From Herbaspirillum rhizosphaerae (GTDB taxonomy: Bacteria; Pseudomonadota; Gammaproteobacteria; Burkholderiales; Burkholderiaceae_D): DNA of 64,000 bases. The stretch covers positions 62,001 through 126,000 of the forward strand of contig NZ_LFLU01000002.1 in NCBI RefSeq assembly GCF_001189965.1, read 5' to 3'. Below, one piece after another: positions 1-64,000 of the stretch. Numbering within the stretch: the stretch's first letter is position 1; every line of letters begins with the position of its first letter. The notes under the pieces are model-generated. The model ran no database searches. It saw only the letters and a program-made list of their open reading frames with translations, and was not told the origin of the DNA. The translations under genes were made by a program, and so were the position numbers.

Positions 1-2
1 AC

Positions 3-308
3 GGCCGCACGCTGGGCGAATGCGAGACCGAAGAGATGGGTATCCAGTACGCCGAACTGTCGGTCAGCGCGATCCGCGATGCGCGCCGCAACTGGCAGTC
101 GCAGAACCATCTGTTCAAGCTGCTGCACCGCGGCTACACCGGCAAGATTAATTCCGGCGAATCGTCGGCCGGCGTGGCCGATTGCCCTTTCGACTTCTAC
201 AAGACCTGGGTCAACGATCCGCAGGCGGCGCGCGTCCAGGTCGAAGCGATCACGCGCAAGACCGCCGGCACGCCGGAGTGTCCGGTGCCGGGCATTCCCA
301 ACGAATAG
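3..308 (+). CDS. amiE: Aliphatic amidase AmiE, C-terminal part (5' end outside window)
   Basis: Aliphatic amidases hydrolyse short amides such as acetamide and propionamide to the acid plus ammonia in the cytoplasm. Only the last 101 codons are present, open from the window edge. The fragment carries stretches I recognise from Pseudomonas Ami[21 protein letters not shown], then [20 protein letters not shown] and [14 protein letters not shown]-like residues. The Glu-Lys-Cys catalytic triad of this nitrilase-superfamily enzyme lies upstream and cannot be checked. The gene is followed after 83 bp by formamidase on the same strand, so the two probably form an amide-nitrogen utilisation unit. Confidence 0.9.
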
Positions 309-391
309 CAAGGTTTTGCAGTTCATTCCAACGCAACAAAACAGCAAGCCAACACCAGGCACCAACACCACTAAACGAGAAGGAGAGTCGC

Positions 392-1570
392 ATGCAACAC
401 TTCAAGATCAAGCCCGGCGTACCGCTGGCAGAGCAGCCTGAACTCGGACACAACCGCTGGCATCCCGACCTGCCGTTCCTGTCGTCGGTCAAGCCGGGCG
501 AAGCGATCCTGATCGAATCGCTGGACTTCCTCGACGCCCAGATCAAGGACACCGACGACGTCGCCGACGTCAAGAACGTCGACCTCACGCGCGCCCATCC
601 GCTGACAGGTCCTTTCCATGTCGAAGGCGCCGAGCCGGGCGACCTGCTGGTGATCGACCTGCTCGACATCAAGCCGGTGACGCCGGTCGGTTTCTCGGGC
701 GTGTTCTCCAAGGAAAACGGCGGCGGTTTCCTGGCCGATTATTTTCCCGATGCCGACAAGGCGATCTGGGATCTCAAAGGCCTGTACGCCACCTCGCGCC
801 ACATCCCCGGCGTGCGCATCGCCGGTCTCACGCATCCGGGCCTGATGGGCTGTTTGCCGTCGCATGATTTGCTGGCCGAGTGGAATCGCCGCGAAGCGCC
901 GCTGGCCGCCAAGGGCCTGGCCAAGCCGCCCGATCCAAGCACTGCGGTGTTGCGCGGCCTGACCGGCGCCAAGTTCGACGAGATGGCCAAGGTCGCTGCG
1001 CGTACCGTGCCGCCGCGTGAGCATGGCGGCAATACCGACATCAAGGACTTGTCGGCCGGCACGCGGATCTTCTTCCCGGTGTATGTGAAGGGGGCGGGTT
1101 TCTCGATGGGCGACCTGCACTTTTCGCAAGGCGACGGTGAAATCGGTTTCTGCGGCGCGATTGAAATGGACGGCGTCAGCCACGTCGGCTTCGACCTGAT
1201 CAAGGGCGGCATGGCGAAGTACAACATCACCTCGCCGATCTTCATGCCGAGCGTGGTCAAGCCGCACTACGAGCAATGGCTGACCTTCGAAGGCATCAGC
1301 GTCGAAAACGGCGTCAACTATTACCTCGACGCCACCGTCGCCTATCGCCAGGCTTGCCTGAAAGCGATCGATTACCTGACCCACTTCGGCTACACCGGCA
1401 GCCAGGCCTACATGCTGCTGACCGCCGCGCCGGTGGAAGGACGCATCGGCGGCATCGTCGACATTCCGAACTGCGCGTGCACGGTGTCGTTGCCGACCTC
1501 GATCTTCGATCAGGACATCACGCCCAAGGGGATGCTCAACGACAAGTCGTATTGGGGTAGAAAGCCTTAG
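392..1570 (+). CDS. fmdA: Formamidase (acetamidase/formamidase family)
   Basis: Cytoplasmic hydrolase releasing ammonia from formamide or short amides. The 392-residue product has the length and residues of the FmdA/AmdA family: N-terminal ELGHNRWHPDLPF, a central HVEGAEPGDLLVIDLLDI core, and a C-terminal DIPNCACTVSLPTSIFD segment. The ATG at 392 follows a strong AGGAGAG ribosome site at 381-387. An upstream in-frame ATG at 182 lies inside amiE and was rejected. FmdA is unrelated in fold to AmiE, so two different amidase classes sit side by side. FmdB follows after 80 bp, the arrangement known from Methylophilus fmd operons. Confidence 0.95.
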   Translation: MQHFKIKPGVPLAEQPELGHNRWHPDLPFLSSVKPGEAILIESLDFLDAQIKDTDDVADVKNVDLTRAHPLTGPFHVEGAEPGDLLVIDLLDIKPVTPVGFSGVFSKENGGGFLADYFPDADKAIWDLKGLYATSRHIPGVRIAGLTHPGLMGCLPSHDLLAEWNRREAPLAAKGLAKPPDPSTAVLRGLTGAKFDEMAKVAARTVPPREHGGNTDIKDLSAGTRIFFPVYVKGAGFSMGDLHFSQGDGEIGFCGAIEMDGVSHVGFDLIKGGMAKYNITSPIFMPSVVKPHYEQWLTFEGISVENGVNYYLDATVAYRQACLKAIDYLTHFGYTGSQAYMLLTAAPVEGRIGGIVDIPNCACTVSLPTSIFDQDITPKGMLNDKSYWGRKP

Positions 1571-1650
1571 CCGTTCAGTCCGGTCGCGGGCGGAGATTTG
1601 TCTCTGTTCGCGATCCTCGCATCAAAGTCCTTTTCACACCGGAGCAGAAC

Positions 1651-1947
1651 ATGCCCTTATACGATATCCGCTGCAGCCACTGCGAAGGCATCTTCGAAAA
1701 ATTCCTCAATATGCAGGCCTTGCATGGCCAGGTTGCGTGTCCCTATTGCAAAACGGATACCGTTGCTGCGCCATTGCTGACCGGCGGCCGCGTCGGCTTG
1801 CAGGTGACGGAGCGCTGGCGTCCGCGCAACGGCGCCGAGCAGCTGGCAGGACAGGGCGCAGCGGGGCCGGGTGCGCATGCGGGCGCGGCGCGCAGCAGCG
1901 TGCTGCACAATTGCAAGGGACACAGCTGCAGCATTTGCCTGACCTGA
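1651..1947 (+). CDS. fmdB: FmdB family zinc-ribbon protein
   Basis: A 98-residue putative regulatory or accessory protein encoded downstream of formamidase. The N-terminus MPLYDIRCSHC is typical of the FmdB/CxxC family. Cys8, Cys11, Cys30 and Cys33 form a four-cysteine zinc ribbon. The tail is Gly/Ala rich and ends in a second Cys/His cluster (HNCKGHSCSIC), which most short FmdB proteins lack. FmdB was proposed to regulate formamidase expression in Methylophilus, but its biochemical role is not established. A hairpin follows at 1952-1976. Confidence 0.85.
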   Translation: MPLYDIRCSHCEGIFEKFLNMQALHGQVACPYCKTDTVAAPLLTGGRVGLQVTERWRPRNGAEQLAGQGAAGPGAHAGAARSSVLHNCKGHSCSICLT

Positions 1948-1951
1948 GCGT

Positions 1952-1976
1952 AGAGCGGCTAACAAAACGCCGCTCT
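1952..1976. terminator. Hairpin between convergent fmdB and AraC gene
   Basis: Perfect 8-bp inverted repeat, AGAGCGGC (1952-1959) and GCCGCTCT (1969-1976), with a 9-nt loop. It lies exactly between two convergent stop codons. Neither side has a clear T-run, so intrinsic termination is only plausible. Confidence 0.45.
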
Positions 1977-2941
1977 CAATGTGAGGAGACAAACTGCGCG
2001 CCGTCATCCTGCGGCGGCAGTGCAAAACTCTTGCGCATGCGATCAACCTCGTCGACCGGCGTGCGGCCGAACAGGCGCTTGAATTCGCGGCTGAACTGCG
2101 ATGCGCTTTCATAGCCGACCTGCGCACAGGCGGCGCCCGCCGTCATGCCATTACGCAGCATCAGCAGGCGCGCCTGGTGTAGCCGCGTTGATTTCAGATA
2201 TTGCAGCGGCGAGGTGTCCGTCACCGTTTTGAAATGCGCGTGGAAGGTCGGCACGCTCATGCCGGCTTCCCTGGCCAGTTGCTCTATGCCGAGCGCTTCG
2301 TCATAGCTGCGATGGATCATGCTGATGGCGCGCGAGATCTTGCCGAATTGTCCTTGCATGGTCAGCGCGGCGCGCATCGATCCTCCCTGCTGGCCGGTCA
2401 GCACGCGAAAATAGATTTCGCGCCTCAGCGACGGTCCCAATAGCTCCGCTTCCAGCGGATTGCTCATCGCCTCGAGAAAGCGCAGCACCGAAACGCTCAG
2501 CGCCGTCTCCATCGGCGTCGACACCATGCCGCGCGGTTTGGCGGCGCTGGGGCCGACACAGTCGTCGATCTGCATCATCAGTTCGGCGGCGACCTTGAAA
2601 TCGAGACGCAGGTAAATCGCCAGCATCGGCTCCTTCTCATTGGCATCGGTTTCCATCGAAAACGGCACCGGCACCGACACCGCCAGGTAGTGCTGGGCAT
2701 CGTACAAATACACTTCCGAACCGAGATAGCCGCGCTTGCGTCCCTGCGCCACGATCACGATGCCGGGCTCGTACAGCACCGGCATGCGTTTCAACGGACG
2801 GTTCGAGCGCAGGAAACGGACGTCGGGCAGCGGCGACAGGTTATAGCCTTCCAGCGGCGTCAGCGCCGCCAGCAGCTCGACCATACGTTCGACCATGCGG
2901 CGGTTTTTCTTCGGTGTGCTGAGCGACAGGGCGGTTGGCAT
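1976..2941 (-). CDS. AraC family transcriptional regulator (AraC_N/YqhC type)
   Basis: A 321-residue DNA-binding regulator. The N-terminal two thirds match the AraC_N type sensor region (VLYEPGIVIVAQGRKRGYLG, then AVSVPVPFSMETD). The C-terminal 100 residues hold the double helix-turn-helix (IEQLAREAGMSVPTFHAHFK and a GYESASQFSREFKRLFG motif). The start at 2941 was chosen because the upstream extension is poorly conserved-looking and overlaps the promoter space shared with the divergent dehydrogenase. A GGA lies 9 nt before this ATG. Regulators of this class are often divergent from the oxidoreductase they control, here the SDR at 3120. Confidence 0.85.
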   Translation of the reverse strand: MPTALSLSTPKKNRRMVERMVELLAALTPLEGYNLSPLPDVRFLRSNRPLKRMPVLYEPGIVIVAQGRKRGYLGSEVYLYDAQHYLAVSVPVPFSMETDANEKEPMLAIYLRLDFKVAAELMMQIDDCVGPSAAKPRGMVSTPMETALSVSVLRFLEAMSNPLEAELLGPSLRREIYFRVLTGQQGGSMRAALTMQGQFGKISRAISMIHRSYDEALGIEQLAREAGMSVPTFHAHFKTVTDTSPLQYLKSTRLHQARLLMLRNGMTAGAACAQVGYESASQFSREFKRLFGRTPVDEVDRMRKSFALPPQDDGAQFVSSH

Positions 2942-3119
2942 CTCATTGAATCCGGCTATTGGCGATGTCGCTACTGTGCCATTGTTTTCGTGTATCCGCA
3001 GACGACTCAGAGAATCAGGCAAACATGCGAGAACAACTGGCAACTGCAGTGTGCGTGGAAATCGATAATGGCCTTGTCGATTTTTGTTCTTGATTTTCAC
3101 GCACAGCAAAGGAATTGCC

Positions 3120-3971
3120 ATGTCCACATCCAAAACTTTTTTCATCACCGGCGTCAGCAGCGGCTTCGGCCATGCGCTTGCCGAGGCCGCCGTCGCGGCG
3201 GGTCATCGTGTGATCGGCACGGTGCGTACGGAGGACGCACGCCGCGCCTTCGAGCAGCAATTCGCCGGCCGGCCGGGGCAGGCGTTCGCCCGCCTGCTGG
3301 ACGTTACCGATTTCGCCGCAGCGGAACGCATCGCCGCCGACGTCGAGTCTGAGATCGGCGCGGTCGACGTGCTGGTCAACAATGCCGGTTACGGTCATGA
3401 AGGTGTTTTCGAAGAATCCGGCATGGATGCGCTGCAACGCCAGTTCGACGTTAACGTGTTCGGCGCGGTGGCGGTGACGAAATCCTTCGTTCCCTTCATG
3501 CGCCGGCGCCGGCGCGGCCACATCATCAACATCACGTCGATGGGTGGTTTCATCACGATGCCGGGGATTGCGTATTACTGCGGCAGCAAGTTTGCGCTGG
3601 AAGGCATTTCAGAAACGCTGGGCAAGGAACTCAAAGCCTTCAATGTATATGTCACCGCCGTCGCGCCGGGATCGTTTCGCACCGATTGGGCGGGCCGTTC
3701 GATGGTGCGTTCGCCGCGCAGCATTGCCGATTACGACGCGCTGTTTGATCCCATCCGCAACACGCGCGCCGAGCGCAGCGGCAAGCAACCGGGCGATCCG
3801 CGCAAGGCGGCGCAGGCGATGCTGACGCTGGCGGAGAGTGCAGAGCCGCCGGCCCATCTTCTGCTGGGCAGCGATGCGCTGGAATTGGTCAGAAAGAAAC
3901 TGGAAACAGTGCGTGCGGAGCTCGACAAATGGGAGAAGCTGACGCGTTCGACGGACGTTGCAGATGTCTGA
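3120..3971 (+). CDS. Short-chain dehydrogenase/reductase (SDR)
   Basis: A 283-residue classical SDR with nucleotide-binding TGVSSGFG at residues 10-17, NNAG at 87-90, catalytic Ser140, and Tyr153/Lys157 in YCGSK. The long C-terminal part (SMVRSPRSIADYDALFDPIR) resembles the oxidoreductase SDR group acting on hydrophobic alcohols or carbonyls; the substrate is unknown. The ATG at 3120 follows AAAGGA. The gene is divergent from the AraC regulator, with 178 bp between them, and is probably its target. Confidence 0.88.
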   Translation: MSTSKTFFITGVSSGFGHALAEAAVAAGHRVIGTVRTEDARRAFEQQFAGRPGQAFARLLDVTDFAAAERIAADVESEIGAVDVLVNNAGYGHEGVFEESGMDALQRQFDVNVFGAVAVTKSFVPFMRRRRRGHIINITSMGGFITMPGIAYYCGSKFALEGISETLGKELKAFNVYVTAVAPGSFRTDWAGRSMVRSPRSIADYDALFDPIRNTRAERSGKQPGDPRKAAQAMLTLAESAEPPAHLLLGSDALELVRKKLETVRAELDKWEKLTRSTDVADV

Positions 3972-4131
3972 CAAATTGCTGAATCCGCTTACAGATTAAT
4001 ACAACTTTACAGTCTTCATTTTGCGGTCTCTCCCCGTTAAGTGGGTAACAGCCTTGTTGCGTCCGGCGTTTGTCCGGGTGCTCGATATGAGGCTGACATC
4101 ATTATCCGATTTCCTAACGAGGAGCAAAAAA

Positions 4132-4386
4132 ATGAATACCAGAATGATCAGGATCGCAGGCCTGTTGTCGGCCGCCGCGGCAGTGGTCGCCGTCAGCGGC
4201 TGCGTGGTGACGCCGCCGTCGGTGCGTCCGGCTTATGTCGAACCGGCTTACGCCGCGCCACCGGGCGTGGTGTATGTGCAGCCGACCTATGCATCGCCCG
4301 GCCCGGGCTATGTCTGGGAGTATCACGCGCACTACGGTTGGGGCTGGCATCATCCGCAATACGGCTGGCATCGCGGCTGGCGTTGA
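4132..4386 (+). CDS. Small lipoprotein with aromatic/His-rich tail
   Basis: An 84-residue predicted outer-membrane or periplasmic lipoprotein. Residues 7-23 are hydrophobic and end in the lipobox VSGC, with the lipidated Cys at 24. The mature part is rich in Pro, Tyr and Val. It ends in a run of Tyr, Trp, His and Gly (GYVWEYHAHYGWGWHH and onward), similar to small YXW/WXXGXW-type envelope proteins. GAGGAG lies 6-7 nt before the ATG, and an intrinsic terminator follows at 4424-4459, so it is probably monocistronic. Function unknown. Confidence 0.8.
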   Translation: MNTRMIRIAGLLSAAAAVVAVSGCVVTPPSVRPAYVEPAYAAPPGVVYVQPTYASPGPGYVWEYHAHYGWGWHHPQYGWHRGWR

Positions 4387-4423
4387 GTCGACGACGATGG
4401 CCTGAGCGCCGTCGCCGGTCTTG

Positions 4424-4459
4424 CGCCCTGCATTTCATGATTGGAATGCAGGGCGTTTT
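4424..4459 (+). terminator. Intrinsic terminator after small lipoprotein gene
   Basis: Perfect 11-bp stem, CGCCCTGCATT (4424-4434) with AATGCAGGGCG (4445-4455), a 10-nt loop and TTTT on the plus strand. It separates the lipoprotein gene from the convergent HxlR gene. Confidence 0.85.
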
Positions 4460-4469
4460 CATTTCTGAT

Positions 4470-4913
4470 TTACTTTGCGGTCTTGCTATCCGCTCTCTGA
4501 TCGAACTCGCGGCGCGCCTGTTCGATGCTTTGCAGGTTTTCCGCCGCCCAGATCCACACGCCGCAAAACGCTGCGCCCAGGCTCATGCCAAGTTCCGTCA
4601 GCTTGTATTCCACGCGCGGCGGCACCACCGGATGCACGCTGCGAATCAGTAAGCCGTCGCGTTCCATCTGGCGCAGCGTTTGCGTCAGCATCTTCTGGCT
4701 GATGCCGCCGACCAGTTCGCCGATGCGCGTGAAGCGCGACTCGCCGTGTTCCGACAACACTTCCAGTATCAGCATGGTCCACTTGTCGGCGACGCGGCCG
4801 ATCACGTCGGTGACGAGCGCTTCCAGGCGCGGATCGATTTCTTGCGGCGGCGCCTGCGTGGCGTAGTAGTGCGCCTTGGCAATCTGTTCCTTGGTGGGCG
4901 GTGCGATCTTCAT
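4470..4913 (-). CDS. HxlR family transcriptional regulator
   Basis: A 147-residue winged-helix regulator. Residues 36-125 carry the HxlR pattern: VIGRVADKWTMLILEVLSE, RFTRIGELVGGISQKMLTQTL, LRQMERDGLLIRSV, and VEYKLTELGMSL in the wing. Proteins of this family often act as redox or electrophile sensors (for example YodB). No cysteine lies in the N-terminal region where YodB senses, so the signal here is unclear. The gene is divergent from the SDR at 5097 across a spacer containing inverted repeats, the usual arrangement for autoregulation plus control of the neighbour. Confidence 0.9.
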   Translation of the reverse strand: MKIAPPTKEQIAKAHYYATQAPPQEIDPRLEALVTDVIGRVADKWTMLILEVLSEHGESRFTRIGELVGGISQKMLTQTLRQMERDGLLIRSVHPVVPPRVEYKLTELGMSLGAAFCGVWIWAAENLQSIEQARREFDQRADSKTAK

Positions 4914-4926
4914 CTTCTTATTCCTT

Positions 4927-4980
4927 ACTCTCTTTTTGGTAACTCTCGCACTTGATAGTGCCTACTTTCTAAAAGAGAGT
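4927..4980. promoter_or_regulatory. Candidate HxlR operator with nested inverted repeats
   Basis: The divergent spacer holds ACTCTCTTTT (4927-4936) and its exact reverse complement AAAAGAGAGT (4971-4980). Between them is a second palindrome, GCACT-TGAT-AGTGC (4948-4961). A dimeric winged-helix regulator encoded next door is the obvious candidate ligand. Confidence 0.5.
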
Positions 4981-5096
4981 GTAGTCCATATACTGGGTTT
5001 CAGCGGGTTTTCTGGCAAGCGAAACTTGCCGCTTATCTACCCCTTATCCATCGATCATCCATTGATTCAAGCAAGGACTTACATTCGGGAGCAGTC

Positions 5097-5867
5097 ATGA
5101 AACTGAAGAATAAAACTATCCTCATCACCGGCGGCGGCAGCGGTATCGGCCTGGAACTGACGCGCCGTCTGATCGCGCTCGGCAACACCGTGATCATCAC
5201 CGGTCGCGATATCGAAAAGCTGCACGCGGCAAAGCGCGCATTGCCGCAAGTGCACACCATACAGAGCGACGTCAGCGACGCCGGCGCGATCGCCGCCTTG
5301 CACGCACAGGTGACAGCGCAGTTTCCGGCGTTGGATGTATTGATCAACAACGCCGGCATCATGCGCAATCTCGATCTCAACGACACGCGTCACGGCGTTG
5401 CCGACATCACGCGCGAAATCGATATCAACCTGAGCGGACCGCTGCGCATGGTGCAGCAATTCTTGCCGCATCTGAAAACGCAGAAGGACGCCGCCATCGT
5501 CAACGTGTCGTCGGGACTGGCGTTCATCCCCTTCGTTTCTTCACCGGTGTACAGCGCCGCCAAGGCTGCGTTGCATTCCTATTCGCAAGCCTTGCGCGTG
5601 CAATTGCGCGGCAGCAGCGTGACGGTGATCGAACTGGCGCCGCCGGGGACCGAGACGCCCTTGTTCCGCGACGAGTTCAAGAAAGAAGTGAAAGACATGA
5701 AAGCGATGGACGTGAAAGAACTCGCCGATCATGCGATCAAAGGCATCGAAGCAGGAAAACTGGAAATCCGCCCGGGGTTGAGCAACGTGCTCAAGCTGAT
5801 GAGCCGGCTGGCGCCGGAATTCATGCTGAATCAGCTGGCGAAGAGTTTCAGGCCGGCCCGGGTGTGA
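5097..5867 (+). CDS. Short-chain dehydrogenase (DltE-like SDR)
   Basis: A 256-residue classical SDR with TGGGSGIG at 11-18, NNAG at 84-87, Ser139, and Tyr152/Lys156 (YSAAK). The C-terminus (ELAPPGTETPLFRDEFKKEV and a LAPEFMLNQLAK segment) is typical of the DltE-like group of uncharacterised oxidoreductases. GGGAG at 5087-5091 supports the ATG. The divergent HxlR gene is its likely regulator. Confidence 0.88.
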   Translation: MKLKNKTILITGGGSGIGLELTRRLIALGNTVIITGRDIEKLHAAKRALPQVHTIQSDVSDAGAIAALHAQVTAQFPALDVLINNAGIMRNLDLNDTRHGVADITREIDINLSGPLRMVQQFLPHLKTQKDAAIVNVSSGLAFIPFVSSPVYSAAKAALHSYSQALRVQLRGSSVTVIELAPPGTETPLFRDEFKKEVKDMKAMDVKELADHAIKGIEAGKLEIRPGLSNVLKLMSRLAPEFMLNQLAKSFRPARV

Positions 5868-5902
5868 GGTGACGCGACCCGGGCGGCGCTGAAGAGGAGG
5901 CG

Positions 5903-5936
5903 CCGAAGTACGCGGGGATGCTGCGCACTTCGGTTT
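5903..5936 (+). terminator. Possible terminator after SDR gene
   Basis: CCGAAGT (5903-5909) and CGC pair with GCG and ACTTCGG (5927-5933), with one A-C mismatch and a loop of about 9 nt, followed by only TTT. It lies between the convergent SDR and TonB receptor genes. Confidence 0.4.
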
Positions 5937-5959
5937 GCATCATGACGCCGATCAGACTA

Positions 5960-8065
5960 TCAGAATGTGTAGCGGCCTTGCACGTAGATTGTGCGCGGCG
6001 CGCCGACCATGCGGCCGGGGTTGCCGTCGATGTTGCGCGTGTAGTAGCGGCGATCGGTCAGGTTGTTGACGCCGGCCATGACGTCGAAGCCCTTGGCGTT
6101 CGGCATCTTCCAGCTGACTTGCGCGTTCCAGGTGCGGAAGCCGGGGATCTCGCCGGTGGCGCCGTCTGCGCTTTCGGCGATGGTGTTGGCGACATCCATG
6201 AACTGGCGGCTCTGATGCGTGGTCGACAGATTGAATGCCCACGGACCTGTTTCGTAACGCGTGCCGATGGTGTCGGTCGTGCGCGAGTAGAACGGCACGT
6301 CGAGACCGGAGGTCGCGCCTGAGCGCTGCAGGGCGCGCGTGTAGGCATAGGTGGCGTACACATTCAGGCCGCGCAATGCGCCGTCCTTGTCGAAGCTGTA
6401 ATCGACCGAGGTTTCCACGCCGTCGTGCTGGGTCTTGCCGATGTTCTGGAACAGCGCCGGATTGGTGCCCGGGATCTGTGAGATCTGGTTGTCGAAACGG
6501 ATATCGAAAACGGTGACTTCAGCCGACAGATTGTTGCCCTTCCAGCGCGCGCCGGCTTCGACCGTTTTCGCCAGTTCCGGCGACAGCGGATTGCTGGCCG
6601 ACAGCGAGTTGAGCTGGGTGTTCTGCACGACGCCGAAGGAAGTGTTGTAGTTGGTGAACAGCGTCAGTTCGGGTGAATACAGATATGCGATGTTGACCGA
6701 TGGCAGCGGCTTGTTGTTGGTGACTTCGAACTTGCCGTTGGTGGTCGAATCGATGCGGGTGGAATTGATGTGCTCGTAGCGCACGCCCGGCGTGATGCGC
6801 CATGCGCCGATGGAGATCTTGTCGTCGAGGTAGACCGCATGCGCATCGGTGCTGTTCTTGAAGGAAGAAACTGCGCCGTTGACACCGGTTGCAATCGATT
6901 CGTTGTAGCTCTTGTCGGTGCCGCGCTCGCCGATATAGCGATAGCCGACCGTCACGTCGTTTGCGACCTTGCCGGCGATGAAGCGCTGCGTGTAGCGCGG
7001 CTCGATGCCGGTGGTCTGGTAGTCGCGCGGCTGATGCTGATAATTGGTGGTGGAACTGCCGATCAGCACGCTTTGACGGAAGCTCTCGACAAAGTAAGTG
7101 CGGATTTCAAATTCCTTGGTGTCCGAAATCGTATTCAGGTAACCGAAATCAACGGCCTTGCGATTGCCCGACCAGAAATCATGTTTGCGGGTGTTCTGGA
7201 ACGGATTGGCATTGTATTGCGCGACGGTCAATCCACCCGGTGTACGCGACAGCACGTCGTAGTAGGACACCTTGCCGTAGATCTCGGAGTTCGGATCGAT
7301 TTCAAAGCGGAACTTCAACGCGAAATCGTTCAGGCGTTCATTGCTGTTGTCGCGCCAGCCGGATCCTTCCGTACCCGAATACAACATCGCCAGGCCCAGG
7401 CCGTTGTCCAGCTGCGTGCCTGCGAAAGCGCTGTACTGCGTGCTGGAGCCGCCCTGGCCGTAGCTGTTGTAACGCACGCTGGCGTCGCTGGTCAGGCCCG
7501 GTTTGGTCGGGATCGAGCGGGTCTTGAAGTTGATGATGCCGCCGACGTTTTGCGGACCGTAGCGCACCGCGCCGCCGCCGCGTACCACATCGATTGCTTC
7601 GATGTTGTTGAGGCTGACCGGCGCAAACGAAATTTGCGGCTGGCCGTAAGGCGCGACCGACATCGGCAGGCCGTCGAGCAGGATGGTCGAACGCGGCGAA
7701 TAGCGTCCGGTCAGGCCGCGCACGCCGATGTTGAGCGAGATGGCGCTGCCGGCGGTGCCGGAATTGTCCGTTGCCTGCACGCCGGGAATGCGGCGCATCA
7801 CGTCGCCGATGTTGACGGCGCCGGTGCTTTCGATCTCGGTTTTCTTGACCACGGTGCGGGCGCCGGGGAAGGTCTTCACGCTGGTTTCCAGCGTATTGCT
7901 GCCCAGCCAGTCGCCGCTGACCTGGATCGATTCCAGGGTGTTGGGCGTGTCGCCGGCGGCTTGTTGCGCATACGACGCGCCGGACAGGGACAGCAAAGCG
8001 GTGGCAATGGCGACGGCGCAGCGGCTCGGCGTCGCGACGGTGCGCGGAAGAGTAAATAGAGTCAT
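5960..8065 (-). CDS. TonB-dependent receptor, FecA-like (ferric citrate-type) lacking the signalling domain
   Basis: A 701-residue outer-membrane gated channel for iron-chelate uptake. A signal peptide ends near GASYA-QQ. The plug contains VKKTEIESTGAVNIGDVMRR, RSTILLDGLPMSVAPYGQPQ and IDVVRGGGAVRYGPQ, which closely resemble Escherichia coli FecA. The barrel has further FecA-like segments (YDVLSRTPGGLTVAQY, IAESADGATGEIPGF) and ends in a terminal Phe. Unlike FecA there is no N-terminal secretin/TonB signalling domain, and no FecI/FecR genes are nearby, so it should transport without transmembrane signalling. The ATG at 8065 was preferred over a TTG at 8128 because it begins the signal peptide. 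A candidate Fur box lies upstream. Confidence 0.9.
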   Translation of the reverse strand: MTLFTLPRTVATPSRCAVAIATALLSLSGASYAQQAAGDTPNTLESIQVSGDWLGSNTLETSVKTFPGARTVVKKTEIESTGAVNIGDVMRRIPGVQATDNSGTAGSAISLNIGVRGLTGRYSPRSTILLDGLPMSVAPYGQPQISFAPVSLNNIEAIDVVRGGGAVRYGPQNVGGIINFKTRSIPTKPGLTSDASVRYNSYGQGGSSTQYSAFAGTQLDNGLGLAMLYSGTEGSGWRDNSNERLNDFALKFRFEIDPNSEIYGKVSYYDVLSRTPGGLTVAQYNANPFQNTRKHDFWSGNRKAVDFGYLNTISDTKEFEIRTYFVESFRQSVLIGSSTTNYQHQPRDYQTTGIEPRYTQRFIAGKVANDVTVGYRYIGERGTDKSYNESIATGVNGAVSSFKNSTDAHAVYLDDKISIGAWRITPGVRYEHINSTRIDSTTNGKFEVTNNKPLPSVNIAYLYSPELTLFTNYNTSFGVVQNTQLNSLSASNPLSPELAKTVEAGARWKGNNLSAEVTVFDIRFDNQISQIPGTNPALFQNIGKTQHDGVETSVDYSFDKDGALRGLNVYATYAYTRALQRSGATSGLDVPFYSRTTDTIGTRYETGPWAFNLSTTHQSRQFMDVANTIAESADGATGEIPGFRTWNAQVSWKMPNAKGFDVMAGVNNLTDRRYYTRNIDGNPGRMVGAPRTIYVQGRYTF

Positions 8066-8159
8066 GGCGGTTTCGGTTGATATAAAAGCGAGTCGTGCTT
8101 CCGGCAGGCAGGGATGCGGCGCCGGCAAACAGGTAAAAAATTCTTTATAGATGTAACTA

Positions 8160-8179
8160 AATAAGAATCATAACCATTT
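8160..8179. promoter_or_regulatory. Candidate Fur box upstream of the TonB receptor
   Basis: AATAAGAATCATAACCATTT resembles the Fur-box type seen in betaproteobacteria (AATGAGAATNATTNTCATT-like), about 95 bp upstream of the receptor start. The rest of the 8066-8426 spacer is AT-richer than the surroundings and shows no gene. Confidence 0.5.
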
Positions 8180-8426
8180 GCGATATCGATACCAAGGGAA
8201 ACATGCGGTTTGGTATGGGCTGGAAGGTCTTGCGGCGCCTGCTGTTGGTGGAAGTGTTGTTAAAAAATCACAGGCCTAATACGCGAGTCAAACGCAATTG
8301 TGGAAAACCGCAGGCCGCATTGCCGGGGTGAAAGACGAGGTCCGGCAAACCGGCCGACGATCGTGTACGCTGTCGCCTTCGACCGCAGCAGGCGGATCCC
8401 GCGAATTTCAGAAAGACGGAGCAGCA

Positions 8427-9140
8427 ATGAACACAACAACCTCTGTAAAAACAGCCCTGGTCATCGGCGGCGGCAGCGGCATGGGCGCCGGCGTGGCGCA
8501 AAGACTGGCGGCCGACGGCTTCGGCGTCGCCATCCTGTCGTCGTCAGGCAAGGGCGAGGCGCTCGCCAACAGCCTCGGCGGCGTCGGCGTGACCGGCTCC
8601 AACCGTTCTTCGGATGATCTGCAAAAGGTGGTGGATGCCTGCCTCGCCCGCTGGGGTCGCATCGACGTGCTGGTCAACAGCGCCGGCCACGGACCGAAGG
8701 GAAAAGTGCTGGAGCTCACCGACGAAGAATGGCTGCTCGGCATGGAGGTCTACCTGATGAACGTGGTGCGCACCGCGCGCCTGGTCACGCCGCTGATGCA
8801 ACAGCAGGGCGGCGGAACCATCATCAACATCTCCAGTTTCTCGGCGGTGGAGCCGTCGCAATCCTTCCCGACGTCGAGCGTGTTTCGCGCGGGGCTGGCG
8901 GCCTACACCAAGCTGTTCGCCGACAAGTACGCCGCAGAAAACATCCGCATGAACAACGTCCTGCCGGGTTTCATCGACAGCCTGCCGGAAAAGCCGGGCA
9001 TCAGGGAACAGATCCCCATGGGCCGCTACGGCAAGGTCGCGGAGATCGCGGCGCTGGTGTCGCATCTGTCGTCGGATGATGCAGCGTACATCACCGGCCA
9101 GAATATCCGTATCGACGGCGGCATCACCCGCTCGCTGTAA
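8427..9140 (+). CDS. SDR-family protein with substituted catalytic residues
   Basis: A 237-residue Rossmann-fold protein. The cofactor loop GGGSGMG is at 14-20, NSAG (instead of NNAG) at 84-87 and Ser137 in INISS. Where the catalytic YxxxK should stand, the sequence reads SSVFR, giving Ser150 and Arg154 in place of Tyr and Lys. The rest, including the C-terminal ITGQNIRIDGGI, is intact. Some uncharacterised SDR subgroups carry this change and may bind NAD(P) without classical proton relay. The start at 8427 follows a GACGGAG-like site; the upstream in-frame extension is not supported. Confidence 0.8.
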   Translation: MNTTTSVKTALVIGGGSGMGAGVAQRLAADGFGVAILSSSGKGEALANSLGGVGVTGSNRSSDDLQKVVDACLARWGRIDVLVNSAGHGPKGKVLELTDEEWLLGMEVYLMNVVRTARLVTPLMQQQGGGTIINISSFSAVEPSQSFPTSSVFRAGLAAYTKLFADKYAAENIRMNNVLPGFIDSLPEKPGIREQIPMGRYGKVAEIAALVSHLSSDDAAYITGQNIRIDGGITRSL

Positions 9141-9217
9141 CGGGACGAAAATCGCCGCCGTCCGGCAAGGACGACGCGGCGCAGCTATCATGGTCTTCTT
9201 CGAAGAGGAGGTGCGCC

Positions 9218-9805
9218 ATGGACAGCCAGACACTGAACGCCTACGACAACAATGCGGCCGCGTTCGCCGACGACTGGCTGGCGCAGCCGGCGCCGGACGA
9301 CATGTACGCGTTGCTGACCGAACATTTTGCACCCGGCCCCACGGCCGACATCGGTTGCGGCGCAGGGCGCGACGTCGCCTGGCTCAATGCCAACGGTTTC
9401 GACGCGGTGGGTTATGACGGTTCCGCCGGCTTGCTGGAAGAAGCGCAGCGGCGTTATCCGACACTGACCTTTGAAAGCGCGCTGTTGCCGGCGCTCGACG
9501 GCGTGCCGACCGGACAGTTCCAGAACGTGCTGTGCGAGACCGTCATCATGCATCTCGAGCCTAGCGATGTTCCTGCTGCTACTGCGCGTTTGTTGGCCTT
9601 GCTGCGGCCGGGGGGAACTCTGTACCTGAGCTGGCGCGTTACCGACGACGCCTCGCAGCGCGACAAGCATCAGCGCCTGTACGCGGCCTTCGATGCGCAG
9701 TCGGTGCTGGATGCCTGCAGCGGCTATCAGCTGTTGTTCAACAAGACCGAAACCAGTCTGTCTTCAGGGAAAACGATTCAAAGGCTGATTGTCAGGAAGC
9801 CCTGA
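9218..9805 (+). CDS. Class I SAM-dependent methyltransferase
   Basis: A 195-residue protein with SAM-binding motif I DIGCGAGRD at residues 44-52, an acidic residue after strand 2 (GYDGS), and a post-core RLLALLRPGGTLYLSWR segment typical of Methyltransf_11/25 domains. A strong GAGGAGG ribosome site precedes the ATG. The substrate cannot be told from sequence. It follows the variant SDR after 77 bp on the same strand. Confidence 0.85.
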   Translation: MDSQTLNAYDNNAAAFADDWLAQPAPDDMYALLTEHFAPGPTADIGCGAGRDVAWLNANGFDAVGYDGSAGLLEEAQRRYPTLTFESALLPALDGVPTGQFQNVLCETVIMHLEPSDVPAATARLLALLRPGGTLYLSWRVTDDASQRDKHQRLYAAFDAQSVLDACSGYQLLFNKTETSLSSGKTIQRLIVRKP

Positions 9806-10130
9806 ATCAGGAAAGGCCGGATGCAGGCGTACGCCGAGAGTCCGGACGCTGACGCAGCCCTGACACGCGGCTTGCGAACCCGCTTGTCGGGCATTGCTGC
9901 GATCCCGGCGACTTGCGGTCCTTTGAAAAGCCGTTAAAACGCCCCTTACACGCGTGGTTTGCCCTCTTGCCAGCGTGATATGATTTTCCTCTCTGTTTTC
10001 CCGTGTTGATGCGTGCCGGTCGCCATATTGCGGCACTGCCAGGCCACGCGATCGGCGTTGACGGAAGCGGAGCGAATACGATTCAATCCCGGGCGATCTG
10101 CAGCCCGGAGCACAAAGCCACGGAGGGCTT
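9806..10130. other. Gene-free spacer upstream of the decarboxylase fusion
   Basis: No ORF with coding character is visible. A TATGAT at 9979-9984 could be a -10 element but has no convincing -35. CGGAGGG at 10121-10127 is the ribosome site of the next gene. Confidence 0.5.
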
Positions 10131-12869
10131 ATGGCGGTACCGGAGTCGAACTCCTCATTGGATCCTGCAAACTGGAGCGAACTCCGGCAGCAGGGGCATA
10201 AAATGCTGGACGACATGTTCGACTACCTGGAGGGCGTCAGCGAACGCCCGGTGTGGCAGCCTATCCCGGATGCCGCGCGCCTGCCTTTCAGCGAACGCCT
10301 GCCTGCGCAAGGCAGCTCGCTCGACAGCGTCCATCAGGTCTTCATGGAAGGCATTTTGCCCTATGCGGTAGGCAACGCCCATCCCGGCTTCATGGGCTGG
10401 GTCCACGGCGGCGGCACGCCGGTCGGCATGCTGGCCGAGATGCTGGCCGCCGGCCTGAACGCCAATCTCGGCGGCCGCAACCAGATTCCCGTTGAAGTCG
10501 AACGCCAGATCGTGCGCTGGATGCGCGAGCTGTTTTCTTTTCCTGACAGCGCCAGCGGCTTGTTCGTCACCGGCACTTCGGCTGCCAACCTGATCGGCGT
10601 GCTGATCGCGCGCCGCCGCGCCTTCGGCGTCGAGGTGCGCGACGACGGCACGCAGACCAGCAATAACGTTGTCGCTTACACCTCCGCCGCCGCGCATGGC
10701 TGTATCGAACAGGCGATGGACATCGCCGGCCTCGGCCGCAAGCATCTGCGCAAGATTCCGATCCTGGCCGACGGCACCATGAACCTTGCGGTGCTGCAGC
10801 AATCCATCGCCGCCGACCGCGCCGCCGGGCTGCAGCCTTTCCTCGTGATCGGCACCGCGGGCTCGGTCGACATCGGCGCGATTGACGACCTCGAAGCCAT
10901 TGCCGCACTGGCGCGTCGCGAGCAACTGCATTTCCACGTCGACGGCGCGTTCGGCGCGATGGCCATGCTGTCGCCCACGCACGGCGCCAAGCTCAAGGGT
11001 ATCGAGCTCGCCGACAGCATCGCCATGGATTTCCACAAATGGCTGCAGGTTCCTTACGACGCCGGCTTCCTGCTGGCGCGCGACGGCGAATTGCACCTCA
11101 GCACTTTCGACGACGAGCAAAAGACTTATCTGGCGCGCGACACGCGCGGCATCGCCGCCGGTTCCCCCTGGCCCTGCGACCTCGGTCCAGATCTGTCGCG
11201 CAGCTTCCGCGCGCTCAAGACCTGGTTTACCTTCAAGGTCTACGGCGCAGGCAAACTGGGGCAGGTGATCGATCACAGCTGCGAACTGGCGCGTTATCTC
11301 GAACAACGCATCAAGGCCGATCCGACGTTGGAGATGATGGCGCCGGTCAACCTGAACATCGTCTGCTTCCGCCTGCGCTGTCCGGAAGAGGTGGCCGACG
11401 CGGTCAATCGCGAATTGCTGATCGCCATCCAGGAATCAGGCGCTGCGGCGCCGTCGTCCACCAAAGTCAACGGCCGTCTCGTCATTCGCGCCGCCCTCTT
11501 CAACCACCGGAGCACCACCGCGGATATGGATAAACTGCTGGCCGCCATTGCGCGACTGAGCCCGGGCATCCTTGCTGCGCATACACCTATGAGCCAGAAC
11601 AGCCAGAGTACCCTGCCGTCCCTGCAAGACCTCACGCCGCAGTTCGATCCGGATTCTCCTTATCTGATCGGGTTGGCGAAGTTGCTGACGGCGGCCTACT
11701 TCGACGTCGACCTGGGCCCGATCGGCAATACGCTGATCCAGCACCTGCAGTCGGCGCCGGACGATCACAAGGCCATGATGGACTTGTCGACGATCCTGTA
11801 CATCCGCGGCAACGACGAAGTCGCCGCCGCGACCCAGCTCGACGCCATCCAGATGCAGCAGCTCTACCATCTGCCGACCGCCGCGGGCGGCAAGCCCGGC
11901 CTGCGCCTGCTGGCGCTGATGGTGACCGGCGACTTCATGGCCAATACGCCGCTGGAGTTCATGCTCACCGGTTCCGACGTGGCGCTCGATGTGTTGTACG
12001 TCACGCCCTACGGCGACCTGCCGGCAGAATTGCCGCCGCACGACGTGCTGTTCGTGGCCGTCGGCGAATCCGACATGACGCGCGACCTGCTGGAAGAGTT
12101 GTGCGAAGCCGTGGAAGGCTGGGACACGCCGCTGCTCAATCATCCGCGGCCGTCGCTCAACCTGTCGCGCGACCGCGTGGGCGAACTGCTGCAAGACAAG
12201 CCTGAACTGTCGATTCCGCTGACGGCGCGCATCGATCGTTACGACCTGGAAGAGTTGCAGAACGGCGCCGCCGGATTGACGAGCTTCCTGTCCGACGGCG
12301 AGTTCCCGCTGATCATCCGTCCGATCGGCTCGCACGCCGGCAAGGGCCTGGAAAAGCTGCTCGCGCCTGCCGACATCGCCGCCTATCTGGAAGCCCACGA
12401 CGGCGACGAGTTCTTCATCTCGCGCTTCGTCGACTACAGCAGCCCGGACGGCCTGTTCCGCAAATACCGCATCGTGCTGATCGAAGGTCGTCCGTTCCTG
12501 TGCCACATGGCCATCTCGGAAAACTGGATGGTGCATTACCTCAACGCCAACATGACCGGCGAGAACAGCTTCAAGCGCGACGAAGAAGCCGCCGTCATGC
12601 GCAATTTCGATCAGGATTTCGCCGAGCGCCACCAGGCGGCGTTCGACGTGCTGAACCAGACTTTCCCGCTGGACTATTACGGCCTCGATTGCGCCGAAAC
12701 CAAGGACGGCCGTTTGCTGATCTTTGAAGTCGACACCGGCATGATCGTGCACGCGATGGATCCGGTGGACATGTTCCCTTACAAGCAGGACAACATGCGC
12801 AACGTGTTTGCCGCTTTCCAGAACATGCTGCACAAGGCGAAAGATTCTGCCAACGATTCGGCCGGATAA
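10131..12869 (+). CDS. Fusion of PLP-dependent (group II) decarboxylase and ATP-grasp ligase-like domain
   Basis: A 912-residue two-part protein. Residues 1-480 form a complete group II amino acid decarboxylase of the aromatic-L-amino-acid/glutamate decarboxylase fold, with NAHPGFMGWVHGGG near the substrate pocket, HVDGAFG with Asp271 for the PLP ring nitrogen, and MDFHKWLQVPYD with Schiff-base Lys303. Residues from about 487 form a second unit. It has a helical N-terminal part and an ATP-grasp-like core (IIRPIGSHAGKGLEKL near 727-742, FRKYRIVLIEGRPFLCHMAI, YYGLDCAETKDGRLLIFEVD). An internal Met487 at 11589 looks like the former start of a separate gene. Decarboxylation to an amine followed by ATP-dependent amide formation is an inference. 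The next gene starts 14 nt after the stop. Confidence 0.82.
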   Translation: MAVPESNSSLDPANWSELRQQGHKMLDDMFDYLEGVSERPVWQPIPDAARLPFSERLPAQGSSLDSVHQVFMEGILPYAVGNAHPGFMGWVHGGGTPVGMLAEMLAAGLNANLGGRNQIPVEVERQIVRWMRELFSFPDSASGLFVTGTSAANLIGVLIARRRAFGVEVRDDGTQTSNNVVAYTSAAAHGCIEQAMDIAGLGRKHLRKIPILADGTMNLAVLQQSIAADRAAGLQPFLVIGTAGSVDIGAIDDLEAIAALARREQLHFHVDGAFGAMAMLSPTHGAKLKGIELADSIAMDFHKWLQVPYDAGFLLARDGELHLSTFDDEQKTYLARDTRGIAAGSPWPCDLGPDLSRSFRALKTWFTFKVYGAGKLGQVIDHSCELARYLEQRIKADPTLEMMAPVNLNIVCFRLRCPEEVADAVNRELLIAIQESGAAAPSSTKVNGRLVIRAALFNHRSTTADMDKLLAAIARLSPGILAAHTPMSQNSQSTLPSLQDLTPQFDPDSPYLIGLAKLLTAAYFDVDLGPIGNTLIQHLQSAPDDHKAMMDLSTILYIRGNDEVAAATQLDAIQMQQLYHLPTAAGGKPGLRLLALMVTGDFMANTPLEFMLTGSDVALDVLYVTPYGDLPAELPPHDVLFVAVGESDMTRDLLEELCEAVEGWDTPLLNHPRPSLNLSRDRVGELLQDKPELSIPLTARIDRYDLEELQNGAAGLTSFLSDGEFPLIIRPIGSHAGKGLEKLLAPADIAAYLEAHDGDEFFISRFVDYSSPDGLFRKYRIVLIEGRPFLCHMAISENWMVHYLNANMTGENSFKRDEEAAVMRNFDQDFAERHQAAFDVLNQTFPLDYYGLDCAETKDGRLLIFEVDTGMIVHAMDPVDMFPYKQDNMRNVFAAFQNMLHKAKDSANDSAG

Positions 12870-12882
12870 TCCGGTAACCCCG

Positions 12883-14361
12883 ATGCCAGCAGCCCCAGCC
12901 AAGCCGGGTAAGCTCTCTCCGATTTCCACCTTGTTGCTGCAGGGTGGCGACGACAGGATTCGTCTGCTCGACGGCGCGGCATTCAATAAATACGGGTGCC
13001 GTCCCTATCCGGTTGCGGGCTGCGTCGACTTCAGTTCATCGACGGCGTCGCATGTCTCGGCGTCCGCTTACGATGCGCTGGAGTTGCTCCGGTATCGTCT
13101 GGAGGAGGCGATCTCCGCGTCTTCTCCTGAGCAGGTGTACGCACGCGAGCTGCAGCAACTGCGCACGCGCTTTCTGTCGCTGTGGAATGTGCCGGCGACG
13201 ACGGAGATGATCTTCTCCGCCTCCGGCACCGACGCGCATCTGATCGCAGCGAGTCTGGCGCAAACGCTGCATGAGACGCCGCTGTGCGCCATCATGATCC
13301 AGTGCGAAGAAAGCGGCAGCGGCGTTGCCGCGGCGTTGTGCGGCCAGCCGTTTTCTTCGCGTACCGCCACCGGCGATATTCCGCCTGCATGTGCGGCCGG
13401 CGATACATCCACGATCCATATCGACCTGCGCGCACCCGGCGGCAATGCGCGGTCCGCTGCTGAGGTCGATGCCGATTTCGAACGCGCCGCCGATCGCATT
13501 CTGGAGCAGGGTTTTCCGGTCTTGCTGGTCGCGGTGGACGTGTCGAAAACCGGCCTCGCCGCGCCCGGCATGGATGCGCTCGCCAGATTGAAGACTCGCT
13601 GGGGCCGGCAATTGACGGTGCTGGTCGACGCCTGCCAGTTCCGCCTCGACAGCGCCGCCTTGCATGCATATCTGGAGCTGGGCTGCATGGTTGCCATTAC
13701 CGGTTCCAAGTTCTTTGCCGCGCCGTCCTTCTGCGGCGCCTTGCTGGTTCCGGCGGCGCTGGCGCAAGCAATGCAAGCACGGCCGATGCCGGCCTTGCTG
13801 CGCAGCTATTCCAGCAGCGCGGAATGGCCGGCGCACTGGCCGGGTGCCGGCGAACTCACGCGCGTTCCTAACCTCGGTTTGCTGTTGCGCTGGGAAGCCG
13901 CACTGCAAGAGATGCACGACTTCCTGCAAGTGCCCGCGGAGGAAGTGCAGCGCATCGTGTCGGCATGTGCAGAGGCGGTGCAGGGCAGACTGGCGTCGGA
14001 TCCGCATTTTCAGGCGCCGGACGACAGCGCCGCCGTATCGGCATCGAACAAGCCGCCCACCATCCACGCCTTCATTCCCTGTAGACCGGCTCCGGATCGC
14101 AAGATGCTGGAGCGCAGCGAAGTGGAGCGTCTGTACCGGAGCTTGCAAAGCACGGTGCAGGCCGACGGTCGCATGTATCTGCTGGGGCAGCCGGTGCAGT
14201 GCGGCGGCTCAGGATCGTCCCCGGCATGGGCATTGCGCCTGTGCCTGAGCGCGCCGTTGATCGTCAATGCCTATCGCGGCGGCGAGGTCGGTCTGAGCAC
14301 GCTGATCGAACAGGCGCTGGCTTGCCTGACGGCAGTGGCGGCGACCATCGATCAGTTGTAA
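12883..14361 (+). CDS. PLP-dependent transferase-fold protein (class V aminotransferase-like)
   Basis: A 492-residue protein with the fold type I PLP pattern. There is a glycine/serine phosphate-binding region (IFSASGTDAHLIAASLA), Asp249 in LTVLVDACQFR for the PLP nitrogen, and Lys276 in AITGSKFFAAPSFCGALLVP as the likely Schiff-base lysine. It resembles aminotransferase class V or Sep-tRNA:Cys-tRNA-like folds more than simple aminotransferases, and I cannot assign a reaction. It starts 14 nt after the decarboxylase/ATP-grasp gene, so the two are almost certainly co-transcribed and act in one pathway. Confidence 0.75.
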   Translation: MPAAPAKPGKLSPISTLLLQGGDDRIRLLDGAAFNKYGCRPYPVAGCVDFSSSTASHVSASAYDALELLRYRLEEAISASSPEQVYARELQQLRTRFLSLWNVPATTEMIFSASGTDAHLIAASLAQTLHETPLCAIMIQCEESGSGVAAALCGQPFSSRTATGDIPPACAAGDTSTIHIDLRAPGGNARSAAEVDADFERAADRILEQGFPVLLVAVDVSKTGLAAPGMDALARLKTRWGRQLTVLVDACQFRLDSAALHAYLELGCMVAITGSKFFAAPSFCGALLVPAALAQAMQARPMPALLRSYSSSAEWPAHWPGAGELTRVPNLGLLLRWEAALQEMHDFLQVPAEEVQRIVSACAEAVQGRLASDPHFQAPDDSAAVSASNKPPTIHAFIPCRPAPDRKMLERSEVERLYRSLQSTVQADGRMYLLGQPVQCGGSGSSPAWALRLCLSAPLIVNAYRGGEVGLSTLIEQALACLTAVAATIDQL

Positions 14362-14434
14362 GTGCTGGCCATCGACAAGGCCGCAAGAACGGATTCACCC
14401 CAGCATATCGTCAGGCCGGAATTTTTCTTCTTTC

Positions 14435-15100
14435 ATGAACATGAACCCGTCACCCATTCACACCAGCGCATCGCCTGCAACAGAGATGCCGGTCGAAGTG
14501 CTTAACGAGGTACTTAAAGCCGTCGGCCTGCATTCGGTGCGCGCCGGTCCATATTCTTTCGCGCTCGCGCGCGGCCGCTGCCTGGTGGTCAGCGGCCCGT
14601 CCGGCGCCGGCAAAAGCCAGTTGCTGCGCATGATCGCCGATCTCGATGAGAATGCCGGCGAGATCAGTTTGCACGGCGTGCCGCGCGAACAGATGTTCGC
14701 CCCCGACTGGCGCCGTCAGGTGGTCTACCAGTCGGCTGAGCCGGCCTGGTGGGAGATCCATGTCAAAGACCATTTTCAGCAAACGCAACTGGCCGAGGCC
14801 CGCGCCTTGCTGGCGCAGCTGAATCTGCCGGCGGATATGCTCGACGCCGAAGTGTCGCGGCTGTCCACCGGCGAACGCCAGCGCATGGCACTGATCCGCT
14901 CGCTGCTCGTCAAGCCGGCGGTGCTGCTGCTGGACGAACCCACGGGCGCGCTCGACGAGAGCAATACGGCGGCGGTAGAAGCGGTGCTGAAAGCCCAACT
15001 GCAAGCCGGGCTGGCGCTGATCCTGGTGACGCACTCGACAGAACAGGCCGAGCGCCTGGCTGACGACAGGTTACACATTACCCGCCGGGAGGCCGCATGA
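14435..15100 (+). CDS. fetA: ABC transporter ATP-binding protein, YbbL/FetA type
   Basis: A 221-residue ATPase with Walker A GPSGAGKS at 54-61, signature LSTGERQR, Walker B VLLLDEPTGALDE and switch His in THS. The short length and the partner gene place it with E. coli YbbL (FetA), which with YbbM has been linked to iron export and oxidative stress resistance. Its stop overlaps the next start in ATGA. It lies 73 bp after the PLP-fold gene on the same strand and may share its transcript. Confidence 0.82.
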   Translation: MNMNPSPIHTSASPATEMPVEVLNEVLKAVGLHSVRAGPYSFALARGRCLVVSGPSGAGKSQLLRMIADLDENAGEISLHGVPREQMFAPDWRRQVVYQSAEPAWWEIHVKDHFQQTQLAEARALLAQLNLPADMLDAEVSRLSTGERQRMALIRSLLVKPAVLLLDEPTGALDESNTAAVEAVLKAQLQAGLALILVTHSTEQAERLADDRLHITRREAA

Positions 15101-15891
15101 CTTTGCAGCCGATTTCCGCCGCCGATCTCGCCATCGCCTCGGTGCTGGTGATCATCAACGCGGTCATTTCCGTCTCGCTCGGCCTGCGCCTGCACAAGCC
15201 GGTGCTGCTGGCTGCGGCGCGCATGGTGGTGCAATTGCTGCTGGTCGGTTTGTTGTTGCGCTACGTGCTGGAATCGAAGTCGCCGCTGCTGACCACGCTG
15301 GTGATCGTCGCCATGATTCTGGCGGCGGCAAGGGAAGTTGCGGTGCGGCCGAAATGGCGCCTGAAAGGCTGGCAAAGCTACGGCATCAGCACCGCCATGG
15401 TGAGCGCGACATCGATCGCCACGGTGCTGCTGGCGCTGCTCACGGCGATTCGCCCCTCGCCCTGGTACGACGCCCACTACGCCGTGCCGCTGATGGGCAT
15501 CGTGCTCGGCAGCGTGCTCAATTCGGCCAGCCTGGGACTCGATATTTTCTTCAGCGGCGTCATTGCGTCACGCAATGTCGTCGAAGGCCGCCTTGCACTT
15601 GGTGCCACGCGTTACGAGGCGCTCGCGCCCTATATGCGCAACGCCATCCGCAGCGGCCTGATTCCCGTGATCAACCAGATGTCGGCGGCCGGCATCATCA
15701 CCTTGCCGGGCATCATGTCGGGCCAGATCCTGGCCGGCGTCGATGCGGTCGATGCGGCGAAATACCAGATCCTGCTGATGTTCATCCTCGCCGGCGGCAG
15801 CGGGCTGGCGGCAACCGGCAGCGTGTATCTGGCGGCGAAGGCAGTGACCGATGAGCGGCATCGCCTGCGCTGCGACCGGTTGAGAAATTAG
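15097..15891 (+). CDS. fetB: ABC transporter permease, YbbM/FetB type
   Basis: A 264-residue inner-membrane protein with about seven hydrophobic segments and the UPF0014/YbbM signatures: LLLRYVLESKSPLLTTLVI, VPLMGIVLGSVLNSASLGLD, RLALGATRYEALAPYMRNAI, and GIITLPGIMSGQILAG. It overlaps the ATPase gene by 4 nt, which implies translational coupling. Family knowledge points to iron export or tolerance. The link to the upstream PLP enzymes is positional only. Confidence 0.88.
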   Translation: MTLQPISAADLAIASVLVIINAVISVSLGLRLHKPVLLAAARMVVQLLLVGLLLRYVLESKSPLLTTLVIVAMILAAAREVAVRPKWRLKGWQSYGISTAMVSATSIATVLLALLTAIRPSPWYDAHYAVPLMGIVLGSVLNSASLGLDIFFSGVIASRNVVEGRLALGATRYEALAPYMRNAIRSGLIPVINQMSAAGIITLPGIMSGQILAGVDAVDAAKYQILLMFILAGGSGLAATGSVYLAAKAVTDERHRLRCDRLRN

Positions 15892-15912
15892 TCAGCGCAC
15901 GGTGCGTGGTGC

Positions 15913-16698
15913 TCAGGCACTGCCTCTGCCGAACATCGGCGAGCTGTTGCTGGCGGCGGCCAGTTCCGTTGCTGCCGCGAGCAGGGCGGGGCCGAGTTCC
16001 TGCATGCGTTTTTCGCTCAGCCGCATCAGCGGTCCTGCAATGCTGATGACGCCGATGGTGGGATAGCCCTTGCGCTGGATCGGCGCCGCCATGGCCGTCA
16101 TGCCCGGCGCAAAGACTTCATTGATCATGGCGTAGCCGCGCTTTCTTCCTGCCTCCAGAAATCCCAGCAAGGCCTTGACCGTGGTCGGCGCATTCGGACC
16201 AAAGTCTTTGGGTTTGCCGAATCCTTGGCGCGACACCAGTTCCAGCGCACGCTCGTCGGACATGGTCAGCATCCAGGCGTGGCCGGTGGCGGAGCACGAC
16301 AGGATCGTGTCCATCCCCATGTCCGGATCGTAGCGCAGCCCCTTGCGCGCACCCTGCGCCTTCGCGACCCAGGTCAGCCTGTCGCCGTCGACGATGGCCA
16401 GTCGCACCAGTTCTCCCGATAATTCGGCAAGGCGATCGAGCGTCGTCTGTGCAATGTCGACGATGCCCGAGGTCGCCAGAAAACTCAGCCCGAGACCGAC
16501 CAGTTTGGTCGTCAGCACATAGTCGCCATGCTCGCGCACCTGGCGCACATAGCCGCAGCGCACCAGATCCGTCAGCAGCCGATGGCAGGCGCTGCGAGGG
16601 ATTTCCAGTTCGTCGGCCAGCAGCGCAAGCGGTGTCGCCTCTGCCTGTGCGGCGAGGTATTCGAGTATTCCCAGGGTTCGTTCCAGCACGCCGTTCAT
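15913..16698 (-). CDS. IclR family transcriptional regulator
   Basis: A 261-residue regulator with an N-terminal winged helix (ERTLGILEYLAAQAEATPLA, IPRSACHRLLTDLVRCGYV) and a C-terminal GAF-like effector domain (VAKAQGARKGLRYDPDMG, PLSCSATGHAWML-like, YAMINEVFAPGMTAMAAPIQ). It is divergent from an MHS-type transporter and a type II dehydroquinase, so the effector may be a shikimate- or quinate-like acid. A perfect 15-bp palindrome lies in the spacer. Confidence 0.92.
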   Translation of the reverse strand: MNGVLERTLGILEYLAAQAEATPLALLADELEIPRSACHRLLTDLVRCGYVRQVREHGDYVLTTKLVGLGLSFLATSGIVDIAQTTLDRLAELSGELVRLAIVDGDRLTWVAKAQGARKGLRYDPDMGMDTILSCSATGHAWMLTMSDERALELVSRQGFGKPKDFGPNAPTTVKALLGFLEAGRKRGYAMINEVFAPGMTAMAAPIQRKGYPTIGVISIAGPLMRLSEKRMQELGPALLAAATELAAASNSSPMFGRGSA

Positions 16699-16782
16699 GT
16701 GTCTCCATCATTCTGAAATTGGTCTGCAATTGGTTTGCGGATGCATGCAGATATGTTCTTTTAATTCATATTGTGAAATTAA

Positions 16783-16797
16783 ATTCCAGTCTGGAAT
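16783..16797. promoter_or_regulatory. Candidate IclR operator palindrome
   Basis: ATTCCAG-T-CTGGAAT is a perfect 7-1-7 palindrome in the 307-bp spacer (16699-17005) between the divergent regulator and transporter. Its GGAAT/ATTCC core is similar to known IclR-family sites. No gene is visible in the spacer. Confidence 0.6.
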
Positions 16798-17005
16798 CCT
16801 GTTCTACATGCGTTGATATGATTCTACGCCAGCAGTGCAGGAATTCGTAAAGCAAACAAACGCAATACGCTGAACGCCAATGCCGACCTGCGTTTTCGTC
16901 CTGCTGGCGAAGACGGTGCAGATCAATGGCGCAATGCGAACGGTGCAGAAATATCTAATTGACTAGCGGGCCATAAGCCGCAGCATATTCTTACAGGAGA
17001 CAACA

Positions 17006-18388
17006 ATGGATACAGGAGTCAACGGCGCCGCTCATACCGCGATGGGGCCGCGGGCGGTGACCGCCGCCACCATCGGCACCGCGCTGGAGTGGTTCGATTT
17101 CACCTTGTACGGCGCCGTGTCGGCGACCGTGCTGCCCAAGCTGTATTTCCCTTCCATGGACCCGACCAACGCCCTGCTGGCGTCGCTCGGGACCTTCGGC
17201 GTCGGCCTTGCGGCGCGTCCGCTCGGCGCCATCATCTGCGGCCACCTCGGCGACAAGCTGGGGCGGCGCAACCTGATGCTCGGCACCGTCACCATCATGG
17301 GCCTGGCGTCGGTGCTGATGGGATTGCTGCCGACCTATGCGCAGATCGGCGTGTGGGCGCCGATCCTGCTGGTGCTGCTGCGGATCATCCAGGGTTTCGC
17401 GCTGGGCGGCGAGTCTACCGGCGCGCAACTGATGGCGCTGGAGCATGCCGCCGCCGATCGCCGCGGCAAGTATTCCGGCCTGCTCGGGTTGTGTTCGCCG
17501 CTCAGTCAGATCATGGCCAATGGCGTGCTGTTGCTGCTGGCTTCCATCCTGTCTGCGGACGCCTTTGAAAGCTACGGCTGGCGCATCCCCTTCGTGCTCA
17601 GTTTCATCCTCGTGATCGTCGGCATCTACATCCGCCTCAAGGTCAACGAGACGCCGGCCTTCGTCGAACTCAAACGCACGGCCGTCGCGCAGGCCGGCAG
17701 TCCGTTGAAGGATGCCGTGAAGTTCCACTACAAGACCGTGCTGCGCCTGATGTTTTTCTTCTGCGGCCCGGCAGCGATCTTTTATCTGATCGTGGTGTTC
17801 TCGCTGAGCTACATCACCAAGACGCTGGAAGTACCGAAGCAAACCGGCTTCCTGCTGCTGATGGGCGCCAACGTCTGCGCCATCTTCGGCGCGCTGGGCG
17901 GCGGCATCCTGAGCGACAGGATCGGCCGCAAGAAAGCGCTGGCGCTGGGCTCGATCGCGACCCTGCTGATCCTGTTCGTGTACTTCGCGATCCTCGACAC
18001 CAAGAGTTTCGTGCCGATGCTGATCATCATGGGATTGTTTCTCGGCTTCACGCAATTCCAGAGCGGCATCCAGCCGGTGGCGTTTGCCGAAGCGTTTCCG
18101 ACCAACGTGCGCTACTCCGGTTCGGCGCTGGCCTACACCGGCGCCAACCTGCTGACCGGCGGCCCGATGCCGGTGGTGGCAGTGTGGCTGCTCAGCGTAT
18201 TCCACGGATCGCCGTGGGGCGTGGTGGGCGTGTGCGTTGCACTGAATCTGCTGTCGCTGGCGATGATTTTGATCGGACCGGAAACCAGGGGCATCGACAT
18301 GAACCGGGTCGATCCGGTTGCGCAAGCCGGTGACACACATGCCGGCAACGTGATGTCCGCCGATGTGCACCGTCATCGCGCCACCTGA
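17006..18388 (+). CDS. MFS metabolite:H+ symporter (MHS/ShiA-like)
   Basis: A 460-residue inner-membrane transporter with 12 predicted helices. Family signatures include ATIGTALEWFDFTLYGAVSA at the N-terminus, the loop 2-3 motif GHLGDKLGRRNLML, and RIIQGFALGGESTGAQLM in helix 4, characteristic of MHS carriers for shikimate, alpha-ketoglutarate or similar acids. It is followed after 50 bp by a type II dehydroquinase and is divergent from an IclR regulator. This suggests import of a quinate/shikimate-type compound. CAGGAGA precedes the ATG. Confidence 0.9.
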   Translation: MDTGVNGAAHTAMGPRAVTAATIGTALEWFDFTLYGAVSATVLPKLYFPSMDPTNALLASLGTFGVGLAARPLGAIICGHLGDKLGRRNLMLGTVTIMGLASVLMGLLPTYAQIGVWAPILLVLLRIIQGFALGGESTGAQLMALEHAAADRRGKYSGLLGLCSPLSQIMANGVLLLLASILSADAFESYGWRIPFVLSFILVIVGIYIRLKVNETPAFVELKRTAVAQAGSPLKDAVKFHYKTVLRLMFFFCGPAAIFYLIVVFSLSYITKTLEVPKQTGFLLLMGANVCAIFGALGGGILSDRIGRKKALALGSIATLLILFVYFAILDTKSFVPMLIIMGLFLGFTQFQSGIQPVAFAEAFPTNVRYSGSALAYTGANLLTGGPMPVVAVWLLSVFHGSPWGVVGVCVALNLLSLAMILIGPETRGIDMNRVDPVAQAGDTHAGNVMSADVHRHRAT

Positions 18389-18438
18389 ACCCTGTTTCGA
18401 TTCACCGCACGCACTACATCTCTGAAGGATTGCATTTC

Positions 18439-18885
18439 ATGACCAAGCTCGTTTATGTACTCAACGGCGCCAATCTCAACATGCTCGGCAAGCGTGAGCC
18501 GCATATCTACGGCACCACCACGCTGGCCGAAATCCAGCAGCGCACGCTGGCGACGGCGCGCGAGCTGGGTCTGGAATGCGAATTCCGCCAGACCAATCAC
18601 GAAGGCGTCATGGTGGACTGGCTGCACGAAGCCTTCGAACGCGAAGCCGGCGTGATCATCAACCCGGCCGGTTTCTCGTTCTCGTCGATACCGGTGCTGG
18701 ACGCCGTCAAGCTGTTGCACACGCCGGTGATCGAACTGCACATCACCAACATCCACCGGCGCGAAGAAACGCATCGCCACTCGCTGATTTCGCTGGCGGC
18801 GACCGGCGTGATCTGCGGGCTGGGGGCGGCCGGTTATCCGCTGGCGGTGCGCGCGATGGCGCAGGCTCTGGAGGATGCCGGCTGA
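18439..18885 (+). CDS. aroQ: Type II 3-dehydroquinate dehydratase-like protein
   Basis: A 148-residue flavodoxin-like enzyme. The family interconverts 3-dehydroquinate and 3-dehydroshikimate, in biosynthesis or quinate catabolism. In the numbering of the Mycobacterium enzyme, Arg19, Tyr24 (REPHIYG), Asn75, Glu99, His101 and Arg108 are present. The normally conserved His81 is replaced by Phe (INPAGFSFSS instead of a YTHTS-like stretch). The NGPNLN motif also reads NGANLN. The context with an MHS carrier and IclR suggests a catabolic paralogue rather than the housekeeping copy, perhaps with altered substrate. The ATG at 18439 follows GAAGGA. Confidence 0.85.
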   Translation: MTKLVYVLNGANLNMLGKREPHIYGTTTLAEIQQRTLATARELGLECEFRQTNHEGVMVDWLHEAFEREAGVIINPAGFSFSSIPVLDAVKLLHTPVIELHITNIHRREETHRHSLISLAATGVICGLGAAGYPLAVRAMAQALEDAG

Positions 18886-19068
18886 CACCTCGTCGCGGTG
18901 TCCGATTCTGTCCCAAGCTTGTCCGCCCGGCGTCTTGCCGCCGGGGATGGGGATCGTAAGATGAATGCCTGGCCGAAACGCAGACGATGAAGTCGGCACG
19001 GCAGAGGCGGGCGGTTTTTTGTAGAATGCCCGCTTCCCCTTCATTTTTGCATTCACCTAAGGCCCCTC

Positions 19069-19983
19069 ATGCAAGCCCACCCCATGCGTTCCTCCCATCT
19101 GGCGCTCGTGCTGCTCGTCATCCTGGTCTGGGGCGTCAACTTCGCCATCATCAAGGTTGGCCTGAATGGTGTGCCGCCGATGCTGCTGGGCAGCCTGCGT
19201 TTCATCCTGGCGGCGTTTCCGGCCTTGCTGTTCCTGCGTCCGCCCAAGGTGCCGCTACGTCTCTACCTGGCCTTCGGTCTGACCATGTCGGTCGGCCAGT
19301 TCGCCTTCCTGTTCAGCGCGATTCATGTCGGCATGCCGTCCGGGCTGGCGTCGCTGGTTCTGCAGTCGCAATCCTTCTTCACGCTCTTGCTGACCGTATT
19401 GTGGCTGCGTGAAAAATGGCGCGCCAATCAACTCGCCGGGCTGTTGCTGGCGGCCGGCGGCCTGATGCTGATCGGCAGCGCGCACGGCGCTTCCATGCCC
19501 TTGCTGGGTTTCCTGCTGACGATTGCGGCGGCCGCCATGTGGGCGTGCGGCAATATCGTCAGCCGCGCGGTGGGACGTTACGGCCCGATGAATCAGCTGG
19601 CCTTCGTGGTGTGGGCCAGCCTGGTGCCGCCGTTGCCGATGTTCGCGTTATCGTGGGTGATGGAAGGCCCTGCCGCCATCGGCTCGGCGCTGCAGCACAT
19701 GAGCTTGCAGTCGTTTGCGGCGGTGGCCTACATCGCCTGGGCGTCGACCTTGTTCGGCTATGCGGTGTGGAATTTCCTGATCGCGCGCTATTCGGTCAAT
19801 CGCGTGGCGCCGTTCACCTTGCTGGTGCCGCTGGTGGGTTTGACCACCGGCTGGCTGGTCTTCGGCGAAGCGCTGCAGGCGATCCACTTTATCGGCGCCG
19901 CGCTGCTGATGGTGGGGCTGATCGTCAACCTGTTCGGCGCATCGCTGTTCGCGCGCCTGAACTGGAAAACCCGTCAATCCTGA
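19069..19983 (+). CDS. eamA: EamA/YdeD-type DMT-superfamily exporter
   Basis: A 304-residue inner-membrane protein with ten predicted helices as two EamA repeats. It closely resembles E. coli EamA (YdeD), an O-acetylserine/cysteine exporter: VWGVNFAIIKVGL, RFILAAFPALLFLRPPKVPL, GMPSGLASLVLQSQSFFTLL, WACGNI, and VAPFTLLVPLVGL. A second in-frame ATG at 19084 is an alternative start. The gene stands alone and converges with the LysR gene after 16 bp. Confidence 0.85.
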   Translation: MQAHPMRSSHLALVLLVILVWGVNFAIIKVGLNGVPPMLLGSLRFILAAFPALLFLRPPKVPLRLYLAFGLTMSVGQFAFLFSAIHVGMPSGLASLVLQSQSFFTLLLTVLWLREKWRANQLAGLLLAAGGLMLIGSAHGASMPLLGFLLTIAAAAMWACGNIVSRAVGRYGPMNQLAFVVWASLVPPLPMFALSWVMEGPAAIGSALQHMSLQSFAAVAYIAWASTLFGYAVWNFLIARYSVNRVAPFTLLVPLVGLTTGWLVFGEALQAIHFIGAALLMVGLIVNLFGASLFARLNWKTRQS

Positions 19984-19999
19984 GCGGGCTCATTCAATC

Positions 20000-20896
20000 T
20001 CATTTGTTCCAGAACGGACTCTGCCAGGCATCCAGCGCGTCGAGAAAGACGCGCAGCCTGGCCGGCAGGAACTTGCGCGTCGGGTAGAGCGCATGCACCG
20101 GGATCTTCGGTGAACTCCACTTCGGCAAGACGCGTTGCAAGCGGCCGTCGGCCAGCATCTCGTCGCAGTAATTGAAGGGCAGCAGGCCGATGCCGTGGCC
20201 CTTGTACGTGAAGTGGCTCACGCTGTTGAAATCGCGACTGGAGATCGCGCCGGAGACATGCACAGACGCCTGCTTCTTGCCGCTGACCAGATCCCACTTC
20301 GCCTCGTTGTTTTTTCCGTTCATCAGCACGCACTGATGCGCGCGCAGGTCTTCCGGCTTTACCGGCAGCGGCCGCCCCTCCAGATATGACGGCGTCGCCA
20401 CCAGATAGCGGATGTTGGTACCCAACTTTTTCGCAATCAGGCTTGAGTCTTCCAGCTCGCCGAAGCGGATCCCGACGTCAATGTTCTGCGCAACGAAATT
20501 AACGAACTCATTCGTGATGAACAGATCGATCCGGATGCGCGGATAGTTCTTCAGAAAATCCGACACGAAGTTCAGAAACGCCTCTTCCCGCAGCACCACG
20601 GGAACGGTGATGCGCAGGATGCCTTCCGGTTTCTTCTGCGTCTGCGTCAGCACGCGCTCGGCATCGGCCAGGATGCTCAGCGGCTCCTGGCATTGATGGA
20701 AATAATCCAGTCCCTGCACCGTCAGCGTCAGCTTGCGCGTGGTCCGCTGCAGCAGGGTGACGCCCAGTTGCTGCTCCAGTTCCGAGATGCGGCGGCTGAC
20801 CGTCGACACCGGCATGCCCAGCGCGTGCGCAGCCCGGCTGAAGCTCTCGAACTGAGCCACCTTCACAAATATCGCAATGTCGTTGAGATCCGCCAT
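20000..20896 (-). CDS. LysR family transcriptional regulator
   Basis: A 298-residue regulator with an N-terminal winged helix (IAIFVKVAQFESFSRAAHAL, MPVSTVSRRISELEQQLGV, LLQRTTRKLTLT) and a periplasmic-binding-like effector domain. It falls in the common DsdC/AaeR-like LysR group without a known effector. The ATG at 20896 gives the usual MADLNDIAIF start; the ORF extension to 20932 covers palindromic operator DNA and was rejected. It is divergent from the AhpD-like gene. Confidence 0.92.
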   Translation of the reverse strand: MADLNDIAIFVKVAQFESFSRAAHALGMPVSTVSRRISELEQQLGVTLLQRTTRKLTLTVQGLDYFHQCQEPLSILADAERVLTQTQKKPEGILRITVPVVLREEAFLNFVSDFLKNYPRIRIDLFITNEFVNFVAQNIDVGIRFGELEDSSLIAKKLGTNIRYLVATPSYLEGRPLPVKPEDLRAHQCVLMNGKNNEAKWDLVSGKKQASVHVSGAISSRDFNSVSHFTYKGHGIGLLPFNYCDEMLADGRLQRVLPKWSSPKIPVHALYPTRKFLPARLRVFLDALDAWQSPFWNK

Positions 20897-20902
20897 GCCG
20901 CG

Positions 20903-20942
20903 ATATTTCCATAAATGGAAAAGAAATTCCACATATTTCCAT
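20903..20942. promoter_or_regulatory. Candidate LysR operator: palindrome plus direct repeat
   Basis: TTTCCAT-AA-ATGGAAA (20906-20921) is a perfect 16-bp palindrome just upstream of the LysR start. ATATTTCCAT occurs at 20903-20912 and again at 20933-20942, exactly 30 nt apart, so both copies face the same side of the helix. Confidence 0.6.
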
Positions 20943-21030
20943 CTAATCAGGCAAGCGCATTTGCTTCATTCTCCTGTCTACGCCATCCGGCATCCCCGCT
21001 GACGCAACACCGATAACCCTGAGTTTCTCC

Positions 21031-21579
21031 ATGAAAACCCTGAAACCGCTCACCATCGAATCCGTGCCCGATAACGCCAGGGCGAGCATGGCGTTCGTGA
21101 AAAAACGGCTTGGATCGATTTCCAACCTGATGGCCACGCTCGGCAATTCGCCGGCGATGCTCAATGGCTATCTGGCGCTGGACGCCGCATGGGACACCAC
21201 CGTGCTCACGGCGCGCGAGCGGCAACTGGTGCTGCTGACGGCCTCGGTCGAGAACAAATGCCTGTACTGCATCGCCGCACATTCCACCACGCTGGCCGGC
21301 ATGCGCGTCGATGCGGAAATCATCAAGTCGGTGCGCAATCGTACGCCCTTGCAGCATGGCGGCCTGGACGCACTGGTCGGGTTGACACGCGAGCTGGTCA
21401 ACGAGCGCGGCTTTGTCGGCGAGATCGCCAAGCAGAAATTCTTCGCAGCAGGCTATGACGAAATCGTCCTGATGGAAATCCTGATCGGGGTCGCGCTCAA
21501 GACCATGAGCAACTACCTCGATCATCTCAATCCCATCTCGATCGACACGGTCTTCCAGGAACAAGCCCAGGTGCGGTAG
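21031..21579 (+). CDS. Carboxymuconolactone decarboxylase/AhpD-like peroxidase-fold protein
   Basis: A 182-residue helical protein of the CMD/AhpD family. The redox motif CLYCIAAHS supplies Cys77, Cys80 and His84, the residues used by AhpD-type alkylhydroperoxidases. The LTARERQLVLLTASVENKC stretch is typical of the family. It probably reduces peroxides or carries a related thiol chemistry. It is the first gene of a likely unit with an SDR, a RidA protein and an MFS carrier, divergent from the LysR regulator. Confidence 0.85.
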   Translation: MKTLKPLTIESVPDNARASMAFVKKRLGSISNLMATLGNSPAMLNGYLALDAAWDTTVLTARERQLVLLTASVENKCLYCIAAHSTTLAGMRVDAEIIKSVRNRTPLQHGGLDALVGLTRELVNERGFVGEIAKQKFFAAGYDEIVLMEILIGVALKTMSNYLDHLNPISIDTVFQEQAQVR

Positions 21580-21658
21580 GGCCGGGGACGACAAGAACTT
21601 TTGCTTCACACACGCAGTTAGTCATCTACTTATTCAGTTATTCACAAGGAGCACTACC

Positions 21659-22384
21659 ATGAGCACGAACAAAACCATCATCATCACCGGCGCATCGCAA
21701 GGCATCGGCGCCGGCCTGGTGCAGAACTTTCTCGACCGCGGGTACAACGTGGTCGCCACCTCGCGTAGCATCGTCCAGCGCGGCGCCTTCACGGCATCCG
21801 CCAATCTGGTGCTGGTTGACGGCGACATCGGCCAGGAAAAGACGGCGGCGCTCGTCGTCGCTGCCGCGCTGGAAAAATTCGGCCGCATTGACGCGCTGGT
21901 CAACAACGCCGGCATCTTCTACACCAAGCCCTTCGTCGACTACACGGAAGAAGACTTCCAGGCCTTCGTCTCGACCAATCTGCAAGGCTATCTCTACATC
22001 ACCCAGCACGTCGTGCGCCAACTGCTCAAGCAAGGCACGGGCGGCAGCGTGGTCGGCATCACCACCTCGCTGCTGGAACATCCTATCGCCGGTGTAACGG
22101 CGTCGGTGCCGATGATCACCAAGGGCGGCATCAATTCGCTGTCGACCAACCTGGCGCTGGAATACGCCAAGGACGGCATTCGTTTCAACCTGGTCGCGCC
22201 CGGCATCGTCGACACGCCCATGCATGAAAAGAATCCAAAAGATTTCCTGAAGACCCTGTCGCCGATGGGCGTGATTTCCGACGTGCAGGACATCGCCGAC
22301 GCCGTGGTCTATCTGACCGAAGCGCGCACCGTTACCGGAGAAGTGTTGCACGTCGATGGCGGCGCACACTCGGGCAAATGGTAA
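21659..22384 (+). CDS. SDR-family oxidoreductase lacking the catalytic Tyr
   Basis: A 241-residue protein with TGASQGIG at 10-17, NNAG at 82-85 and a FabG-like C-terminus (TVTGEVLHVDGGAHSGKW). At the YxxxK position it reads PMITK, so Lys155 is kept but Tyr is Pro151. Ser137 is near the expected place. Either a neighbouring residue substitutes or the enzyme has a non-standard mechanism. The stop codon overlaps the next ATG, so it is translationally coupled to the RidA gene. Confidence 0.82.
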   Translation: MSTNKTIIITGASQGIGAGLVQNFLDRGYNVVATSRSIVQRGAFTASANLVLVDGDIGQEKTAALVVAAALEKFGRIDALVNNAGIFYTKPFVDYTEEDFQAFVSTNLQGYLYITQHVVRQLLKQGTGGSVVGITTSLLEHPIAGVTASVPMITKGGINSLSTNLALEYAKDGIRFNLVAPGIVDTPMHEKNPKDFLKTLSPMGVISDVQDIADAVVYLTEARTVTGEVLHVDGGAHSGKW

Positions 22385-22872
22385 GCGCGCGCGGTATGGA
22401 TACGCCGCCGGGCGGCGCGGAGCAACGCCTGAAGGAGCTCGGCATCGTGTTGCCGGCGGCGCCTTTGCCTCTCGGTGCTTACGTCGAAGCGGTGCAGACC
22501 GGCAAGCTGCTGTTCCTCAGCGGCATCCTGCCGGTGGTCGACGGTAAGCCCAGGCATGTCGGCCGGGTGGGTGTCGAGCTCGATCTGGAAGCCGGTCGCG
22601 ACGCCGCTTTCACCGCCTGCCTGAATGCACTGGCGGTGGTGCGCGACGAGCTGGGTTCGCTCGACAAGGTGAGTCGGGTCGTGCGGCTTGCCGTCAGCAT
22701 CGTGGCCGAGCCCGATTTCCGTTCGCACCCGCTGGTGGCGGACGGCGCATCGGAACTGCTGGAGGCAGTCTTCGGCAAAGACAAGACGTCGACGCGCAGA
22801 GCGCTCGGCGTGGTCTCGCTGCCGCTGGGCGCACCGCTCGAGCTGGAGCTGATCTTCGAAATCGGGCAGTAG
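22378..22872 (+). CDS. RidA (YjgF/YER057c/UK114) family protein
   Basis: A 164-residue RidA-fold protein with QRLKELGIVLPAAPLPLGAY, LLFLSGILPVVDG and a C-terminal SLPLGAPLELELIFEIG. RidA proteins hydrolyse reactive enamine/imine intermediates, but this longer subgroup is mostly uncharacterised. Two starts are possible: ATG 22378, overlapping the SDR stop by 7 nt, or ATG 22396, which begins closer to the typical family N-terminus. Its position between an SDR and a carrier suggests a deaminating catabolic step. Confidence 0.82.
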   Translation: MVSARGMDTPPGGAEQRLKELGIVLPAAPLPLGAYVEAVQTGKLLFLSGILPVVDGKPRHVGRVGVELDLEAGRDAAFTACLNALAVVRDELGSLDKVSRVVRLAVSIVAEPDFRSHPLVADGASELLEAVFGKDKTSTRRALGVVSLPLGAPLELELIFEIGQ

Positions 22873-22906
22873 GCAATCAAGTCACCAAGCAACCAAGGAG
22901 CCGAAC

Positions 22907-24136
22907 ATGAAAGACGCACTTGCCGTCGCGAGCAATTCCTACGCACGCGACAACGCCCTGCACTGGAAGCGCAATCTGATCGTCTGCGTGTTCGGCTCCT
23001 TCACGACGCTGGTGAGCCTGACGCTGTTGTTGCCCTTCCTCCCGGTCTACGTGGAGGAGTTGGGCGTCAAACAGAATTCCGCCATCGTCTGGTGGTCGGG
23101 GATCGCCTTCGGCGCGACCTTCCTCGGCACCGGCCTGACGGCGCCGCTGTGGGGCTACCTGAGCGACCGCTTCGGCCGCAAGCCCATGCTGGTGCGCGCC
23201 GCCATCGGCATGGCGATCTTGATGCCTCTGATCGGTTGCGCGCACAACGTCTATGAGCTGAGCTTGCTGCGTCTGCTGGCCGGTGTGATCGGCGGCTATG
23301 CATCGTCATCGACCTTGCTGATTGCCACCCAGACGCCTGCCGATAAATCCGGCTGGGCGCTGGGCATCCTGTCGACCGGCGCATTGGCGGGCACCTTGAC
23401 CGGGCCGTTGATCGGCGGTCTGCTGCCCGGCTTGATCGGCATCCGTCATACTTTTTTTGCGACCGGCGCCATGATCGCGGTGGCAGCGCTGCTGACCATC
23501 GTGTTCGTGAAGGAAAACTTCGTACCGCGTCCGCGCAACAGCAATGCATCGGCGCCGGCAGCAACAAAGCATCTGCGTCTGGTCGTCGGCGCCATGTTTG
23601 CAACCGCCATGCTGGTGCTGTTCGCCAACATGTCGATCGAGCCGATCATCACGGTCTACTTGCAGGACATCCACGTTGACCGCAGCCATGTTGTGCTGGA
23701 CGCCGGCATCGTGATGGCGTCATCCGCGCTCGGCAGCATCATCATGGCCGCGCCGATGGGCAGGCTGGCCGATCGCATCGGCGGCTGGCGCGTGATCGTG
23801 TATTGTCTGACGGCGGCCGGCTTGTTGATGATCCCGCAGGCGTTCGTGTCGGCCTGGTGGCAACTGGGGATCCTGCGATTCCTGCTGGGCGCGGCGCTGG
23901 CCGGATTGTTGCCGTCGATCGCCAAGCAGATCCGGCAATCCGTGCCGGAGAGCGCCTTGGGCAAAGTGCTGGGTTATTCGCAGTCGTCGCAATATGCAGG
24001 ACAAGTGCTCGGCCCGCTGGCGGGCGGCGCGATGGGCGGCACGGTCGGCATGCGCTCGGTATTTTTTCTGACGAGCGGCATGTTGTTGTGGGGCGCCGCC
24101 GCCAATTTGTGGGCTTGCCGCAAGGTGCGCCTTTGA
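22907..24136 (+). CDS. MFS transporter (DHA1-like drug/metabolite efflux)
   Basis: A 409-residue protein with 12 predicted helices. Motif A-like GYLSDRFGRKPMLVRA is in loop 2-3, there is a helix 5 region GALAGTLTGPLIGGLLPGLI, and a repeated motif MGRLADRIGGWRVIV in the second half. It is of the multidrug/tetracycline-type DHA1 group. It follows the RidA gene by 34 bp and an AAGGAG site, so it is likely the last gene of the LysR-linked unit and may export a product or toxic intermediate. Confidence 0.87.
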   Translation: MKDALAVASNSYARDNALHWKRNLIVCVFGSFTTLVSLTLLLPFLPVYVEELGVKQNSAIVWWSGIAFGATFLGTGLTAPLWGYLSDRFGRKPMLVRAAIGMAILMPLIGCAHNVYELSLLRLLAGVIGGYASSSTLLIATQTPADKSGWALGILSTGALAGTLTGPLIGGLLPGLIGIRHTFFATGAMIAVAALLTIVFVKENFVPRPRNSNASAPAATKHLRLVVGAMFATAMLVLFANMSIEPIITVYLQDIHVDRSHVVLDAGIVMASSALGSIIMAAPMGRLADRIGGWRVIVYCLTAAGLLMIPQAFVSAWWQLGILRFLLGAALAGLLPSIAKQIRQSVPESALGKVLGYSQSSQYAGQVLGPLAGGAMGGTVGMRSVFFLTSGMLLWGAAANLWACRKVRL

Positions 24137-24170
24137 TCCATCCGGGACACGCTGCCGCAATGGGCCGCTT

Positions 24171-24635
24171 CTACAGATCGCGGCCGAGAAACCGGGTGCC
24201 CGGAACCGGGTTGAAGGTGAACGGCGTTGTTTCGGTAAAGCCGAACGAGGCATAGATGTGCTGCGCGGCAGCAAACTCCGGCAACACGTCCAGACAGATG
24301 CGGACATACCCGGCGTCGCGCGCTTCCTGCAAAATGCGCTCGACCAGACGCCGGCCGAGTTGCTCGCCGCGCGCCTCCGGACGCACATAGACGCGTTTCA
24401 TTTCGCAGATCCGGGCATCGACTTTGCGCAAGGCGACGCAGGCAAGCACGCGGTCGCCGCGCCAGGCGAGCAGCAGCCTGCCGTCGGGTGCGGCGTATTT
24501 TCCCGGCAGTGCAGCAAATTCGGTTTCGTAATCCTGAAAGCCGAGATCGACGCTGACGCTGGCTATGTATTCGCGAAAGATGTCGACGACGGCATCGCGG
24601 TCGTCAGGGAAGTGGGCGTGTCGGATTTCTGTCAT
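24171..24635 (-). CDS. GNAT family N-acetyltransferase
   Basis: A 154-residue acetyltransferase. The acetyl-CoA binding motif A is CEMKRVYVRPEARGEQLGRR, followed by VERILQEARDAGYVRICLDV and LPEFAAAQHIYASFGF. The closest impression is of the YhiN/PhnO-like small-substrate GNATs; the substrate is unknown. It converges with the MFS gene and stands alone. Confidence 0.88.
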   Translation of the reverse strand: MTEIRHAHFPDDRDAVVDIFREYIASVSVDLGFQDYETEFAALPGKYAAPDGRLLLAWRGDRVLACVALRKVDARICEMKRVYVRPEARGEQLGRRLVERILQEARDAGYVRICLDVLPEFAAAQHIYASFGFTETTPFTFNPVPGTRFLGRDL

Positions 24636-24787
24636 GCAGGAATTTTAGCGCAGCTTGTCATCCCGGCATCTTTTTCGGAATCGATGAAATGCCGCCACAG
24701 AAAAAGCAGTTCTGGAAGTAGAATTCTCCGCAGCAGGCTGATCCGAAAGCATCACGTCTTTGTATGTCCTTTCAGGAGAACCGTGTC

Positions 24788-26518
24788 ATGAATCTGTCCA
24801 AATTAAAAGTCGCCAGCCGTTTATATATCGGATTCGGCCTGGTCCTGGCACTGTTGCTGGGGATCGCCTTCTTCAGCTTCATGCGCATGGCGGTACTCAA
24901 CGACAACATCAACTTCCTGGTGAACGATCGCTACGCCAAGATCGCGCTGGTGGATACGGTTTCCAATAACGTCAATCTGGTGGCGCGGGTGGTGCGCAAT
25001 GTCGCGCTGTCCGACGACGAAGCAACGTCGAAGCAGGAGCTGGCGCGCATCACCAAAGCGCGCGCAGAAAACGACGCGACGCTGAAAAAACTCGGCGATG
25101 CGATCGTCACGCCCAAGGGCAAAGAGCTGATGGCGGCGCTCGATCGCACCGGCGCCGACTACTATGCAGAGCAGCAGAATCTGTTGAATCTGCTCACGCA
25201 GAACAAGATGGACGAAGTGAAGAAGTTATTGTTTGGCGCCATGCGGGTGAAACAGAATGCGATGTTCGAGGCGCTCAGGAATTTGTCCGATTATCAGCAT
25301 GCCGCCATGGACAAGACCGTCGCCGACAGCCAGGACACTTATCACCACACCACGGCGCTGTTGTTCGCCGTCAGCGCTGCCGCATTCTTGCTGAGCCTGG
25401 TCGCCGCCTTGCTCATCACGCGCAGCATCATTCGCCAGCTTGGCGGCGAGCCCGATTATGCGATGGCGGTGGCCAGCGATATCGCCAACGGCAATCTGGC
25501 GACGTCGATCACCTTGCGCCAGGGCGACCAGACCAGCCTGATGGCATCGATACGCGTCATGCGCAACCGGCTGGCGGAGATCGTCGGCCACGTGCGCACC
25601 GGCACCGACACCATCGCCACGGCATCCAGCCAGATCGCCATGGGCAACCTGGATCTGTCGACGCGCACCGAGCAGCAGGCCAGCTCGCTGGAAGAAACTG
25701 CATCGGCGATGGAACAACTGACCTCGACCGTGAAGCAGAACGCCGACAACGCGCGCCAGGCCAATCAGCTGGCGGCCTCCGCCTCCGAAGTGGCGATCGC
25801 CGGCGGCGACGTGGTGGGCAAGGTGGTGGAAACCATGGGCACGATCCACGAGTCATCGAAGAAGATCGTCGACATCATCAGCGTCATCGACGGCATTGCC
25901 TTCCAGACCAATATCCTGGCATTGAATGCAGCGGTGGAAGCGGCGCGCGCCGGCGAACAGGGACGCGGCTTTGCGGTGGTGGCTTCCGAAGTGCGCGGAC
26001 TGGCGCAACGCTCCGCTGCAGCAGCCAAGGAAATCAAGGCATTGATCGACAACTCGGTGGCGCAGGTCGACGCCGGCAGCAGGCTGGTGGAGCAGGCCGG
26101 CACCACCATGACCGACGTCGTCAACAGCGTCAGGCGCGTGACCGACATCGTGGGAGAGATCAGTTCAGCCAGCGAAGAACAGAGCGACGGCATCGAGCAG
26201 ATCAACCTGGCCATCACGCAGATGGATGAAGTGACGCAAAAGAATGCGGCGCTGGTGGAAGAAGCGGCCGCAGCGGCGCAATCGATGCAGCATCAGGCCG
26301 GGACCTTGCTGGAAGTGGTGAGCATTTTCAAGCTCGGCGCTGAACACGGTGCTGCGCCGAAGCTGACGCATCAAAAGACGACTGTCGACATTACTCCCGC
26401 CGCGCCCAAGCTTCCGGCGCAGGCAGCGGCTAAACCGGCAGCAAAGCCAGTCGCAAAAGCAGTTCAAACCCCCGCTGCCGTTGCACAAGACAGCGAGGCG
26501 TCATGGGAGCAATTCTGA
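24788..26518 (+). CDS. Methyl-accepting chemotaxis protein
   Basis: A 576-residue chemoreceptor. It has a first transmembrane helix near residues 12-34, a periplasmic four-helix-bundle sensor (4HB_MCP-like) to about 190, a second helix ([20 protein letters not shown]), HAMP, and a long cytoplasmic signalling hairpin with the conserved tip [20 protein letters not shown]. The C-terminus ends in SWEQF, a pentapeptide of the NWETF type that tethers CheR/CheB, after an Ala/Pro/Lys-rich linker. The ATG at 24788 follows CAGGAGA; an in-frame ATG at 24764 precedes that site and was rejected. Confidence 0.94.
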
Positions 26519-26546
26519 GCGTCGCTGCCGGGCCGGCCACACCAGC

Positions 26547-27968
26547 TTAGCTGTTCCAGCCCAGCCCCAGCGCCTTCTGTATGGCGACGAAGTTGCGCGT
26601 CAGATTGGCTTCGGCCTGCAGCAGGTTCTGCTGTGCGCTGAGTTGCTGGCGCGTGGTATCGAGCACGTCGACAAGCGTCGTCGTGCCCGCACGGTAGCGT
26701 TGCTGCGCCAGATCCAGCGCCTGATCCGCCGACACTTTGTTGCGCGCCAGCGTCGCCACGGTGATGCGGCCGTTGCGGAAGCGCGAGAGCGAATCTTCGG
26801 CGTCTCGCAGTGCTTCCAGCACGGTCTGGCGATATTTCATTTCCGCTTCATTGCGCACTTCTTCGGCTTGCGTCACGCGCGCGGCATTGCGGCCGAAGTC
26901 GAGGAAATTCCAGCTCAGCATCGGCGCCAGGATGGTGGCGAAATCATCCAGCTTGGTCAGGTCGGATGCGTGCGTGCCGCCGAGGCCGATCACGCCGAAC
27001 AGCTTCAGGCTGGGGTAACGCGCGGCCTCGGCCTGGCCGATCTTGGCGGTGTCGGCGGCGAGCGTGCGTTCGGCGGCGCGGATGTCGGGGCGATGCCGCA
27101 GCAGCTCGGTCGGGTCGCCCACCGCCACCGCGGCCGGCGGCAAGGGCAGCGGCGTGGCGGCGCTCAGTTTGTCGTCGAGCGCGCCGGGTTCTTCACCCAC
27201 CAGCGTCGCCAGCTGATTCAGATACGACTCCATGTCTGCACGCAGCGGCGTGAGATCGGCGCGTGTGCCTTCCAGTTGATTTTGCAGGCGCAGGATGTCG
27301 AGGTTCGACGCCGTGCCGCGTTCAAGACGCTGGCGCGCGAGCGTGATCATCTGTTCCTGCGCTGCGATCGATTGGTCGCCGAGTGCAATGCGTTGCTGGC
27401 GGTCGCGCAGGCTGATGTAGGCATTGGCGACTTCGGCGGCGAGGCTGACCTGGACATCTGCCAGCGAGGCTTCGGCCGCTTCCGAGGTGGCGCGCGCGGC
27501 CTGGATGCTGCGCTTGTTGGCGCCGAAGATATCGGCTTCCCACGAGGCGTCGAAACCGAGGTTGTAGAGATTCGTGGTGGTCGACGAGCCGCTTCCCGAC
27601 AGCGACGGCAGCTTGGCATGCGCATACAGCGCCGATCCGCTGGCGCTCGGCATGGCGTTGGCTTGTTCCAGGTTCAGCGCCGCGCGCGATTGCTGCAGTC
27701 TGGCTTTGGCGATGTTCAGATTGGGATTGGCGGCGAGCGCGCGTTGCACCAGCTCGTTGAGCAGCGGATCGGACAAGCCTTCCCACCAGTTATTGCGTTG
27801 CGTGGCAGCTGTCTGCACGGCGTCGCCGCCGCGCAGGAAATGGCCGTTTTGCGCGGCGTGCGGTGCGACGTCGGGCGGGCCGGCGTATTCCGGACCGAGG
27901 GTGCAGGCCGACAGCAGTGCTGTCGCCGCGAGCGGAATGAGGTAAGAAGTAGGGCGCATAAGATTCAT
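26547..27968 (-). CDS. Outer-membrane efflux lipoprotein (NodT/OprM family)
   Basis: A 473-residue TolC-like channel. Its signal ends in the lipobox LLSAC with Cys22. Two OEP repeats follow, with FDASWEADIFGANKRSIQAA, TASNLDILRLQNQLEGTRAD, RHRPDIRAAERTLAADTAKI and YRAGTTTLVDVLDTTRQQ, typical of the NodT group. The start codon shares one base with the stop of the EmrB-like gene, giving a TGATG coupling. It completes a tripartite pump with the two upstream genes. The frame stays open upstream to 29348, but that extension is a shadow of EmrB. Confidence 0.92.
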   Translation of the reverse strand: MNLMRPTSYLIPLAATALLSACTLGPEYAGPPDVAPHAAQNGHFLRGGDAVQTAATQRNNWWEGLSDPLLNELVQRALAANPNLNIAKARLQQSRAALNLEQANAMPSASGSALYAHAKLPSLSGSGSSTTTNLYNLGFDASWEADIFGANKRSIQAARATSEAAEASLADVQVSLAAEVANAYISLRDRQQRIALGDQSIAAQEQMITLARQRLERGTASNLDILRLQNQLEGTRADLTPLRADMESYLNQLATLVGEEPGALDDKLSAATPLPLPPAAVAVGDPTELLRHRPDIRAAERTLAADTAKIGQAEAARYPSLKLFGVIGLGGTHASDLTKLDDFATILAPMLSWNFLDFGRNAARVTQAEEVRNEAEMKYRQTVLEALRDAEDSLSRFRNGRITVATLARNKVSADQALDLAQQRYRAGTTTLVDVLDTTRQQLSAQQNLLQAEANLTRNFVAIQKALGLGWNS

Positions 27969-29527
27969 CAGTGAGTCGTAACCGGAGGCGCGTTGGTTGG
28001 CAGCGGGCGCAGGAAAAAGACGAGCGGCATCACGCAGAGAATGCCGACGCCGAGCAGCCAGAACAGATCGGCATAGGTCATCGTCAGGGCCTGCACCTGG
28101 ATCGTGGCGCCCAGCGCCTGGAATGCGGTAGCTTGTCCGCCCAGCGCCGCGCTTTGCGAGGTCATGAAGGATTGCACCAGGTCGGAGTTGGCGGAGAGGC
28201 TCTCTTCGAGACGACGGCTGTGCAGCCAGATGCGCTGATCCTGGATCACCGCGATGCCGGCCAGCGCCAGCGAGCCGCCGAGATTGCGCGCGGCGCTGTA
28301 CAGGCCGGCCGCATCGCCCGCCTGTGAGGCGGGCACCGAACGGATCGCCGCCTGGTTCAGGAAGATCATGGCCAGCACGGTGCCGAGGCCGCGCAGCAAT
28401 TGCGACGCGATGAACGAGCCGCCGCTCGACAGCGGACTCAGGTCGGTTTCGATGAAGGCGCTGAAGGCCAGCATCAGCAGCCCGGCGCCGACCGCCAGGC
28501 GGATATCCACACGCCGCATCAGCATCGGCGTGAACGGCATCATCAGGATCATCGGCACGCCGGATAGCAACACGATCTGGCCGGATTGCAGCGAGTTGTA
28601 GTCGGCGATGCCGGACAGGAATTGCGGGATCACGTAAGCCGTGCCGTACAAGGCCACGCCGACCACCATCGCCATCGCCACCACCGAACCGAATTGCCGG
28701 TCGCGCAGCAGCCGCAGCTGGATCACCGGATGGCGCGCGCGTATCTGGCCGATCGCCAGCAGGATGAAGCCGATCACCGAAACCAGCGTCAGCCAGCGGA
28801 TGTCGGTCGAGGCAAACCATTGCTCGCGCTCGCCTTCCTCCAGCACTACGGTCAGGCCGCCGAGCCCGAGCGCCATGCCGAGGATGCCGAACCAGTCGGC
28901 TTCGCGCAGCAGGTCGAATTTCGGTTTTGCATACGGCATCGCCACCAGCAACAGCGTGATCAGCGCGGCGCCGACCGGCACGTTGATGAAGAAGGAATAA
29001 TGCCAGCTGACGTTCTCGGTCAGCCAGCCGCCCAGCACGGGTCCCAGCACCGGGCCGAGAATCGCCGTGGCGCCGAACATCGCATTGCCGACCGGCTGCT
29101 GCCAGCGCGGCAGGCGCGTGGCGATGATGGTCATCGCCGTCGGGATCAGCGCGCCGCCGGTGAAGCCCTGGCCGACGCGGCCGATGATCATCATCGGCAA
29201 GCTGTTGGCGAAGCCGCACAGGATGGAAAAGCCGGTGAACAGACTCGCCGCCAGCAACAAGAGCGTGCGCAGTCCCAGCAATTTTTCCAGCCAGCCCGAC
29301 AGCGGGATGATGATGATTTCCGCGACCAGATAGGCGGTGGCGATCCACGTGCCCTCGGTGCCGCTGGCGCCGATTTCACCCTGGATGGTGGGCAGCGACG
29401 AGTTGACGATGGAAATGTCGAGCGTCGCCATCAGCGCGCCCAGCGTACCGGCGGCGACCGCCAGCCACGCGGCGGCGTCAGCGCGCGCAGGCGGCTGCAG
29501 CGGAGCCTGGGCCTGAGGCGTGCTCAA
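27968..29527 (-). CDS. emrB: EmrB/QacA (DHA2) multidrug efflux MFS transporter
   Basis: A 519-residue inner-membrane pump with 14 predicted helices. Signatures are TLDISIVNSSLPTIQGEIGA in helix 1, TWIATAYLVAEIIIIPLSGW, and ILGPVLGPVLGGWLTENVSW in motif C. It exports hydrophobic toxic compounds using the proton gradient, working with the HlyD-type adaptor and the NodT channel encoded beside it. It overlaps emrA by 4 nt upstream and the channel gene by 1 nt downstream. Confidence 0.92.
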   Translation of the reverse strand: MSTPQAQAPLQPPARADAAAWLAVAAGTLGALMATLDISIVNSSLPTIQGEIGASGTEGTWIATAYLVAEIIIIPLSGWLEKLLGLRTLLLLAASLFTGFSILCGFANSLPMMIIGRVGQGFTGGALIPTAMTIIATRLPRWQQPVGNAMFGATAILGPVLGPVLGGWLTENVSWHYSFFINVPVGAALITLLLVAMPYAKPKFDLLREADWFGILGMALGLGGLTVVLEEGEREQWFASTDIRWLTLVSVIGFILLAIGQIRARHPVIQLRLLRDRQFGSVVAMAMVVGVALYGTAYVIPQFLSGIADYNSLQSGQIVLLSGVPMILMMPFTPMLMRRVDIRLAVGAGLLMLAFSAFIETDLSPLSSGGSFIASQLLRGLGTVLAMIFLNQAAIRSVPASQAGDAAGLYSAARNLGGSLALAGIAVIQDQRIWLHSRRLEESLSANSDLVQSFMTSQSAALGGQATAFQALGATIQVQALTMTYADLFWLLGVGILCVMPLVFFLRPLPTNAPPVTTH

Positions 29528-30639
29528 AGGTGCTTCCCTTCGCTGTCTTTGGCATTGATGGTGTTGACCTTGGCCGTCACCGACAGGCCGGCGACGAACA
29601 GGCGGCGCGTTTCAGGACCGACGTCGACGGCGATGCGCACCGGCACGCGCTGGACGATCTTGGTGAAATTGCCGGTCGCGTTTTGCGGCGGCAGCAGCGA
29701 GAACTGGGCGCCGGTGCCGGGCGAGATGCTCTCCACATGCGCCTGCAATTCCTGACCCGGCAGGGCATCGATTTCCACGGTTGCCGGCTGGCCGACGCGC
29801 ATCAGGCCGATTTGCGTTTCCTTGAAATTGGCGACCACATAGAACGCCGTCGGCACCACCGACATCATGCGCGTGCCGGCCGAGACGAACTGGCCGACGC
29901 GCACCGACTTGTCGCCGATACGGCCGTCGGTGCTGGCCTTGATTTCGGTCGATCCCAGATTGACGTTGGCCGCGTCGAACTGCGCCTGGGCGTTTTCACC
30001 CTGGGCATGCGCCTGGCGGATTTGCGCCTGCATCGAATTCACCCGCAGTTGCGCGGCTTCCAGTGCGGCGCGGCGGGCCGCCACGGTGGCGCGCGACAAG
30101 GCCGCCTGGTTGCGCAGCGAGTTCAGCTTTTCTTTCGTCTCCGCGCCGGTGGCCGCCAGCGGCGTGTAGCGGTCGACTTCGCTGGCGGCGAAGCGCGCAT
30201 CTTCTTCGGCCGACGCCAGTTGCGCCTGGGCCTGGGCGATGGCGCTGTTCTGCTCTTGCAGCGAAGCCTTGGCGGATTCTTCGCTGGCTGTCGCAGCGTC
30301 GATCTGCGCCCTGAACTGCGCGGTCTGCGCGGCATAGTCGCGCGGGTCGATGCGCACCAGCGGCTGGCCGGCCTTCACGTCCTGGTTGTCGGCGACGTAG
30401 ACCTCTTCCACGTAGCCGGAAACCTTGGGCGAGACGGTCACGTTGTCGGCGTGGATGTAGGCGTCGTCGGTGCTCTCGATATATTTGCCGCGCGTTTCAT
30501 GGTAAAAGAACCATCCTGCCACCGCGATCACGGCGACCAGCGCGACGCTGCGCAAGATCAACCTGGCGCGCGGGCTCATGCGTTTCTTTGGCTTTTCCGG
30601 AGTGGGGGCTGCTGGGGCTGGAGTATCCGCTGCGCTCAT
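29524..30639 (-). CDS. emrA: EmrA/HlyD family periplasmic adaptor
   Basis: A 371-residue membrane fusion protein. It has one N-terminal transmembrane helix (about 29-46), the EmrA signature YIESTDDAYIHADNVTVSPK, biotinyl-lipoyl-like segments (SGYVEEVYVADNQDVKAG and TDGRIGDKSVRVGQFVSAG) and a long alpha-helical hairpin rich in Ala/Gln between them. It links the EmrB pump to the outer-membrane channel. It is the first gene of the pump operon and divergent from a MarR regulator across 86 bp. Confidence 0.93.
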   Translation of the reverse strand: MSAADTPAPAAPTPEKPKKRMSPRARLILRSVALVAVIAVAGWFFYHETRGKYIESTDDAYIHADNVTVSPKVSGYVEEVYVADNQDVKAGQPLVRIDPRDYAAQTAQFRAQIDAATASEESAKASLQEQNSAIAQAQAQLASAEEDARFAASEVDRYTPLAATGAETKEKLNSLRNQAALSRATVAARRAALEAAQLRVNSMQAQIRQAHAQGENAQAQFDAANVNLGSTEIKASTDGRIGDKSVRVGQFVSAGTRMMSVVPTAFYVVANFKETQIGLMRVGQPATVEIDALPGQELQAHVESISPGTGAQFSLLPPQNATGNFTKIVQRVPVRIAVDVGPETRRLFVAGLSVTAKVNTINAKDSEGKHL

Positions 30640-30703
30640 GCTTGTTCTGTCCTGGTCAGTGGGAAATTATCGGCACCCGACATGGAAATCGTTGGCGCCT
30701 CAA

Positions 30704-30725
30704 ATTAATGGAGGTACCATATAAT
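30704..30725. promoter_or_regulatory. Candidate MarR operator in the emrA-marR spacer
   Basis: ATTAATGG (30704-30711) and CCATATAAT (30717-30725) form an imperfect palindrome with a five-base centre, AGGTA. It overlaps the GGAGG ribosome site and ends at the regulator ATG, a position suited to autorepression. Confidence 0.4.
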
Positions 30726-31235
30726 ATGCCAATAGAGGAAAATATGTCCAACAGCTTTACACTCGCCTCCGAAAACGTCGAGGCCGGCGAAGCCTTGCGC
30801 GACTTTTACCTGACGTCGCAACGCACGCTGAACCGTTTGATGGCGGCGCAGGGCGCTTCGTTCGCAAAAACCAAAATGATGATTTTCATACATCGTCAGG
30901 GCAAGGTGCGTTCCACCGATCTGGTGGAAGCCTTCGGTTTCGCGCCGCGCACCATCACCGAAGCGGTGGACGCGATGGAAAAGGACGGCCTGGTGGAGCG
31001 CGTGGCGGACGCCAGCGATCGCCGCGTCAAGCACATCTCATTGACGGCGGCCGGCGTCGAGGTGGTGCAGTTGTCGGAACCGGTACGCAAGCGCTTCACC
31101 GATCAGCTGTTCGAAGTCCTGGACCCGGCGGAAAAGAAACAACTGGCGCAATTGATCGGGCGGCTCAATGTGCGTCTGCGCGAGCTGGGCGAAGAAGGCG
31201 TCGACGGCGACGGCGGCACGGACGGCTGCGCCTGA
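30726..31235 (+). CDS. MarR family transcriptional regulator
   Basis: A 169-residue winged-helix regulator with KVRSTDLVEAFGFAPRTITE in the recognition helix region and DGLVERVADASDRRVKHISL in the wing, a classic MarR DxRxx pattern. It probably represses the divergent emrAB-nodT operon and responds to a pump substrate. The ATG at 30726 follows GGAGG by about 10 nt. ATG 30744 is an alternative with a weaker, closer GAGGA. Confidence 0.9.
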   Translation: MPIEENMSNSFTLASENVEAGEALRDFYLTSQRTLNRLMAAQGASFAKTKMMIFIHRQGKVRSTDLVEAFGFAPRTITEAVDAMEKDGLVERVADASDRRVKHISLTAAGVEVVQLSEPVRKRFTDQLFEVLDPAEKKQLAQLIGRLNVRLRELGEEGVDGDGGTDGCA

Positions 31236-31476
31236 TGACGCATCTGCCGTCTTCCCCGCCCCCTCGCCGCCGACAGCGCGCCTGAGCCGTCGCGCTCTTT
31301 ATCAGCCGTTCCGCATTGGCGACCACCCTGGTTTGCATTGGGGAAAGTAAACTTTTCCGCCAGCAAATTACCCCTCGGAAATCAGGAATTTCCTGATTGG
31401 ATAATTCCAACCTGATGAGTATGCTGTAGTCAGCATCAGGGGGATTTATTCAATGTGATCGGAACAGGGGGCTGCG

Positions 31477-31644
31477 ATGAGCTACGGGATCAGTTTCACG
31501 AACATCGGCATTATTCTTCTCGACGTGTTGTTGGTCTGGGCTTGCCTGAGCGTCGACAAACATCTGAAACTTCTCGACTACGAGGACCAGAAACTGAAGG
31601 ACCTCGACGAGTATCGCTATAAGCAGATTTCTCATCTTCACTGA
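31477..31644 (+). CDS. Small membrane-anchored hypothetical protein (55 aa)
   Basis: ATG at 31477 preceded by AGGGGG, stop TGA at 31642-31644. Residues 9-25 (NIGIILLDVLLVWACLS) form one hydrophobic helix. The rest is highly charged and helical (DKHLKLLDYEDQKLKDLDEY), giving a small single-pass protein with a cytoplasmic coiled tail. The codon choice is GC-ending like its neighbours. I do not recognise a family. It lies in an otherwise empty stretch between the MarR gene and a small lipoprotein on the other strand. Confidence 0.5.
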   Translation: MSYGISFTNIGIILLDVLLVWACLSVDKHLKLLDYEDQKLKDLDEYRYKQISHLH

Positions 31645-31701
31645 GCGTTTGCCGCCGCTGTCGTTGCCGCAGAGACCCTCGCCGCAACGACAGTGACGCC
31701 G

Positions 31702-31917
31702 TCACGGCGAACCGGTATCCGTATCCGGATCATCAGGATCGAACTTCTTGCGCAGCGCCAGTTGTTGCCTCTCGCGAGCTTCCTTGTTGCGCTCAAAATT
31801 GGCGGCGTTGATTTTTGCCTGTTCCCGGGCGTGTTCGAACACCAGCTTTTCCATCGGACTTCGCTCGCACCCTGCCAGCAGAAAAAGCAGCAGTAAAAAT
31901 ACATAGATCGATCGCAT
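31702..31917 (-). CDS. Small lipoprotein (71 aa)
   Basis: Starts with MRSIYVFLLLLFLLAGC, a short signal with lipobox LAGC and lipidated Cys17, followed by a charged helical tail rich in Glu, Arg and Lys and ending DDPDTDTGSP. A GGTAG lies 4 nt before the ATG. A second ATG at 31929 is possible. Function unknown; its size and make-up resemble entericidin-like or other small envelope lipoproteins only in general terms. Confidence 0.65.
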   Translation of the reverse strand: MRSIYVFLLLLFLLAGCERSPMEKLVFEHAREQAKINAANFERNKEARERQQLALRKKFDPDDPDTDTGSP

Positions 31918-32207
31918 GTTTCTACCCATCGAGACGGACATCGGTGATGTGTGCAGGGCATGTTGTTTTGCATGCAGATCCCCCTCGCCGATGTTCAGGC
32001 AATGCGTTCGAGGGGGATGCACGGCTTTGTTATTTGAATGCCGCTGCCGGGGGCCGCGCGGGAAGATCGGGGAGATGTAGCGCGGGCAGTCTTGATACTA
32101 GCGACTGCGCGTTGATATTGCTGTCGGGAAAGTATGACAAGTGCGGAAAAATAACCCGACACTTGCATCAACGGCAGAGCGCCGGCAGGGCAAGCTGAAG
32201 AAGCCGG

Positions 32208-32870
32208 CTACTCCAGCGAAATCAATCCGTGATGGATGGAGAATTTCACCAGGCTGGGCAAGTCGCTGACGCCGATCTTTTGCATCAGCCGGCTGCGATA
32301 GGTCTCGATGGATTTGGGCGACAGCGACAGCATCGCCGCCACCTGTGCGCTGGAGTGGCCTTCGGCCACCAGTTGCAAGACTTCACGTTCGCGCGCGCTC
32401 AGGGCGTCGAGCGGTCCCGAAGCGCGGTTGTCGAGCAGGTAATCGTCCACCACCGTGTCGGAAATCTTCTGGCTCAGATAACGCTGTCCGGCCTGCACGA
32501 CGCGGATGGCGTTGAGCAGTTCCGAGCCTGCGGAATTCTTCAGCAAATAGCCGCGGGCGCCGGCTTGCAGCGCCCGGAAAATATGTTCCTTGGTCGCATA
32601 CATCGAGAGCATGATGATCTTCACGCCCGGCGCCTCGTTCCTCAGCAGCAGGGTTGCTTCGATGCCGTTCAGGTTGGGCATGGCGATGTCCATGATCACG
32701 ATGTCGGGACGCAGGCTCACCACCTCTTTCACGGCCTGCCGTCCGTCGCTGCCGGAGCCGACCACCTTGATGTCGCTATGCACCTGCAGCATCACCGCCA
32801 GGCCGTCCCTGACGATGGTGTGATCGTCGGCGATGTAGATGCGGATGGGCGCGGCGGCCGGCATGTTCAT
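32208..32870 (-). CDS. NarL/LuxR family response regulator
   Basis: A 220-residue two-component response regulator. The receiver domain has the acidic pair Asp15/Asp16, the phospho-acceptor Asp61 in IVIMDIAMPN, and LKNSAG near its end. The C-terminal LuxR helix-turn-helix is LSAREREVLQLVAEGHSSAQ followed by LSLSPKSIETYRSRLMQKIG. The start overlaps the stop of the sensor kinase gene by 4 nt (ATGA). The target genes are not evident. Confidence 0.94.
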   Translation of the reverse strand: MNMPAAAPIRIYIADDHTIVRDGLAVMLQVHSDIKVVGSGSDGRQAVKEVVSLRPDIVIMDIAMPNLNGIEATLLLRNEAPGVKIIMLSMYATKEHIFRALQAGARGYLLKNSAGSELLNAIRVVQAGQRYLSQKISDTVVDDYLLDNRASGPLDALSAREREVLQLVAEGHSSAQVAAMLSLSPKSIETYRSRLMQKIGVSDLPSLVKFSIHHGLISLE

Positions 32871-34417
32871 AATTCCACCACGACTTCGACGCAGGTGCCC
32901 TTGCCGGGTTCGGAAATGATTTTCAGATTGCCGCCCAACGCTTGTGCACGCTCGCGCATGGATACCAGGCCCCAGGTAGGCTTCGATTTCTGATCGCGAT
33001 GCACGTTCGGTACAAAGCCGGCGCCGTCGTCCATGATGGTCAGCGTGACCGAGTTCTGCAAAATATTGAGCATCACTTCGACGTTGGTTGCATGCGCATG
33101 CTTGGCGATATTGGTGATGGCGCCCTGGGCGATGCGGAACAGCGAAATTTCCAGCTCCGGCTCCAGGCGATCGGCGATGCCGTAGACATCCACCGTGAAC
33201 TGAAAACCGCAGCGTTCGGCGAACAGTTCGCACTGCCAGCGCAAGGCCGCTTCGAGTCCGTAATCGTCCAGCACCGGCGGCCGCAACTCCGCCATCAGGC
33301 GTCGCACGGCGTCGGTGGTGTCGTCGAGCAGGACGATGGAATCCTTCAGGCGCGCTTCCATGCCGGACGAACCTTCCCCGGCAATCTCGCCGCTCATGAT
33401 GGTCATGTTGATGCTCAATGCCGCCAGCGCCGAACCGATGGTGTCGTGCAGTTCCTGCGCGAATCGCCGGCGCTCGGCTTCTTCCACCCTGGCCAGCTCG
33501 CGCGAGACGTCGCGCAGTTCGCGGGTCAGGGCCAGCAGGTTTTCCTCGGACTGTTTTCGCTCGGTGATGTCGACATGCGAACCTTGCAGGAAAATCGCCT
33601 TGTCGTTTTCATCCAGCATCGCCATCGAGCGCGACAGGATCCAGCGATAGCCGCCGTCGCGATGACGCATGCGGTATTCGATTTCCAGCGATTCCTTGGG
33701 CGCATCGAGATAAGACTCGGTCGCCGTTACCGCGCGTTCGCGGTCGTCGGGATGGATGCGGGCCACCAGCTCGTCCATGGAGTCGCCGATCTCGTGGTCG
33801 GCGTAGCCGATCTGGCGCTTCCACTCCGGCGAGAAGTAAAACTGATCGGTGCGCAGATTCCAGTTCCACAGTCCGGTGTTGGAGGCGCTTACGGCAAGCT
33901 TCAACTGGCCCAGCGTGAACTCCAGCTGGGCGGTGCGTTTGAAGATGCCTTTTTCGAGTTCGTGATGACGCTTTTCCAGCGCTTCTTCGGCTTCCTTGCG
34001 TTCGGTGATCTCGCGCAGGAAGGTGACCACGCCGATGAAATCCTTGCCGCGGTTGACCATGATCGGGCTGGCGCTTACCTCCAGCCAGCAGAAGCGGCCG
34101 TCCAGGCGCGTCATGCCCATCATCACATTGCTGACCGGCTGCAGCGAGGCGCCGGCAATCACCATGGGATATTCCGATTCGTCGAAAGCGGTGCCGTCGT
34201 TCTTCATGGCCTGGCGCTGGCGCAGCAATGCGGCCAGGTCGGTCATGGCTTCCTTCGGACATTCCAGGATGCCCTCGGCGACGCTATTGCAATCGAATAC
34301 GGCGCCGTCTTCGTGCTGCATGACGATGCCGTCCGTGAACGCGTCTACCAGCGCCCGGTACAGGTCTTCCTTCTTGAGGCAATTGTCATCTGCCGATGTG
34401 CAAATCAGACTCTTCAT
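32867..34417 (-). CDS. PAS-PAS sensor histidine kinase (HisKA_3 type)
   Basis: A 516-residue soluble-looking sensor kinase with no clear transmembrane helix. It has two PAS/PAC units (ending VTFLREITERKEAEEAL and GSHVDITERKQSEENL) and a HisKA_3 dimerisation domain with the phospho-His in RRFAQELHDTIGSALAAL. The HATPase_c domain carries QGAITNIAKHAHATNVEV, DDGAGFVP and GLVSMRERAQALGG. It should phosphorylate the co-encoded NarL-type regulator. The start at 34417 was chosen because the upstream part of the frame has no domain and lacks a ribosome site. Confidence 0.92.
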   Translation of the reverse strand: MKSLICTSADDNCLKKEDLYRALVDAFTDGIVMQHEDGAVFDCNSVAEGILECPKEAMTDLAALLRQRQAMKNDGTAFDESEYPMVIAGASLQPVSNVMMGMTRLDGRFCWLEVSASPIMVNRGKDFIGVVTFLREITERKEAEEALEKRHHELEKGIFKRTAQLEFTLGQLKLAVSASNTGLWNWNLRTDQFYFSPEWKRQIGYADHEIGDSMDELVARIHPDDRERAVTATESYLDAPKESLEIEYRMRHRDGGYRWILSRSMAMLDENDKAIFLQGSHVDITERKQSEENLLALTRELRDVSRELARVEEAERRRFAQELHDTIGSALAALSINMTIMSGEIAGEGSSGMEARLKDSIVLLDDTTDAVRRLMAELRPPVLDDYGLEAALRWQCELFAERCGFQFTVDVYGIADRLEPELEISLFRIAQGAITNIAKHAHATNVEVMLNILQNSVTLTIMDDGAGFVPNVHRDQKSKPTWGLVSMRERAQALGGNLKIISEPGKGTCVEVVVEL

Positions 34418-34635
34418 ATCTTTCGTATGGATTCTTATTTTTCTGTTCCGGCCGGCGGTCCCAGTCATCCGGGCCGATACCTGGCGCTTGCTGAGCGGCA
34501 TCAGCATAACAGCAGACCCGGGCGTTTTAGCGTTCTTTACGCCTGCTGTACGCAAAAGAATTTGCGCGGTCTGCCGGCAGCAGCGGCGAAGAAAGTGTCT
34601 CCACGCTTTCTTCCCGTTTCAATATTGTCATTCGA

Positions 34636-35931
34636 TCAAGATGCGTCGGCGCTCATGTTCTCCGAAATGCTGTCGCCCCATTCAAAGGCTTCCTTCTGCA
34701 CGCTGTAAAACTCTTCGGCGGAGAGTTGAAGATTGTTTAACAGTTCGCTTAATTGTGCGGGGCTGAGCAGTTCCGGGTTCTCCGCCGACTCCACCAGTTG
34801 CAGCAGGCCGCCGTAGAATCCGGCGCGCGACAGCAGCGCTTCCCTGATCTCGATGGACACGCCGATCTGGCCGATCACGTCGGCGATTTCCAGATTGAAC
34901 AGCGCATCCGTCAGCGACAGCACGCCGACCATGAAGGCCGTATCGGATTTGTTGGGGCGGCGCGGCTGGACTTTCTGCGACAGCAGCTCGCACATCTTGC
35001 CGCGCGTGGCGGCCAGGATCATCAGCGGCGATGTCGCGGCGTTGCGGTTGTTGTTGGGATTGGCGTACAGCAGGATCTGCAGCCAGCGTTTCAGCTGGCG
35101 GTCGCCGAGCACCAGCAAGGCCTGGCCCAGCGAAGCGATGTGCCGGCGGAATCCGCACAGCGGGGTATTCACCAGGCGCAGCAACATCAGGCTCAGCGCC
35201 ACATCCTGTTTGATGAAGCGCACGATCTCGTAGTTGTTGGCGCCCTTGATGATCAGCGCCAGGATCTGCATGATGATCACGCAGGAGGCGCTCAGCTTTT
35301 TCCCCTGCAGCACATCCGGCCGGGCGAAGTAATAACCCTGGTAATAGTCGAAGCCGTGTGCGCGGCACAGCTTGAATTGCTCGATGGTCTCGACCTTTTC
35401 GGCCAGGATCTTCTTGCCCTTCAGCTTGAGGCTGCTGCTCAGGGCGGCAATGTCGGCAGCCGGCATCGCCAGCACGTCGACCTTGACGATGCCGGCAAAC
35501 GGCATGAGCTGATCGGTGCGGGCGGATTCTTCCACCAGATCGTCGATGGCAAAGACATAACCCGCTTCGCTCAGGGTCTCGATGCGGCGCATCAGCGGCG
35601 GCGTCAGCTCCACCGTCTCCAGGATCTCCAGGATGACGTAGTCCTTGGGCAGCACAAAGACCACGTCGCTCATCAGGATCGCGGCATCGACATTGAGGAA
35701 GGCAGTGCGGGTGCCGATCACATTGTGCAGGCCCAGTTCGGCCGCATGCTCGATGACCGCGGCGGTGGCGGCTGCGTCGTCGGTGACGGTGGCGCGGTTG
35801 GCGGCGGTGCTGCGAAACAGCAGCTCGTAGCCGATCAGTTCTTGCTCGATGTTCAGAATCGGTTGCCGGGCGAGGAAAAATTCCTTCGCGCCCAGGTCCG
35901 GAACATCCATGGTCAAAGCAGCTACAGCCAT
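34636..35931 (-). CDS. EAL-HDOD signalling protein (YuxH-like), degenerate EAL
   Basis: A 431-residue cytoplasmic protein. Residues 18-220 form an EAL domain in which the motif reads ELL (residues 36-38), with other metal ligands weakly kept (FAIDDLVE, KVDVLA, EKVET). Residues 225-410 are an HDOD domain (ILALIIKGANNYEIVRFIKQ, RLVNTPLCGFRRHIASLGQA). The degenerate motif suggests it binds rather than cleaves c-di-GMP. Close relatives are called CdgJ- or YuxH-type regulators of motility. GGAGG lies 8 nt before the ATG. Confidence 0.88.
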   Translation of the reverse strand: MAVAALTMDVPDLGAKEFFLARQPILNIEQELIGYELLFRSTAANRATVTDDAAATAAVIEHAAELGLHNVIGTRTAFLNVDAAILMSDVVFVLPKDYVILEILETVELTPPLMRRIETLSEAGYVFAIDDLVEESARTDQLMPFAGIVKVDVLAMPAADIAALSSSLKLKGKKILAEKVETIEQFKLCRAHGFDYYQGYYFARPDVLQGKKLSASCVIIMQILALIIKGANNYEIVRFIKQDVALSLMLLRLVNTPLCGFRRHIASLGQALLVLGDRQLKRWLQILLYANPNNNRNAATSPLMILAATRGKMCELLSQKVQPRRPNKSDTAFMVGVLSLTDALFNLEIADVIGQIGVSIEIREALLSRAGFYGGLLQLVESAENPELLSPAQLSELLNNLQLSAEEFYSVQKEAFEWGDSISENMSADAS

Positions 35932-36379
35932 CTTCTTGTCCTCCCTTATCCGCTGTTCACGCGCTTGCCGGGACACATGGCCGGGCGCAGTGCGCCGCGT
36001 CGTGTCTCGATCAAGCGCGATGTGAATAAACCGTCAACACAGGTGAAATGCTGCAGATCGGCTCTTGCGGACAAGCGCAGTCGCAAAAGCAATCGGCTCC
36101 TCCGGCGGCGATACCCCCGGAAGAGAAAATGCTGAACTGTAGAACGCGTTCTCGAGTAACTGGCGCGATCATAGCAACGCCGTTTGGCTTTGTATGTCAG
36201 GAAACCTTGATCGGCTTCCTCTACTTGATCGCAATATGCGGAGACGACGAAGGCTGATGATGCAAGTTTGTCATCAATAGCCGATGAGTGCGGAAGCGGA
36301 AGTAAAAACAAAAGCAGAAGCAAGAGCAGACGCTGGGGCAAGGCGCACCGGCGCGCCTTGCTCCGGGCAAGCCAGGCGC
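35932..36379. other. 448-bp spacer with a GC-rich hairpin
   Basis: No supported gene. GCAAGGCGC (36338-36346) and GCGCCTTGC (36353-36361) form a perfect 9-bp hairpin downstream of the cysteine hydrolase gene. On that minus strand it is followed by pyrimidine-rich DNA, so it may end that transcript. Confidence 0.5.
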
Positions 36380-37111
36380 TCAGGTTTTTATCAGCGACGC
36401 CACGGCTTTTTCCGTGGTCCACAAAGCATGGGCGAGGAAGCGGTAGTTGACCAGCGCCGCCAGGTAGCCGTCGCCGTCGGGCAGCTTCGGTCCGGCGGTG
36501 GCGTCGCGCACCACGGCGACTTCAAAGCCTTGCTCGATGAATTCGCGCAGATGCGATTCCACGCAGAGGTTGGCCGCCATGCCGGCCAGCACGATTTGCG
36601 TGACGCCCTTCTTGCGCAGTTGCAGCGTCAGGTCGTTGGTCTCGGGGCCGTAGACTTTGTGCGGCGAGGCGATGATGGTCTTGCCGTCGAGGATGTAGGG
36701 CTTGAATTCCGGCATGAAGTCGGCGCCCGAGCCGTGGAAGCCGTCCAGCGTCAGCGGTCCCTTGCGGTCGAACATGCCGACCTTATGCATGACCTGTTCC
36801 AGCGGGCCGCCGAAATCCCAGTCGTGATCGACCGGGTAATAGTAATGCGGCGACACGGCCACGACGATGCCGGCTTGCTTGGCGGCGGCGAATAATTGGC
36901 CGATGTGTTTTACGGTGTCGTGCTCGACGATGCTCTCGCCGAAGATGCCCCAGGTCACGCCTTGCGGACTCAGGAAATCGATCTGCGGATCGATGACGAC
37001 CAGCGCGGTGCGCGACAGGTCGAGTTGCATGTCCGGCACCGGCAGGGCGGGGTTGACAGGATCGGCGTAAGGCGAAATGTTGTTGGTGACAGCGGAGGCG
37101 TTCGAACTCAT
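36380..37111 (-). CDS. Isochorismatase-like cysteine hydrolase
   Basis: A 243-residue alpha/beta hydrolase of the isochorismatase-like family, which acts on amides, ureido acids or vinyl ethers. The expected triad can be placed at Asp41 (LVVIDPQIDF), Lys152 (SPHKVYG) and Cys183 (AGMAANLCVES). The N-terminal 30 residues are Asn/Pro rich. It is divergent from an AraC regulator that probably controls it. The substrate is unknown. Confidence 0.88.
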   Translation of the reverse strand: MSSNASAVTNNISPYADPVNPALPVPDMQLDLSRTALVVIDPQIDFLSPQGVTWGIFGESIVEHDTVKHIGQLFAAAKQAGIVVAVSPHYYYPVDHDWDFGGPLEQVMHKVGMFDRKGPLTLDGFHGSGADFMPEFKPYILDGKTIIASPHKVYGPETNDLTLQLRKKGVTQIVLAGMAANLCVESHLREFIEQGFEVAVVRDATAGPKLPDGDGYLAALVNYRFLAHALWTTEKAVASLIKT

Positions 37112-37218
37112 GGTGTGATTCCCGAAAGTGGATGGACGTGGTAGAAGCAGCATCGATGTGTCTGCATCGCCGGCCGATGAGGCGTAACATGCGACGGCTG
37201 CAGAACGGTGTTGAGCAT

Positions 37219-38103
37219 ATGTCGCCCCGCTACGCCGCTTTTCTCCCAACGTACGAGTTATTTACCCCGGCATCCAGAATGGACATGCTTTCCGAATTCT
37301 TTGAGCGCATCCACTTGCGCGGCCAGTTGTTTTACGCCGGCAAGGTGGACGGCACGCTGACCCTAGACCGCGCGCCGGGGACCGCCTTCATCCATATCCT
37401 GGAAGAAGGCGGCATCGATCTGGTCCGGCGCGGTATGCCGACCATACCGGTGCACCAGCCCAGTCTCCTGCTATGTCCCAGCACCTGCCGCTATCAGCTG
37501 CGCGCCAACAGGCGCGAAGGCGCGCGCCTCATCTGCGGCTCCTTCGAATTCGGCGCCAGCATGGGCAGCACCTTTCCGCTCGGCGTGACCGAAACCATGA
37601 TCTTTCCCTTCGATCAGCTGGGGCCGGTGCAAGCGATCGTGTCGACCTTGATCGCGGAGTTCGGCAGCGGCGCGCCGGGACGCAACAAGGCGCTGAACGT
37701 CCTGTTTGAATACATCCTGATCCTGCTGATCCGCAAGGCCGTCGAAGACGAAAAAATCAAAGGCGGGATTTTGTTCGCCATGCTCGACGGCCGGCTGGCG
37801 GAAGTATTCGCTGCCATCCATCGGGAGCCCGAGCGCGACTGGACCGTGGAGGAGCTGGCACAGCTGGCCAACATGTCGCGCTCGGCATTTTCCGCCTGCT
37901 TCAGAAAAATGCTCGGCCTGTCGCCGATCGCCTATGTCACTGCATGGCGCATGCGGCTGGCGCAGGATCTGCTGCAGCAAGGCGTGCAGATGAAAGTCAT
38001 CGCCGCGACGATAGGCTATAGCTCGCAGGCCGCTTTTACCCGTAGCTTCATCCACCAGTTCGGCATGCCGCCGTCGGAATGGCTGAAGACGGCTCGCGAG
38101 TAA
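37219..38103 (+). CDS. AraC family regulator (cupin_6 type)
   Basis: A 294-residue regulator with an N-terminal cupin-like AraC_binding domain (LRGQLFYAGKVDGTLTLDRA, FIHILEEGGIDLVRRG) and a C-terminal double helix-turn-helix (VEELAQLANMSRSAFSACFR, AATIGYSSQAAFTRSFIHQF). Candidate starts are 37132, 37219 and 37279; the last begins at MDMLSEFFERI, the usual family N-terminus. It is divergent from the cysteine hydrolase gene and upstream of the OYE-type reductase gene, either of which may be its target. Confidence 0.88.
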   Translation: MSPRYAAFLPTYELFTPASRMDMLSEFFERIHLRGQLFYAGKVDGTLTLDRAPGTAFIHILEEGGIDLVRRGMPTIPVHQPSLLLCPSTCRYQLRANRREGARLICGSFEFGASMGSTFPLGVTETMIFPFDQLGPVQAIVSTLIAEFGSGAPGRNKALNVLFEYILILLIRKAVEDEKIKGGILFAMLDGRLAEVFAAIHREPERDWTVEELAQLANMSRSAFSACFRKMLGLSPIAYVTAWRMRLAQDLLQQGVQMKVIAATIGYSSQAAFTRSFIHQFGMPPSEWLKTARE

Positions 38104-38224
38104 ACGGGCGATTGATGACGTATTTGTCCTGAATGTCAGGAACTGCGGCCTCTTTATCCCAGTCGCATGCATCCCTACCATGGCTACAACAGCGATTCGC
38201 CTGTATCCATCCGGGAGCATTTTC

Positions 38225-39334
38225 ATGTCCACACTTTTTTCGCCGTTCCGACTCGGCCCTTACCAACTTGAACATCGTGTGGTGCACGCACCGACCACGC
38301 GCCTGCGCGCCAACGACGACGACAGCCCCAGCGAGCTGATGCTGGAGTACTACCGCCAGCGCGCTTCGCAGGGCGGCCTGATCATCACCGAGTCGACGCA
38401 TGTCTCCTACGACAGCCGCGGCTATCTGGGCGCGCCCGGGATCTACGAGGATGCGCACATCCCCGGCTGGAAGAAGATCGCCGACGCCGTCCACGCCAAG
38501 GGCGGTGTCCTGTTCATGCAACTGGGACATGACGGCCGCCAGTCGCATGTCGACCTGACCGGCGGACCGCTGCCGATTGCGCCGTCGGTAGTGCCGTTTG
38601 AAACGGATGTCCTGACGCACAAGGGCTGGGTTCCTGCGTCGCCGCATCGCGCCATCGACATTGACGAAATCCAGCTGGTGATCGGCCACTACCGCAAAGC
38701 TGCCGAGCGCGCCAAGGCGGCCGGCCTGGACGGCGTTGAATTGCATTCGGCCAACGGCTATCTGTCCGACACCTTCCTGCAGGACGGCACCAACAAGCGC
38801 ACCGACGCCTATGGCGGCAGCATCGAAAAACGCGCGCGCTTCATGCTCGAACTGGTGGAGACGCTGGTGTCGGTGTGGGGCGCCGATCGCGTCGGCGTGC
38901 GGCTCTCTCCGAGCGGGCAGTGGGGATCGATCTCCGATTCGAATCCCGAAGCGACCTTTACCTACGCGGCGCAGCAGCTCAACAAATTCGGCCTGGCCTA
39001 TCTGCACATCATCGAACCGCGCGTCAAAGGCGTGGAAACCATCGATGAACATCAGCAGCCGGTTGCATCCGAGTTTCTGCGCAAGGTATTCACGGGACCG
39101 ATTATTGCGGCAGGCGGTTTCAACGGCGAAGGTGCGGAAGCCATTTTGCAAAAAGGCGATGCCGACCTGGTGGCCTTCGGCCGCTTCTTCGCCTCCAACC
39201 CCGACCTGCCTTATCGCCTGCAGTACAAGTTGCCGCTCAATCACTACGACCGCTCGGCATTCTGGGGCGGAACGTCCGTGGGCTACACGGACTATCCCTA
39301 TCATCAGGAAAATCAGGAGGATCAGGCCGCCTGA
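38225..39334 (+). CDS. Old yellow enzyme family ene-reductase
   Basis: A 369-residue FMN-dependent TIM-barrel oxidoreductase, reducing activated C=C bonds with NAD(P)H. Family features are the N-terminal LFSPFRLGPYQLEHRVVHAP, QLGHDGRQSH near the FMN pocket, GVELHSANGYLSDTFLQDGTN with the His/Asn substrate ligands, YGGSIEKRARF, and ADLVAFGRFFASNPDLPYR. The C-terminal GYTDYPYH is typical. The ATG follows GGGAGC; an in-frame ATG at 38180 lies before it and is less likely. The gene stands downstream of the AraC regulator. Confidence 0.93.
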   Translation: MSTLFSPFRLGPYQLEHRVVHAPTTRLRANDDDSPSELMLEYYRQRASQGGLIITESTHVSYDSRGYLGAPGIYEDAHIPGWKKIADAVHAKGGVLFMQLGHDGRQSHVDLTGGPLPIAPSVVPFETDVLTHKGWVPASPHRAIDIDEIQLVIGHYRKAAERAKAAGLDGVELHSANGYLSDTFLQDGTNKRTDAYGGSIEKRARFMLELVETLVSVWGADRVGVRLSPSGQWGSISDSNPEATFTYAAQQLNKFGLAYLHIIEPRVKGVETIDEHQQPVASEFLRKVFTGPIIAAGGFNGEGAEAILQKGDADLVAFGRFFASNPDLPYRLQYKLPLNHYDRSAFWGGTSVGYTDYPYHQENQEDQAA

Positions 39335-39360
39335 CCGGTGTTCACAACGGAGAGCGCTGA

Positions 39361-40320
39361 TCAGGGAATACTGATCAGGGAATCGTCCTGATACCGCAGC
39401 ACCCGGTTGCGCCCGCCGTTCTTGGCCTGATAAAGCGCCTTGTCGGCTTTCGCCATGAGCAGGGTGCAGTCTTCCATCAGGTCAGGTTCCGTCGACACCA
39501 GCCCGCCGGAAAAGCTATAGGTGAAATCCGGCGCGATCTGCACGAGCTTTTCTTTGCGCAAGGTTTCGTTGATCCGGCTCAGGACCAGCAAGGCATCGTC
39601 CAGCTTGGTCTCCGGAAACAGGACGGCGAATTCTTCTCCGCCCAACCGGCCGACCATGTCCTGCGAGCGAAGATGCTCGCGCAAGAACCTGGAAAAATGC
39701 CGCAGCACCTCGTCGCCGACCGGGTGGCCGTATTTGTCGTTCACCAGTTTGAAATGGTCGATGTCGAGAATGCCGAAACAGAACTCATGCTTGTAGCGCG
39801 CCGAGCGCAGCAGCTCTTCATGGAAGCGGCTCAGGATATGGCGCCGGTTGGGCAGATTGGTGAGTTCGTCGGTCTGTGCGATGTGTTCGATCTTGGCGAT
39901 GGCTTCCTTCAATTCCATCTCGGTCTTCTTCTGCAGCGTGATGTCGGCGAAGTGCAAAACCAGATGTCCGGAAGGATAGGTTTGCTCGCTGACCAGCAGC
40001 CATCGTCCATCCATCAGATCCGTCTCGAATCGCCGGAACGGTTTGGAGCGCGACACGCGATGCACATAGGCCAGCCAGGATTCAAGCGAATCCCACTCGA
40101 TGTTGACGCCGCCCCGATGCACATACATCCAGGTCAGCCAGTCGTCTTGCGTCCAGCCGTCCATGGCGGCGGCGTCCAGGCCGAAGATGCAGTCGAAGGC
40201 GTGGTTGTGAAAGATGAAGCGGTCTTCCGCGTCGAAGACGGCAATGCCGTTTTCCGTAAACTGGATGTGATGCTCCATGACTTTCAGGAGCGTGGCTGGT
40301 TGGGATTTGAGCAAGGTCAT
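39361..40320 (-). CDS. PAS-GGDEF diguanylate cyclase
   Basis: A 319-residue cytoplasmic protein with an N-terminal PAS-like sensor (ENGIAVFDAEDRFIFHNHAF) and a C-terminal GGDEF domain. The GGDEF domain has DELTNLPNRRHILSRF, FGILDIDHFKLVNDKYGH and an intact active site GGEEF in MVGRLGGEEFAVLFPE, so it should make c-di-GMP. An inhibitory RxxD site just before GGEEF is not obvious. No partner gene is next to it. Confidence 0.93.
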   Translation of the reverse strand: MTLLKSQPATLLKVMEHHIQFTENGIAVFDAEDRFIFHNHAFDCIFGLDAAAMDGWTQDDWLTWMYVHRGGVNIEWDSLESWLAYVHRVSRSKPFRRFETDLMDGRWLLVSEQTYPSGHLVLHFADITLQKKTEMELKEAIAKIEHIAQTDELTNLPNRRHILSRFHEELLRSARYKHEFCFGILDIDHFKLVNDKYGHPVGDEVLRHFSRFLREHLRSQDMVGRLGGEEFAVLFPETKLDDALLVLSRINETLRKEKLVQIAPDFTYSFSGGLVSTEPDLMEDCTLLMAKADKALYQAKNGGRNRVLRYQDDSLISIP

Positions 40321-40473
40321 GCCGACATCTCCGGTTGGCAGCGTTTCGTCCAGCGTAATCCGCGTCGTGTATCGATGTCAATCGGCTAACGCCGGGTGTT
40401 CTTTTGCGGTAACGCGCTTGGTTTTTTTCATGCGCGTTTCTATGCGTTATTTCATGCCAGCAAGCAATGAAAA

Positions 40474-41235
40474 TCAGAAGGCATATTGCACGCGCATCGT
40501 GAAGCTCTTGGCCGAACGGCCGGAGTTCTTGCCGATCAGATAGGCCGTTTCGTACAGGAGCTTGTGTCCGTTTTCCAGATGCCAGGTGCCGAACAGCGCC
40601 GGGCCGGCGCGATGCGATTGGGTGGCGGTGCTGTTCCAGTTATCCCAGCGGCCCAGTTCGCCGAAACCCTGCAGGCCGAAGTTGAGCAGCGGCTTCCAGT
40701 GTTGCCGCACCTGCCATTGATAGACCAGCTGCGTGGCGTTGTTGCTGCCGGCAGTGCGATAGTCGCGTTGCAGGAACACGTTGGCGTTGAGCTGGGTGCG
40801 CCAGACCTCGGTCTGGAACACCGGTCCCCATTCCAGGCCGTAGCCGTCGCGGCGCGTGTACTGCTCGATATTGGTGTGGATGGCGAGGTCGAACCAGTAT
40901 TGTCCCTGCGTCAGCAGGACATCGTTTTGCCAGTTGAGGCTGCTGAACTGGGTGCCTTGCGCGGCAGTTTGCGTATAGGTGCCGTAGACCTCGGTGTACC
41001 AGCGCGAAGTGACGCCGTAGCCGATGCCGATTTCGGGAGAACCCAGCGGCGCGGCGCCGTTTCTTTTGGCGTTCCAGTACTTGTAGTCGACGGAGATCTC
41101 GTTTTCGGCGCTGTAGACCGACACCAGGTAGTAACCGGTGGCGGCGTCGGCGCGCCTGCCGGCGAGCGCGCCGACGAGAAAGACCAACGCCATGGCGACG
41201 GCTTTCGCGGCGACGAGCAGCTGCGTTCTCTGCAT
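40474..41235 (-). CDS. Predicted outer-membrane beta-barrel protein
   Basis: A 253-residue exported protein. An N-terminal signal ends near AGRRADA-ATG. The mature part is made of alternating short strands rich in Tyr, Trp and Gln, with the terminal Phe (VQYAF) typical of outer-membrane proteins. It has no domain I can name. A 16-nt spaced palindrome (TATGCTGT/ACAGCATA) lies 36 bp upstream of its start. Confidence 0.7.
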   Translation of the reverse strand: MQRTQLLVAAKAVAMALVFLVGALAGRRADAATGYYLVSVYSAENEISVDYKYWNAKRNGAAPLGSPEIGIGYGVTSRWYTEVYGTYTQTAAQGTQFSSLNWQNDVLLTQGQYWFDLAIHTNIEQYTRRDGYGLEWGPVFQTEVWRTQLNANVFLQRDYRTAGSNNATQLVYQWQVRQHWKPLLNFGLQGFGELGRWDNWNSTATQSHRAGPALFGTWHLENGHKLLYETAYLIGKNSGRSAKSFTMRVQYAF

Positions 41236-41619
41236 CGGAATTCCCCCCCTGTTTTCCCGGTTTCGGCGCTTATGCTGTCATTTTTTACAGCATACCCCGG
41301 AACCCGTATTTGTTGCGGAGAAGATGCATCGCCGTGGTCGTACGCGGTGATGCTCGTTCGTGCCCGCAGGCACTTTTCTTTTTTCATGACCGGTTTGTGG
41401 CGAATCGTCACGACGGCTTGCTCGCTTTAGGGACAACTCAGCATCGTTTGGGGACAAGCGGGGGAAGAGCGCTCACAAGCCGCAAGCGCTCGGGCAGAAT
41501 CAAAAGCGTCCAGCCACAGGGCGCGTATTTACATGCGTCAGATGCCTCACATGCCGGTCCGCAGCGACCGGCGCAAGTCGTCCAGTGGCGAATTCATTTA
41601 CTCAATCAATGGAGTTGTC
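41236..41619. other. 384-bp spacer with three inverted repeats
   Basis: No protein gene is supported. It holds TATGCTGT/ACAGCATA (41271-41278, 41287-41294), a terminator-like hairpin at 41360-41384, and GAGCGCT/AGCGCTC (41467-41473, 41485-41491). The spacer lies between two divergent genes. Confidence 0.5.
41360..41384 (+). terminator. Orphan terminator-like hairpin
   Basis: GTGCC-CGCA-GGCAC followed directly by TTTTCTTTTTT. No plus-strand gene precedes it, so it may end a small untranslated RNA or be coincidental. Confidence 0.45.
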
Positions 41620-42618
41620 ATGGAATCGTTCCATCCGAGTCGCGCCATCGCTGCCCGCGCGCAACCGTCTGTCCGTTATTTGCCCGTCAGCCTGTTCGGC
41701 TCGGTCATGAGTGTCGCCGGGCTCTCGCTGGCCTGGCGTCTGGCCCACAAGGCGTATGGCGCCGATCTCGCCGACCTTGCCATATCGCAGGCCATCGGCA
41801 TGATCGCGCTGGCGATGTTCGTCATCCTTAGCCTGTCTTACCTGAGCAAGCTCATCAAACATCCTGAACTCGTGAAACAGGAATTCACACATCCCGTCAT
41901 CGCCAGTTTCTTCGGCACGGTGAGCATCAGCATCCTGCTGCTGTCGAGCGTGATCGGCAGCTACAGCGCCTCGGCGCAGCTGGTCGTCTGGATCATCGGC
42001 ACGGTCCTGACGCTGGTGCTGAGCGTCGTCATGATTTCCCGGATGCTGAACGGCAATGCCGCGCCCGCGACCGTCATGCCGGCCTGGCTGATCGCCGGCG
42101 TCGGCAGCCTCGATATCGTGGTCAGCGGCGGCGCCTTCATGGAAGGCTGGGCGTATCAGGTCAACCTGCTTGCCGCAGCCGTCGGCAGCATCAGCGCCAT
42201 CGTCTTTTTCATCCTGATCTTTTCCCGGCTGATTCATCACGATCCGCTGGCGGACGGCATGCGGCCGTCGAAGATGATCTTGATGGCGCCGTTCAGCGTC
42301 GGCTTTATCGCTTATGTAAATCTGGTGCAAAGAGTCGACATGTTTGCGTCGCTGCTGTTTTACTTCGGGCTGTTCCTGTTCGTGATCATCTTCTATCGCC
42401 TGATGGTGAAACCGGCAGCGTTCTCGCCGTCGTGGTGGGCGATCGGCTTTCCGATGGCGGCCTTGACCAATGCCGCGTTCATCTACGCCGGCGCAGTCGG
42501 CGGAACAGGTCTGGCGCTGATCGCGGCAGCATTGTTATTCCTGCTCACGGTATCGATTGCGGTGCTGGCGTTTCGTACGCTGCACGGCTTGTTCACCGGC
42601 CGCCTGCTGACCGCCTGA
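41620..42618 (+). CDS. SLAC1/TehA-type anion carrier (TDT family)
   Basis: A 332-residue inner-membrane protein with ten predicted helices. The N-terminal VRYLPVSLFGSVMSVAGLSL, followed by WRLAHKAYG, is typical of C4-dicarboxylate/tellurite-resistance (TDT) carriers related to E. coli TehA and plant SLAC1 channels. The ATG at 41620 was chosen because the upstream 29 codons of the frame are polar and unlike the family. It converges with the GlxA-type regulator gene after 5 bp. Confidence 0.87.
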   Translation: MESFHPSRAIAARAQPSVRYLPVSLFGSVMSVAGLSLAWRLAHKAYGADLADLAISQAIGMIALAMFVILSLSYLSKLIKHPELVKQEFTHPVIASFFGTVSISILLLSSVIGSYSASAQLVVWIIGTVLTLVLSVVMISRMLNGNAAPATVMPAWLIAGVGSLDIVVSGGAFMEGWAYQVNLLAAAVGSISAIVFFILIFSRLIHHDPLADGMRPSKMILMAPFSVGFIAYVNLVQRVDMFASLLFYFGLFLFVIIFYRLMVKPAAFSPSWWAIGFPMAALTNAAFIYAGAVGGTGLALIAAALLFLLTVSIAVLAFRTLHGLFTGRLLTA

Positions 42619-42623
42619 CGGGA

Positions 42624-43661
42624 CTAGCGGGCAGATTTGGCGGCCCGCAAGGTGGCGGGAGGTTTTTTCTTCGGCGCCAGCGCGACCACTTTGACCTGGG
42701 GAACGTCGTCTGCACGGAAGCGCTCCCGATACAGCTTTGGGGTGGTCTGCAGCCGGCGCGAAAAGATCATCCGCATCTGCGTCGCGTTGTGAAAACCGCA
42801 GCGGAAGGCGACCGTCTTCAGCGGCACATCCGTTTCTTCCAGCAGCTTGCGGGCGAAATCGATACGCACCTGCTCCACAAACACCGAGGGCGTGACCTGC
42901 GCATGTTTGGCGAAGGCGCGCGCGAAGGTGCGGCGGCTGACGCCCACGGCGTCGGCGATATCCTCGATGGTCAAGGCTTCGCTGATGTGGTCGGTCACGT
43001 GTCTGAGCACCCTGGCCACCAGCGAGTCTTCATCCGGGCCGACCGCCAGATAAGGGCTGTATTGCGATTGCCCGCCGTCGCGGCGGATGTAGACGATCAG
43101 GCGCTTCGCCACCTTCACCGCCAGGTCGTGCCCCCAGTCTTCGGCCACCAGCGCCAGGCACAGGTCGATGCCGGCAGTGACGCCGCCGCAGGTGAACAGG
43201 TTGCCGTCGCGCACGAAGATCTTGTCCGGCCTGACATTCAGCTCCGGGAACCGGGCGGCAAGCCGTTCGGCATGATCCCAATGCGTGGTCACTTCCCGGC
43301 CCGCGAGCAAGCCGGCGTGTCCCAGCAGGAACACGCCATTGCAGACCGCGCCGAATTTCACGGCCTTGGACGCGCGCGCATTGAGCCAGTCCATGAACGC
43401 CGGATCAGGCCGGTAATCCGGCACGCGCGGGCCGCCAGCGACCAGCAGCAGCTCGCTCTCGGTGTGAAAATTCGGATAGTCGACGTGGACCTTGAATTCG
43501 ATGCCGCTGGAACACATGACGCTGCCTGGGCGTTCGCCCACCAGCGTGATCTCGTAATGGTCTTTTTTGGGCAGCAGCAGATTGGCCTCGGCAAATACGT
43601 CCAGAGGACCGGCCACGTCGAGCGCCTGCACGCCGTCGAAAACCACCAGGGTCAGTTTCAT
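42624..43661 (-). CDS. GlxA-type AraC regulator (DJ-1/PfpI + HTH)
   Basis: A 345-residue regulator. Residues 1-190 form a DJ-1/PfpI domain (LTLVVFDGVQALDVAGPLDV and the nucleophile-elbow-like GAVCNGVFLLGHAGLL). Residues 220-320 carry the AraC double helix-turn-helix (IEDIADAVGVSRRTFARAFA, GFHNATQMRMIFSRRLQTTP). A Lys/Pro-rich tail follows. It starts at MKLTLVV, with AAGGAA about 9 nt before the ATG. The target is unknown. Confidence 0.9.
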   Translation of the reverse strand: MKLTLVVFDGVQALDVAGPLDVFAEANLLLPKKDHYEITLVGERPGSVMCSSGIEFKVHVDYPNFHTESELLLVAGGPRVPDYRPDPAFMDWLNARASKAVKFGAVCNGVFLLGHAGLLAGREVTTHWDHAERLAARFPELNVRPDKIFVRDGNLFTCGGVTAGIDLCLALVAEDWGHDLAVKVAKRLIVYIRRDGGQSQYSPYLAVGPDEDSLVARVLRHVTDHISEALTIEDIADAVGVSRRTFARAFAKHAQVTPSVFVEQVRIDFARKLLEETDVPLKTVAFRCGFHNATQMRMIFSRRLQTTPKLYRERFRADDVPQVKVVALAPKKKPPATLRAAKSAR

Positions 43662-43768
43662 TCTGTCTTTCCTTTTTCTTATTGTGCGTGCGTTGGAGAT
43701 GCGCCATGTTCGCAGCGTGCAAGGATGAAGCATAGTGCATCAAAATGCAGCCGGATGCATGGCGGCAT

Positions 43769-43802
43769 AAAAAAACCGCGCCTGGTTCGGCGCGGTTTTT
43801 TT
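43769..43802. terminator. Bidirectional intrinsic terminator
   Basis: A-run plus ACCGCGCC (43775-43782), loop TGGTTC, GGCGCGGT (43789-43796) plus T-run. The 14-bp stem including A/T pairs works in both directions. It lies 16 nt after the stop of the 24-residue peptide gene on the minus strand. Confidence 0.92.
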
Positions 43803-43817
43803 GTTGTTGCGTGGCAC

Positions 43818-43892
43818 TCAGTGCAGCAGCAGCACCAGCAGGATGATGACGGGAATAGGTACGCCCAGTAACCAGAGCAGAATGGCCGGCAT
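43818..43892 (-). CDS. 24-residue hydrophobic peptide
   Basis: An ATG at 43892 opens MPAILLWLLGVPIPVIILL and five more residues ending in His, then TGA. It is one complete transmembrane helix with a Pro/Gly kink. The evidence for translation is strong. An ideal AGGAG (43899-43903) overlaps the stop codon of the upstream membrane-protein gene and is 6-7 nt from the ATG, in a leader (AGGAGATCACCATG) almost identical to that of the upstream gene. A strong terminator follows 16 nt later. It would be missed by normal gene callers. It may be a partner of the upstream membrane protein or a membrane stress peptide; the function is unknown. Confidence 0.7.
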   Translation of the reverse strand: MPAILLWLLGVPIPVIILLVLLLH

Positions 43893-43901
43893 GGTGATCT
43901 C

Positions 43902-44948
43902 CTAGGAAATGGTGACGGGTTCGGTGGAATCGGTGACGCGCGGTCCCACGGCGGTGAAGACAACGCGGTCGCGCAGACGGCCGCCATAGGTGGCGCTAAA
44001 GCTGGCGATGAAGGCGCCGCACAGCAGGGCCACGAACATCCACAGCGAGCCGTAGGCTGCTGCCTTGCGGGCCGAGTCGGCGGCATCCTTGGCTTTCAGG
44101 GCCGCATCGTCGATGTTCTTCTTGTAGGTGGCGTACGTATCGGCGACGCGCTTGTCGGCATCGGCCTGGCTCATGCCGGTGCGTCTTGCGACGACCTGGG
44201 CGACGTAGCTCTTGTCTGCGTCAGGCAAGGCGCCGGTGCGCAGGGCGTTGGCAAAGATGCGCATGACTTCGGCGCGTTGTGCAGGCGTGACGGCGGAGAC
44301 AGCATTGTCGCGGCCATCAGCCAGCGGTGCGACCGCAGGCGCTGCATCCGAGCCGGGCGCAGCAGGCGCACCGGTCTGTGCCGAACCCGCGGCCGGGCGG
44401 AACAGCGTATCGATGAAATAGGCCGACATGCCGTCTGCGGCGTTGCCGTTCGCATTGTTGGCATCGGAGGCCATCGCTGCACCACCTGCAGCGCTGACGG
44501 TTGCTACTGCTGCACCGGCCGAGCCGGCAACCTTGGCGCCGCCGGACAGTACGCTGCCGACTGCGCTGCTCAGCAAGGCGGCGGTGGCAAGCGAGGCGAC
44601 CGCCCACGCCAGGAAGCCATGCGCGGTGTCGCGAAAGTAGACTTCATCGGTATGCACGTTGGCCCACTTCACGCGCAGCCGGCCGGCGATATAGCCGCCG
44701 ATCGCGGAGGCGGCGATCTGTGTGAAGGTGATCCACGCCACCGTCGAATAGCCGATAGTCTGAGCGCTGAGTCCGCTGCCCGACCACGGCGATACGGATG
44801 ACAATCCCAGGCCGAAGCCCAGGATCACCAGAATGAACGACAACGCCGCGGCGGCAAATGCGCCCGCGATGATGGCGCCCCAGGACACGCCTGAAGAGGC
44901 GGATCCGCCCGCCTCGATGTCGGGGTCGTGCAAAGTACGATGTAGCAT
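43902..44948 (-). CDS. Hypothetical multi-pass membrane protein
   Basis: A 348-residue protein. Hydrophobic helices lie near residues 22-48, 66-90, 110-135 and 305-325. Between helices 3 and 4 is a long Ala/Asp/Lys-rich, probably helical soluble part (VTPAQRAEVMRIFANALRTG, KKNIDDAALKAKDAADSARK). Similar proteins are widespread in Burkholderiales without known function. AGGAG lies 7 nt before the ATG. It is co-transcribed with the 24-residue peptide. Confidence 0.75.
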   Translation of the reverse strand: MLHRTLHDPDIEAGGSASSGVSWGAIIAGAFAAAALSFILVILGFGLGLSSVSPWSGSGLSAQTIGYSTVAWITFTQIAASAIGGYIAGRLRVKWANVHTDEVYFRDTAHGFLAWAVASLATAALLSSAVGSVLSGGAKVAGSAGAAVATVSAAGGAAMASDANNANGNAADGMSAYFIDTLFRPAAGSAQTGAPAAPGSDAAPAVAPLADGRDNAVSAVTPAQRAEVMRIFANALRTGALPDADKSYVAQVVARRTGMSQADADKRVADTYATYKKNIDDAALKAKDAADSARKAAAYGSLWMFVALLCGAFIASFSATYGGRLRDRVVFTAVGPRVTDSTEPVTIS

Positions 44949-45290
44949 GGTGGTCTCCTGTGATTGACACGCCGCAGAGCACAGGCCAAGGCCTGCGCTA
45001 TTGAACGGTTTATTGGTTCTTGTCTTGCGTCAAGACAAGGAAAATGTACCGGTGCCGAAACTTCCGGACCATAGGACGATGGCGGGACATCTCGTAGGAC
45101 TTGCGGTAAGCGCGGCGGCGGATGCCAGGTCGCGCCCGGCCGGGACGAGTGAGTGAAGTTTGCCGGACAACGCCGGAACAAGATGGCGGTCGCGGGAGTC
45201 TGTCATGATGCATCTCCACGATGCTGCACTCGCAGCACACACCGCAGCGGCGGCACTTGTGTAACTACGCTGGCAAAAACAGGACAAGGC
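44949..45290. other. 342-bp spacer with a strong inverted repeat
   Basis: CTTGTCTTG-CGT-CAAGACAAG at 45019-45039 is a perfect 9-bp palindrome about 70 bp upstream of the membrane-protein gene. It may be an operator or a leader hairpin. No gene is visible in the spacer. Confidence 0.55.
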
Positions 45291-46397
45291 ATGAAAACGT
45301 TCCATTGCGACAATTGCGCGCGCCAGGTTTTCTTTGAAAACAAGCGCTGCGAAAACTGCGGCTGGTTGCTCGGCTATCAGCCGGAGCTCCAGGTCGTCAG
45401 CAGCTTCACCCCGGAAGACGATGAACCGGTGGCGGACGGCGACGATGCCGGCGCGCTGCGCTGGCGCAGCATCAATCCGGTCAATCAGGGGCGCAGCTTC
45501 CGGCAATGCAGCAACTTTTCCCAGCAAGACGTCTGCAACTGGATGATCGACGCCGGCGACGACAACGCGTTTTGCGCATCCTGCCGGCTGACCACGGTCA
45601 TTCCCTCGCTGGCGGTCGATCAGAATCGCATTCTCTGGCGGCGTCTGGAAGTGGCGAAGCGCCGCCTGCTGCATACGCTCTGGACCCTGCATTTGCAGCC
45701 TGTGCCCAAGCCCGAGGATAGCCAGGCCGGTCTCGCGTTTGAATTTCTGGAAGACGTGCCGCACGGACCGCGCGTCCTGACCGGCCATGCCGAAGGCGTC
45801 ATCACGATCAACATCGCGGAAGCGGATCCGGCGTATCGCGAGAAGATGCGCGAGCAAATGGCGGAGCCGTATCGCACCCTGCTTGGTCATTTCCGGCATG
45901 AGAGCGGCCACTATTATTTCGACCGCCTGATCGCCGGCACGGGCAGGATCGATGCCTTCCGCCAGCTGTTCGGCGACGAAACCGTCAACTACGCCGAGAG
46001 CCTGCAACGCCACTATGACAACGGCGCAGCGCCGGACTGGAACCGGCAGTTCGTCAGCGTCTATGCCGGCAGCCATCCGTGGGAAGACTGGGCGGAAACC
46101 TGGGCCCACTATCTGCACATGTTCGATACGCTGGAGACCGCCTATTCCTGCGGCGTGCAGCTACGCCCCAAGAACCGCAGCGAACAAAAACTGACTATCG
46201 GCGCCTCACCGGTGGATGCGGCCTCATTCGAAGAGCTGATCAGCGAATGGTTTGCGCTGACCTACGTGCTCAACAGCCTGAACCGCAGCATCGGCATGCC
46301 CGATTCATATCCCTTCACCTTGTCGACGCCGGTGCTGGAGAAGCTGAAGTTCGTGCACGGCATCGTGATGCAGTGCGCACATGGGGAAGGCGGATGA
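45291..46397 (+). CDS. Zinc-ribbon putative zinc metallopeptidase
   Basis: A 368-residue cytoplasmic-looking protein with two parts. The N-terminal part has zinc-ribbon cysteines (Cys6, Cys9, Cys20, Cys23) and a second Cys group (Cys73, Cys82, Cys95, Cys98). The C-terminal part has the metallopeptidase motif HESGH (His203, Glu204, His207) in LGHFRHESGHYYFD and a third possible ligand in the WEDWAETWAHYLHM region. This matches the conserved family of putative zinc-binding metallopeptidases of unknown substrate. The ATG at 45291 begins MKTFHCDNCARQVF, the family N-terminus. The gene stands alone. Confidence 0.87.
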   Translation: MKTFHCDNCARQVFFENKRCENCGWLLGYQPELQVVSSFTPEDDEPVADGDDAGALRWRSINPVNQGRSFRQCSNFSQQDVCNWMIDAGDDNAFCASCRLTTVIPSLAVDQNRILWRRLEVAKRRLLHTLWTLHLQPVPKPEDSQAGLAFEFLEDVPHGPRVLTGHAEGVITINIAEADPAYREKMREQMAEPYRTLLGHFRHESGHYYFDRLIAGTGRIDAFRQLFGDETVNYAESLQRHYDNGAAPDWNRQFVSVYAGSHPWEDWAETWAHYLHMFDTLETAYSCGVQLRPKNRSEQKLTIGASPVDAASFEELISEWFALTYVLNSLNRSIGMPDSYPFTLSTPVLEKLKFVHGIVMQCAHGEGG

Positions 46398-46483
46398 AAG
46401 AGTTGATGGGGTGAAGCGGAGAGGACGCAGAAATGAGCGGAGGCAGGCATATCCGGTGATATGCAATACGAATCACAGGGCAG

Positions 46484-46498
46484 CCAATTATATATTGG
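46484..46498. promoter_or_regulatory. Palindrome upstream of ilvD
   Basis: CCAAT-TATAT-ATTGG is a 15-bp AT-centred palindrome about 95 bp before the ilvD start and contains a TATATT that could act as a -10. A regulatory role is only suggested. Confidence 0.3.
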
Positions 46499-46591
46499 AC
46501 AACTGGTAACGAAAACGGCACCCTGCTGCTTCCATTTTCCGCTTTCATTTTTGGCGTTCGTTTTCGTTCGCTGCTCTGAGGAGACACCCAC

Positions 46592-48454
46592 ATGCCAGTT
46601 TATCGTTCCCGTACCACCACCCAAGGCCGCAACATGGCGGGCGCCCGCGCACTGTGGCGCGCTACCGGCATGAAGGATGGCGATTTCGACAAGCCCATCG
46701 TCGCCGTGGTCAACTCGTTCACGCAATTCGTGCCGGGCCACGTCCATCTGAAGGACCTGGGCCAGCTGGTGGCGCGCGAGATCGAAGCGTCCGGCGGCGT
46801 CGCGAAAGAATTCAACACCATCGCCGTCGACGACGGCATCGCCATGGGCCACGGCGGCATGCTGTACTCGCTGCCGTCGCGCGACCTGATCGCCGACTCG
46901 GTCGAATACATGGTCAATGCGCACTGCGCCGATGCGATGGTGTGCATCTCCAACTGCGACAAGATCACCCCCGGCATGCTGATGGCCGCCATGCGCCTGA
47001 ACATTCCTGTCGTGTTCGTCTCCGGCGGTCCGATGGAAGCGGGCAAGGTGGTCAAGGTCGTCAACAACGACCGCAAGGTCATCAAGCTCGACCTGATCGA
47101 CGCCATGATCAAGGCCGGCGACTCCACCGTGTCGGACGCCGACGTGGCCGAAATCGAACGCTCCGCCTGTCCGACCTGCGGTTCCTGTTCCGGCATGTTC
47201 ACCGCCAATTCGATGAACTGCCTGACCGAAGCGCTGGGTCTCGCGCTGCCGGGCAACGGCACCATCGTGGCGACGCATGCCGACCGCAAGGAACTGTTCC
47301 TCGGCGCCGGCCGCCTGATCGTCGAGCTGGCCAAGCGCCACTACGAGCAGGACGATTACTCGGTCCTGCCGCGCAGCATCGCCAGCAAGGCCGCATTTGA
47401 AAACGCCATGGCGCTGGACGTCTCCATGGGCGGCTCCACCAACACCGTGCTGCACTTGCTGGCCGCCGCGCACGAAGCGCAGGTGGAATTCACCATGGCC
47501 GACATCGACCGCATCTCGCGCAAGGTGCCCTGCCTGTGCAAGGTCGCGCCGATGACCGACAAGTTCCACATCGAAGACGTGCACCGCGCCGGCGGCATCG
47601 TCGCCATCCTGGGCGAACTGGCGCGCGCCGGCCTGCTCGACACCTCGCTGCCGACCGTGCACAGCAAGACCCTGGGCGAAGCCATCGAGAAATACGACAT
47701 CCGCGTCAGCAGCGATGCCGCCGTGCACAAGCTGTTCCGCGCAGCGCCGGGCGGCGTGCCGTCGCAGACTGCGTTCTCGCAGGCCGAGCGTTACGAACAC
47801 GGCGATCTCGACCGCAGCCTCGGTTGCATCCGCGACCGCGAACACGCCTATTCGCAGGACGGCGGCCTCGCAGTCCTGTACGGCAACATCGCCGAAAAGG
47901 GCTGCATCGTCAAAACCGCCGGCGTGGATGAAAGCATCCTGAAGTTCTCCGGCAAGGCGCGCGTGTTCGAGAGCCAGGACGCCGCCGTCGAAGGCATCCT
48001 CGGCGACACTGTGCATGCCGGCGATGTCGTCATCATTCGCTACGAAGGTCCGAAGGGCGGCCCGGGCATGCAAGAGATGCTGTACCCGACTTCGTACATC
48101 AAGTCCAAGGGCCTGGGCAAGGCGTGCGCCTTGTTCACCGACGGCCGTTTCTCCGGCGGTTCCTCGGGCCTCGTGATCGGCCACGCGTCGCCGGAAGCGG
48201 CCGAAGGCGGCGCCATCGGCCTGGTGGAAGAGGGCGACATGATCGACATCGACATCCCGGCCCGCACCATCAACCTGCGCGTTGCCGCCGAAGATCTGGC
48301 GCAACGCCGTGTCAAGATGGAAGCACGCGGCCACGATGCATGGCAGCCGCAGGGCCGTGAGCGCGTGGTCTCGCAAGCGCTGCAAGCCTATGCCGCATTG
48401 ACCACCTCGGCCGATCGCGGCGCGGTGCGCGACCTGTCGCAATTGAAGCGCTGA
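46592..48454 (+). CDS. ilvD: Dihydroxy-acid dehydratase
   Basis: A 620-residue iron-sulfur enzyme converting 2,3-dihydroxy-isovalerate and -3-methylvalerate to the keto acids of valine, leucine and isoleucine synthesis. The family landmarks are all present: [92 protein letters not shown] and [16 protein letters not shown]. The length matches the E. coli enzyme. GAGGAG precedes the ATG. A long stem without a T-run follows the gene. Confidence 0.98.
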
Positions 48455-48476
48455 TCGCTGGTCCTTAAGTCAGCAC

Positions 48477-48511
48477 CTGCCCGTGCCGGAGCGTGTTTCC
48501 GGCACGGGCAG
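48477..48511. terminator. Long hairpin between convergent ilvD and GlxA-type gene
   Basis: CTGCCCGTGCCGG (48477-48489) and CCGGCACGGGCAG (48499-48511) form a perfect 13-bp stem with a 9-nt loop. There is no T-run on either side, but the position after ilvD fits a terminator or 3' stabiliser. Confidence 0.6.
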
Positions 48512-48583
48512 ACACCTCGTCCCATGCCGCCATGGTTCCTCGCGAACCATCGTCTTTCTCCCTCGCTTCTCAATTCCAAACTG

Positions 48584-49549
48584 TCAGCGCAGATCAGTGC
48601 GAAGATCCCGCACGCCGCGTCCCAGCCGCTGACGCAAAAGCGTGCCCAATGTCGCGCCGTCGGCGTAACCGACTTCCGCCGCAATGGCGTCGAGATCGAG
48701 GCCGCTGCCGTGAAGCAGCGACTGCGCGCGCTCCACGCGCAGATCCTGGAAGTAGGCCAGCGGCGATTTTCCGAGGACCTCCTGGCAGCGCCGCTGCAAT
48801 GACCGCGGACTGACTGCGAGCGTGTCCGCCGCTGCCTCCAGCGAAAATCCCTGCTTGAGACGATCGCGCGCCCAGCGTTCGAAACGCAAGATGAGAGGGT
48901 CGGCTTGCGCCAGGTGATTAGGGATGATGTAAGGCGCTTGCAGCGAGCGGATGTCGGCCAGCAGATAGCGTGAAACGAGGGCCGCCAGTTCCGGGCTGGC
49001 CTTGCGCACCAGCCACAGCGCCAGATCGAGATGGCCCATCGCCGCCCCTGCGGTCACGCCGACTTTCGACGGCACCAGCATGCGCGACTCGTCCAGCAAG
49101 ACGCGCGGATAGCGTTGCCGGAACAGCGGCGCCAGCCACCAGGTTGTCGTTGCCTCCTGATGATCGAGCAGTCCGGCATCCGCCAGAAGAAACGTGCCGA
49201 TGCAGGACGCGGCGATCTGCGCGCCGTCGGCATGCCACTGCAACAGTTGCTGCTTGGCTTGTTTCACATCGCGTCGTTCGAGCGCCGGGACCAGCACTTC
49301 AGGCGTGCCGGTATTGAGCGCCGGCACGATGACCCAGTCCGGTTTCAATTTTTCCGTCACCCCCTGCACCGGGATGATCAGCCCCTGGCCGGAGCGCACC
49401 TTCTTGCGCATGCCGACGATGGACATCTCGAAAGCGGGTTTGCCGCTTCTTTGCATGGCGGCGAATTTATTGGCGAGCGTGAACGTGTCGAGCGCGACTG
49501 TGAGTCCGGTATCGAACACGCCGTCGAGGGCGAGGATGGAAATGCGCAT
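48584..49549 (-). CDS. GlxA-type AraC regulator (DJ-1/PfpI + HTH)
   Basis: A 321-residue regulator with an N-terminal DJ-1/PfpI domain (ISILALDGVFDTGLTVALDT, AASCIGTFLLADAGLLDHQE) and a C-terminal AraC domain (LEAAADTLAVSPRSLQRRCQ, EVGYADGATLGTLLRQRLGR). It is a different subgroup from the protein at 42624-43661. It is divergent from the gene at 49738 across a spacer with repeated TGTCG-type motifs and probably controls that gene. Confidence 0.9.
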   Translation of the reverse strand: MRISILALDGVFDTGLTVALDTFTLANKFAAMQRSGKPAFEMSIVGMRKKVRSGQGLIIPVQGVTEKLKPDWVIVPALNTGTPEVLVPALERRDVKQAKQQLLQWHADGAQIAASCIGTFLLADAGLLDHQEATTTWWLAPLFRQRYPRVLLDESRMLVPSKVGVTAGAAMGHLDLALWLVRKASPELAALVSRYLLADIRSLQAPYIIPNHLAQADPLILRFERWARDRLKQGFSLEAAADTLAVSPRSLQRRCQEVLGKSPLAYFQDLRVERAQSLLHGSGLDLDAIAAEVGYADGATLGTLLRQRLGRGVRDLRTDLR

Positions 49550-49663
49550 GGCGTAAATGACCTTGAAGTTGTCGCTTACGACTATACGGATTTTGCCGGC
49601 GGAGGTCTACACTGAGCCTCAATCGCACCTGTCGTGAATGATATGAAAACTGTCGTTTACGCC
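49550..49663. promoter_or_regulatory. Repeated TGTCGYTTACGMC motif, candidate AraC operator array
   Basis: TTGTCGCTTACGAC (49569-49582) and CTGTCGTTTACGCC (49650-49663) are direct repeats. An inverted near-copy, GGCGTAAATGACC (49550-49562), touches the regulator start. A partial TGTCGTGAATG begins at 49630. AraC-type proteins bind such direct repeats. Confidence 0.55.
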
Positions 49664-49737
49664 TGTGTGAGTTTTCGGCTTGAGAGACTATTCTCAGGCC
49701 GCGTCATCCATCCCGCACTTTGAAACGGAGATTCATC

Positions 49738-50031
49738 ATGAAGGTCATGGCAATCGGAACAATCATTCAAGCACCCACCCCTGAACAGCGGCAGCAGATC
49801 ATGCCGAAGGAAGTGCCCGCCACGCTCACGCTCTATCTCGACGGCAAGATCGAGCAATTCTGGCTGCGCGAGAATGCAGTCGGCGTGATCTTTCTCATGA
49901 ACGTCGAGTCGCTCGAACAGGCCAAGGCAGCAGTGGATGCACTGCCGCTGACGGTCGCCGGATTGATGACTTTCGAGCTGATGCCGGTCGGTCCGCTGGC
50001 GCCGCTGGGCATACTGATCCAGGGCCAGTAG
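49738..50031 (+). CDS. Small conserved protein, muconolactone isomerase/YciI-like fold (putative)
   Basis: A 97-residue protein with a ferredoxin-like beta-alpha-beta pattern (TLTLYLDGKIEQFWLRENA, VGVIFLMNVESLEQAKAAVD, LPLTVAGLMTFELMPVGPL). This resembles small dimeric alpha/beta-barrel proteins such as muconolactone isomerase relatives, and the active role is unknown. The ATG at 49738 follows GGAG by 7 nt; an in-frame ATG at 49720 is less well placed. It is divergent from the GlxA-type regulator, which likely induces it. Confidence 0.75.
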   Translation: MKVMAIGTIIQAPTPEQRQQIMPKEVPATLTLYLDGKIEQFWLRENAVGVIFLMNVESLEQAKAAVDALPLTVAGLMTFELMPVGPLAPLGILIQGQ

Positions 50032-50124
50032 TTCGCAGGCGGAAAGGCGTGAGCGAAGGCCCGGGGCCAGGCCTTCGCCGCTGCCGGCCCTCAGAGCTTC
50101 GCCTGAAGAGCCGGATGGTGATGT

Positions 50125-50595
50125 CTAGTTGACAAACACGATATCGTCCTTGCCCTGAGGCGGGATCTTGATCGCCAGAGCCTTGACCGGTCCGCTGGCG
50201 ACGACGGCGCCGGCATGCGGCGTGCCCTTGGGGATGACGATCAGCGTGCCAGGCTTGAATTCCTTGAGCTCGCCGCCCACCCACATCGAGCCGCTGCCTT
50301 CGATGATGTACTGGATCTCGTCGGTCTTGGCGTGGATGTGTTTGTTGACGTTGCCCGACTGAAGATTGATCGTGGCGTTTTCCGTATTGACCAGCGTCCT
50401 GGAGTTCAATTCGGGATACGGCGTTTTCGGCAGCATGGCATGGGTGATCGCATTGAGATCGATCACCGCCGGCGCCAGGGGCGCCTGTTCCGCATGCGCT
50501 GTGGAAATCGCGTGCTGCGCCCATGGCGATACTGCGATTCCTGCCGCGAATGCGCTGACAACGGCAATCGAGAGAACGATGATGTTTTGACGCAT
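50125..50595 (-). CDS. Exported cupin-domain protein
   Basis: A 156-residue secreted protein. The signal peptide (hydrophobic 4-25) ends near ISTAHA-EQ. The mature part is a single cupin barrel with metal-site residues in VNKHIHAKTDEIQYIIEGSG and a second motif GTLIVIPKGTPHAG. AGGAG lies 6 nt before the ATG. Such periplasmic cupins often bind a metal and small acid, but the role is unknown. It converges with the gene at 49738. Confidence 0.82.
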   Translation of the reverse strand: MRQNIIVLSIAVVSAFAAGIAVSPWAQHAISTAHAEQAPLAPAVIDLNAITHAMLPKTPYPELNSRTLVNTENATINLQSGNVNKHIHAKTDEIQYIIEGSGSMWVGGELKEFKPGTLIVIPKGTPHAGAVVASGPVKALAIKIPPQGKDDIVFVN

Positions 50596-50796
50596 ATAGG
50601 CTCCTTTTGTTTTAATCATGTCGGATTGTGCGAATGCTTCATGCAGGTGGGAGTGATCGCAACACGGCCACTGGCTCACAATTTACACGGTATCGCCATG
50701 GCATGCCTCACACTTATTCCCCCGATCGGTGATAAATTTCTTTCCGTAGCAATTGCGGGGTTCCCTCCCGGGGGCCATATGGAAAAGGAAGCAAGC

Positions 50797-51141
50797 ATGC
50801 AAAGAAGTTCTTCAGCGTTCAGGTTGTGGTTCGCACTGGGCGTCGTTATTCTCATCGCCGGTTTTGCCGGCGCTTATCTGGTCAAGAGCAAGGCCGGCGA
50901 GAGCGCCTCGGCGCAGTACCGCCTGGTCGGCGGCCAGGCCTATCAAAGTGAAGAGTCGAAGCAGGACGTCGATGGGCTGCAGAGATATGGCGGCACGCCC
51001 GCTCTCATTGTCGCGGCGTACAAGCGCAAGCTGCACAATCTGTTTCAGGGAGAAAACCTGGCCTACGTGCTGGCGATTGCGGCCGTCGTCCTGGCAGGGC
51101 TCTGTTTTCGGGCGGCGCTGGATGCGGAAAGAGGGGACTGA
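50797..51141 (+). CDS. Hypothetical two-helix membrane protein
   Basis: A 114-residue protein. Transmembrane helices lie near residues 9-28 and 86-107, with a polar periplasmic loop between them (SASAQYRLVGGQAYQSEESK). The ATG at 50797 follows AAGGAAG; the in-frame ATG at 50779 lies upstream of that site. No known family. It converges with the DHA2 pump gene. Confidence 0.6.
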   Translation: MQRSSSAFRLWFALGVVILIAGFAGAYLVKSKAGESASAQYRLVGGQAYQSEESKQDVDGLQRYGGTPALIVAAYKRKLHNLFQGENLAYVLAIAAVVLAGLCFRAALDAERGD

Positions 51142-51191
51142 AGAAACCGGCCTGCCAGCCGTGACGGCTGACAGGCCTACTACCGGCTATA

Positions 51192-52673
51192 TCAGAGGTT
51201 TTCGTGCGGCGACACCTGCACGTTGCGGCGCAGGGAAATGTGCGGCACCACCATCGCGGCCAGCAGCACCGCGATCGCAATCACAAACATCATCACGAAG
51301 GTAATGTGCAGCGAATGATGCAAGGCGTCCTGCACCAGCGCATTCTGCAAGCCGCCGCCGGTTTGCGTATCCAGCAGATGCTTGATCTGGTCGGCGGTGA
51401 CCGGGACTGAGCCCGGCGCATGCGCGAGGCCGTAGTTGAGCACTGCGCCGAACAGCGTCGCGCCCAGGGTATTGCCCAGATTGCGCGAGAACAGGTTCGA
51501 CGCCGTCGCGCTGCCGCGCTGGCGCGGTTCGACGATTTCCTGGATCAGCACCAGCGAACTGACGCTGGCGATGCCCATGCCCAGCCCCATGATCAGCGAA
51601 CCGATACCGGCCAGCAGCGGCGAGCTGTCGGGTGTGAGCAATACAAAGAACAGCGCGCCCAGCGGAATCACGCCGCTGCCGAACACCATCAGCTGGCGCA
51701 GGCCGAAGCGATGCAGCGACTTGGCCGTGGTGGTCGCACCGAGCGGCCAGCCGACCATCATCATGGTCAGCGCCAGACCGGCGACCACCGGCGTGCGATG
51801 CAGGACGCCCTGCACATACATCGGCAGGAAGGTCGTCAATCCCATCATCGCCATGCCCACGAATACCGTGGCGCAATTCGACGCCGCAATCGGACGATGG
51901 GCCCAGATGCTGAATGAAATCATGGGATCGGCCGCGCGCCGTTCCTGCCAGACGAACAGCACGGTACAGGCAATGAAGATCGCCAGTTCGATCACGGCAT
52001 GTTCCGTATTGGAGGCGCCGATGTCGGTCAGCGCGAACATCAGCGCGCCGATCGCCGCCGTGAACAGCACGGCGCCGGGAATGTCGAGCGAGGGCTTTTC
52101 ATGCTTGTCGCCTTCACGCAGGAACACCACAAAGCCGACCGCCGCCGCCAACCCGATCGGCACGTTCAGCCAGAAAATCCAGGCCCATGACATGTCGTGA
52201 ATGATCAGGCTGCCGACCAGCGGGCCCAGCACCGCAGAAATCGCCCATACGCTGGCCAGGTAACCCTGGACCTTGCCGCGTTCGCGCGCCGGATACAGAT
52301 CGGCGACGATGGTCATCGACACCGGCTGGATGGCGCCGGCGCCGACGCCCTGGATCAGGCGAAACACGATCATCGCCGGCATCGACCAGGCAAAGCCCGC
52401 CAGCACCGAGCCGAGCAGGAAGATGGCGATGCCGGCCAGCATCACCGGCTTGCGGCCGTACAGGTCGGAGAGCTTGCCGAACACCACCGTCATCGCCGTT
52501 TGCGTGAGCAGGAATGACGAGAAGACCCAGCTGTACAGATGCAAGCCGCCGAGTTGGGTGACGATCTGCGGCATTGCGGTGGCGACAATGGTCGCTTCAA
52601 GCGCGACCATTGCCATGGAAGCCATCACCGCAGCGATGACGAGGTGGCGTTTGGATTGAATGGATTCGGACAT
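51192..52673 (-). CDS. DHA2-family MFS multidrug transporter
   Basis: A 493-residue inner-membrane protein with 14 predicted helices. Signatures are ALEATIVATAMPQIVTQLGG in helix 1, GKLSDLYGRKPVMLAG in the loop 2-3 motif and SAVLGPLVGSLIIHDMSWAW in motif C. It resembles the EmrB/MDR group of proton-driven drug exporters. Unlike the pump at 29 kb, it has no adaptor or outer-membrane gene next to it. The start at 52673 gives MSESIQSKRHL; longer frame extension upstream looks non-coding. Confidence 0.9.
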   Translation of the reverse strand: MSESIQSKRHLVIAAVMASMAMVALEATIVATAMPQIVTQLGGLHLYSWVFSSFLLTQTAMTVVFGKLSDLYGRKPVMLAGIAIFLLGSVLAGFAWSMPAMIVFRLIQGVGAGAIQPVSMTIVADLYPARERGKVQGYLASVWAISAVLGPLVGSLIIHDMSWAWIFWLNVPIGLAAAVGFVVFLREGDKHEKPSLDIPGAVLFTAAIGALMFALTDIGASNTEHAVIELAIFIACTVLFVWQERRAADPMISFSIWAHRPIAASNCATVFVGMAMMGLTTFLPMYVQGVLHRTPVVAGLALTMMMVGWPLGATTTAKSLHRFGLRQLMVFGSGVIPLGALFFVLLTPDSSPLLAGIGSLIMGLGMGIASVSSLVLIQEIVEPRQRGSATASNLFSRNLGNTLGATLFGAVLNYGLAHAPGSVPVTADQIKHLLDTQTGGGLQNALVQDALHHSLHITFVMMFVIAIAVLLAAMVVPHISLRRNVQVSPHENL

Positions 52674-52884
52674 GGTGTCGGTATAGAGATGGCTGCCTGA
52701 TTCACCGCAGCGTGGGCGGCGTCGTTCGGTGCAATGGCGACCGTCGGATGGGTGGCTGGTGTCGGGCATTATGCCGCGTCTGGGGGAAACGTGCTGGCAG
52801 GGGCATCAACGGCGGCGGAGCGGCGGCAAACCTGGAGGCGCCGGCGATGCCGGCTGCCGGTTGTGAAACCGGTTATGAAGAAGA

Positions 52885-54864
52885 TTATGAATCTTCCCTG
52901 TCGAAAGCAAAGCACACGCGATTGCGTCCTTGCGTCTTGGCTTCATAGAGCGCTTTGTCCGCTTCGCGCAGCGCTACTTCCGGGGACGCATCGGCAGTGG
53001 GGACCACCGTCGCCACGCCGATGGAAACGGTGATGTGGGAAGCGGTCTGTGAATCCGCATGTTCCATGGCCATGTCTTCCACCGTCTGGCGCAATTTTTC
53101 CAGCACGGAGACGGCGCCCTTTTCCGGCGTGTTCGGCAGCAAGAGCACGAACTCTTCGCCGCCGTAACGGGCCAGCAGGTCGTGCGGTCGGCCGACCACG
53201 GCGCGCATGGCCCGGGCGATCTCCTGCAGGCACTGATCGCCCCGCAGATGTCCGTAGTGATCGTTGAACTGCTTGAAGTGATCGACGTCGATCAGCGCCA
53301 GCGTGAGCGGCAGCTGAAGCCGCGCACAAGTCAGCCACGCGCGTCTCAATTCTTCGTTGAATTTGCGCCGGTTGGCGAGGTCCGTCAATTCATCGCTTTG
53401 CGCCAGTTGCAGCAGCACGGTCTCTTTTTCTTTCAGCTGGGAGTTCGAACTCTGCAGTTGCGTGTTCAGTTCCTGCAGCGCATCGCGATCCTGGCGTTCT
53501 TTCGTCACGTCGCGCGCGTCGATGTAGATGAGCCCGCCCAGGGCGGCGACTTGCCCGAGGATATCGTGATAGACGCCGTCGGCGTCCCTCATCCGGCAGA
53601 GCATGTTCTGCGCCACGCCGGAGATCGCGAGCTGATGCTGCACCTGATGGACGATGTGGCCGTCGTCCGGATGGGCGTAGCGCTTGATGATGGGCTGGCC
53701 GATCAGTTCATGGAGCGGCCAGCCCATCAGCCTGCCCCATGCGGCGCTGATCCGCAGGCAACGTCCCTGCTGATCGAGCACCAGCAACAGGCTCAGCTTC
53801 GATTCGAAGATCTGGTCGATCTGGCGAATCTTCAGCTGTATCTCGTTGAACGCGCGGCGGCGACTTCTCTGCCAGCCCCACAGGCCCGCTATGCCGAGTA
53901 CCCAGATGAGACCCAGCAAGGCGGCGCGCCCTCTTATCATGCTGTGCCACTCATTGAGCATGGTTTTCTCATCCCTGCCGGCCAGGATCACCAGCGCCTG
54001 ATCCATATGCAGCGCCGCCGGTTGCAGGGTGAGCATGGCGACGATGCGCGTCGTCTTTACCGCGGGGGTCGCGCCGCGCATGACATTGCTGCTGCGTCCC
54101 GACTGCATGTGCCGGCTGAAGAAGGTTCCCGGAACGGCGGCGTTCATGCCCTGCGGCGTGAAATCCTTCGGCTCGTTGATGATCTGGATTCCTTGCCCGT
54201 GTATCAGCGCGATGAATTGATCGTCGACCGAGCGCACCGATGCCAGCAACAGCTTGTAATCTTCCAGGTCGATTGTGGCGGCCACCATGCCTGAAAACTT
54301 TCCGTCCGGCGTCAGCACCGCGCGCGACACGTTATACGTCCAGGCGCCCGCTTGCGATACGAACGGGGCGCTCACATACAAGGTGTCGCGATCGGGATGA
54401 TCGCGCACCGTTCGGAAAAAGGGCATGTCGACGACCGTGATCTTGCGCGGAAGCCGGACTTTGTCGATCGCGCCTTGCGCAACGACGACGCCGTTGGCAT
54501 CGATGATGAGCATGCTGCGCACGCTGGGCATTGCGTCCGAATACGCCTTCAGCCGTTGCGATGCGGCCGCCCAGCCAGGTTGCCGGCTGCGCCAGACCGG
54601 CAGATCGCCGACCACGTTCATGATGGCGCGATTCGTGGATTCCAGCGAGCGGCTGAGGCTTTGGCCCACGACCTGGGCCGCTTCCTGCAGACGCTCGGTT
54701 TCGCGCGCAATCGTGGCGTCGCGTTCCTGCCAGGCGGGAATCAGGAAAATCGACGTCACCAGCAGCAGGCAAAGCGTCAATGCCAGCCACTCGGCCACGT
54801 GAAGTTTTTTGCTGAATAAGGCTTGTTCGAGAATCTTGGTCGGCATGAATTCGTCCAGGAACAT
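52885..54864 (-). CDS. Membrane diguanylate cyclase: dCache-PAS-GGDEF
   Basis: A 659-residue sensor. Transmembrane helix 1 is at about 26-46, then a large periplasmic dCache-like domain (RSMLIIDANGVVVAQGAIDK, VRDHPDRDTLYVSAPFVSQA). Helix 2 is near 308-326. A PAS domain (LLLVLDQQGRCLRISAAWGR) is followed by a GGDEF domain with SDELTDLANRRKFNEELRR and an intact GGEEF in ARYGGEEFVLLLP. It should make c-di-GMP in response to an external ligand. No partner gene is adjacent. Confidence 0.93.
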   Translation of the reverse strand: MFLDEFMPTKILEQALFSKKLHVAEWLALTLCLLLVTSIFLIPAWQERDATIARETERLQEAAQVVGQSLSRSLESTNRAIMNVVGDLPVWRSRQPGWAAASQRLKAYSDAMPSVRSMLIIDANGVVVAQGAIDKVRLPRKITVVDMPFFRTVRDHPDRDTLYVSAPFVSQAGAWTYNVSRAVLTPDGKFSGMVAATIDLEDYKLLLASVRSVDDQFIALIHGQGIQIINEPKDFTPQGMNAAVPGTFFSRHMQSGRSSNVMRGATPAVKTTRIVAMLTLQPAALHMDQALVILAGRDEKTMLNEWHSMIRGRAALLGLIWVLGIAGLWGWQRSRRRAFNEIQLKIRQIDQIFESKLSLLLVLDQQGRCLRISAAWGRLMGWPLHELIGQPIIKRYAHPDDGHIVHQVQHQLAISGVAQNMLCRMRDADGVYHDILGQVAALGGLIYIDARDVTKERQDRDALQELNTQLQSSNSQLKEKETVLLQLAQSDELTDLANRRKFNEELRRAWLTCARLQLPLTLALIDVDHFKQFNDHYGHLRGDQCLQEIARAMRAVVGRPHDLLARYGGEEFVLLLPNTPEKGAVSVLEKLRQTVEDMAMEHADSQTASHITVSIGVATVVPTADASPEVALREADKALYEAKTQGRNRVCFAFDREDS

Positions 54865-55351
54865 CTGTCGGTACGATGCGAACTAATTTAATCCATGCAT
54901 GGCAAATTGGAAACGATCTCTGCAATCAAAAAATTAATTTTTTTGATTGCGGACAGACGGGAAAAATGCCAGATACGACGTGAATATTCAGCTTGGCTGG
55001 GAAGCGGACAGGAACGGACGCGGCGGCAGGTATAGGATGACCGGCGCCGGCAGCGGCGCGTGTCAGCCTGCAGCGGGCGGCCGGAGCGGTCGGCACAGCA
55101 GGGCGCCGGCAGGAAATTTCATGCAGGCAATGCGGATGCAAACCGAAAAGCGATCCGGGATTTTCTTTGCGGCATCAAAATGCGCTCGCAAGCTCGGGCC
55201 GCTTTGGTTCGCAGGTGAAACGGATGCCGGACTGTGCCGCTTGCCGGTGTTGCTTTTCCGGCGACGAACATCTTGCGTCGCGCCATCCGCCTCTTGCGCC
55301 GCCATGCCGTTCCGGCCTGCCCAAGGTCTCGCAGGAACGAGGCCGGCGACA
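54865..55351. other. 487-bp spacer with a 29-bp A/T-tract palindrome
   Basis: GCAATCAAAAAA (54922-54933), TTAAT, TTTTTTGATTGC (54939-54950) is a perfect 12-bp inverted repeat, about 60 bp upstream of the diguanylate cyclase gene. Frames through the rest look non-coding on both strands. Confidence 0.6.
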
Positions 55352-56017
55352 TTACAAATCAAACGGCGTCAGGACTTTGGACAGCCATTCCTGTTCCAGC
55401 TTGCCGTTGGCAATCTCCGCTTTGATTTTTTCTTCGTGCGCATGGGTCTTGCGCGCCGCTTCAATCAGCTTTTCCGTGTCTTGCAGCGGAAACGAAACGA
55501 TGCCGTCTTCGTCTCCCACGATGACGTCGCCCGGACTGATGACCTGGCCGCCGACAGAGACCGGCACATTGATCTGCCCCGGACCGTTCTTGTAGGGGCC
55601 GCGATGGCTGACCGCCCTGGCGTAGCACGGGAAATCGGCTTCGTAAAAGGCGTTCGTGTCGCGCACCGCTGCGTCGATCACAAAGCCTGCGCAGCCGCGC
55701 TGCTGCGCATACAGCATGATCAGTTCGCCGACCAGGGCGTTCGTCGGATGGCCGGCGCCGTCGACGACCAGTACATGGCCCGGTTTCAGCAGCGTCAGCG
55801 CCTTGTAGATGAGGAGATTGTCGCCGGGACGGACCTTTACCGTGAACGCGGTGCCCAGCAATTTCTTCGAGCGGTGGATGCGCTGCAGTCCGCATATGCC
55901 GGACATGCGCTGAAGGTTGTCGCTCAGGTGAGAAACGACGATATGTTCCAGATCGGTGAGTTGCGCCTTCGACGCCACCGGCGCCCAGGGATTGATAAAG
56001 AATGCGGAATTGTTCAT
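55352..56017 (-). CDS. RraA/HMG-aldolase family protein, paralogue 1
   Basis: A 221-residue protein of the RraA-like fold shared by the RNase E inhibitor RraA and by 4-hydroxy-4-methyl-2-oxoglutarate (HMG) aldolase. The aldolase Arg-Asp pair is present as Arg119-Asp120 in FVIDAAVRD. The classic loop GDVIVGDEDGIVSFP supplies acidic residues near the metal. VDGAGHPTNALVGELIMLYA is typical of the aldolase-like branch. The protein is the most divergent of the five in this cluster. It is the second gene of a minus-strand pair with paralogue 2, 70 bp apart. Confidence 0.9.
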   Translation of the reverse strand: MNNSAFFINPWAPVASKAQLTDLEHIVVSHLSDNLQRMSGICGLQRIHRSKKLLGTAFTVKVRPGDNLLIYKALTLLKPGHVLVVDGAGHPTNALVGELIMLYAQQRGCAGFVIDAAVRDTNAFYEADFPCYARAVSHRGPYKNGPGQINVPVSVGGQVISPGDVIVGDEDGIVSFPLQDTEKLIEAARKTHAHEEKIKAEIANGKLEQEWLSKVLTPFDL

Positions 56018-56087
56018 AGGTGTCGATAGAGTGAAAAAAAGATGTGTCAGAGGTGGCGTTTCCGGCGCGCCCGGGAGCGCAGATTTT

Positions 56088-56780
56088 TTAAATGCGAAAT
56101 TTTCCCCAGGTGTTTTTTATTGACGGTTTGCAGACGGCGTCCAGCTGCTGTTCCGGCATGAGCCTGAGCAATGGCTGGCCCGCTTGAAGCGCTGCGGCGA
56201 TGTCGGCCTTCTTGCGGAAGATGCGCTCGGCCGTTGCGACGACAGACTCGATCATGGCGACCGGAATGAACACCGTGCCGCAGCGATCGGCTATCACGTA
56301 GTCGCCCGGGTGCACCACCACGCCCGCGACAACCACCGGTATGCCGGAGGACACATGAGCGACTCTGCGTTCCCCGCTGATGGCGGTGAGGCCGGCGCCA
56401 AATACCGGATAAGCGTCCGCCGTGCCGTCGTCGACTTCGCGATACATCCCGTCGATCACCGAACCCAGGATGGCGCGCCTCGCCGCCAGCGCATTCAGGC
56501 TGCCGTCCCAGCAGGCGATGCCGTCGACGCCGCCGGCCACAACCAGGATCTGATCGCGCGCTTCGATGGCGTTGATCGCGGAGCTTAAAAAATGGCTTTG
56601 TCCCTTGCGCCTGGCGATCGCTTCAAGCTGCACCGTGCTGGCTTGTCCGACCATCTTCCTGCGATGGCCGAGCGGCAGCAAGCCGTTGGTCGCGCCGGTC
56701 AGTCCGTAGACGTCCAGGGCGTCGGAAACGGCGCCGGTGTTCAACCGCGCCAGGCGCGCCAGCAGAAGGTGGGACGGCAT
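56088..56780 (-). CDS. RraA/HMG-aldolase family protein, paralogue 2 (Arg-Glu variant)
   Basis: A 230-residue RraA-fold protein. The N-terminus LNTGAVSDALDVYGLTGATN and ILVVAGGVDGIACWDGSLNA match the cluster family. The catalytic-pair position reads Arg114-Glu115 (IDGMYREVDD) instead of Arg-Asp. The C-terminal loop reads YVIADRCGTVFIP, as in paralogues 3 and 5. AGGA lies 7 nt before the ATG at 56780. It is divergent from the ABC transporter operon, and a copy of the shared 17-bp motif lies upstream. Confidence 0.88.
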   Translation of the reverse strand: MPSHLLLARLARLNTGAVSDALDVYGLTGATNGLLPLGHRRKMVGQASTVQLEAIARRKGQSHFLSSAINAIEARDQILVVAGGVDGIACWDGSLNALAARRAILGSVIDGMYREVDDGTADAYPVFGAGLTAISGERRVAHVSSGIPVVVAGVVVHPGDYVIADRCGTVFIPVAMIESVVATAERIFRKKADIAAALQAGQPLLRLMPEQQLDAVCKPSIKNTWGKFRI

Positions 56781-56827
56781 AAGAATTCCTCCAATGACCT
56801 GGCAGCCACTTTGCACGCGTCGGCGCC

Positions 56828-56844
56828 ATACGTAAATTCTTATT
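56828..56844 (-). promoter_or_regulatory. Shared 17-bp motif, copy 1
   Basis: On the minus strand this reads AATAAGAATTTACGTAT, 48 bp upstream of the paralogue 2 start. It differs from copies 2 and 3 by one or two bases. Confidence 0.6.
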
Positions 56845-57058
56845 CGGCTAAGCCATTTATACGGAGAGCCTATGGATGTGCGCGACTGCGGGAGGCAAGC
56901 AAAAAGGGAGGCAGCAGAGAAGAGAGGCGGATCCCGCAGAAATCGTCGCGTGACGCAAAACAGATCGCCGGGCCAGGGCCATTCTGGTGCGGCGCACTAA
57001 AACAAGACGCCGGATGCACAAGGAGAGTGATAGGTTTTATGTATATAAAACATACCAA

Positions 57059-57075
57059 AATGAGAATTTACATAT
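57059..57075 (+). promoter_or_regulatory. Shared 17-bp motif, copy 2
   Basis: Reads AATGAGAATTTACATAT, 90 bp upstream of the binding-protein gene and just after a 18-bp palindrome. It is a candidate site for the LysR protein encoded at 61188-62111. Confidence 0.6.
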
Positions 57076-57164
57076 ACGTCGCGAACTTCGATATTGCACA
57101 TCTGGATCGTCTCCATGTGGAGAAGATCGATAACACGTCATCGCCATCTCACAAGGGGATTCAA

Positions 57165-58097
57165 ATGATTACCAAGTCTGCTTCATCACTGGCGCCGGTT
57201 CTTGCCACCTGTATTGCCGCCTGTATCGCAACCGCCACCCCGCTGCAAGTCAGCGCCGCGCAAAAAGGGACCCTGGACAAGATCGCGGCATCCAAGATCA
57301 TCACGCTGGGCGTGCGCGATTCCTCGCCGCCGTTTTCCTATCTGGACGACAAGCAGTCGTACATCGGCTACTCGATCGATCTGTGCATGAAGATCGTGAC
57401 GGCCGTTCAGAAGCAACTGGGTGCGAGCAGCCTGTCGGTGAAGATGCAACCGGTCACCTCATCGACGCGTATCCCCTTGCTGGCCAACGGCACCATCGAT
57501 CTTGAATGCGGCTCGACGACCAACAACGAAGAACGGCAAAAGCAGGTCTCCTTTGCGCCCACCACCTTCGTGACGTCCAACCGGCTGCTGGCGAAGAAGA
57601 GCGCCAACATCAAGACGCTGGCCGACCTGAAAGGCAAGACGCTGGTCGCCACCGCCGGCACCACCAACATCAAGCAGGTGACGCAGCTTAACGCCGACAA
57701 ATCGCTGGGAATCAACATCATCGCCTCCAAGGATATCGGCGAAGGCTTCCTGATGGTGGAGACCGGCCGCGCCGTCGCCTACTCGCTGGACGATGTCGTC
57801 CTCGCCGCCCTGGCGGCCAACTCCAAGTCGCCCGGCGATTACGGCATCAGCGCGGAAGCGATGTCTTTCGAGCCTTACGGCATCGTCTTGCGCAAGGATG
57901 ATCCTGAGTTCAAGAAAGCCGTCGACGCCGCCATCACCGCAGTCTTCCGTTCCGGTGAAATCAACCGTATCTACGCCAAGTGGTTCCAGGCTGCGATTCC
58001 GCCCAAGGGCATCAACATGAACTGGCCGATGACGCCTCAGCTGCAAAAGGCGATTGCCCATCCCACCGACTCGGCCGATCCCGAAGTCTACAAATAA
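57165..58097 (+). CDS. Polar amino acid ABC transporter, periplasmic binding protein
   Basis: A 310-residue exported binding protein of the glutamate/aspartate (GltI/AatJ) type. The signal peptide is followed by the mature start AAQKGTLDKIAASKIITLGV. Family landmarks are SPPFSYLDDKQSYIGYSIDL, LECGSTTNNEERQKQVSFAP, and a C-terminal SGEINRIYAKWFQAAIPPKG. It captures an amino acid, probably acidic, in the periplasm for the two permeases and the ATPase encoded downstream. GGGGAT precedes the ATG at 57165. Confidence 0.92.
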   Translation: MITKSASSLAPVLATCIAACIATATPLQVSAAQKGTLDKIAASKIITLGVRDSSPPFSYLDDKQSYIGYSIDLCMKIVTAVQKQLGASSLSVKMQPVTSSTRIPLLANGTIDLECGSTTNNEERQKQVSFAPTTFVTSNRLLAKKSANIKTLADLKGKTLVATAGTTNIKQVTQLNADKSLGINIIASKDIGEGFLMVETGRAVAYSLDDVVLAALAANSKSPGDYGISAEAMSFEPYGIVLRKDDPEFKKAVDAAITAVFRSGEINRIYAKWFQAAIPPKGINMNWPMTPQLQKAIAHPTDSADPEVYK

Positions 58098-58214
58098 AGC
58101 GCCTGCGATCTCTTCAGGTTCTTTGCAACGCGACGGCATGTCGCATGTGAAATACGAAAGGTGACCGGGATCCGCGTCAGCGCGCAGGCGATGGCGAGGA
58201 TGCCGGCATGAGCT

Positions 58215-58949
58215 ATGAACTACAACTGGAATTGGCGCATTCTCCTGGAGCAGGCCCCCGATGGAACGGGGTCTTATTTGCATAGCCTGTTCGTCGGTTT
58301 GTGGTGGACGTTGTCTATCGCATTACTGGCGTGGCTCATCGCACTGGTGCTGGGGACGTTTATCGGCGTGATCCGCACGCACCCCAGCAAGGCATTGATG
58401 GCCGCAGGCAACGCCTACGTGGAGCTGTTCCGCAATATCCCGCTGATCGTGCAGATGTTCCTGTGGTATTTCGTGGTGCCGGAATTCCTGCCTGCCGGAT
58501 TGGGCGACTGGATCAAGGCGCTGCCCAACAACGCGTTTTATACGGCCGTGATCTGCCTCGGATTTTTCACCTCGGCGCGCGTGGCTGTGCAACTGTCGGC
58601 GGGCATCAATACGCTCTCGCGCGGCCAGCGCATGGCCGGGCTGGCGTTGGGTATGACGCAAGGGCAGACCTATCGCTACGTGCTCCTGCCGATGGCGTTC
58701 CGCATCGTGGTCCCGCCGCTCACCAGCGAATTCCTCGGCGTTATCAAGAACAGCGCCGTGGCATTGACGATAGGCGTGATGGAACTGACCGCGCAGACCA
58801 GGTCCATGCAAGAGTTCACGTTCCAGGTGTTCGAGGCGTTCACCGTGGCGACGGTGTTGTACATCATCGTCAACGTGATCGTGGTGAACCTGATGCGCAA
58901 ACTGGAAAACCGGATCGCGGTGCCCGGCTACATCTCCAACGCAAAGTGA
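58215..58949 (+). CDS. Polar amino acid ABC transporter permease (GltJ type)
   Basis: A 244-residue inner-membrane permease with five or so helices. It has the HisMQ-like signature AYVELFRNIPLIVQMFLWYF and the EAA-type loop LSRGQRMAGLALGMTQGQTY. The long N-terminal stretch NYNWNWRILLEQAPDGTGSY is typical of GltJ. It pairs with the next permease to form the channel. It follows the binding-protein gene by 117 bp. Confidence 0.92.
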   Translation: MNYNWNWRILLEQAPDGTGSYLHSLFVGLWWTLSIALLAWLIALVLGTFIGVIRTHPSKALMAAGNAYVELFRNIPLIVQMFLWYFVVPEFLPAGLGDWIKALPNNAFYTAVICLGFFTSARVAVQLSAGINTLSRGQRMAGLALGMTQGQTYRYVLLPMAFRIVVPPLTSEFLGVIKNSAVALTIGVMELTAQTRSMQEFTFQVFEAFTVATVLYIIVNVIVVNLMRKLENRIAVPGYISNAK

Positions 58950-58956
58950 GCGGATC

Positions 58957-59643
58957 ATGAATTTCGATTTCGATGTCATACAGCGATCCTGGGTATACCT
59001 GTTTCAGGTCGGCATGGTGTTCACCCTCAAGCTCACCTTGCTGTCCCTGATCGGCGCGACGCTGCTCGGCACGCTGCTGGCGCTCATGAAGCTATCGGGC
59101 AATCGCATCGTCAGCAAAACGGCGACCGAATACGTGAACCTGGTGCGCTCGATTCCTCTGGTGCTGGTCATCTTCTGGTTCTACTTCCTGGTTCCCTACC
59201 TGGGCGCCTGGGTCATCGGTTCTTCCGAGCCGGTGCAGGTCGGCGCGTTCACCTCGTCGCTGGTGACCTTCGTGTTGTTCGAAGCGGCCTACTTCTGCGA
59301 AATCATTCGCGCCGGCATTCAGTCGATTCCGCGCGGCCAGGTCGGCGCGGCCTACGCGCTCGGGATGACTTACTGGCAATCGATGGGAAGCATCGTGCTG
59401 CCCCAGGCCTTCCGCATGATGATCCCGGTGTTGCTGACGCAAACCATCATCCTGTTCCAGGACGTATCCCTGGTCTACGTGCTGTCCATCACGGATTTCG
59501 TCGGCGCCGCATCCAAGGTGGCGCAACGGGACGGACGGCTGGTCGAAATGTATCTCTTCGTCGCCGTGGTCTATTTCATCATCAGCTTTTCCTTGTCTCT
59601 TCTGGTCAAGCGATTGAACCGGCGTCTGGCCTTTGTGCGCTGA
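58957..59643 (+). CDS. Polar amino acid ABC transporter permease (GltK type)
   Basis: A 228-residue permease with YVNLVRSIPLVLVIFWFYFL and the EAA loop IPRGQVGAAYALGMTYWQSM. It starts 8 nt after the GltJ-type gene, so the two are translated together. The gene downstream is not the expected ATPase but an RraA-type enzyme. Confidence 0.93.
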   Translation: MNFDFDVIQRSWVYLFQVGMVFTLKLTLLSLIGATLLGTLLALMKLSGNRIVSKTATEYVNLVRSIPLVLVIFWFYFLVPYLGAWVIGSSEPVQVGAFTSSLVTFVLFEAAYFCEIIRAGIQSIPRGQVGAAYALGMTYWQSMGSIVLPQAFRMMIPVLLTQTIILFQDVSLVYVLSITDFVGAASKVAQRDGRLVEMYLFVAVVYFIISFSLSLLVKRLNRRLAFVR

Positions 59644-59689
59644 AAAACCGGTCACCCCATTTTTATCAAATTCATCAAAAGGAAACAAA

Positions 59690-60349
59690 ATGAACGACGC
59701 AAAATTGCTCGAACGCCTCTCCGCCCTCGATTCCAACACCATCTCCGACGCGCTGGATTTCATGGGTCTGCCCGGCGCGACTTACGGCATCCGTCCGCTT
59801 TGGAATTGCCCGAAGATCGTCGGCAAGGCCAGCACTATCCAGGTCGCTCCCAAAGAGGGGAAGACGCCGACCGTGCACATGCTCACCCCGGTGATCGCCG
59901 AGATCGAGGCGGATGACCGCGTGCTGGTGATTGCCGGCGGGCTGGAAGGCATCTCGTGCTGGGGCGACATCGTCGCCAATGCGGCAAAAATGAAAAAAAT
60001 CCGCGGCACCGTGATTGACGGCATGAGCCGCGACATCGACGGCAGCGAGGCAATCGACTACCCGGTGTTCGGTCGCGGCGTGACCATGATCAGCGCGCGC
60101 AACCGTCTCATCCAGACCGGTTCGGGCGAAGCGATCACCTTTGCCGGCGTAGTGGTGAACCAGGACGACCTGGTCATTGCCGATCGTTGCGGCACGGTAT
60201 TCATTCCAGCCGCCAAGGCGGAAGACATCATCGAACTGGCGGAGAAGATCAATGCGCGCCAGGAAGCCATGGTCAAGGCGGTGCGCAATGGCCGCTCCGT
60301 TGCGGAAGTGATGCACGACAAAGAGTTCGACCAGATCTATAAAAAATAA
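59690..60349 (+). CDS. RraA/HMG-aldolase family protein, paralogue 3 (inside the ABC operon)
   Basis: A 219-residue RraA-fold protein, very similar throughout to paralogue 5. It has Arg114-Asp115 in IDGMSRDIDG, the loop LVIADRCGTVFIP and LVIAGGLEGISCWGDIVANA. AAAGGAAAC precedes the ATG. It sits between the permease and ATPase genes of the amino acid importer, which strongly suggests that it processes the imported compound. Pyruvate-aldolase activity fits the conserved residues but is unproven; an RNase E inhibitor role is unlikely in this setting. Confidence 0.9.
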   Translation: MNDAKLLERLSALDSNTISDALDFMGLPGATYGIRPLWNCPKIVGKASTIQVAPKEGKTPTVHMLTPVIAEIEADDRVLVIAGGLEGISCWGDIVANAAKMKKIRGTVIDGMSRDIDGSEAIDYPVFGRGVTMISARNRLIQTGSGEAITFAGVVVNQDDLVIADRCGTVFIPAAKAEDIIELAEKINARQEAMVKAVRNGRSVAEVMHDKEFDQIYKK

Positions 60350-60405
60350 ACGGGGGCGATGAAGGATATGTCAGAGGTGAACAAGGCAACGCAAAGGTGT
60401 ACCGC

Positions 60406-61131
60406 ATGATTGACATCGTCAACGTCAGCAAATGGTACGGCGATTTCCGGGTCCTGAACTCGTGCACGACGCATGCCAAGAAAGGCGATGTCGTCGTCGT
60501 GTGCGGTCCGTCAGGATCGGGGAAGTCGACCTTGATCAAGACCATCAACGGTCTGGAATCGTTCCAGCAGGGAGAGATCCGTGTCGACGGCATGTTGCTG
60601 CATCGCCGTCATACCAGCCTGGAGAAAATTCGCGCCCGCATCGGCATGGTGTTCCAGAACTTCGAGCTGTTTCCGCACCTGACGGTCTTCGAGAACATCC
60701 TGTTGGGCCAGGTCAAGGTCCTGGGGCGCAGCAGGGAGGAAGCGGGCGACAAGGCCGCGACCTACCTGGCGCGGGTTGGCATGGCCGCGCACAGGGATAA
60801 ATTTCCGGGGCAGCTTTCCGGCGGGCAGCAACAGCGCATCGCCATCGCGCGTGCGCTGTCCATGGATCCGATCACCATGCTGTTCGACGAACCGACATCC
60901 GCGCTCGATCCGGAAATGGTCAACGAAGTGCTTGAAGTGATGATCTCGCTGGCGCAGGAGGGCATGACCATGATGGTCGTCACGCACGAGATGGGGTTTG
61001 CAAAACGCGTCGCCAGCCGGGTGATTTTCATGGATGAGGGCGCAATCATCGACGATTGCACCAAGGATGAATTCTTCGGCAGCAAGCGTTCAAGCCGGTC
61101 CCAGGATTTCCTCGCCAAGATCATTCATTAG
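60406..61131 (+). CDS. Polar amino acid ABC transporter ATP-binding protein (GltL type)
   Basis: A 241-residue ATPase with Walker A GPSGSGKST, signature LSGGQQQR, Walker B MLFDEPTSALDPE and switch His in VVTHEMGFAKRVA. FQNFELFPHLTVFENILLG is typical of the GlnQ/GltL group. It energises the two permeases encoded upstream. The ATG at 60406 follows AAAGGTG; a GTG at 60397 is an alternative start. A terminator follows at 61166. Confidence 0.95.
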   Translation: MIDIVNVSKWYGDFRVLNSCTTHAKKGDVVVVCGPSGSGKSTLIKTINGLESFQQGEIRVDGMLLHRRHTSLEKIRARIGMVFQNFELFPHLTVFENILLGQVKVLGRSREEAGDKAATYLARVGMAAHRDKFPGQLSGGQQQRIAIARALSMDPITMLFDEPTSALDPEMVNEVLEVMISLAQEGMTMMVVTHEMGFAKRVASRVIFMDEGAIIDDCTKDEFFGSKRSSRSQDFLAKIIH

Positions 61132-61165
61132 GAAGATATTTCCACGCCACAGCGACGAAGAAAGA

Positions 61166-61211
61166 CTGCGGAACCTTTAGCTGTTTGTCAGGCTGGTTCC
61201 GCAGCATTTTT
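61166..61211. terminator. Terminator between convergent ATPase and LysR genes
   Basis: CTGCGGAACC (61166-61175) and GGTTCCGCAG (61195-61204) form a perfect 10-bp stem followed by CATTTTT on the plus strand. The minus-strand side is TCTTTCTTC. The loop covers the LysR stop codon. Confidence 0.8.
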
Positions 61212-62111
61212 CCTGGTCGGTTTCATGGCCGTGAGTACTGCAATGAATTGCTCAATGAAAGGATTGTTGCGCGAGGTATCCCACGCCATCGCCGTCGTCA
61301 CCACATTCACGACTTCCTTCAGCGGACGCACGACGACGTTTTCGGGCGCCAGCTTTTTCATTGAGGCAGGCACCAGCGCAATGCCCTGACCGCAACCCAC
61401 GAAGGCGATCTGGGACGACACCGTGCGCACTTCGTGCAGCACCCGCGGAGAAAATCCGCTCGCCCGGCAGGCGCTGATCAGGCAGTCGAAATACACCGGG
61501 CTGAGTTCGCGTGCAAACATCACGAAATCCTCCGCGGCCAGCGACGGCAATCGAATTCTGGTCGCGGAAGCAAGCGCATGGGTTCGCGGGATGGCGACCG
61601 CCAGCCGGTCTTCGGCCAGCGGAACCGATTTGATGGTCGGTCCCAGGTCGCCTTCCAGACGCGCGAAAGCAATGTCGATGTCCCCCGACAACAGCATGGG
61701 GACGGCGCTCACGCTGTCAATTTCCTTTACCGCGATGGTCATGTCCGGACGGTCCACGCGGAACTTGTCGAGCACCGGCGGAAGATTGTTCAGCAAGGCG
61801 AGACCGATCGCGCCGATCGTGAGCGTGCCGGTTTGCCCTGCTGCCGCTTCAGCGACGGCGAACTCCAGGCTCTTCATCTGCTCGACAAATTTTTTCACGG
61901 AAGGAAAAATCGCCGCCCCGGCTGGGGTGAGTTGCGCGCCCCTGCGCGAGCGGTCGAAGAGCTTGATCTTGAGCGCCTGTTCCAATACCTGGATGTTCTC
62001 GGTCAGCGGCGGCTGCGACATGCCGAGCCGGCGTGCGGCGCGGCTGAAACTTTGTTCTTCAGCGACCGCGAGGAACATCCACAGATGCCGGAGGAGTCGG
62101 AAATTGATCAT
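61188..62111 (-). CDS. LysR family transcriptional regulator of the RraA/ABC cluster
   Basis: A 307-residue regulator with the winged helix MFLAVAEEQSFSRAARRLGM, SQPPLTENIQVLEQALKIKL and LFDRSRRGAQLTPAG, and a substrate-binding domain (TLTIGAIGLALLNNLPPVLD and FVGCGQGIALVPASMKKLAP). It is divergent from paralogue 4. A 17-bp motif lies in the spacer, and a degenerate inverted relative of it overlaps the region just upstream of the LysR start. It is the natural candidate regulator of the whole cluster. Confidence 0.92.
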   Translation of the reverse strand: MINFRLLRHLWMFLAVAEEQSFSRAARRLGMSQPPLTENIQVLEQALKIKLFDRSRRGAQLTPAGAAIFPSVKKFVEQMKSLEFAVAEAAAGQTGTLTIGAIGLALLNNLPPVLDKFRVDRPDMTIAVKEIDSVSAVPMLLSGDIDIAFARLEGDLGPTIKSVPLAEDRLAVAIPRTHALASATRIRLPSLAAEDFVMFARELSPVYFDCLISACRASGFSPRVLHEVRTVSSQIAFVGCGQGIALVPASMKKLAPENVVVRPLKEVVNVVTTAMAWDTSRNNPFIEQFIAVLTAMKPTRKNAAEPA

Positions 62112-62148
62112 GATTTTCTATAGGAATTTCTTAATGAAGCGTTAAAAG

Positions 62149-62165
62149 AATAAGAATTTACATAT
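62149..62165 (+). promoter_or_regulatory. Shared 17-bp motif, copy 3
   Basis: Reads AATAAGAATTTACATAT in the spacer between the LysR gene and paralogue 4, 78 bp before the paralogue 4 start. The distance to the start is close to that of copy 2. Confidence 0.6.
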
Positions 62166-62242
62166 AGCTGCTTAGCTCCGATAGTAACCACATTGCGCTG
62201 ATTTAGCGAGGCGCCGGTTCAAGTTTTTTAATGGAGATAAAC

Positions 62243-62905
62243 ATGAAGCAAGAGGACAAGGAACTCGTCGCATTATTCGCAGGCCTGGATACGCCCGGCG
62301 TGTCGGATGCGATGGACAAACTGGGATTGCCGGGCCAGTGCCTCGGCATCATGCCGCTGGATAATTACGTAGCGCCTGTCGTCGGTCCGGCCTTTACCGT
62401 GCGCTATGTGTCGGCCAGCGTGCCGCCCGGCAGCGTGGGCGATTTCATCGACGATGTGGCGCAAGGCGACATCATCGTCATCGACAACGACGGCCGTACC
62501 GACTGCACCGTGTGGGGCGACATCATGTCCCAGTACGCATCGATCCGGAACATCGCCGGCACCGTGATCGACGGCGTATGCCGTGACGTGAATCGCGCCT
62601 TGTCGGACCAGTATCCGATGTTTACGCGCGGCCGTTTCATGCGCACCGGCAAAGACCGTGTCCAGGTCGATAGCGTCAATACGCCGGTCTCCATCGGCAC
62701 GGCGCGCGTCGTGGCGCGCGACATTATCGTCGCAGATGCGAACGGCGTGGTGGTGGTGCCGCGCGCACGCGCACAAGAAGTGGCCGAACTGGCGCACAAG
62801 ATCGAGACAAGCGAATCGGCGATCCGCAAGCATATTGCGGAAGGCAAGACTCTGGGCGAGGCGCGCGCTCTTCTCGGGTATCACACCTTGCAGCGCAAGG
62901 CGTAA
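62243..62905 (+). CDS. RraA/HMG-aldolase family protein, paralogue 4
   Basis: A 220-residue RraA-fold protein with Arg114-Asp115 in IDGVCRDVNR and the canonical aldolase-like loop DIIVADANGVVVVPRARAQE. GDIIVIDNDGRTDCTVWGDI is typical of HMG-aldolase-like proteins. GGAG lies about 7 nt before the ATG at 62243, which is therefore preferred over the ATG at 62231. It starts a transcription unit with paralogue 5 and an aminotransferase, divergent from the LysR gene. Confidence 0.9.
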   Translation: MKQEDKELVALFAGLDTPGVSDAMDKLGLPGQCLGIMPLDNYVAPVVGPAFTVRYVSASVPPGSVGDFIDDVAQGDIIVIDNDGRTDCTVWGDIMSQYASIRNIAGTVIDGVCRDVNRALSDQYPMFTRGRFMRTGKDRVQVDSVNTPVSIGTARVVARDIIVADANGVVVVPRARAQEVAELAHKIETSESAIRKHIAEGKTLGEARALLGYHTLQRKA

Positions 62906-62920
62906 TCCGTATTGAATTCC

Positions 62921-63580
62921 ATGTCCAAATCTATCCTGGACCGGCTGGCCTCGGTCGATACCAACTCGGTTTCCGATGCACTGGACATCCTCGGTCTGGC
63001 GGGCGCCACATACGGTCTCTGGCCGCTATGGGGTTGCGGAAAAATCGTCGGCCGGGCAAGCACCATCCAGCTTGCCGCAAAGACGGCCGCGAAGCAGACG
63101 GCGCATGTGATCTCCCCCGTTATCGAAACGATCGTCACGGAGGATCGCGTGCTGGTCATCGCCGGCGGTCTTCACGGCGTCTCGTCGTGGGGCGACATCC
63201 TGGCAAACGCGGCGGAGTTCAGGCAGGTGCGCGCTTCCGTCATTGACGGGATGTGCCGCGACATCGACGGCAGCGAGCAGATCGCCTATCCGGTCTTCGG
63301 GCGCGGCGTGACCATGATCAGCGGGCGCAACCGGGCCATGCAAATCAGCGCCGGTGCGCCCGTCATGATGGCCGGCGTAGAAGTCAGCGAGGATGACTAC
63401 GTGATTGCCGACCGGTGCGGAACGGCATTCATCGCCGCAGAGCGGGTGACCGAGGTTGTCGCTCTCGCTGAAACGATCCTGGCGGAACAGGACAAGATCA
63501 TCCAGGCCATAGGCGACGGGGTCCCGTTGTCGCAACTGATGAAAACCGGGGAATTCAAGAAAGTCGCCGCTTACCCTTGA
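62921..63580 (+). CDS. RraA/HMG-aldolase family protein, paralogue 5
   Basis: A 219-residue RraA-fold protein very similar to paralogue 3, with Arg113-Asp114 in IDGMCRDIDG and the loop YVIADRCGTAFIA. It begins 15 nt after paralogue 4 and was probably formed by duplication from the same ancestor as paralogue 3. A TTG at 62912 is a less likely start. It is followed by an aminotransferase gene after 56 bp. Confidence 0.9.
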   Translation: MSKSILDRLASVDTNSVSDALDILGLAGATYGLWPLWGCGKIVGRASTIQLAAKTAAKQTAHVISPVIETIVTEDRVLVIAGGLHGVSSWGDILANAAEFRQVRASVIDGMCRDIDGSEQIAYPVFGRGVTMISGRNRAMQISAGAPVMMAGVEVSEDDYVIADRCGTAFIAAERVTEVVALAETILAEQDKIIQAIGDGVPLSQLMKTGEFKKVAAYP

Positions 63581-63636
63581 GGCTCGCATCGCCGCCGGAT
63601 GCAGCCCAACACCTATCCTTAGAGAGAAGCATCACC

Positions 63637-64000
63637 ATGTCAGACGTCAAGCCTGCAATCGAACGGCTCAACAAAAACCTTGCCGCCGCCAAGCCGTCGG
63701 CGACCTACAAGATGATGGACAGGGTGGCGGCGCGCCGGGCTGCCGGCGCCGCCATCATTTCGCTGAACGCCGGCGAGCCGGACTTCGCGACTCCCCAGCA
63801 TATCTGCGAAGCCGCGATCATGGGGATCCGCACCGGACATACCCGCTACACGCAAGTGGCCGGCACGCGCGAGCTGCGCGAAGCCGTCGCCGAAAAATTC
63901 CGCAGCGAGAACGGACTGAACGTCACCTGGCAAGACACCATCGTCGGCACTGGGGGCAAGCAAGTGCTGTTCAATGCGCTGGCGGCGACCCTGAACGAAG
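63637..64000 (+). CDS. Class I aminotransferase (AspC/AatA-like), 5' part; runs off the window
   Basis: The first 121 residues of a PLP-dependent aminotransferase, open at the window edge. IISLNAGEPDFATPQHICEA, the segment from HTRYTQVAGTRELREAVAEK, and VGTGGKQVLFNALAATL are the N-terminal landmarks of the aspartate/prephenate-type family. The PLP lysine lies beyond the window. As the third gene after two RraA paralogues, it could convert the imported amino acid to the 2-oxo acid that the aldolase-like enzymes cleave. Confidence 0.9.
   Translation, partial: MSDVKPAIERLNKNLAAAKPSATYKMMDRVAARRAAGAAIISLNAGEPDFATPQHICEAAIMGIRTGHTRYTQVAGTRELREAVAEKFRSENGLNVTWQDTIVGTGGKQVLFNALAATLNE

Follow-up and report, generated by a model that had tools for sequence, protein, structure and literature searches.

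A putative LysR-controlled regulon of RraA-fold, importer and aminotransferase genes for C4-branched glutamate analogues in Herbaspirillum rhizosphaerae

The window, i.e. the whole stretch of 64,000 nucleotides of Herbaspirillum rhizosphaerae DNA that was analyzed, ends in a cluster of five RraA/aldolase-fold genes located within 8.3 kb, together with genes for a Glu/Asp-type ABC importer, a LysR-type regulator and an aminotransferase (AT) (Table 1). The five open reading frames that the original prediction had assigned to a single fold were all found, and each exceeds the 24.5-bit cut-off of the RraA-like family PF03737 (155.7, 86.2, 105.5, 119.5 and 91.6 bits); this family has seven matches genome-wide, five of them inside the cluster. 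Pairwise identity among the five paralogues is only 20-54%, which excludes recent tandem copies. The identities proposed for the four importer genes and the LysR gene were confirmed, and the reading frame taken for the start of a class I aminotransferase was followed by translation beyond the end of the window. The RB gene is assigned an ATG start at 56780, and an alternative upstream GTG at 56816 is possible. A second set of genes, consisting of an RraA gene (71% identical to RA), AT, an amino acid ABC importer and a LysR-type gene, is present elsewhere in the genome.

Table 1. Genes and predicted regulatory elements of the cluster (positions in the window)
Feature	Position	Strand	Evidence
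RA, RraA/HMG-aldolase fold, third-slot lineage	55352..56017	-	PRK06201.1, 279.4 bits (cut-off 231)
RB, diverged RraA, RC lineage	56088..56780	-	profile match, catalytic-position comparison
GAATTTACGTAT, conserved element 5' of RB-RA, likely operator	56828..56839	-	motif scan
GAATTTACATAT, conserved element 5' of importer/RC unit, likely operator	57064..57075	+	motif scan
Substrate-binding protein of Glu/Asp-type ABC importer, GltI/DEBP-like	57165..58097	+	302.9 bits (model cut-off 375)
ABC importer permease	58215..58949	+	profile matches
ABC importer permease, GltK-like	58957..59643	+	246 bits (cut-off 318)
RC, RraA-fold core paralogue	59690..60349	+	D102 R123 D124, Gln199; predicted fold
ABC importer ATPase	60397..61131	+	profile matches
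LysR-type regulator	61188..62111	-	profile matches; relatives adjoin core genes in 61/72 loci
GAATTTACATAT, conserved element between LysR and RD, likely operator	62154..62165	+	motif scan
RD, RraA-fold core paralogue	62243..62905	+	D102 R123 D124 E199
RE, extra diverged RC-lineage copy	62921..63580	+	54% to RC; Gln199 as in RC
Class I aminotransferase, 407 aa, start	63637..64000, continues to 64860	+	nearest PRK06107 aspartate transaminase, 521.4 bits (cut-off 617)

The motif GAATTTACRTAT occurs in three copies in the whole 5.27-Mb genome, one 5' of each of the three transcription units of the cluster; its three copies in the window compare with none in 100 shuffles. Since it is found only 5' of these units genome-wide, the importer, RraA and AT genes look like one regulon, and we infer that the LysR protein binds this motif. 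For comparison we used 80 related loci, the best 80 of 181, some of them closely related to one another (11 have Pseudomonas in the title), so that all counts refer to loci and not to independent events. The motif AATTTACRTAY was found in 32 copies in 1.5 Mb of these loci, spread over 29 of the 80; all 32 copies lie no more than 400 bp from a cluster gene, and the cluster genes themselves contain none (Markov controls gave 0, 0 and 3 copies); its recurrence in the LysR-RC gaps of relatives is partly circular, because the motif was chosen by eye from these gaps. The copies 5' of RB-RA and of the importer unit, as well as the whole-genome count, are independent of this choice. An exact copy was not found in 51 of the 80 loci, including that of Pseudomonas L109. 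An inverted repeat that is present in many LysR-RC gaps has no exact match in the LysR gap of the window.

The usual order in the related loci is LysR beside RC-RD-RF(or RA)-AT, that is, three RraA lineages and one AT. Gene presence was counted by tblastn in 72 of the loci, those with flanks of 3 kb or more (eight loci with less than 3 kb on one side were omitted), where LysR was found in 61, RD in 62, the third RraA in 50 and AT in 52, across many genera. The expected co-occurrence of AT and RraA genes in other genomes is thus supported. The set of five paralogues is not characteristic of the system, the core of which comprises three lineages, RB and RE being extra RC-lineage copies. The importer does not accompany RraA and AT genes as a rule either, as its set is present in only 3 of the 80 loci; other carriers may replace it in the rest. 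The predicted link between importer, aminotransferase and RraA genes is supported in this genome, where all three gene types share the motif, and does not extend to the importer at most related loci. Where AT is missing in relatives, genes for a threo-3-hydroxyaspartate-ammonia-lyase-like enzyme and a RidA-family protein can occupy its place, and an AcnX-type dehydratase is found with RC and without AT in nine of the 80 loci.

The best models for the binding protein and the second permease are PRK10797 (GltI) and GltK, respectively, and both score below the model cut-offs. In the alignment, where row C11b duplicates row C11a, the binding protein keeps all letters of the acidic-ligand pocket of DEBP, which we take to be R24, S72, R75, S90, T92, R97, T140 and D182, and has Ile instead of His at position 164. 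This position is variable among relatives, and the replacement was therefore dropped as proof of a new ligand. The importer closest to that of the cluster within the genome, as judged by the binding protein, is encoded near a glutamate-dehydrogenase-like gene. A Glu/Asp-like importer would also suit plain aspartate use, in which aspartate or glutamate is imported, AT yields oxaloacetate, and this is decarboxylated by the RraA proteins; the nearest AT model is indeed an aspartate transaminase, and oxaloacetate decarboxylase activity is known in the aldolase family (PMC5065237). However, this scheme leaves the three conserved RraA lineages and the links to decarboxylase and methylsuccinate genes (see below) unexplained, and none of AT, the binding protein and the GltK-like permease reaches the cut-off of its ordinary Asp/Glu model, so we consider it quite improbable.

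The catalytic positions, given in the numbering of the aldolase structure 3NOJ, differ between the RraA lineages. The Arg-Asp pair that the original prediction named for HMG/CHA aldolases of this fold is present as Arg123-Asp124 in RA, RC, RD and RE, but RB has Arg-Glu; with three of four catalytic positions altered (G102, R123, E124, K199), RB is probably not a normal aldolase. Likewise, the metal-site Glu199 is found in RA (E102 R123 D124 E199) and RD, but is replaced by Gln in RC and RE and by Lys in RB. RD keeps all four metal/catalytic positions, RF and RA have Glu at position 102, and only four of the nine letters compared with 3NOJ are kept in RD and three in RC, the predicted fold of which matches 3k4i and 3noj. 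Among relatives at 60% or more, Arg123-Asp124 is retained in RC (80/80), RD (63 and 64 of 65) and RF (44/45). Glu199 of the aldolase is presumably contributed by the neighbouring subunit. The occurrence of Gln at this metal-binding position in all 80 RC relatives suggests mixed oligomers or changed chemistry for the RC-type subunits.

The same Gln, together with Glu102 in RF/RA, would fit RraA proteins that are not aldolases and instead catalyze another enolate-type step (hydration, tautomerization or decarboxylation) in a linear pathway leading to methylsuccinate or itaconate. The L109 operon, which continues directly into decarboxylase and CoA genes, and the nine relatives with RC, RD and AcnX but no AT point in the same direction. 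Nevertheless, the retention of Arg123-Asp124 across RC, RD and RF relatives and of the four metal/catalytic positions in RD makes this explanation rather unlikely.

None of the five proteins reached the LigK or PRK09262 equivalog cut-offs (the best, RA, scored 145.7 against 179 and 139.2 against 304.5), and all had at most 85.7 bits against the RNase E regulator RraA equivalog (PRK09372, cut-off 136). The fold is common to E. coli RraA and the HMG/CHA aldolase, and hence the five could regulate ribonuclease E or belong to an aromatic pathway and simply be located near an importer. We regard this as highly improbable, since the RraA and LigK model cut-offs are missed by all five, which leaves ribonuclease E regulation unsupported, and the shared motif links the importer and AT with these RraA genes. 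Moreover, a separate gene that has all nine compared 3NOJ letters adjoins a 4-oxalomesaconate tautomerase gene (540.6 bits, cut-off 440); a role of the cluster in aromatic degradation was rejected because the aromatic-type aldolase of this genome is located there.

Genes for a two-subunit thiamine decarboxylase are found within 10 kb on either side in 18 of the 80 related loci, and the decarboxylase is single-copy in 15 of 16 positive genomes. Methylsuccinate/itaconate-CoA genes are located near the operon in loci of Pseudomonas, Paraburkholderia, Burkholderia and Ralstonia, and the decarboxylase lies within 10 kb of the CoA-transferase in nine of 15 genomes that have both. In Pseudomonas L109 the genes form one run, RC-RD-RF-AT-DecA-DecB-acyl-CoA dehydrogenase-CoA-transferase-ETF-ETF-hydratase-lyase. 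The L109 hydratase matches the solved itaconyl-CoA hydratase 8khg (5.4e-138) and the lyase matches the solved acyl-CoA lyases 8khl and 9nzb (1.6e-121 and 1.7e-121); the scores of the decarboxylase, CoA-transferase and lyase remain under the cut-offs of their best models (164.4 bits for the lyase against RipC, cut-off 375). In five sampled family members that have the decarboxylase and no listed RC match, the CoA-transferase is 549 kb from it (one) or on another contig (four). Herbaspirillum CF444 has the operon, and a decarboxylase match was not found there; the motif was not found in the scanned loci with decarboxylase and methylsuccinate genes (L121, L123, L124, L129). In the genome studied here, the decarboxylase and methylsuccinate-type genes are on a different contig from the cluster. 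This decarboxylase was dropped from the regulon because no motif copy is nearby, whereas a gene resembling that for sulfolactaldehyde reductase is (302.1 bits against a cut-off of 348); given this neighbour, it may have another role.

The decarboxylase and methylsuccinate/itaconate-CoA neighbours in relatives point to 4-methyl-branched glutamates; they fit gamma-methyl or gamma-methylene glutamates, and a gamma-methyl acidic amino acid was among the substrates proposed initially. The same logic could serve a gamma-hydroxy acidic amino acid without a methyl branch (4-hydroxyglutamate, 4-carboxy-4-hydroxy-2-aminoadipate or a monatin-like compound), cleaved to pyruvate and another 2-oxo acid that passes to the decarboxylase. 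RraA-fold aldolases accept both HMG and CHA in a large active site (PMC5065237), and the nearby two-subunit 2-oxo acid decarboxylase (18/80) could use the second 2-oxo acid; however, the neighbouring methylsuccinate/itaconate-CoA enzymes act on a C5 acid with a methyl branch or a methylene group, and we consider an unbranched substrate unlikely.

Our preferred reading, to which we assign a probability of about 0.5, is that the cluster constitutes a LysR-controlled catabolic regulon for a C4-branched glutamate analogue, with uptake, transamination and RraA cleavage steps. The substrate and each reaction are inferred, the candidate substrates being 4-hydroxy-4-methyl-, 4-methyl- and 4-methyleneglutamate, and perhaps also 3-hydroxy-4-methylglutamate. 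The branched glutamate would be taken up by the ABC importer and converted by AT to a 4-substituted 2-oxoglutarate; the RraA-fold class II aldolases RD and RA, with RC/RE perhaps only as partner, would then split 4-hydroxy-4-methyl-2-oxoglutarate into two pyruvates. In relatives, the threo-3-hydroxyaspartate-ammonia-lyase-like enzyme and the RidA-family protein could take the place of AT where it is absent, and the decarboxylase, an aldehyde dehydrogenase and the methylsuccinate/itaconate-CoA enzymes would convert the non-hydroxylated 2-oxo acid via methylsuccinate to acetyl-CoA and pyruvate. More tentatively, and with considerable doubt, it can be speculated that this is an undescribed C4-branched glutamate pathway in which the three RraA lineages form one mixed aldolase, RC borrowing Glu from RD or RF/RA, and in which the decarboxylase of relatives provides a natural source of methylsuccinate.

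C4-branched glutamates are plant non-protein amino acids. Among the literature matches listed, no bacterial pathway for them was found, and neither the RraA sets nor the combined gene set was described in titles or abstract openings; a search for monatin literature found no paper. The cluster offers a candidate bacterial route for these compounds that includes a regulator, a well-defined motif and a testable substrate class; it is also a case of three conserved paralogues of the same fold kept side by side, with active-site letters that differ. According to a 2025 paper, no natural methylsuccinate pathway was known before itaconate reduction was found, and the source of methylsuccinate in soil bacteria is an open point (PMC12290011, Discussion); the clusters of relatives suggest where these bacteria may get it.

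Three known systems resemble parts of the cluster. The HMG/CHA aldolase of Pseudomonas putida F1 (3NOJ) shares with it the PF03737 fold, Arg123-Asp124 in RA, RC, RD and RE, and D102 and E199 in RD. It is one enzyme, whereas the cluster combines several lineages and is linked to an aminotransferase; the cluster proteins also differ from it by Gln199 in RC/RE, Glu102 in RA, the altered RB positions and scores below the LigK-type cut-offs. The GltIJKL importer provides the best models for the binding protein (PRK10797) and the second permease (GltK), but the cluster importer remains below the cut-offs, its transcription unit includes an RraA gene, and its motif also precedes the units with the RraA and AT genes. 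Finally, the itaconate/methylsuccinate cluster of Cupriavidus necator and Pseudomonas aeruginosa (PMC12290011, the text of which does not contain the words RraA and aminotransferase) resembles the surroundings of the operon in relatives, where homologues of its CoA-transferase, acyl-CoA dehydrogenase, hydratase and lyase are encoded nearby; in the genome studied here they are on a different contig. To these genes, the relatives add RraA genes, the aminotransferase and the two-subunit thiamine decarboxylase.

The five genes of the RraA/aldolase fold named in the original prediction (RA to RE) were confirmed at their positions, each above the Pfam cut-off for this fold, and model matches bore out both the Glu/Asp-type ABC importer and the LysR regulator among them. 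Pairwise identity within the five is 20-54%, and they make up five of the seven matches to the fold in the whole genome (5.27 Mb, 55 contigs). The class I aminotransferase gene (AT) extends past the window edge and is followed on the opposite strand by an MFS carrier gene, whose best model (PRK10406) scores 420.7 bits, below its cut-off of 550. The importer's binding protein has pocket letters compatible with an acidic amino acid, and the importer's closest paralogue in the genome has in its vicinity a glutamate-dehydrogenase-like gene, which scores 499.7 bits against a cut-off of 750.

The strongest evidence for a common function of the importer, the RraA genes and AT is their shared motif GAATTTACRTAT. 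Three copies occur in the window versus none in 100 shuffles, and three in the entire genome, i.e. all in the cluster: one precedes RB-RA, one precedes the importer/RC unit, and the third separates LysR from RD-RE-AT. The closest relative found among the best 80 of 181 stretches, Herbaspirillum sp. CF444 (RC 96% identical), carries the same three copies. We infer that LysR is the protein binding this motif.

Coordinates of the cluster genes and of other loci discussed in the text
Feature	Sequence	Start	End	Strand
RA	window	55352
RB	window	56088
Binding protein	window	57165
Permease	window	58215
Permease	window	58957
RC	window	59690
ATPase	window	60397
LysR	window	61188	62111	-
RD	window	62243
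RE	window	62921
AT	window and beyond	63637	64860
Second RraA set	L009 (contig C55)	5186	11506
Decarboxylase region	L121 (contig C52)	8144	15561
RraA trio region	L031	4554	11682
RraA trio	L032	8074	10326

A second set on contig C55 comprises an RraA gene 71% identical to RA, an AT, a binding protein, two permeases, an ATPase and a LysR-type gene. The binding protein of this set differs in type, its best model being the lysine/arginine/ornithine family at 145.8 versus 256.35 bits, and the motif scan of this set returned no copy. The RraA gene on contig C45 matches the HMG/CHA aldolase of Pseudomonas putida F1 (3NOJ) at 9 of 9 compared letters, adjoins a 4-oxalomesaconate tautomerase gene (540.6 bits, above the cut-off of 440) and is likely the aromatic-pathway aldolase.

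Scanning an RC alignment against one genome per species (84,980 species) gave 181 coding stretches, of which the best 80 were kept; these loci come largely from Burkholderiales and Pseudomonas, and a small number from Alphaproteobacteria. The original prediction named a search for the same gene set in other genomes as a check; the RraA core with AT recurs, and the ABC importer set was found in 3 of these 80 loci. Core genes were counted in the 72 of the 80 with at least 3 kb on each side of RC, all locus counts being of loci and not of independent events: LysR is present in 61, RD in 62, AT in 52, an alpha/beta hydrolase gene in 42, and a third RraA in 50 (the RF lineage in 43, RA in 7). The commonest layout is LysR on the minus strand, then RC-RD-RF-AT with small gaps. 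As in the window, RA is present and RF absent in L043, L044, L063, L069 and CF444. In a 58-row tree RC, RD, RF and RA each form a supported group of their own, and RE and RB are placed inside the RC group, each on its own longer branch; the window thus holds a core of RC, RD and RA plus two additional RC-type copies. CF444 shows neither of these copies. It has instead a threo-3-hydroxyaspartate-ammonia-lyase-like gene, which scores 297.3 bits against a cut-off of 452, and a gene of the RidA family; both kinds of gene also occur in L101 and L061, where AT was not found. The operon is uncommon among family members, RC at 69% identity or more being found in 3 of 294 genomes, the window's included; the genome search lists G281, apparently CF444 itself, under the same genus.

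The LysR-RC gaps of relatives share two motifs. The inverted repeat GTATC-N5-GATAC occurs in 17 of 62 gaps (top repeats in 20 shuffles reached 4); its exact form was not found in the window's LysR-side gap. Downstream of it lies AATTTACRTAY, chosen by eye from these gaps, with 32 copies in the 1.5 Mb of the best 80 loci, spread over 29, versus 0, 0 and 3 in three Markov controls. All 32 are no more than 400 bp from cluster genes, and no copy falls inside such a gene; the exact motif is absent from 51 of the 80, L109 (Pseudomonas) included.

The carrier type near the RraA core differs between loci: among the best 80 of 181, an AGCS amino acid carrier was found in 4, an asparagine-permease-like carrier in 4 and an MFS relative in 9, and L124 has a dicarboxylate-symporter-family gene.

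The cluster is best read as a putative system for uptake and breakdown of C4-branched glutamates, because 4-methyl- and 4-hydroxy-4-methyl-2-oxoglutarate would be their transamination products and both are named as natural products in PMC11345546. The hydroxylated acid would be cleaved by an RraA-fold aldolase to two pyruvates, a known aldolase reaction according to PMC5065237, and 4-methyl-2-oxoglutarate would yield methylsuccinate by decarboxylation and oxidation. The alpha/beta hydrolase could open lactones formed by 4-hydroxyglutamates.

Genes for a two-subunit thiamine-dependent decarboxylase are present in 18 of the best 80 loci, versus about 0.2 expected by our estimate; they are single-copy in 15 of 16 positive genomes (19 searched). 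The best models of both subunits are sulfopyruvate decarboxylase, at 104.9/147.95 and 135.3/221.5 bits, below cut-off. Genes for acyl-CoA dehydrogenase (10), CoA-transferase (10), hydratase (8) and lyase (5) also occur in these 80 loci. According to PMC12290011, such CoA genes degrade itaconate and methylsuccinate, and until recently no natural methylsuccinate pathway was known. In L109 all five functions lie downstream of AT in a single run, an arrangement resembled by L072, L108 and L112; for the L109 hydratase the match is a solved itaconyl-CoA hydratase, and for the L109 lyase the solved acyl-CoA lyases 8khl/9nzb, with CoA-transferase and lyase scoring under the cut-offs of their best models. 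CoA and decarboxylase genes adjoin each other in L123 (Paraburkholderia lacunae), which extends the flank of RC locus L039, and in L124 (Ralstonia sp. A12), which does so for L081. The Ralstonia loci form a large supercluster of the RraA core, the symporter-family gene, a class V aminotransferase/cysteine-desulfurase-like gene, the decarboxylase pair, and aldehyde dehydrogenase, CoA-transferase, hydratase and lyase genes.

Of 15 genomes with both, 10 of them picked for a decarboxylase near RC, 9 have decarboxylase and CoA-transferase at most 10 kb apart and 11 at most 25 kb apart; the other four have them 318 kb apart (one) or on separate contigs (three). Counter-evidence comes from five sampled family members that carry the decarboxylase but are without a listed match to RC, where the distance is 549 kb in one and the contigs differ in four, and from CF444, in which a search for the decarboxylase gave no match. 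In the window's genome, decarboxylase and CoA genes are about 18 kb apart on contig C52, and a motif scan around them found none. Neighbours of the C52 decarboxylase genes include a sulfolactaldehyde-reductase-like gene and two aldehyde-dehydrogenase-like genes; this may be a region of sulfonate metabolism.

RC also accompanies an AcnX-type dehydratase in 9 of the best 80 loci, with RC-RD(-RF) in L053, L058, L065, L068, L087, L088, L089, L098 and L110; AT is absent from all nine at the thresholds used, which means that the RraA trio can be fed by more than one route. A Bug-type receptor is present in eight of them, and the best model of the L098 AcnX-type gene is cis-3-hydroxy-L-proline dehydratase (311 versus 700 bits). 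L031 and L032 hold three consecutive RraA genes, RC-like (~34%), RD-like (~52%) and C45-like (~43%). With a class III extradiol dioxygenase-like gene, and genes read as Rieske-type oxygenase from weak model matches, in its vicinity, the L031 trio looks like part of an aromatic pathway. RC lies near a PcaD-like alpha/beta hydrolase in L051, L052, L055, L056, L059, L073, L084 and L096; RD, RF and AT were not found in the fetched stretches of these eight, some on short contigs.

The RC fold is predicted with a mean pLDDT of 90.4 and matches 3k4i (E 2e-18) and 3noj (E 1.8e-13). In 3NOJ numbering, D102, R123 and D124 are each present in 80 of 80 RC relatives (best 80 of 181), and all 80 carry Gln at the metal-ligand position 199. 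RD relatives at 60% identity or more (n=65) have D102 in 64, R123 in 63, D124 in 64 and E199 in 64. RF relatives at the same threshold (n=45) have E102, R123 and D124 in 44 and E199 in 43, and RA relatives at that threshold (n=5) are similar; RB has G102, R123, E124 and K199. Glu199 would come from the adjacent subunit; in that case RD or RF/RA could complement RC within a mixed oligomer. The roles of the compared residues follow HMG/CHA aldolase work (PMC5065237). RC, RD, RE and RB depart from 3NOJ at positions 71, 127, 145, 147 and 195 of the phosphate/active-site region and may therefore well differ from it in substrate or kinetics.
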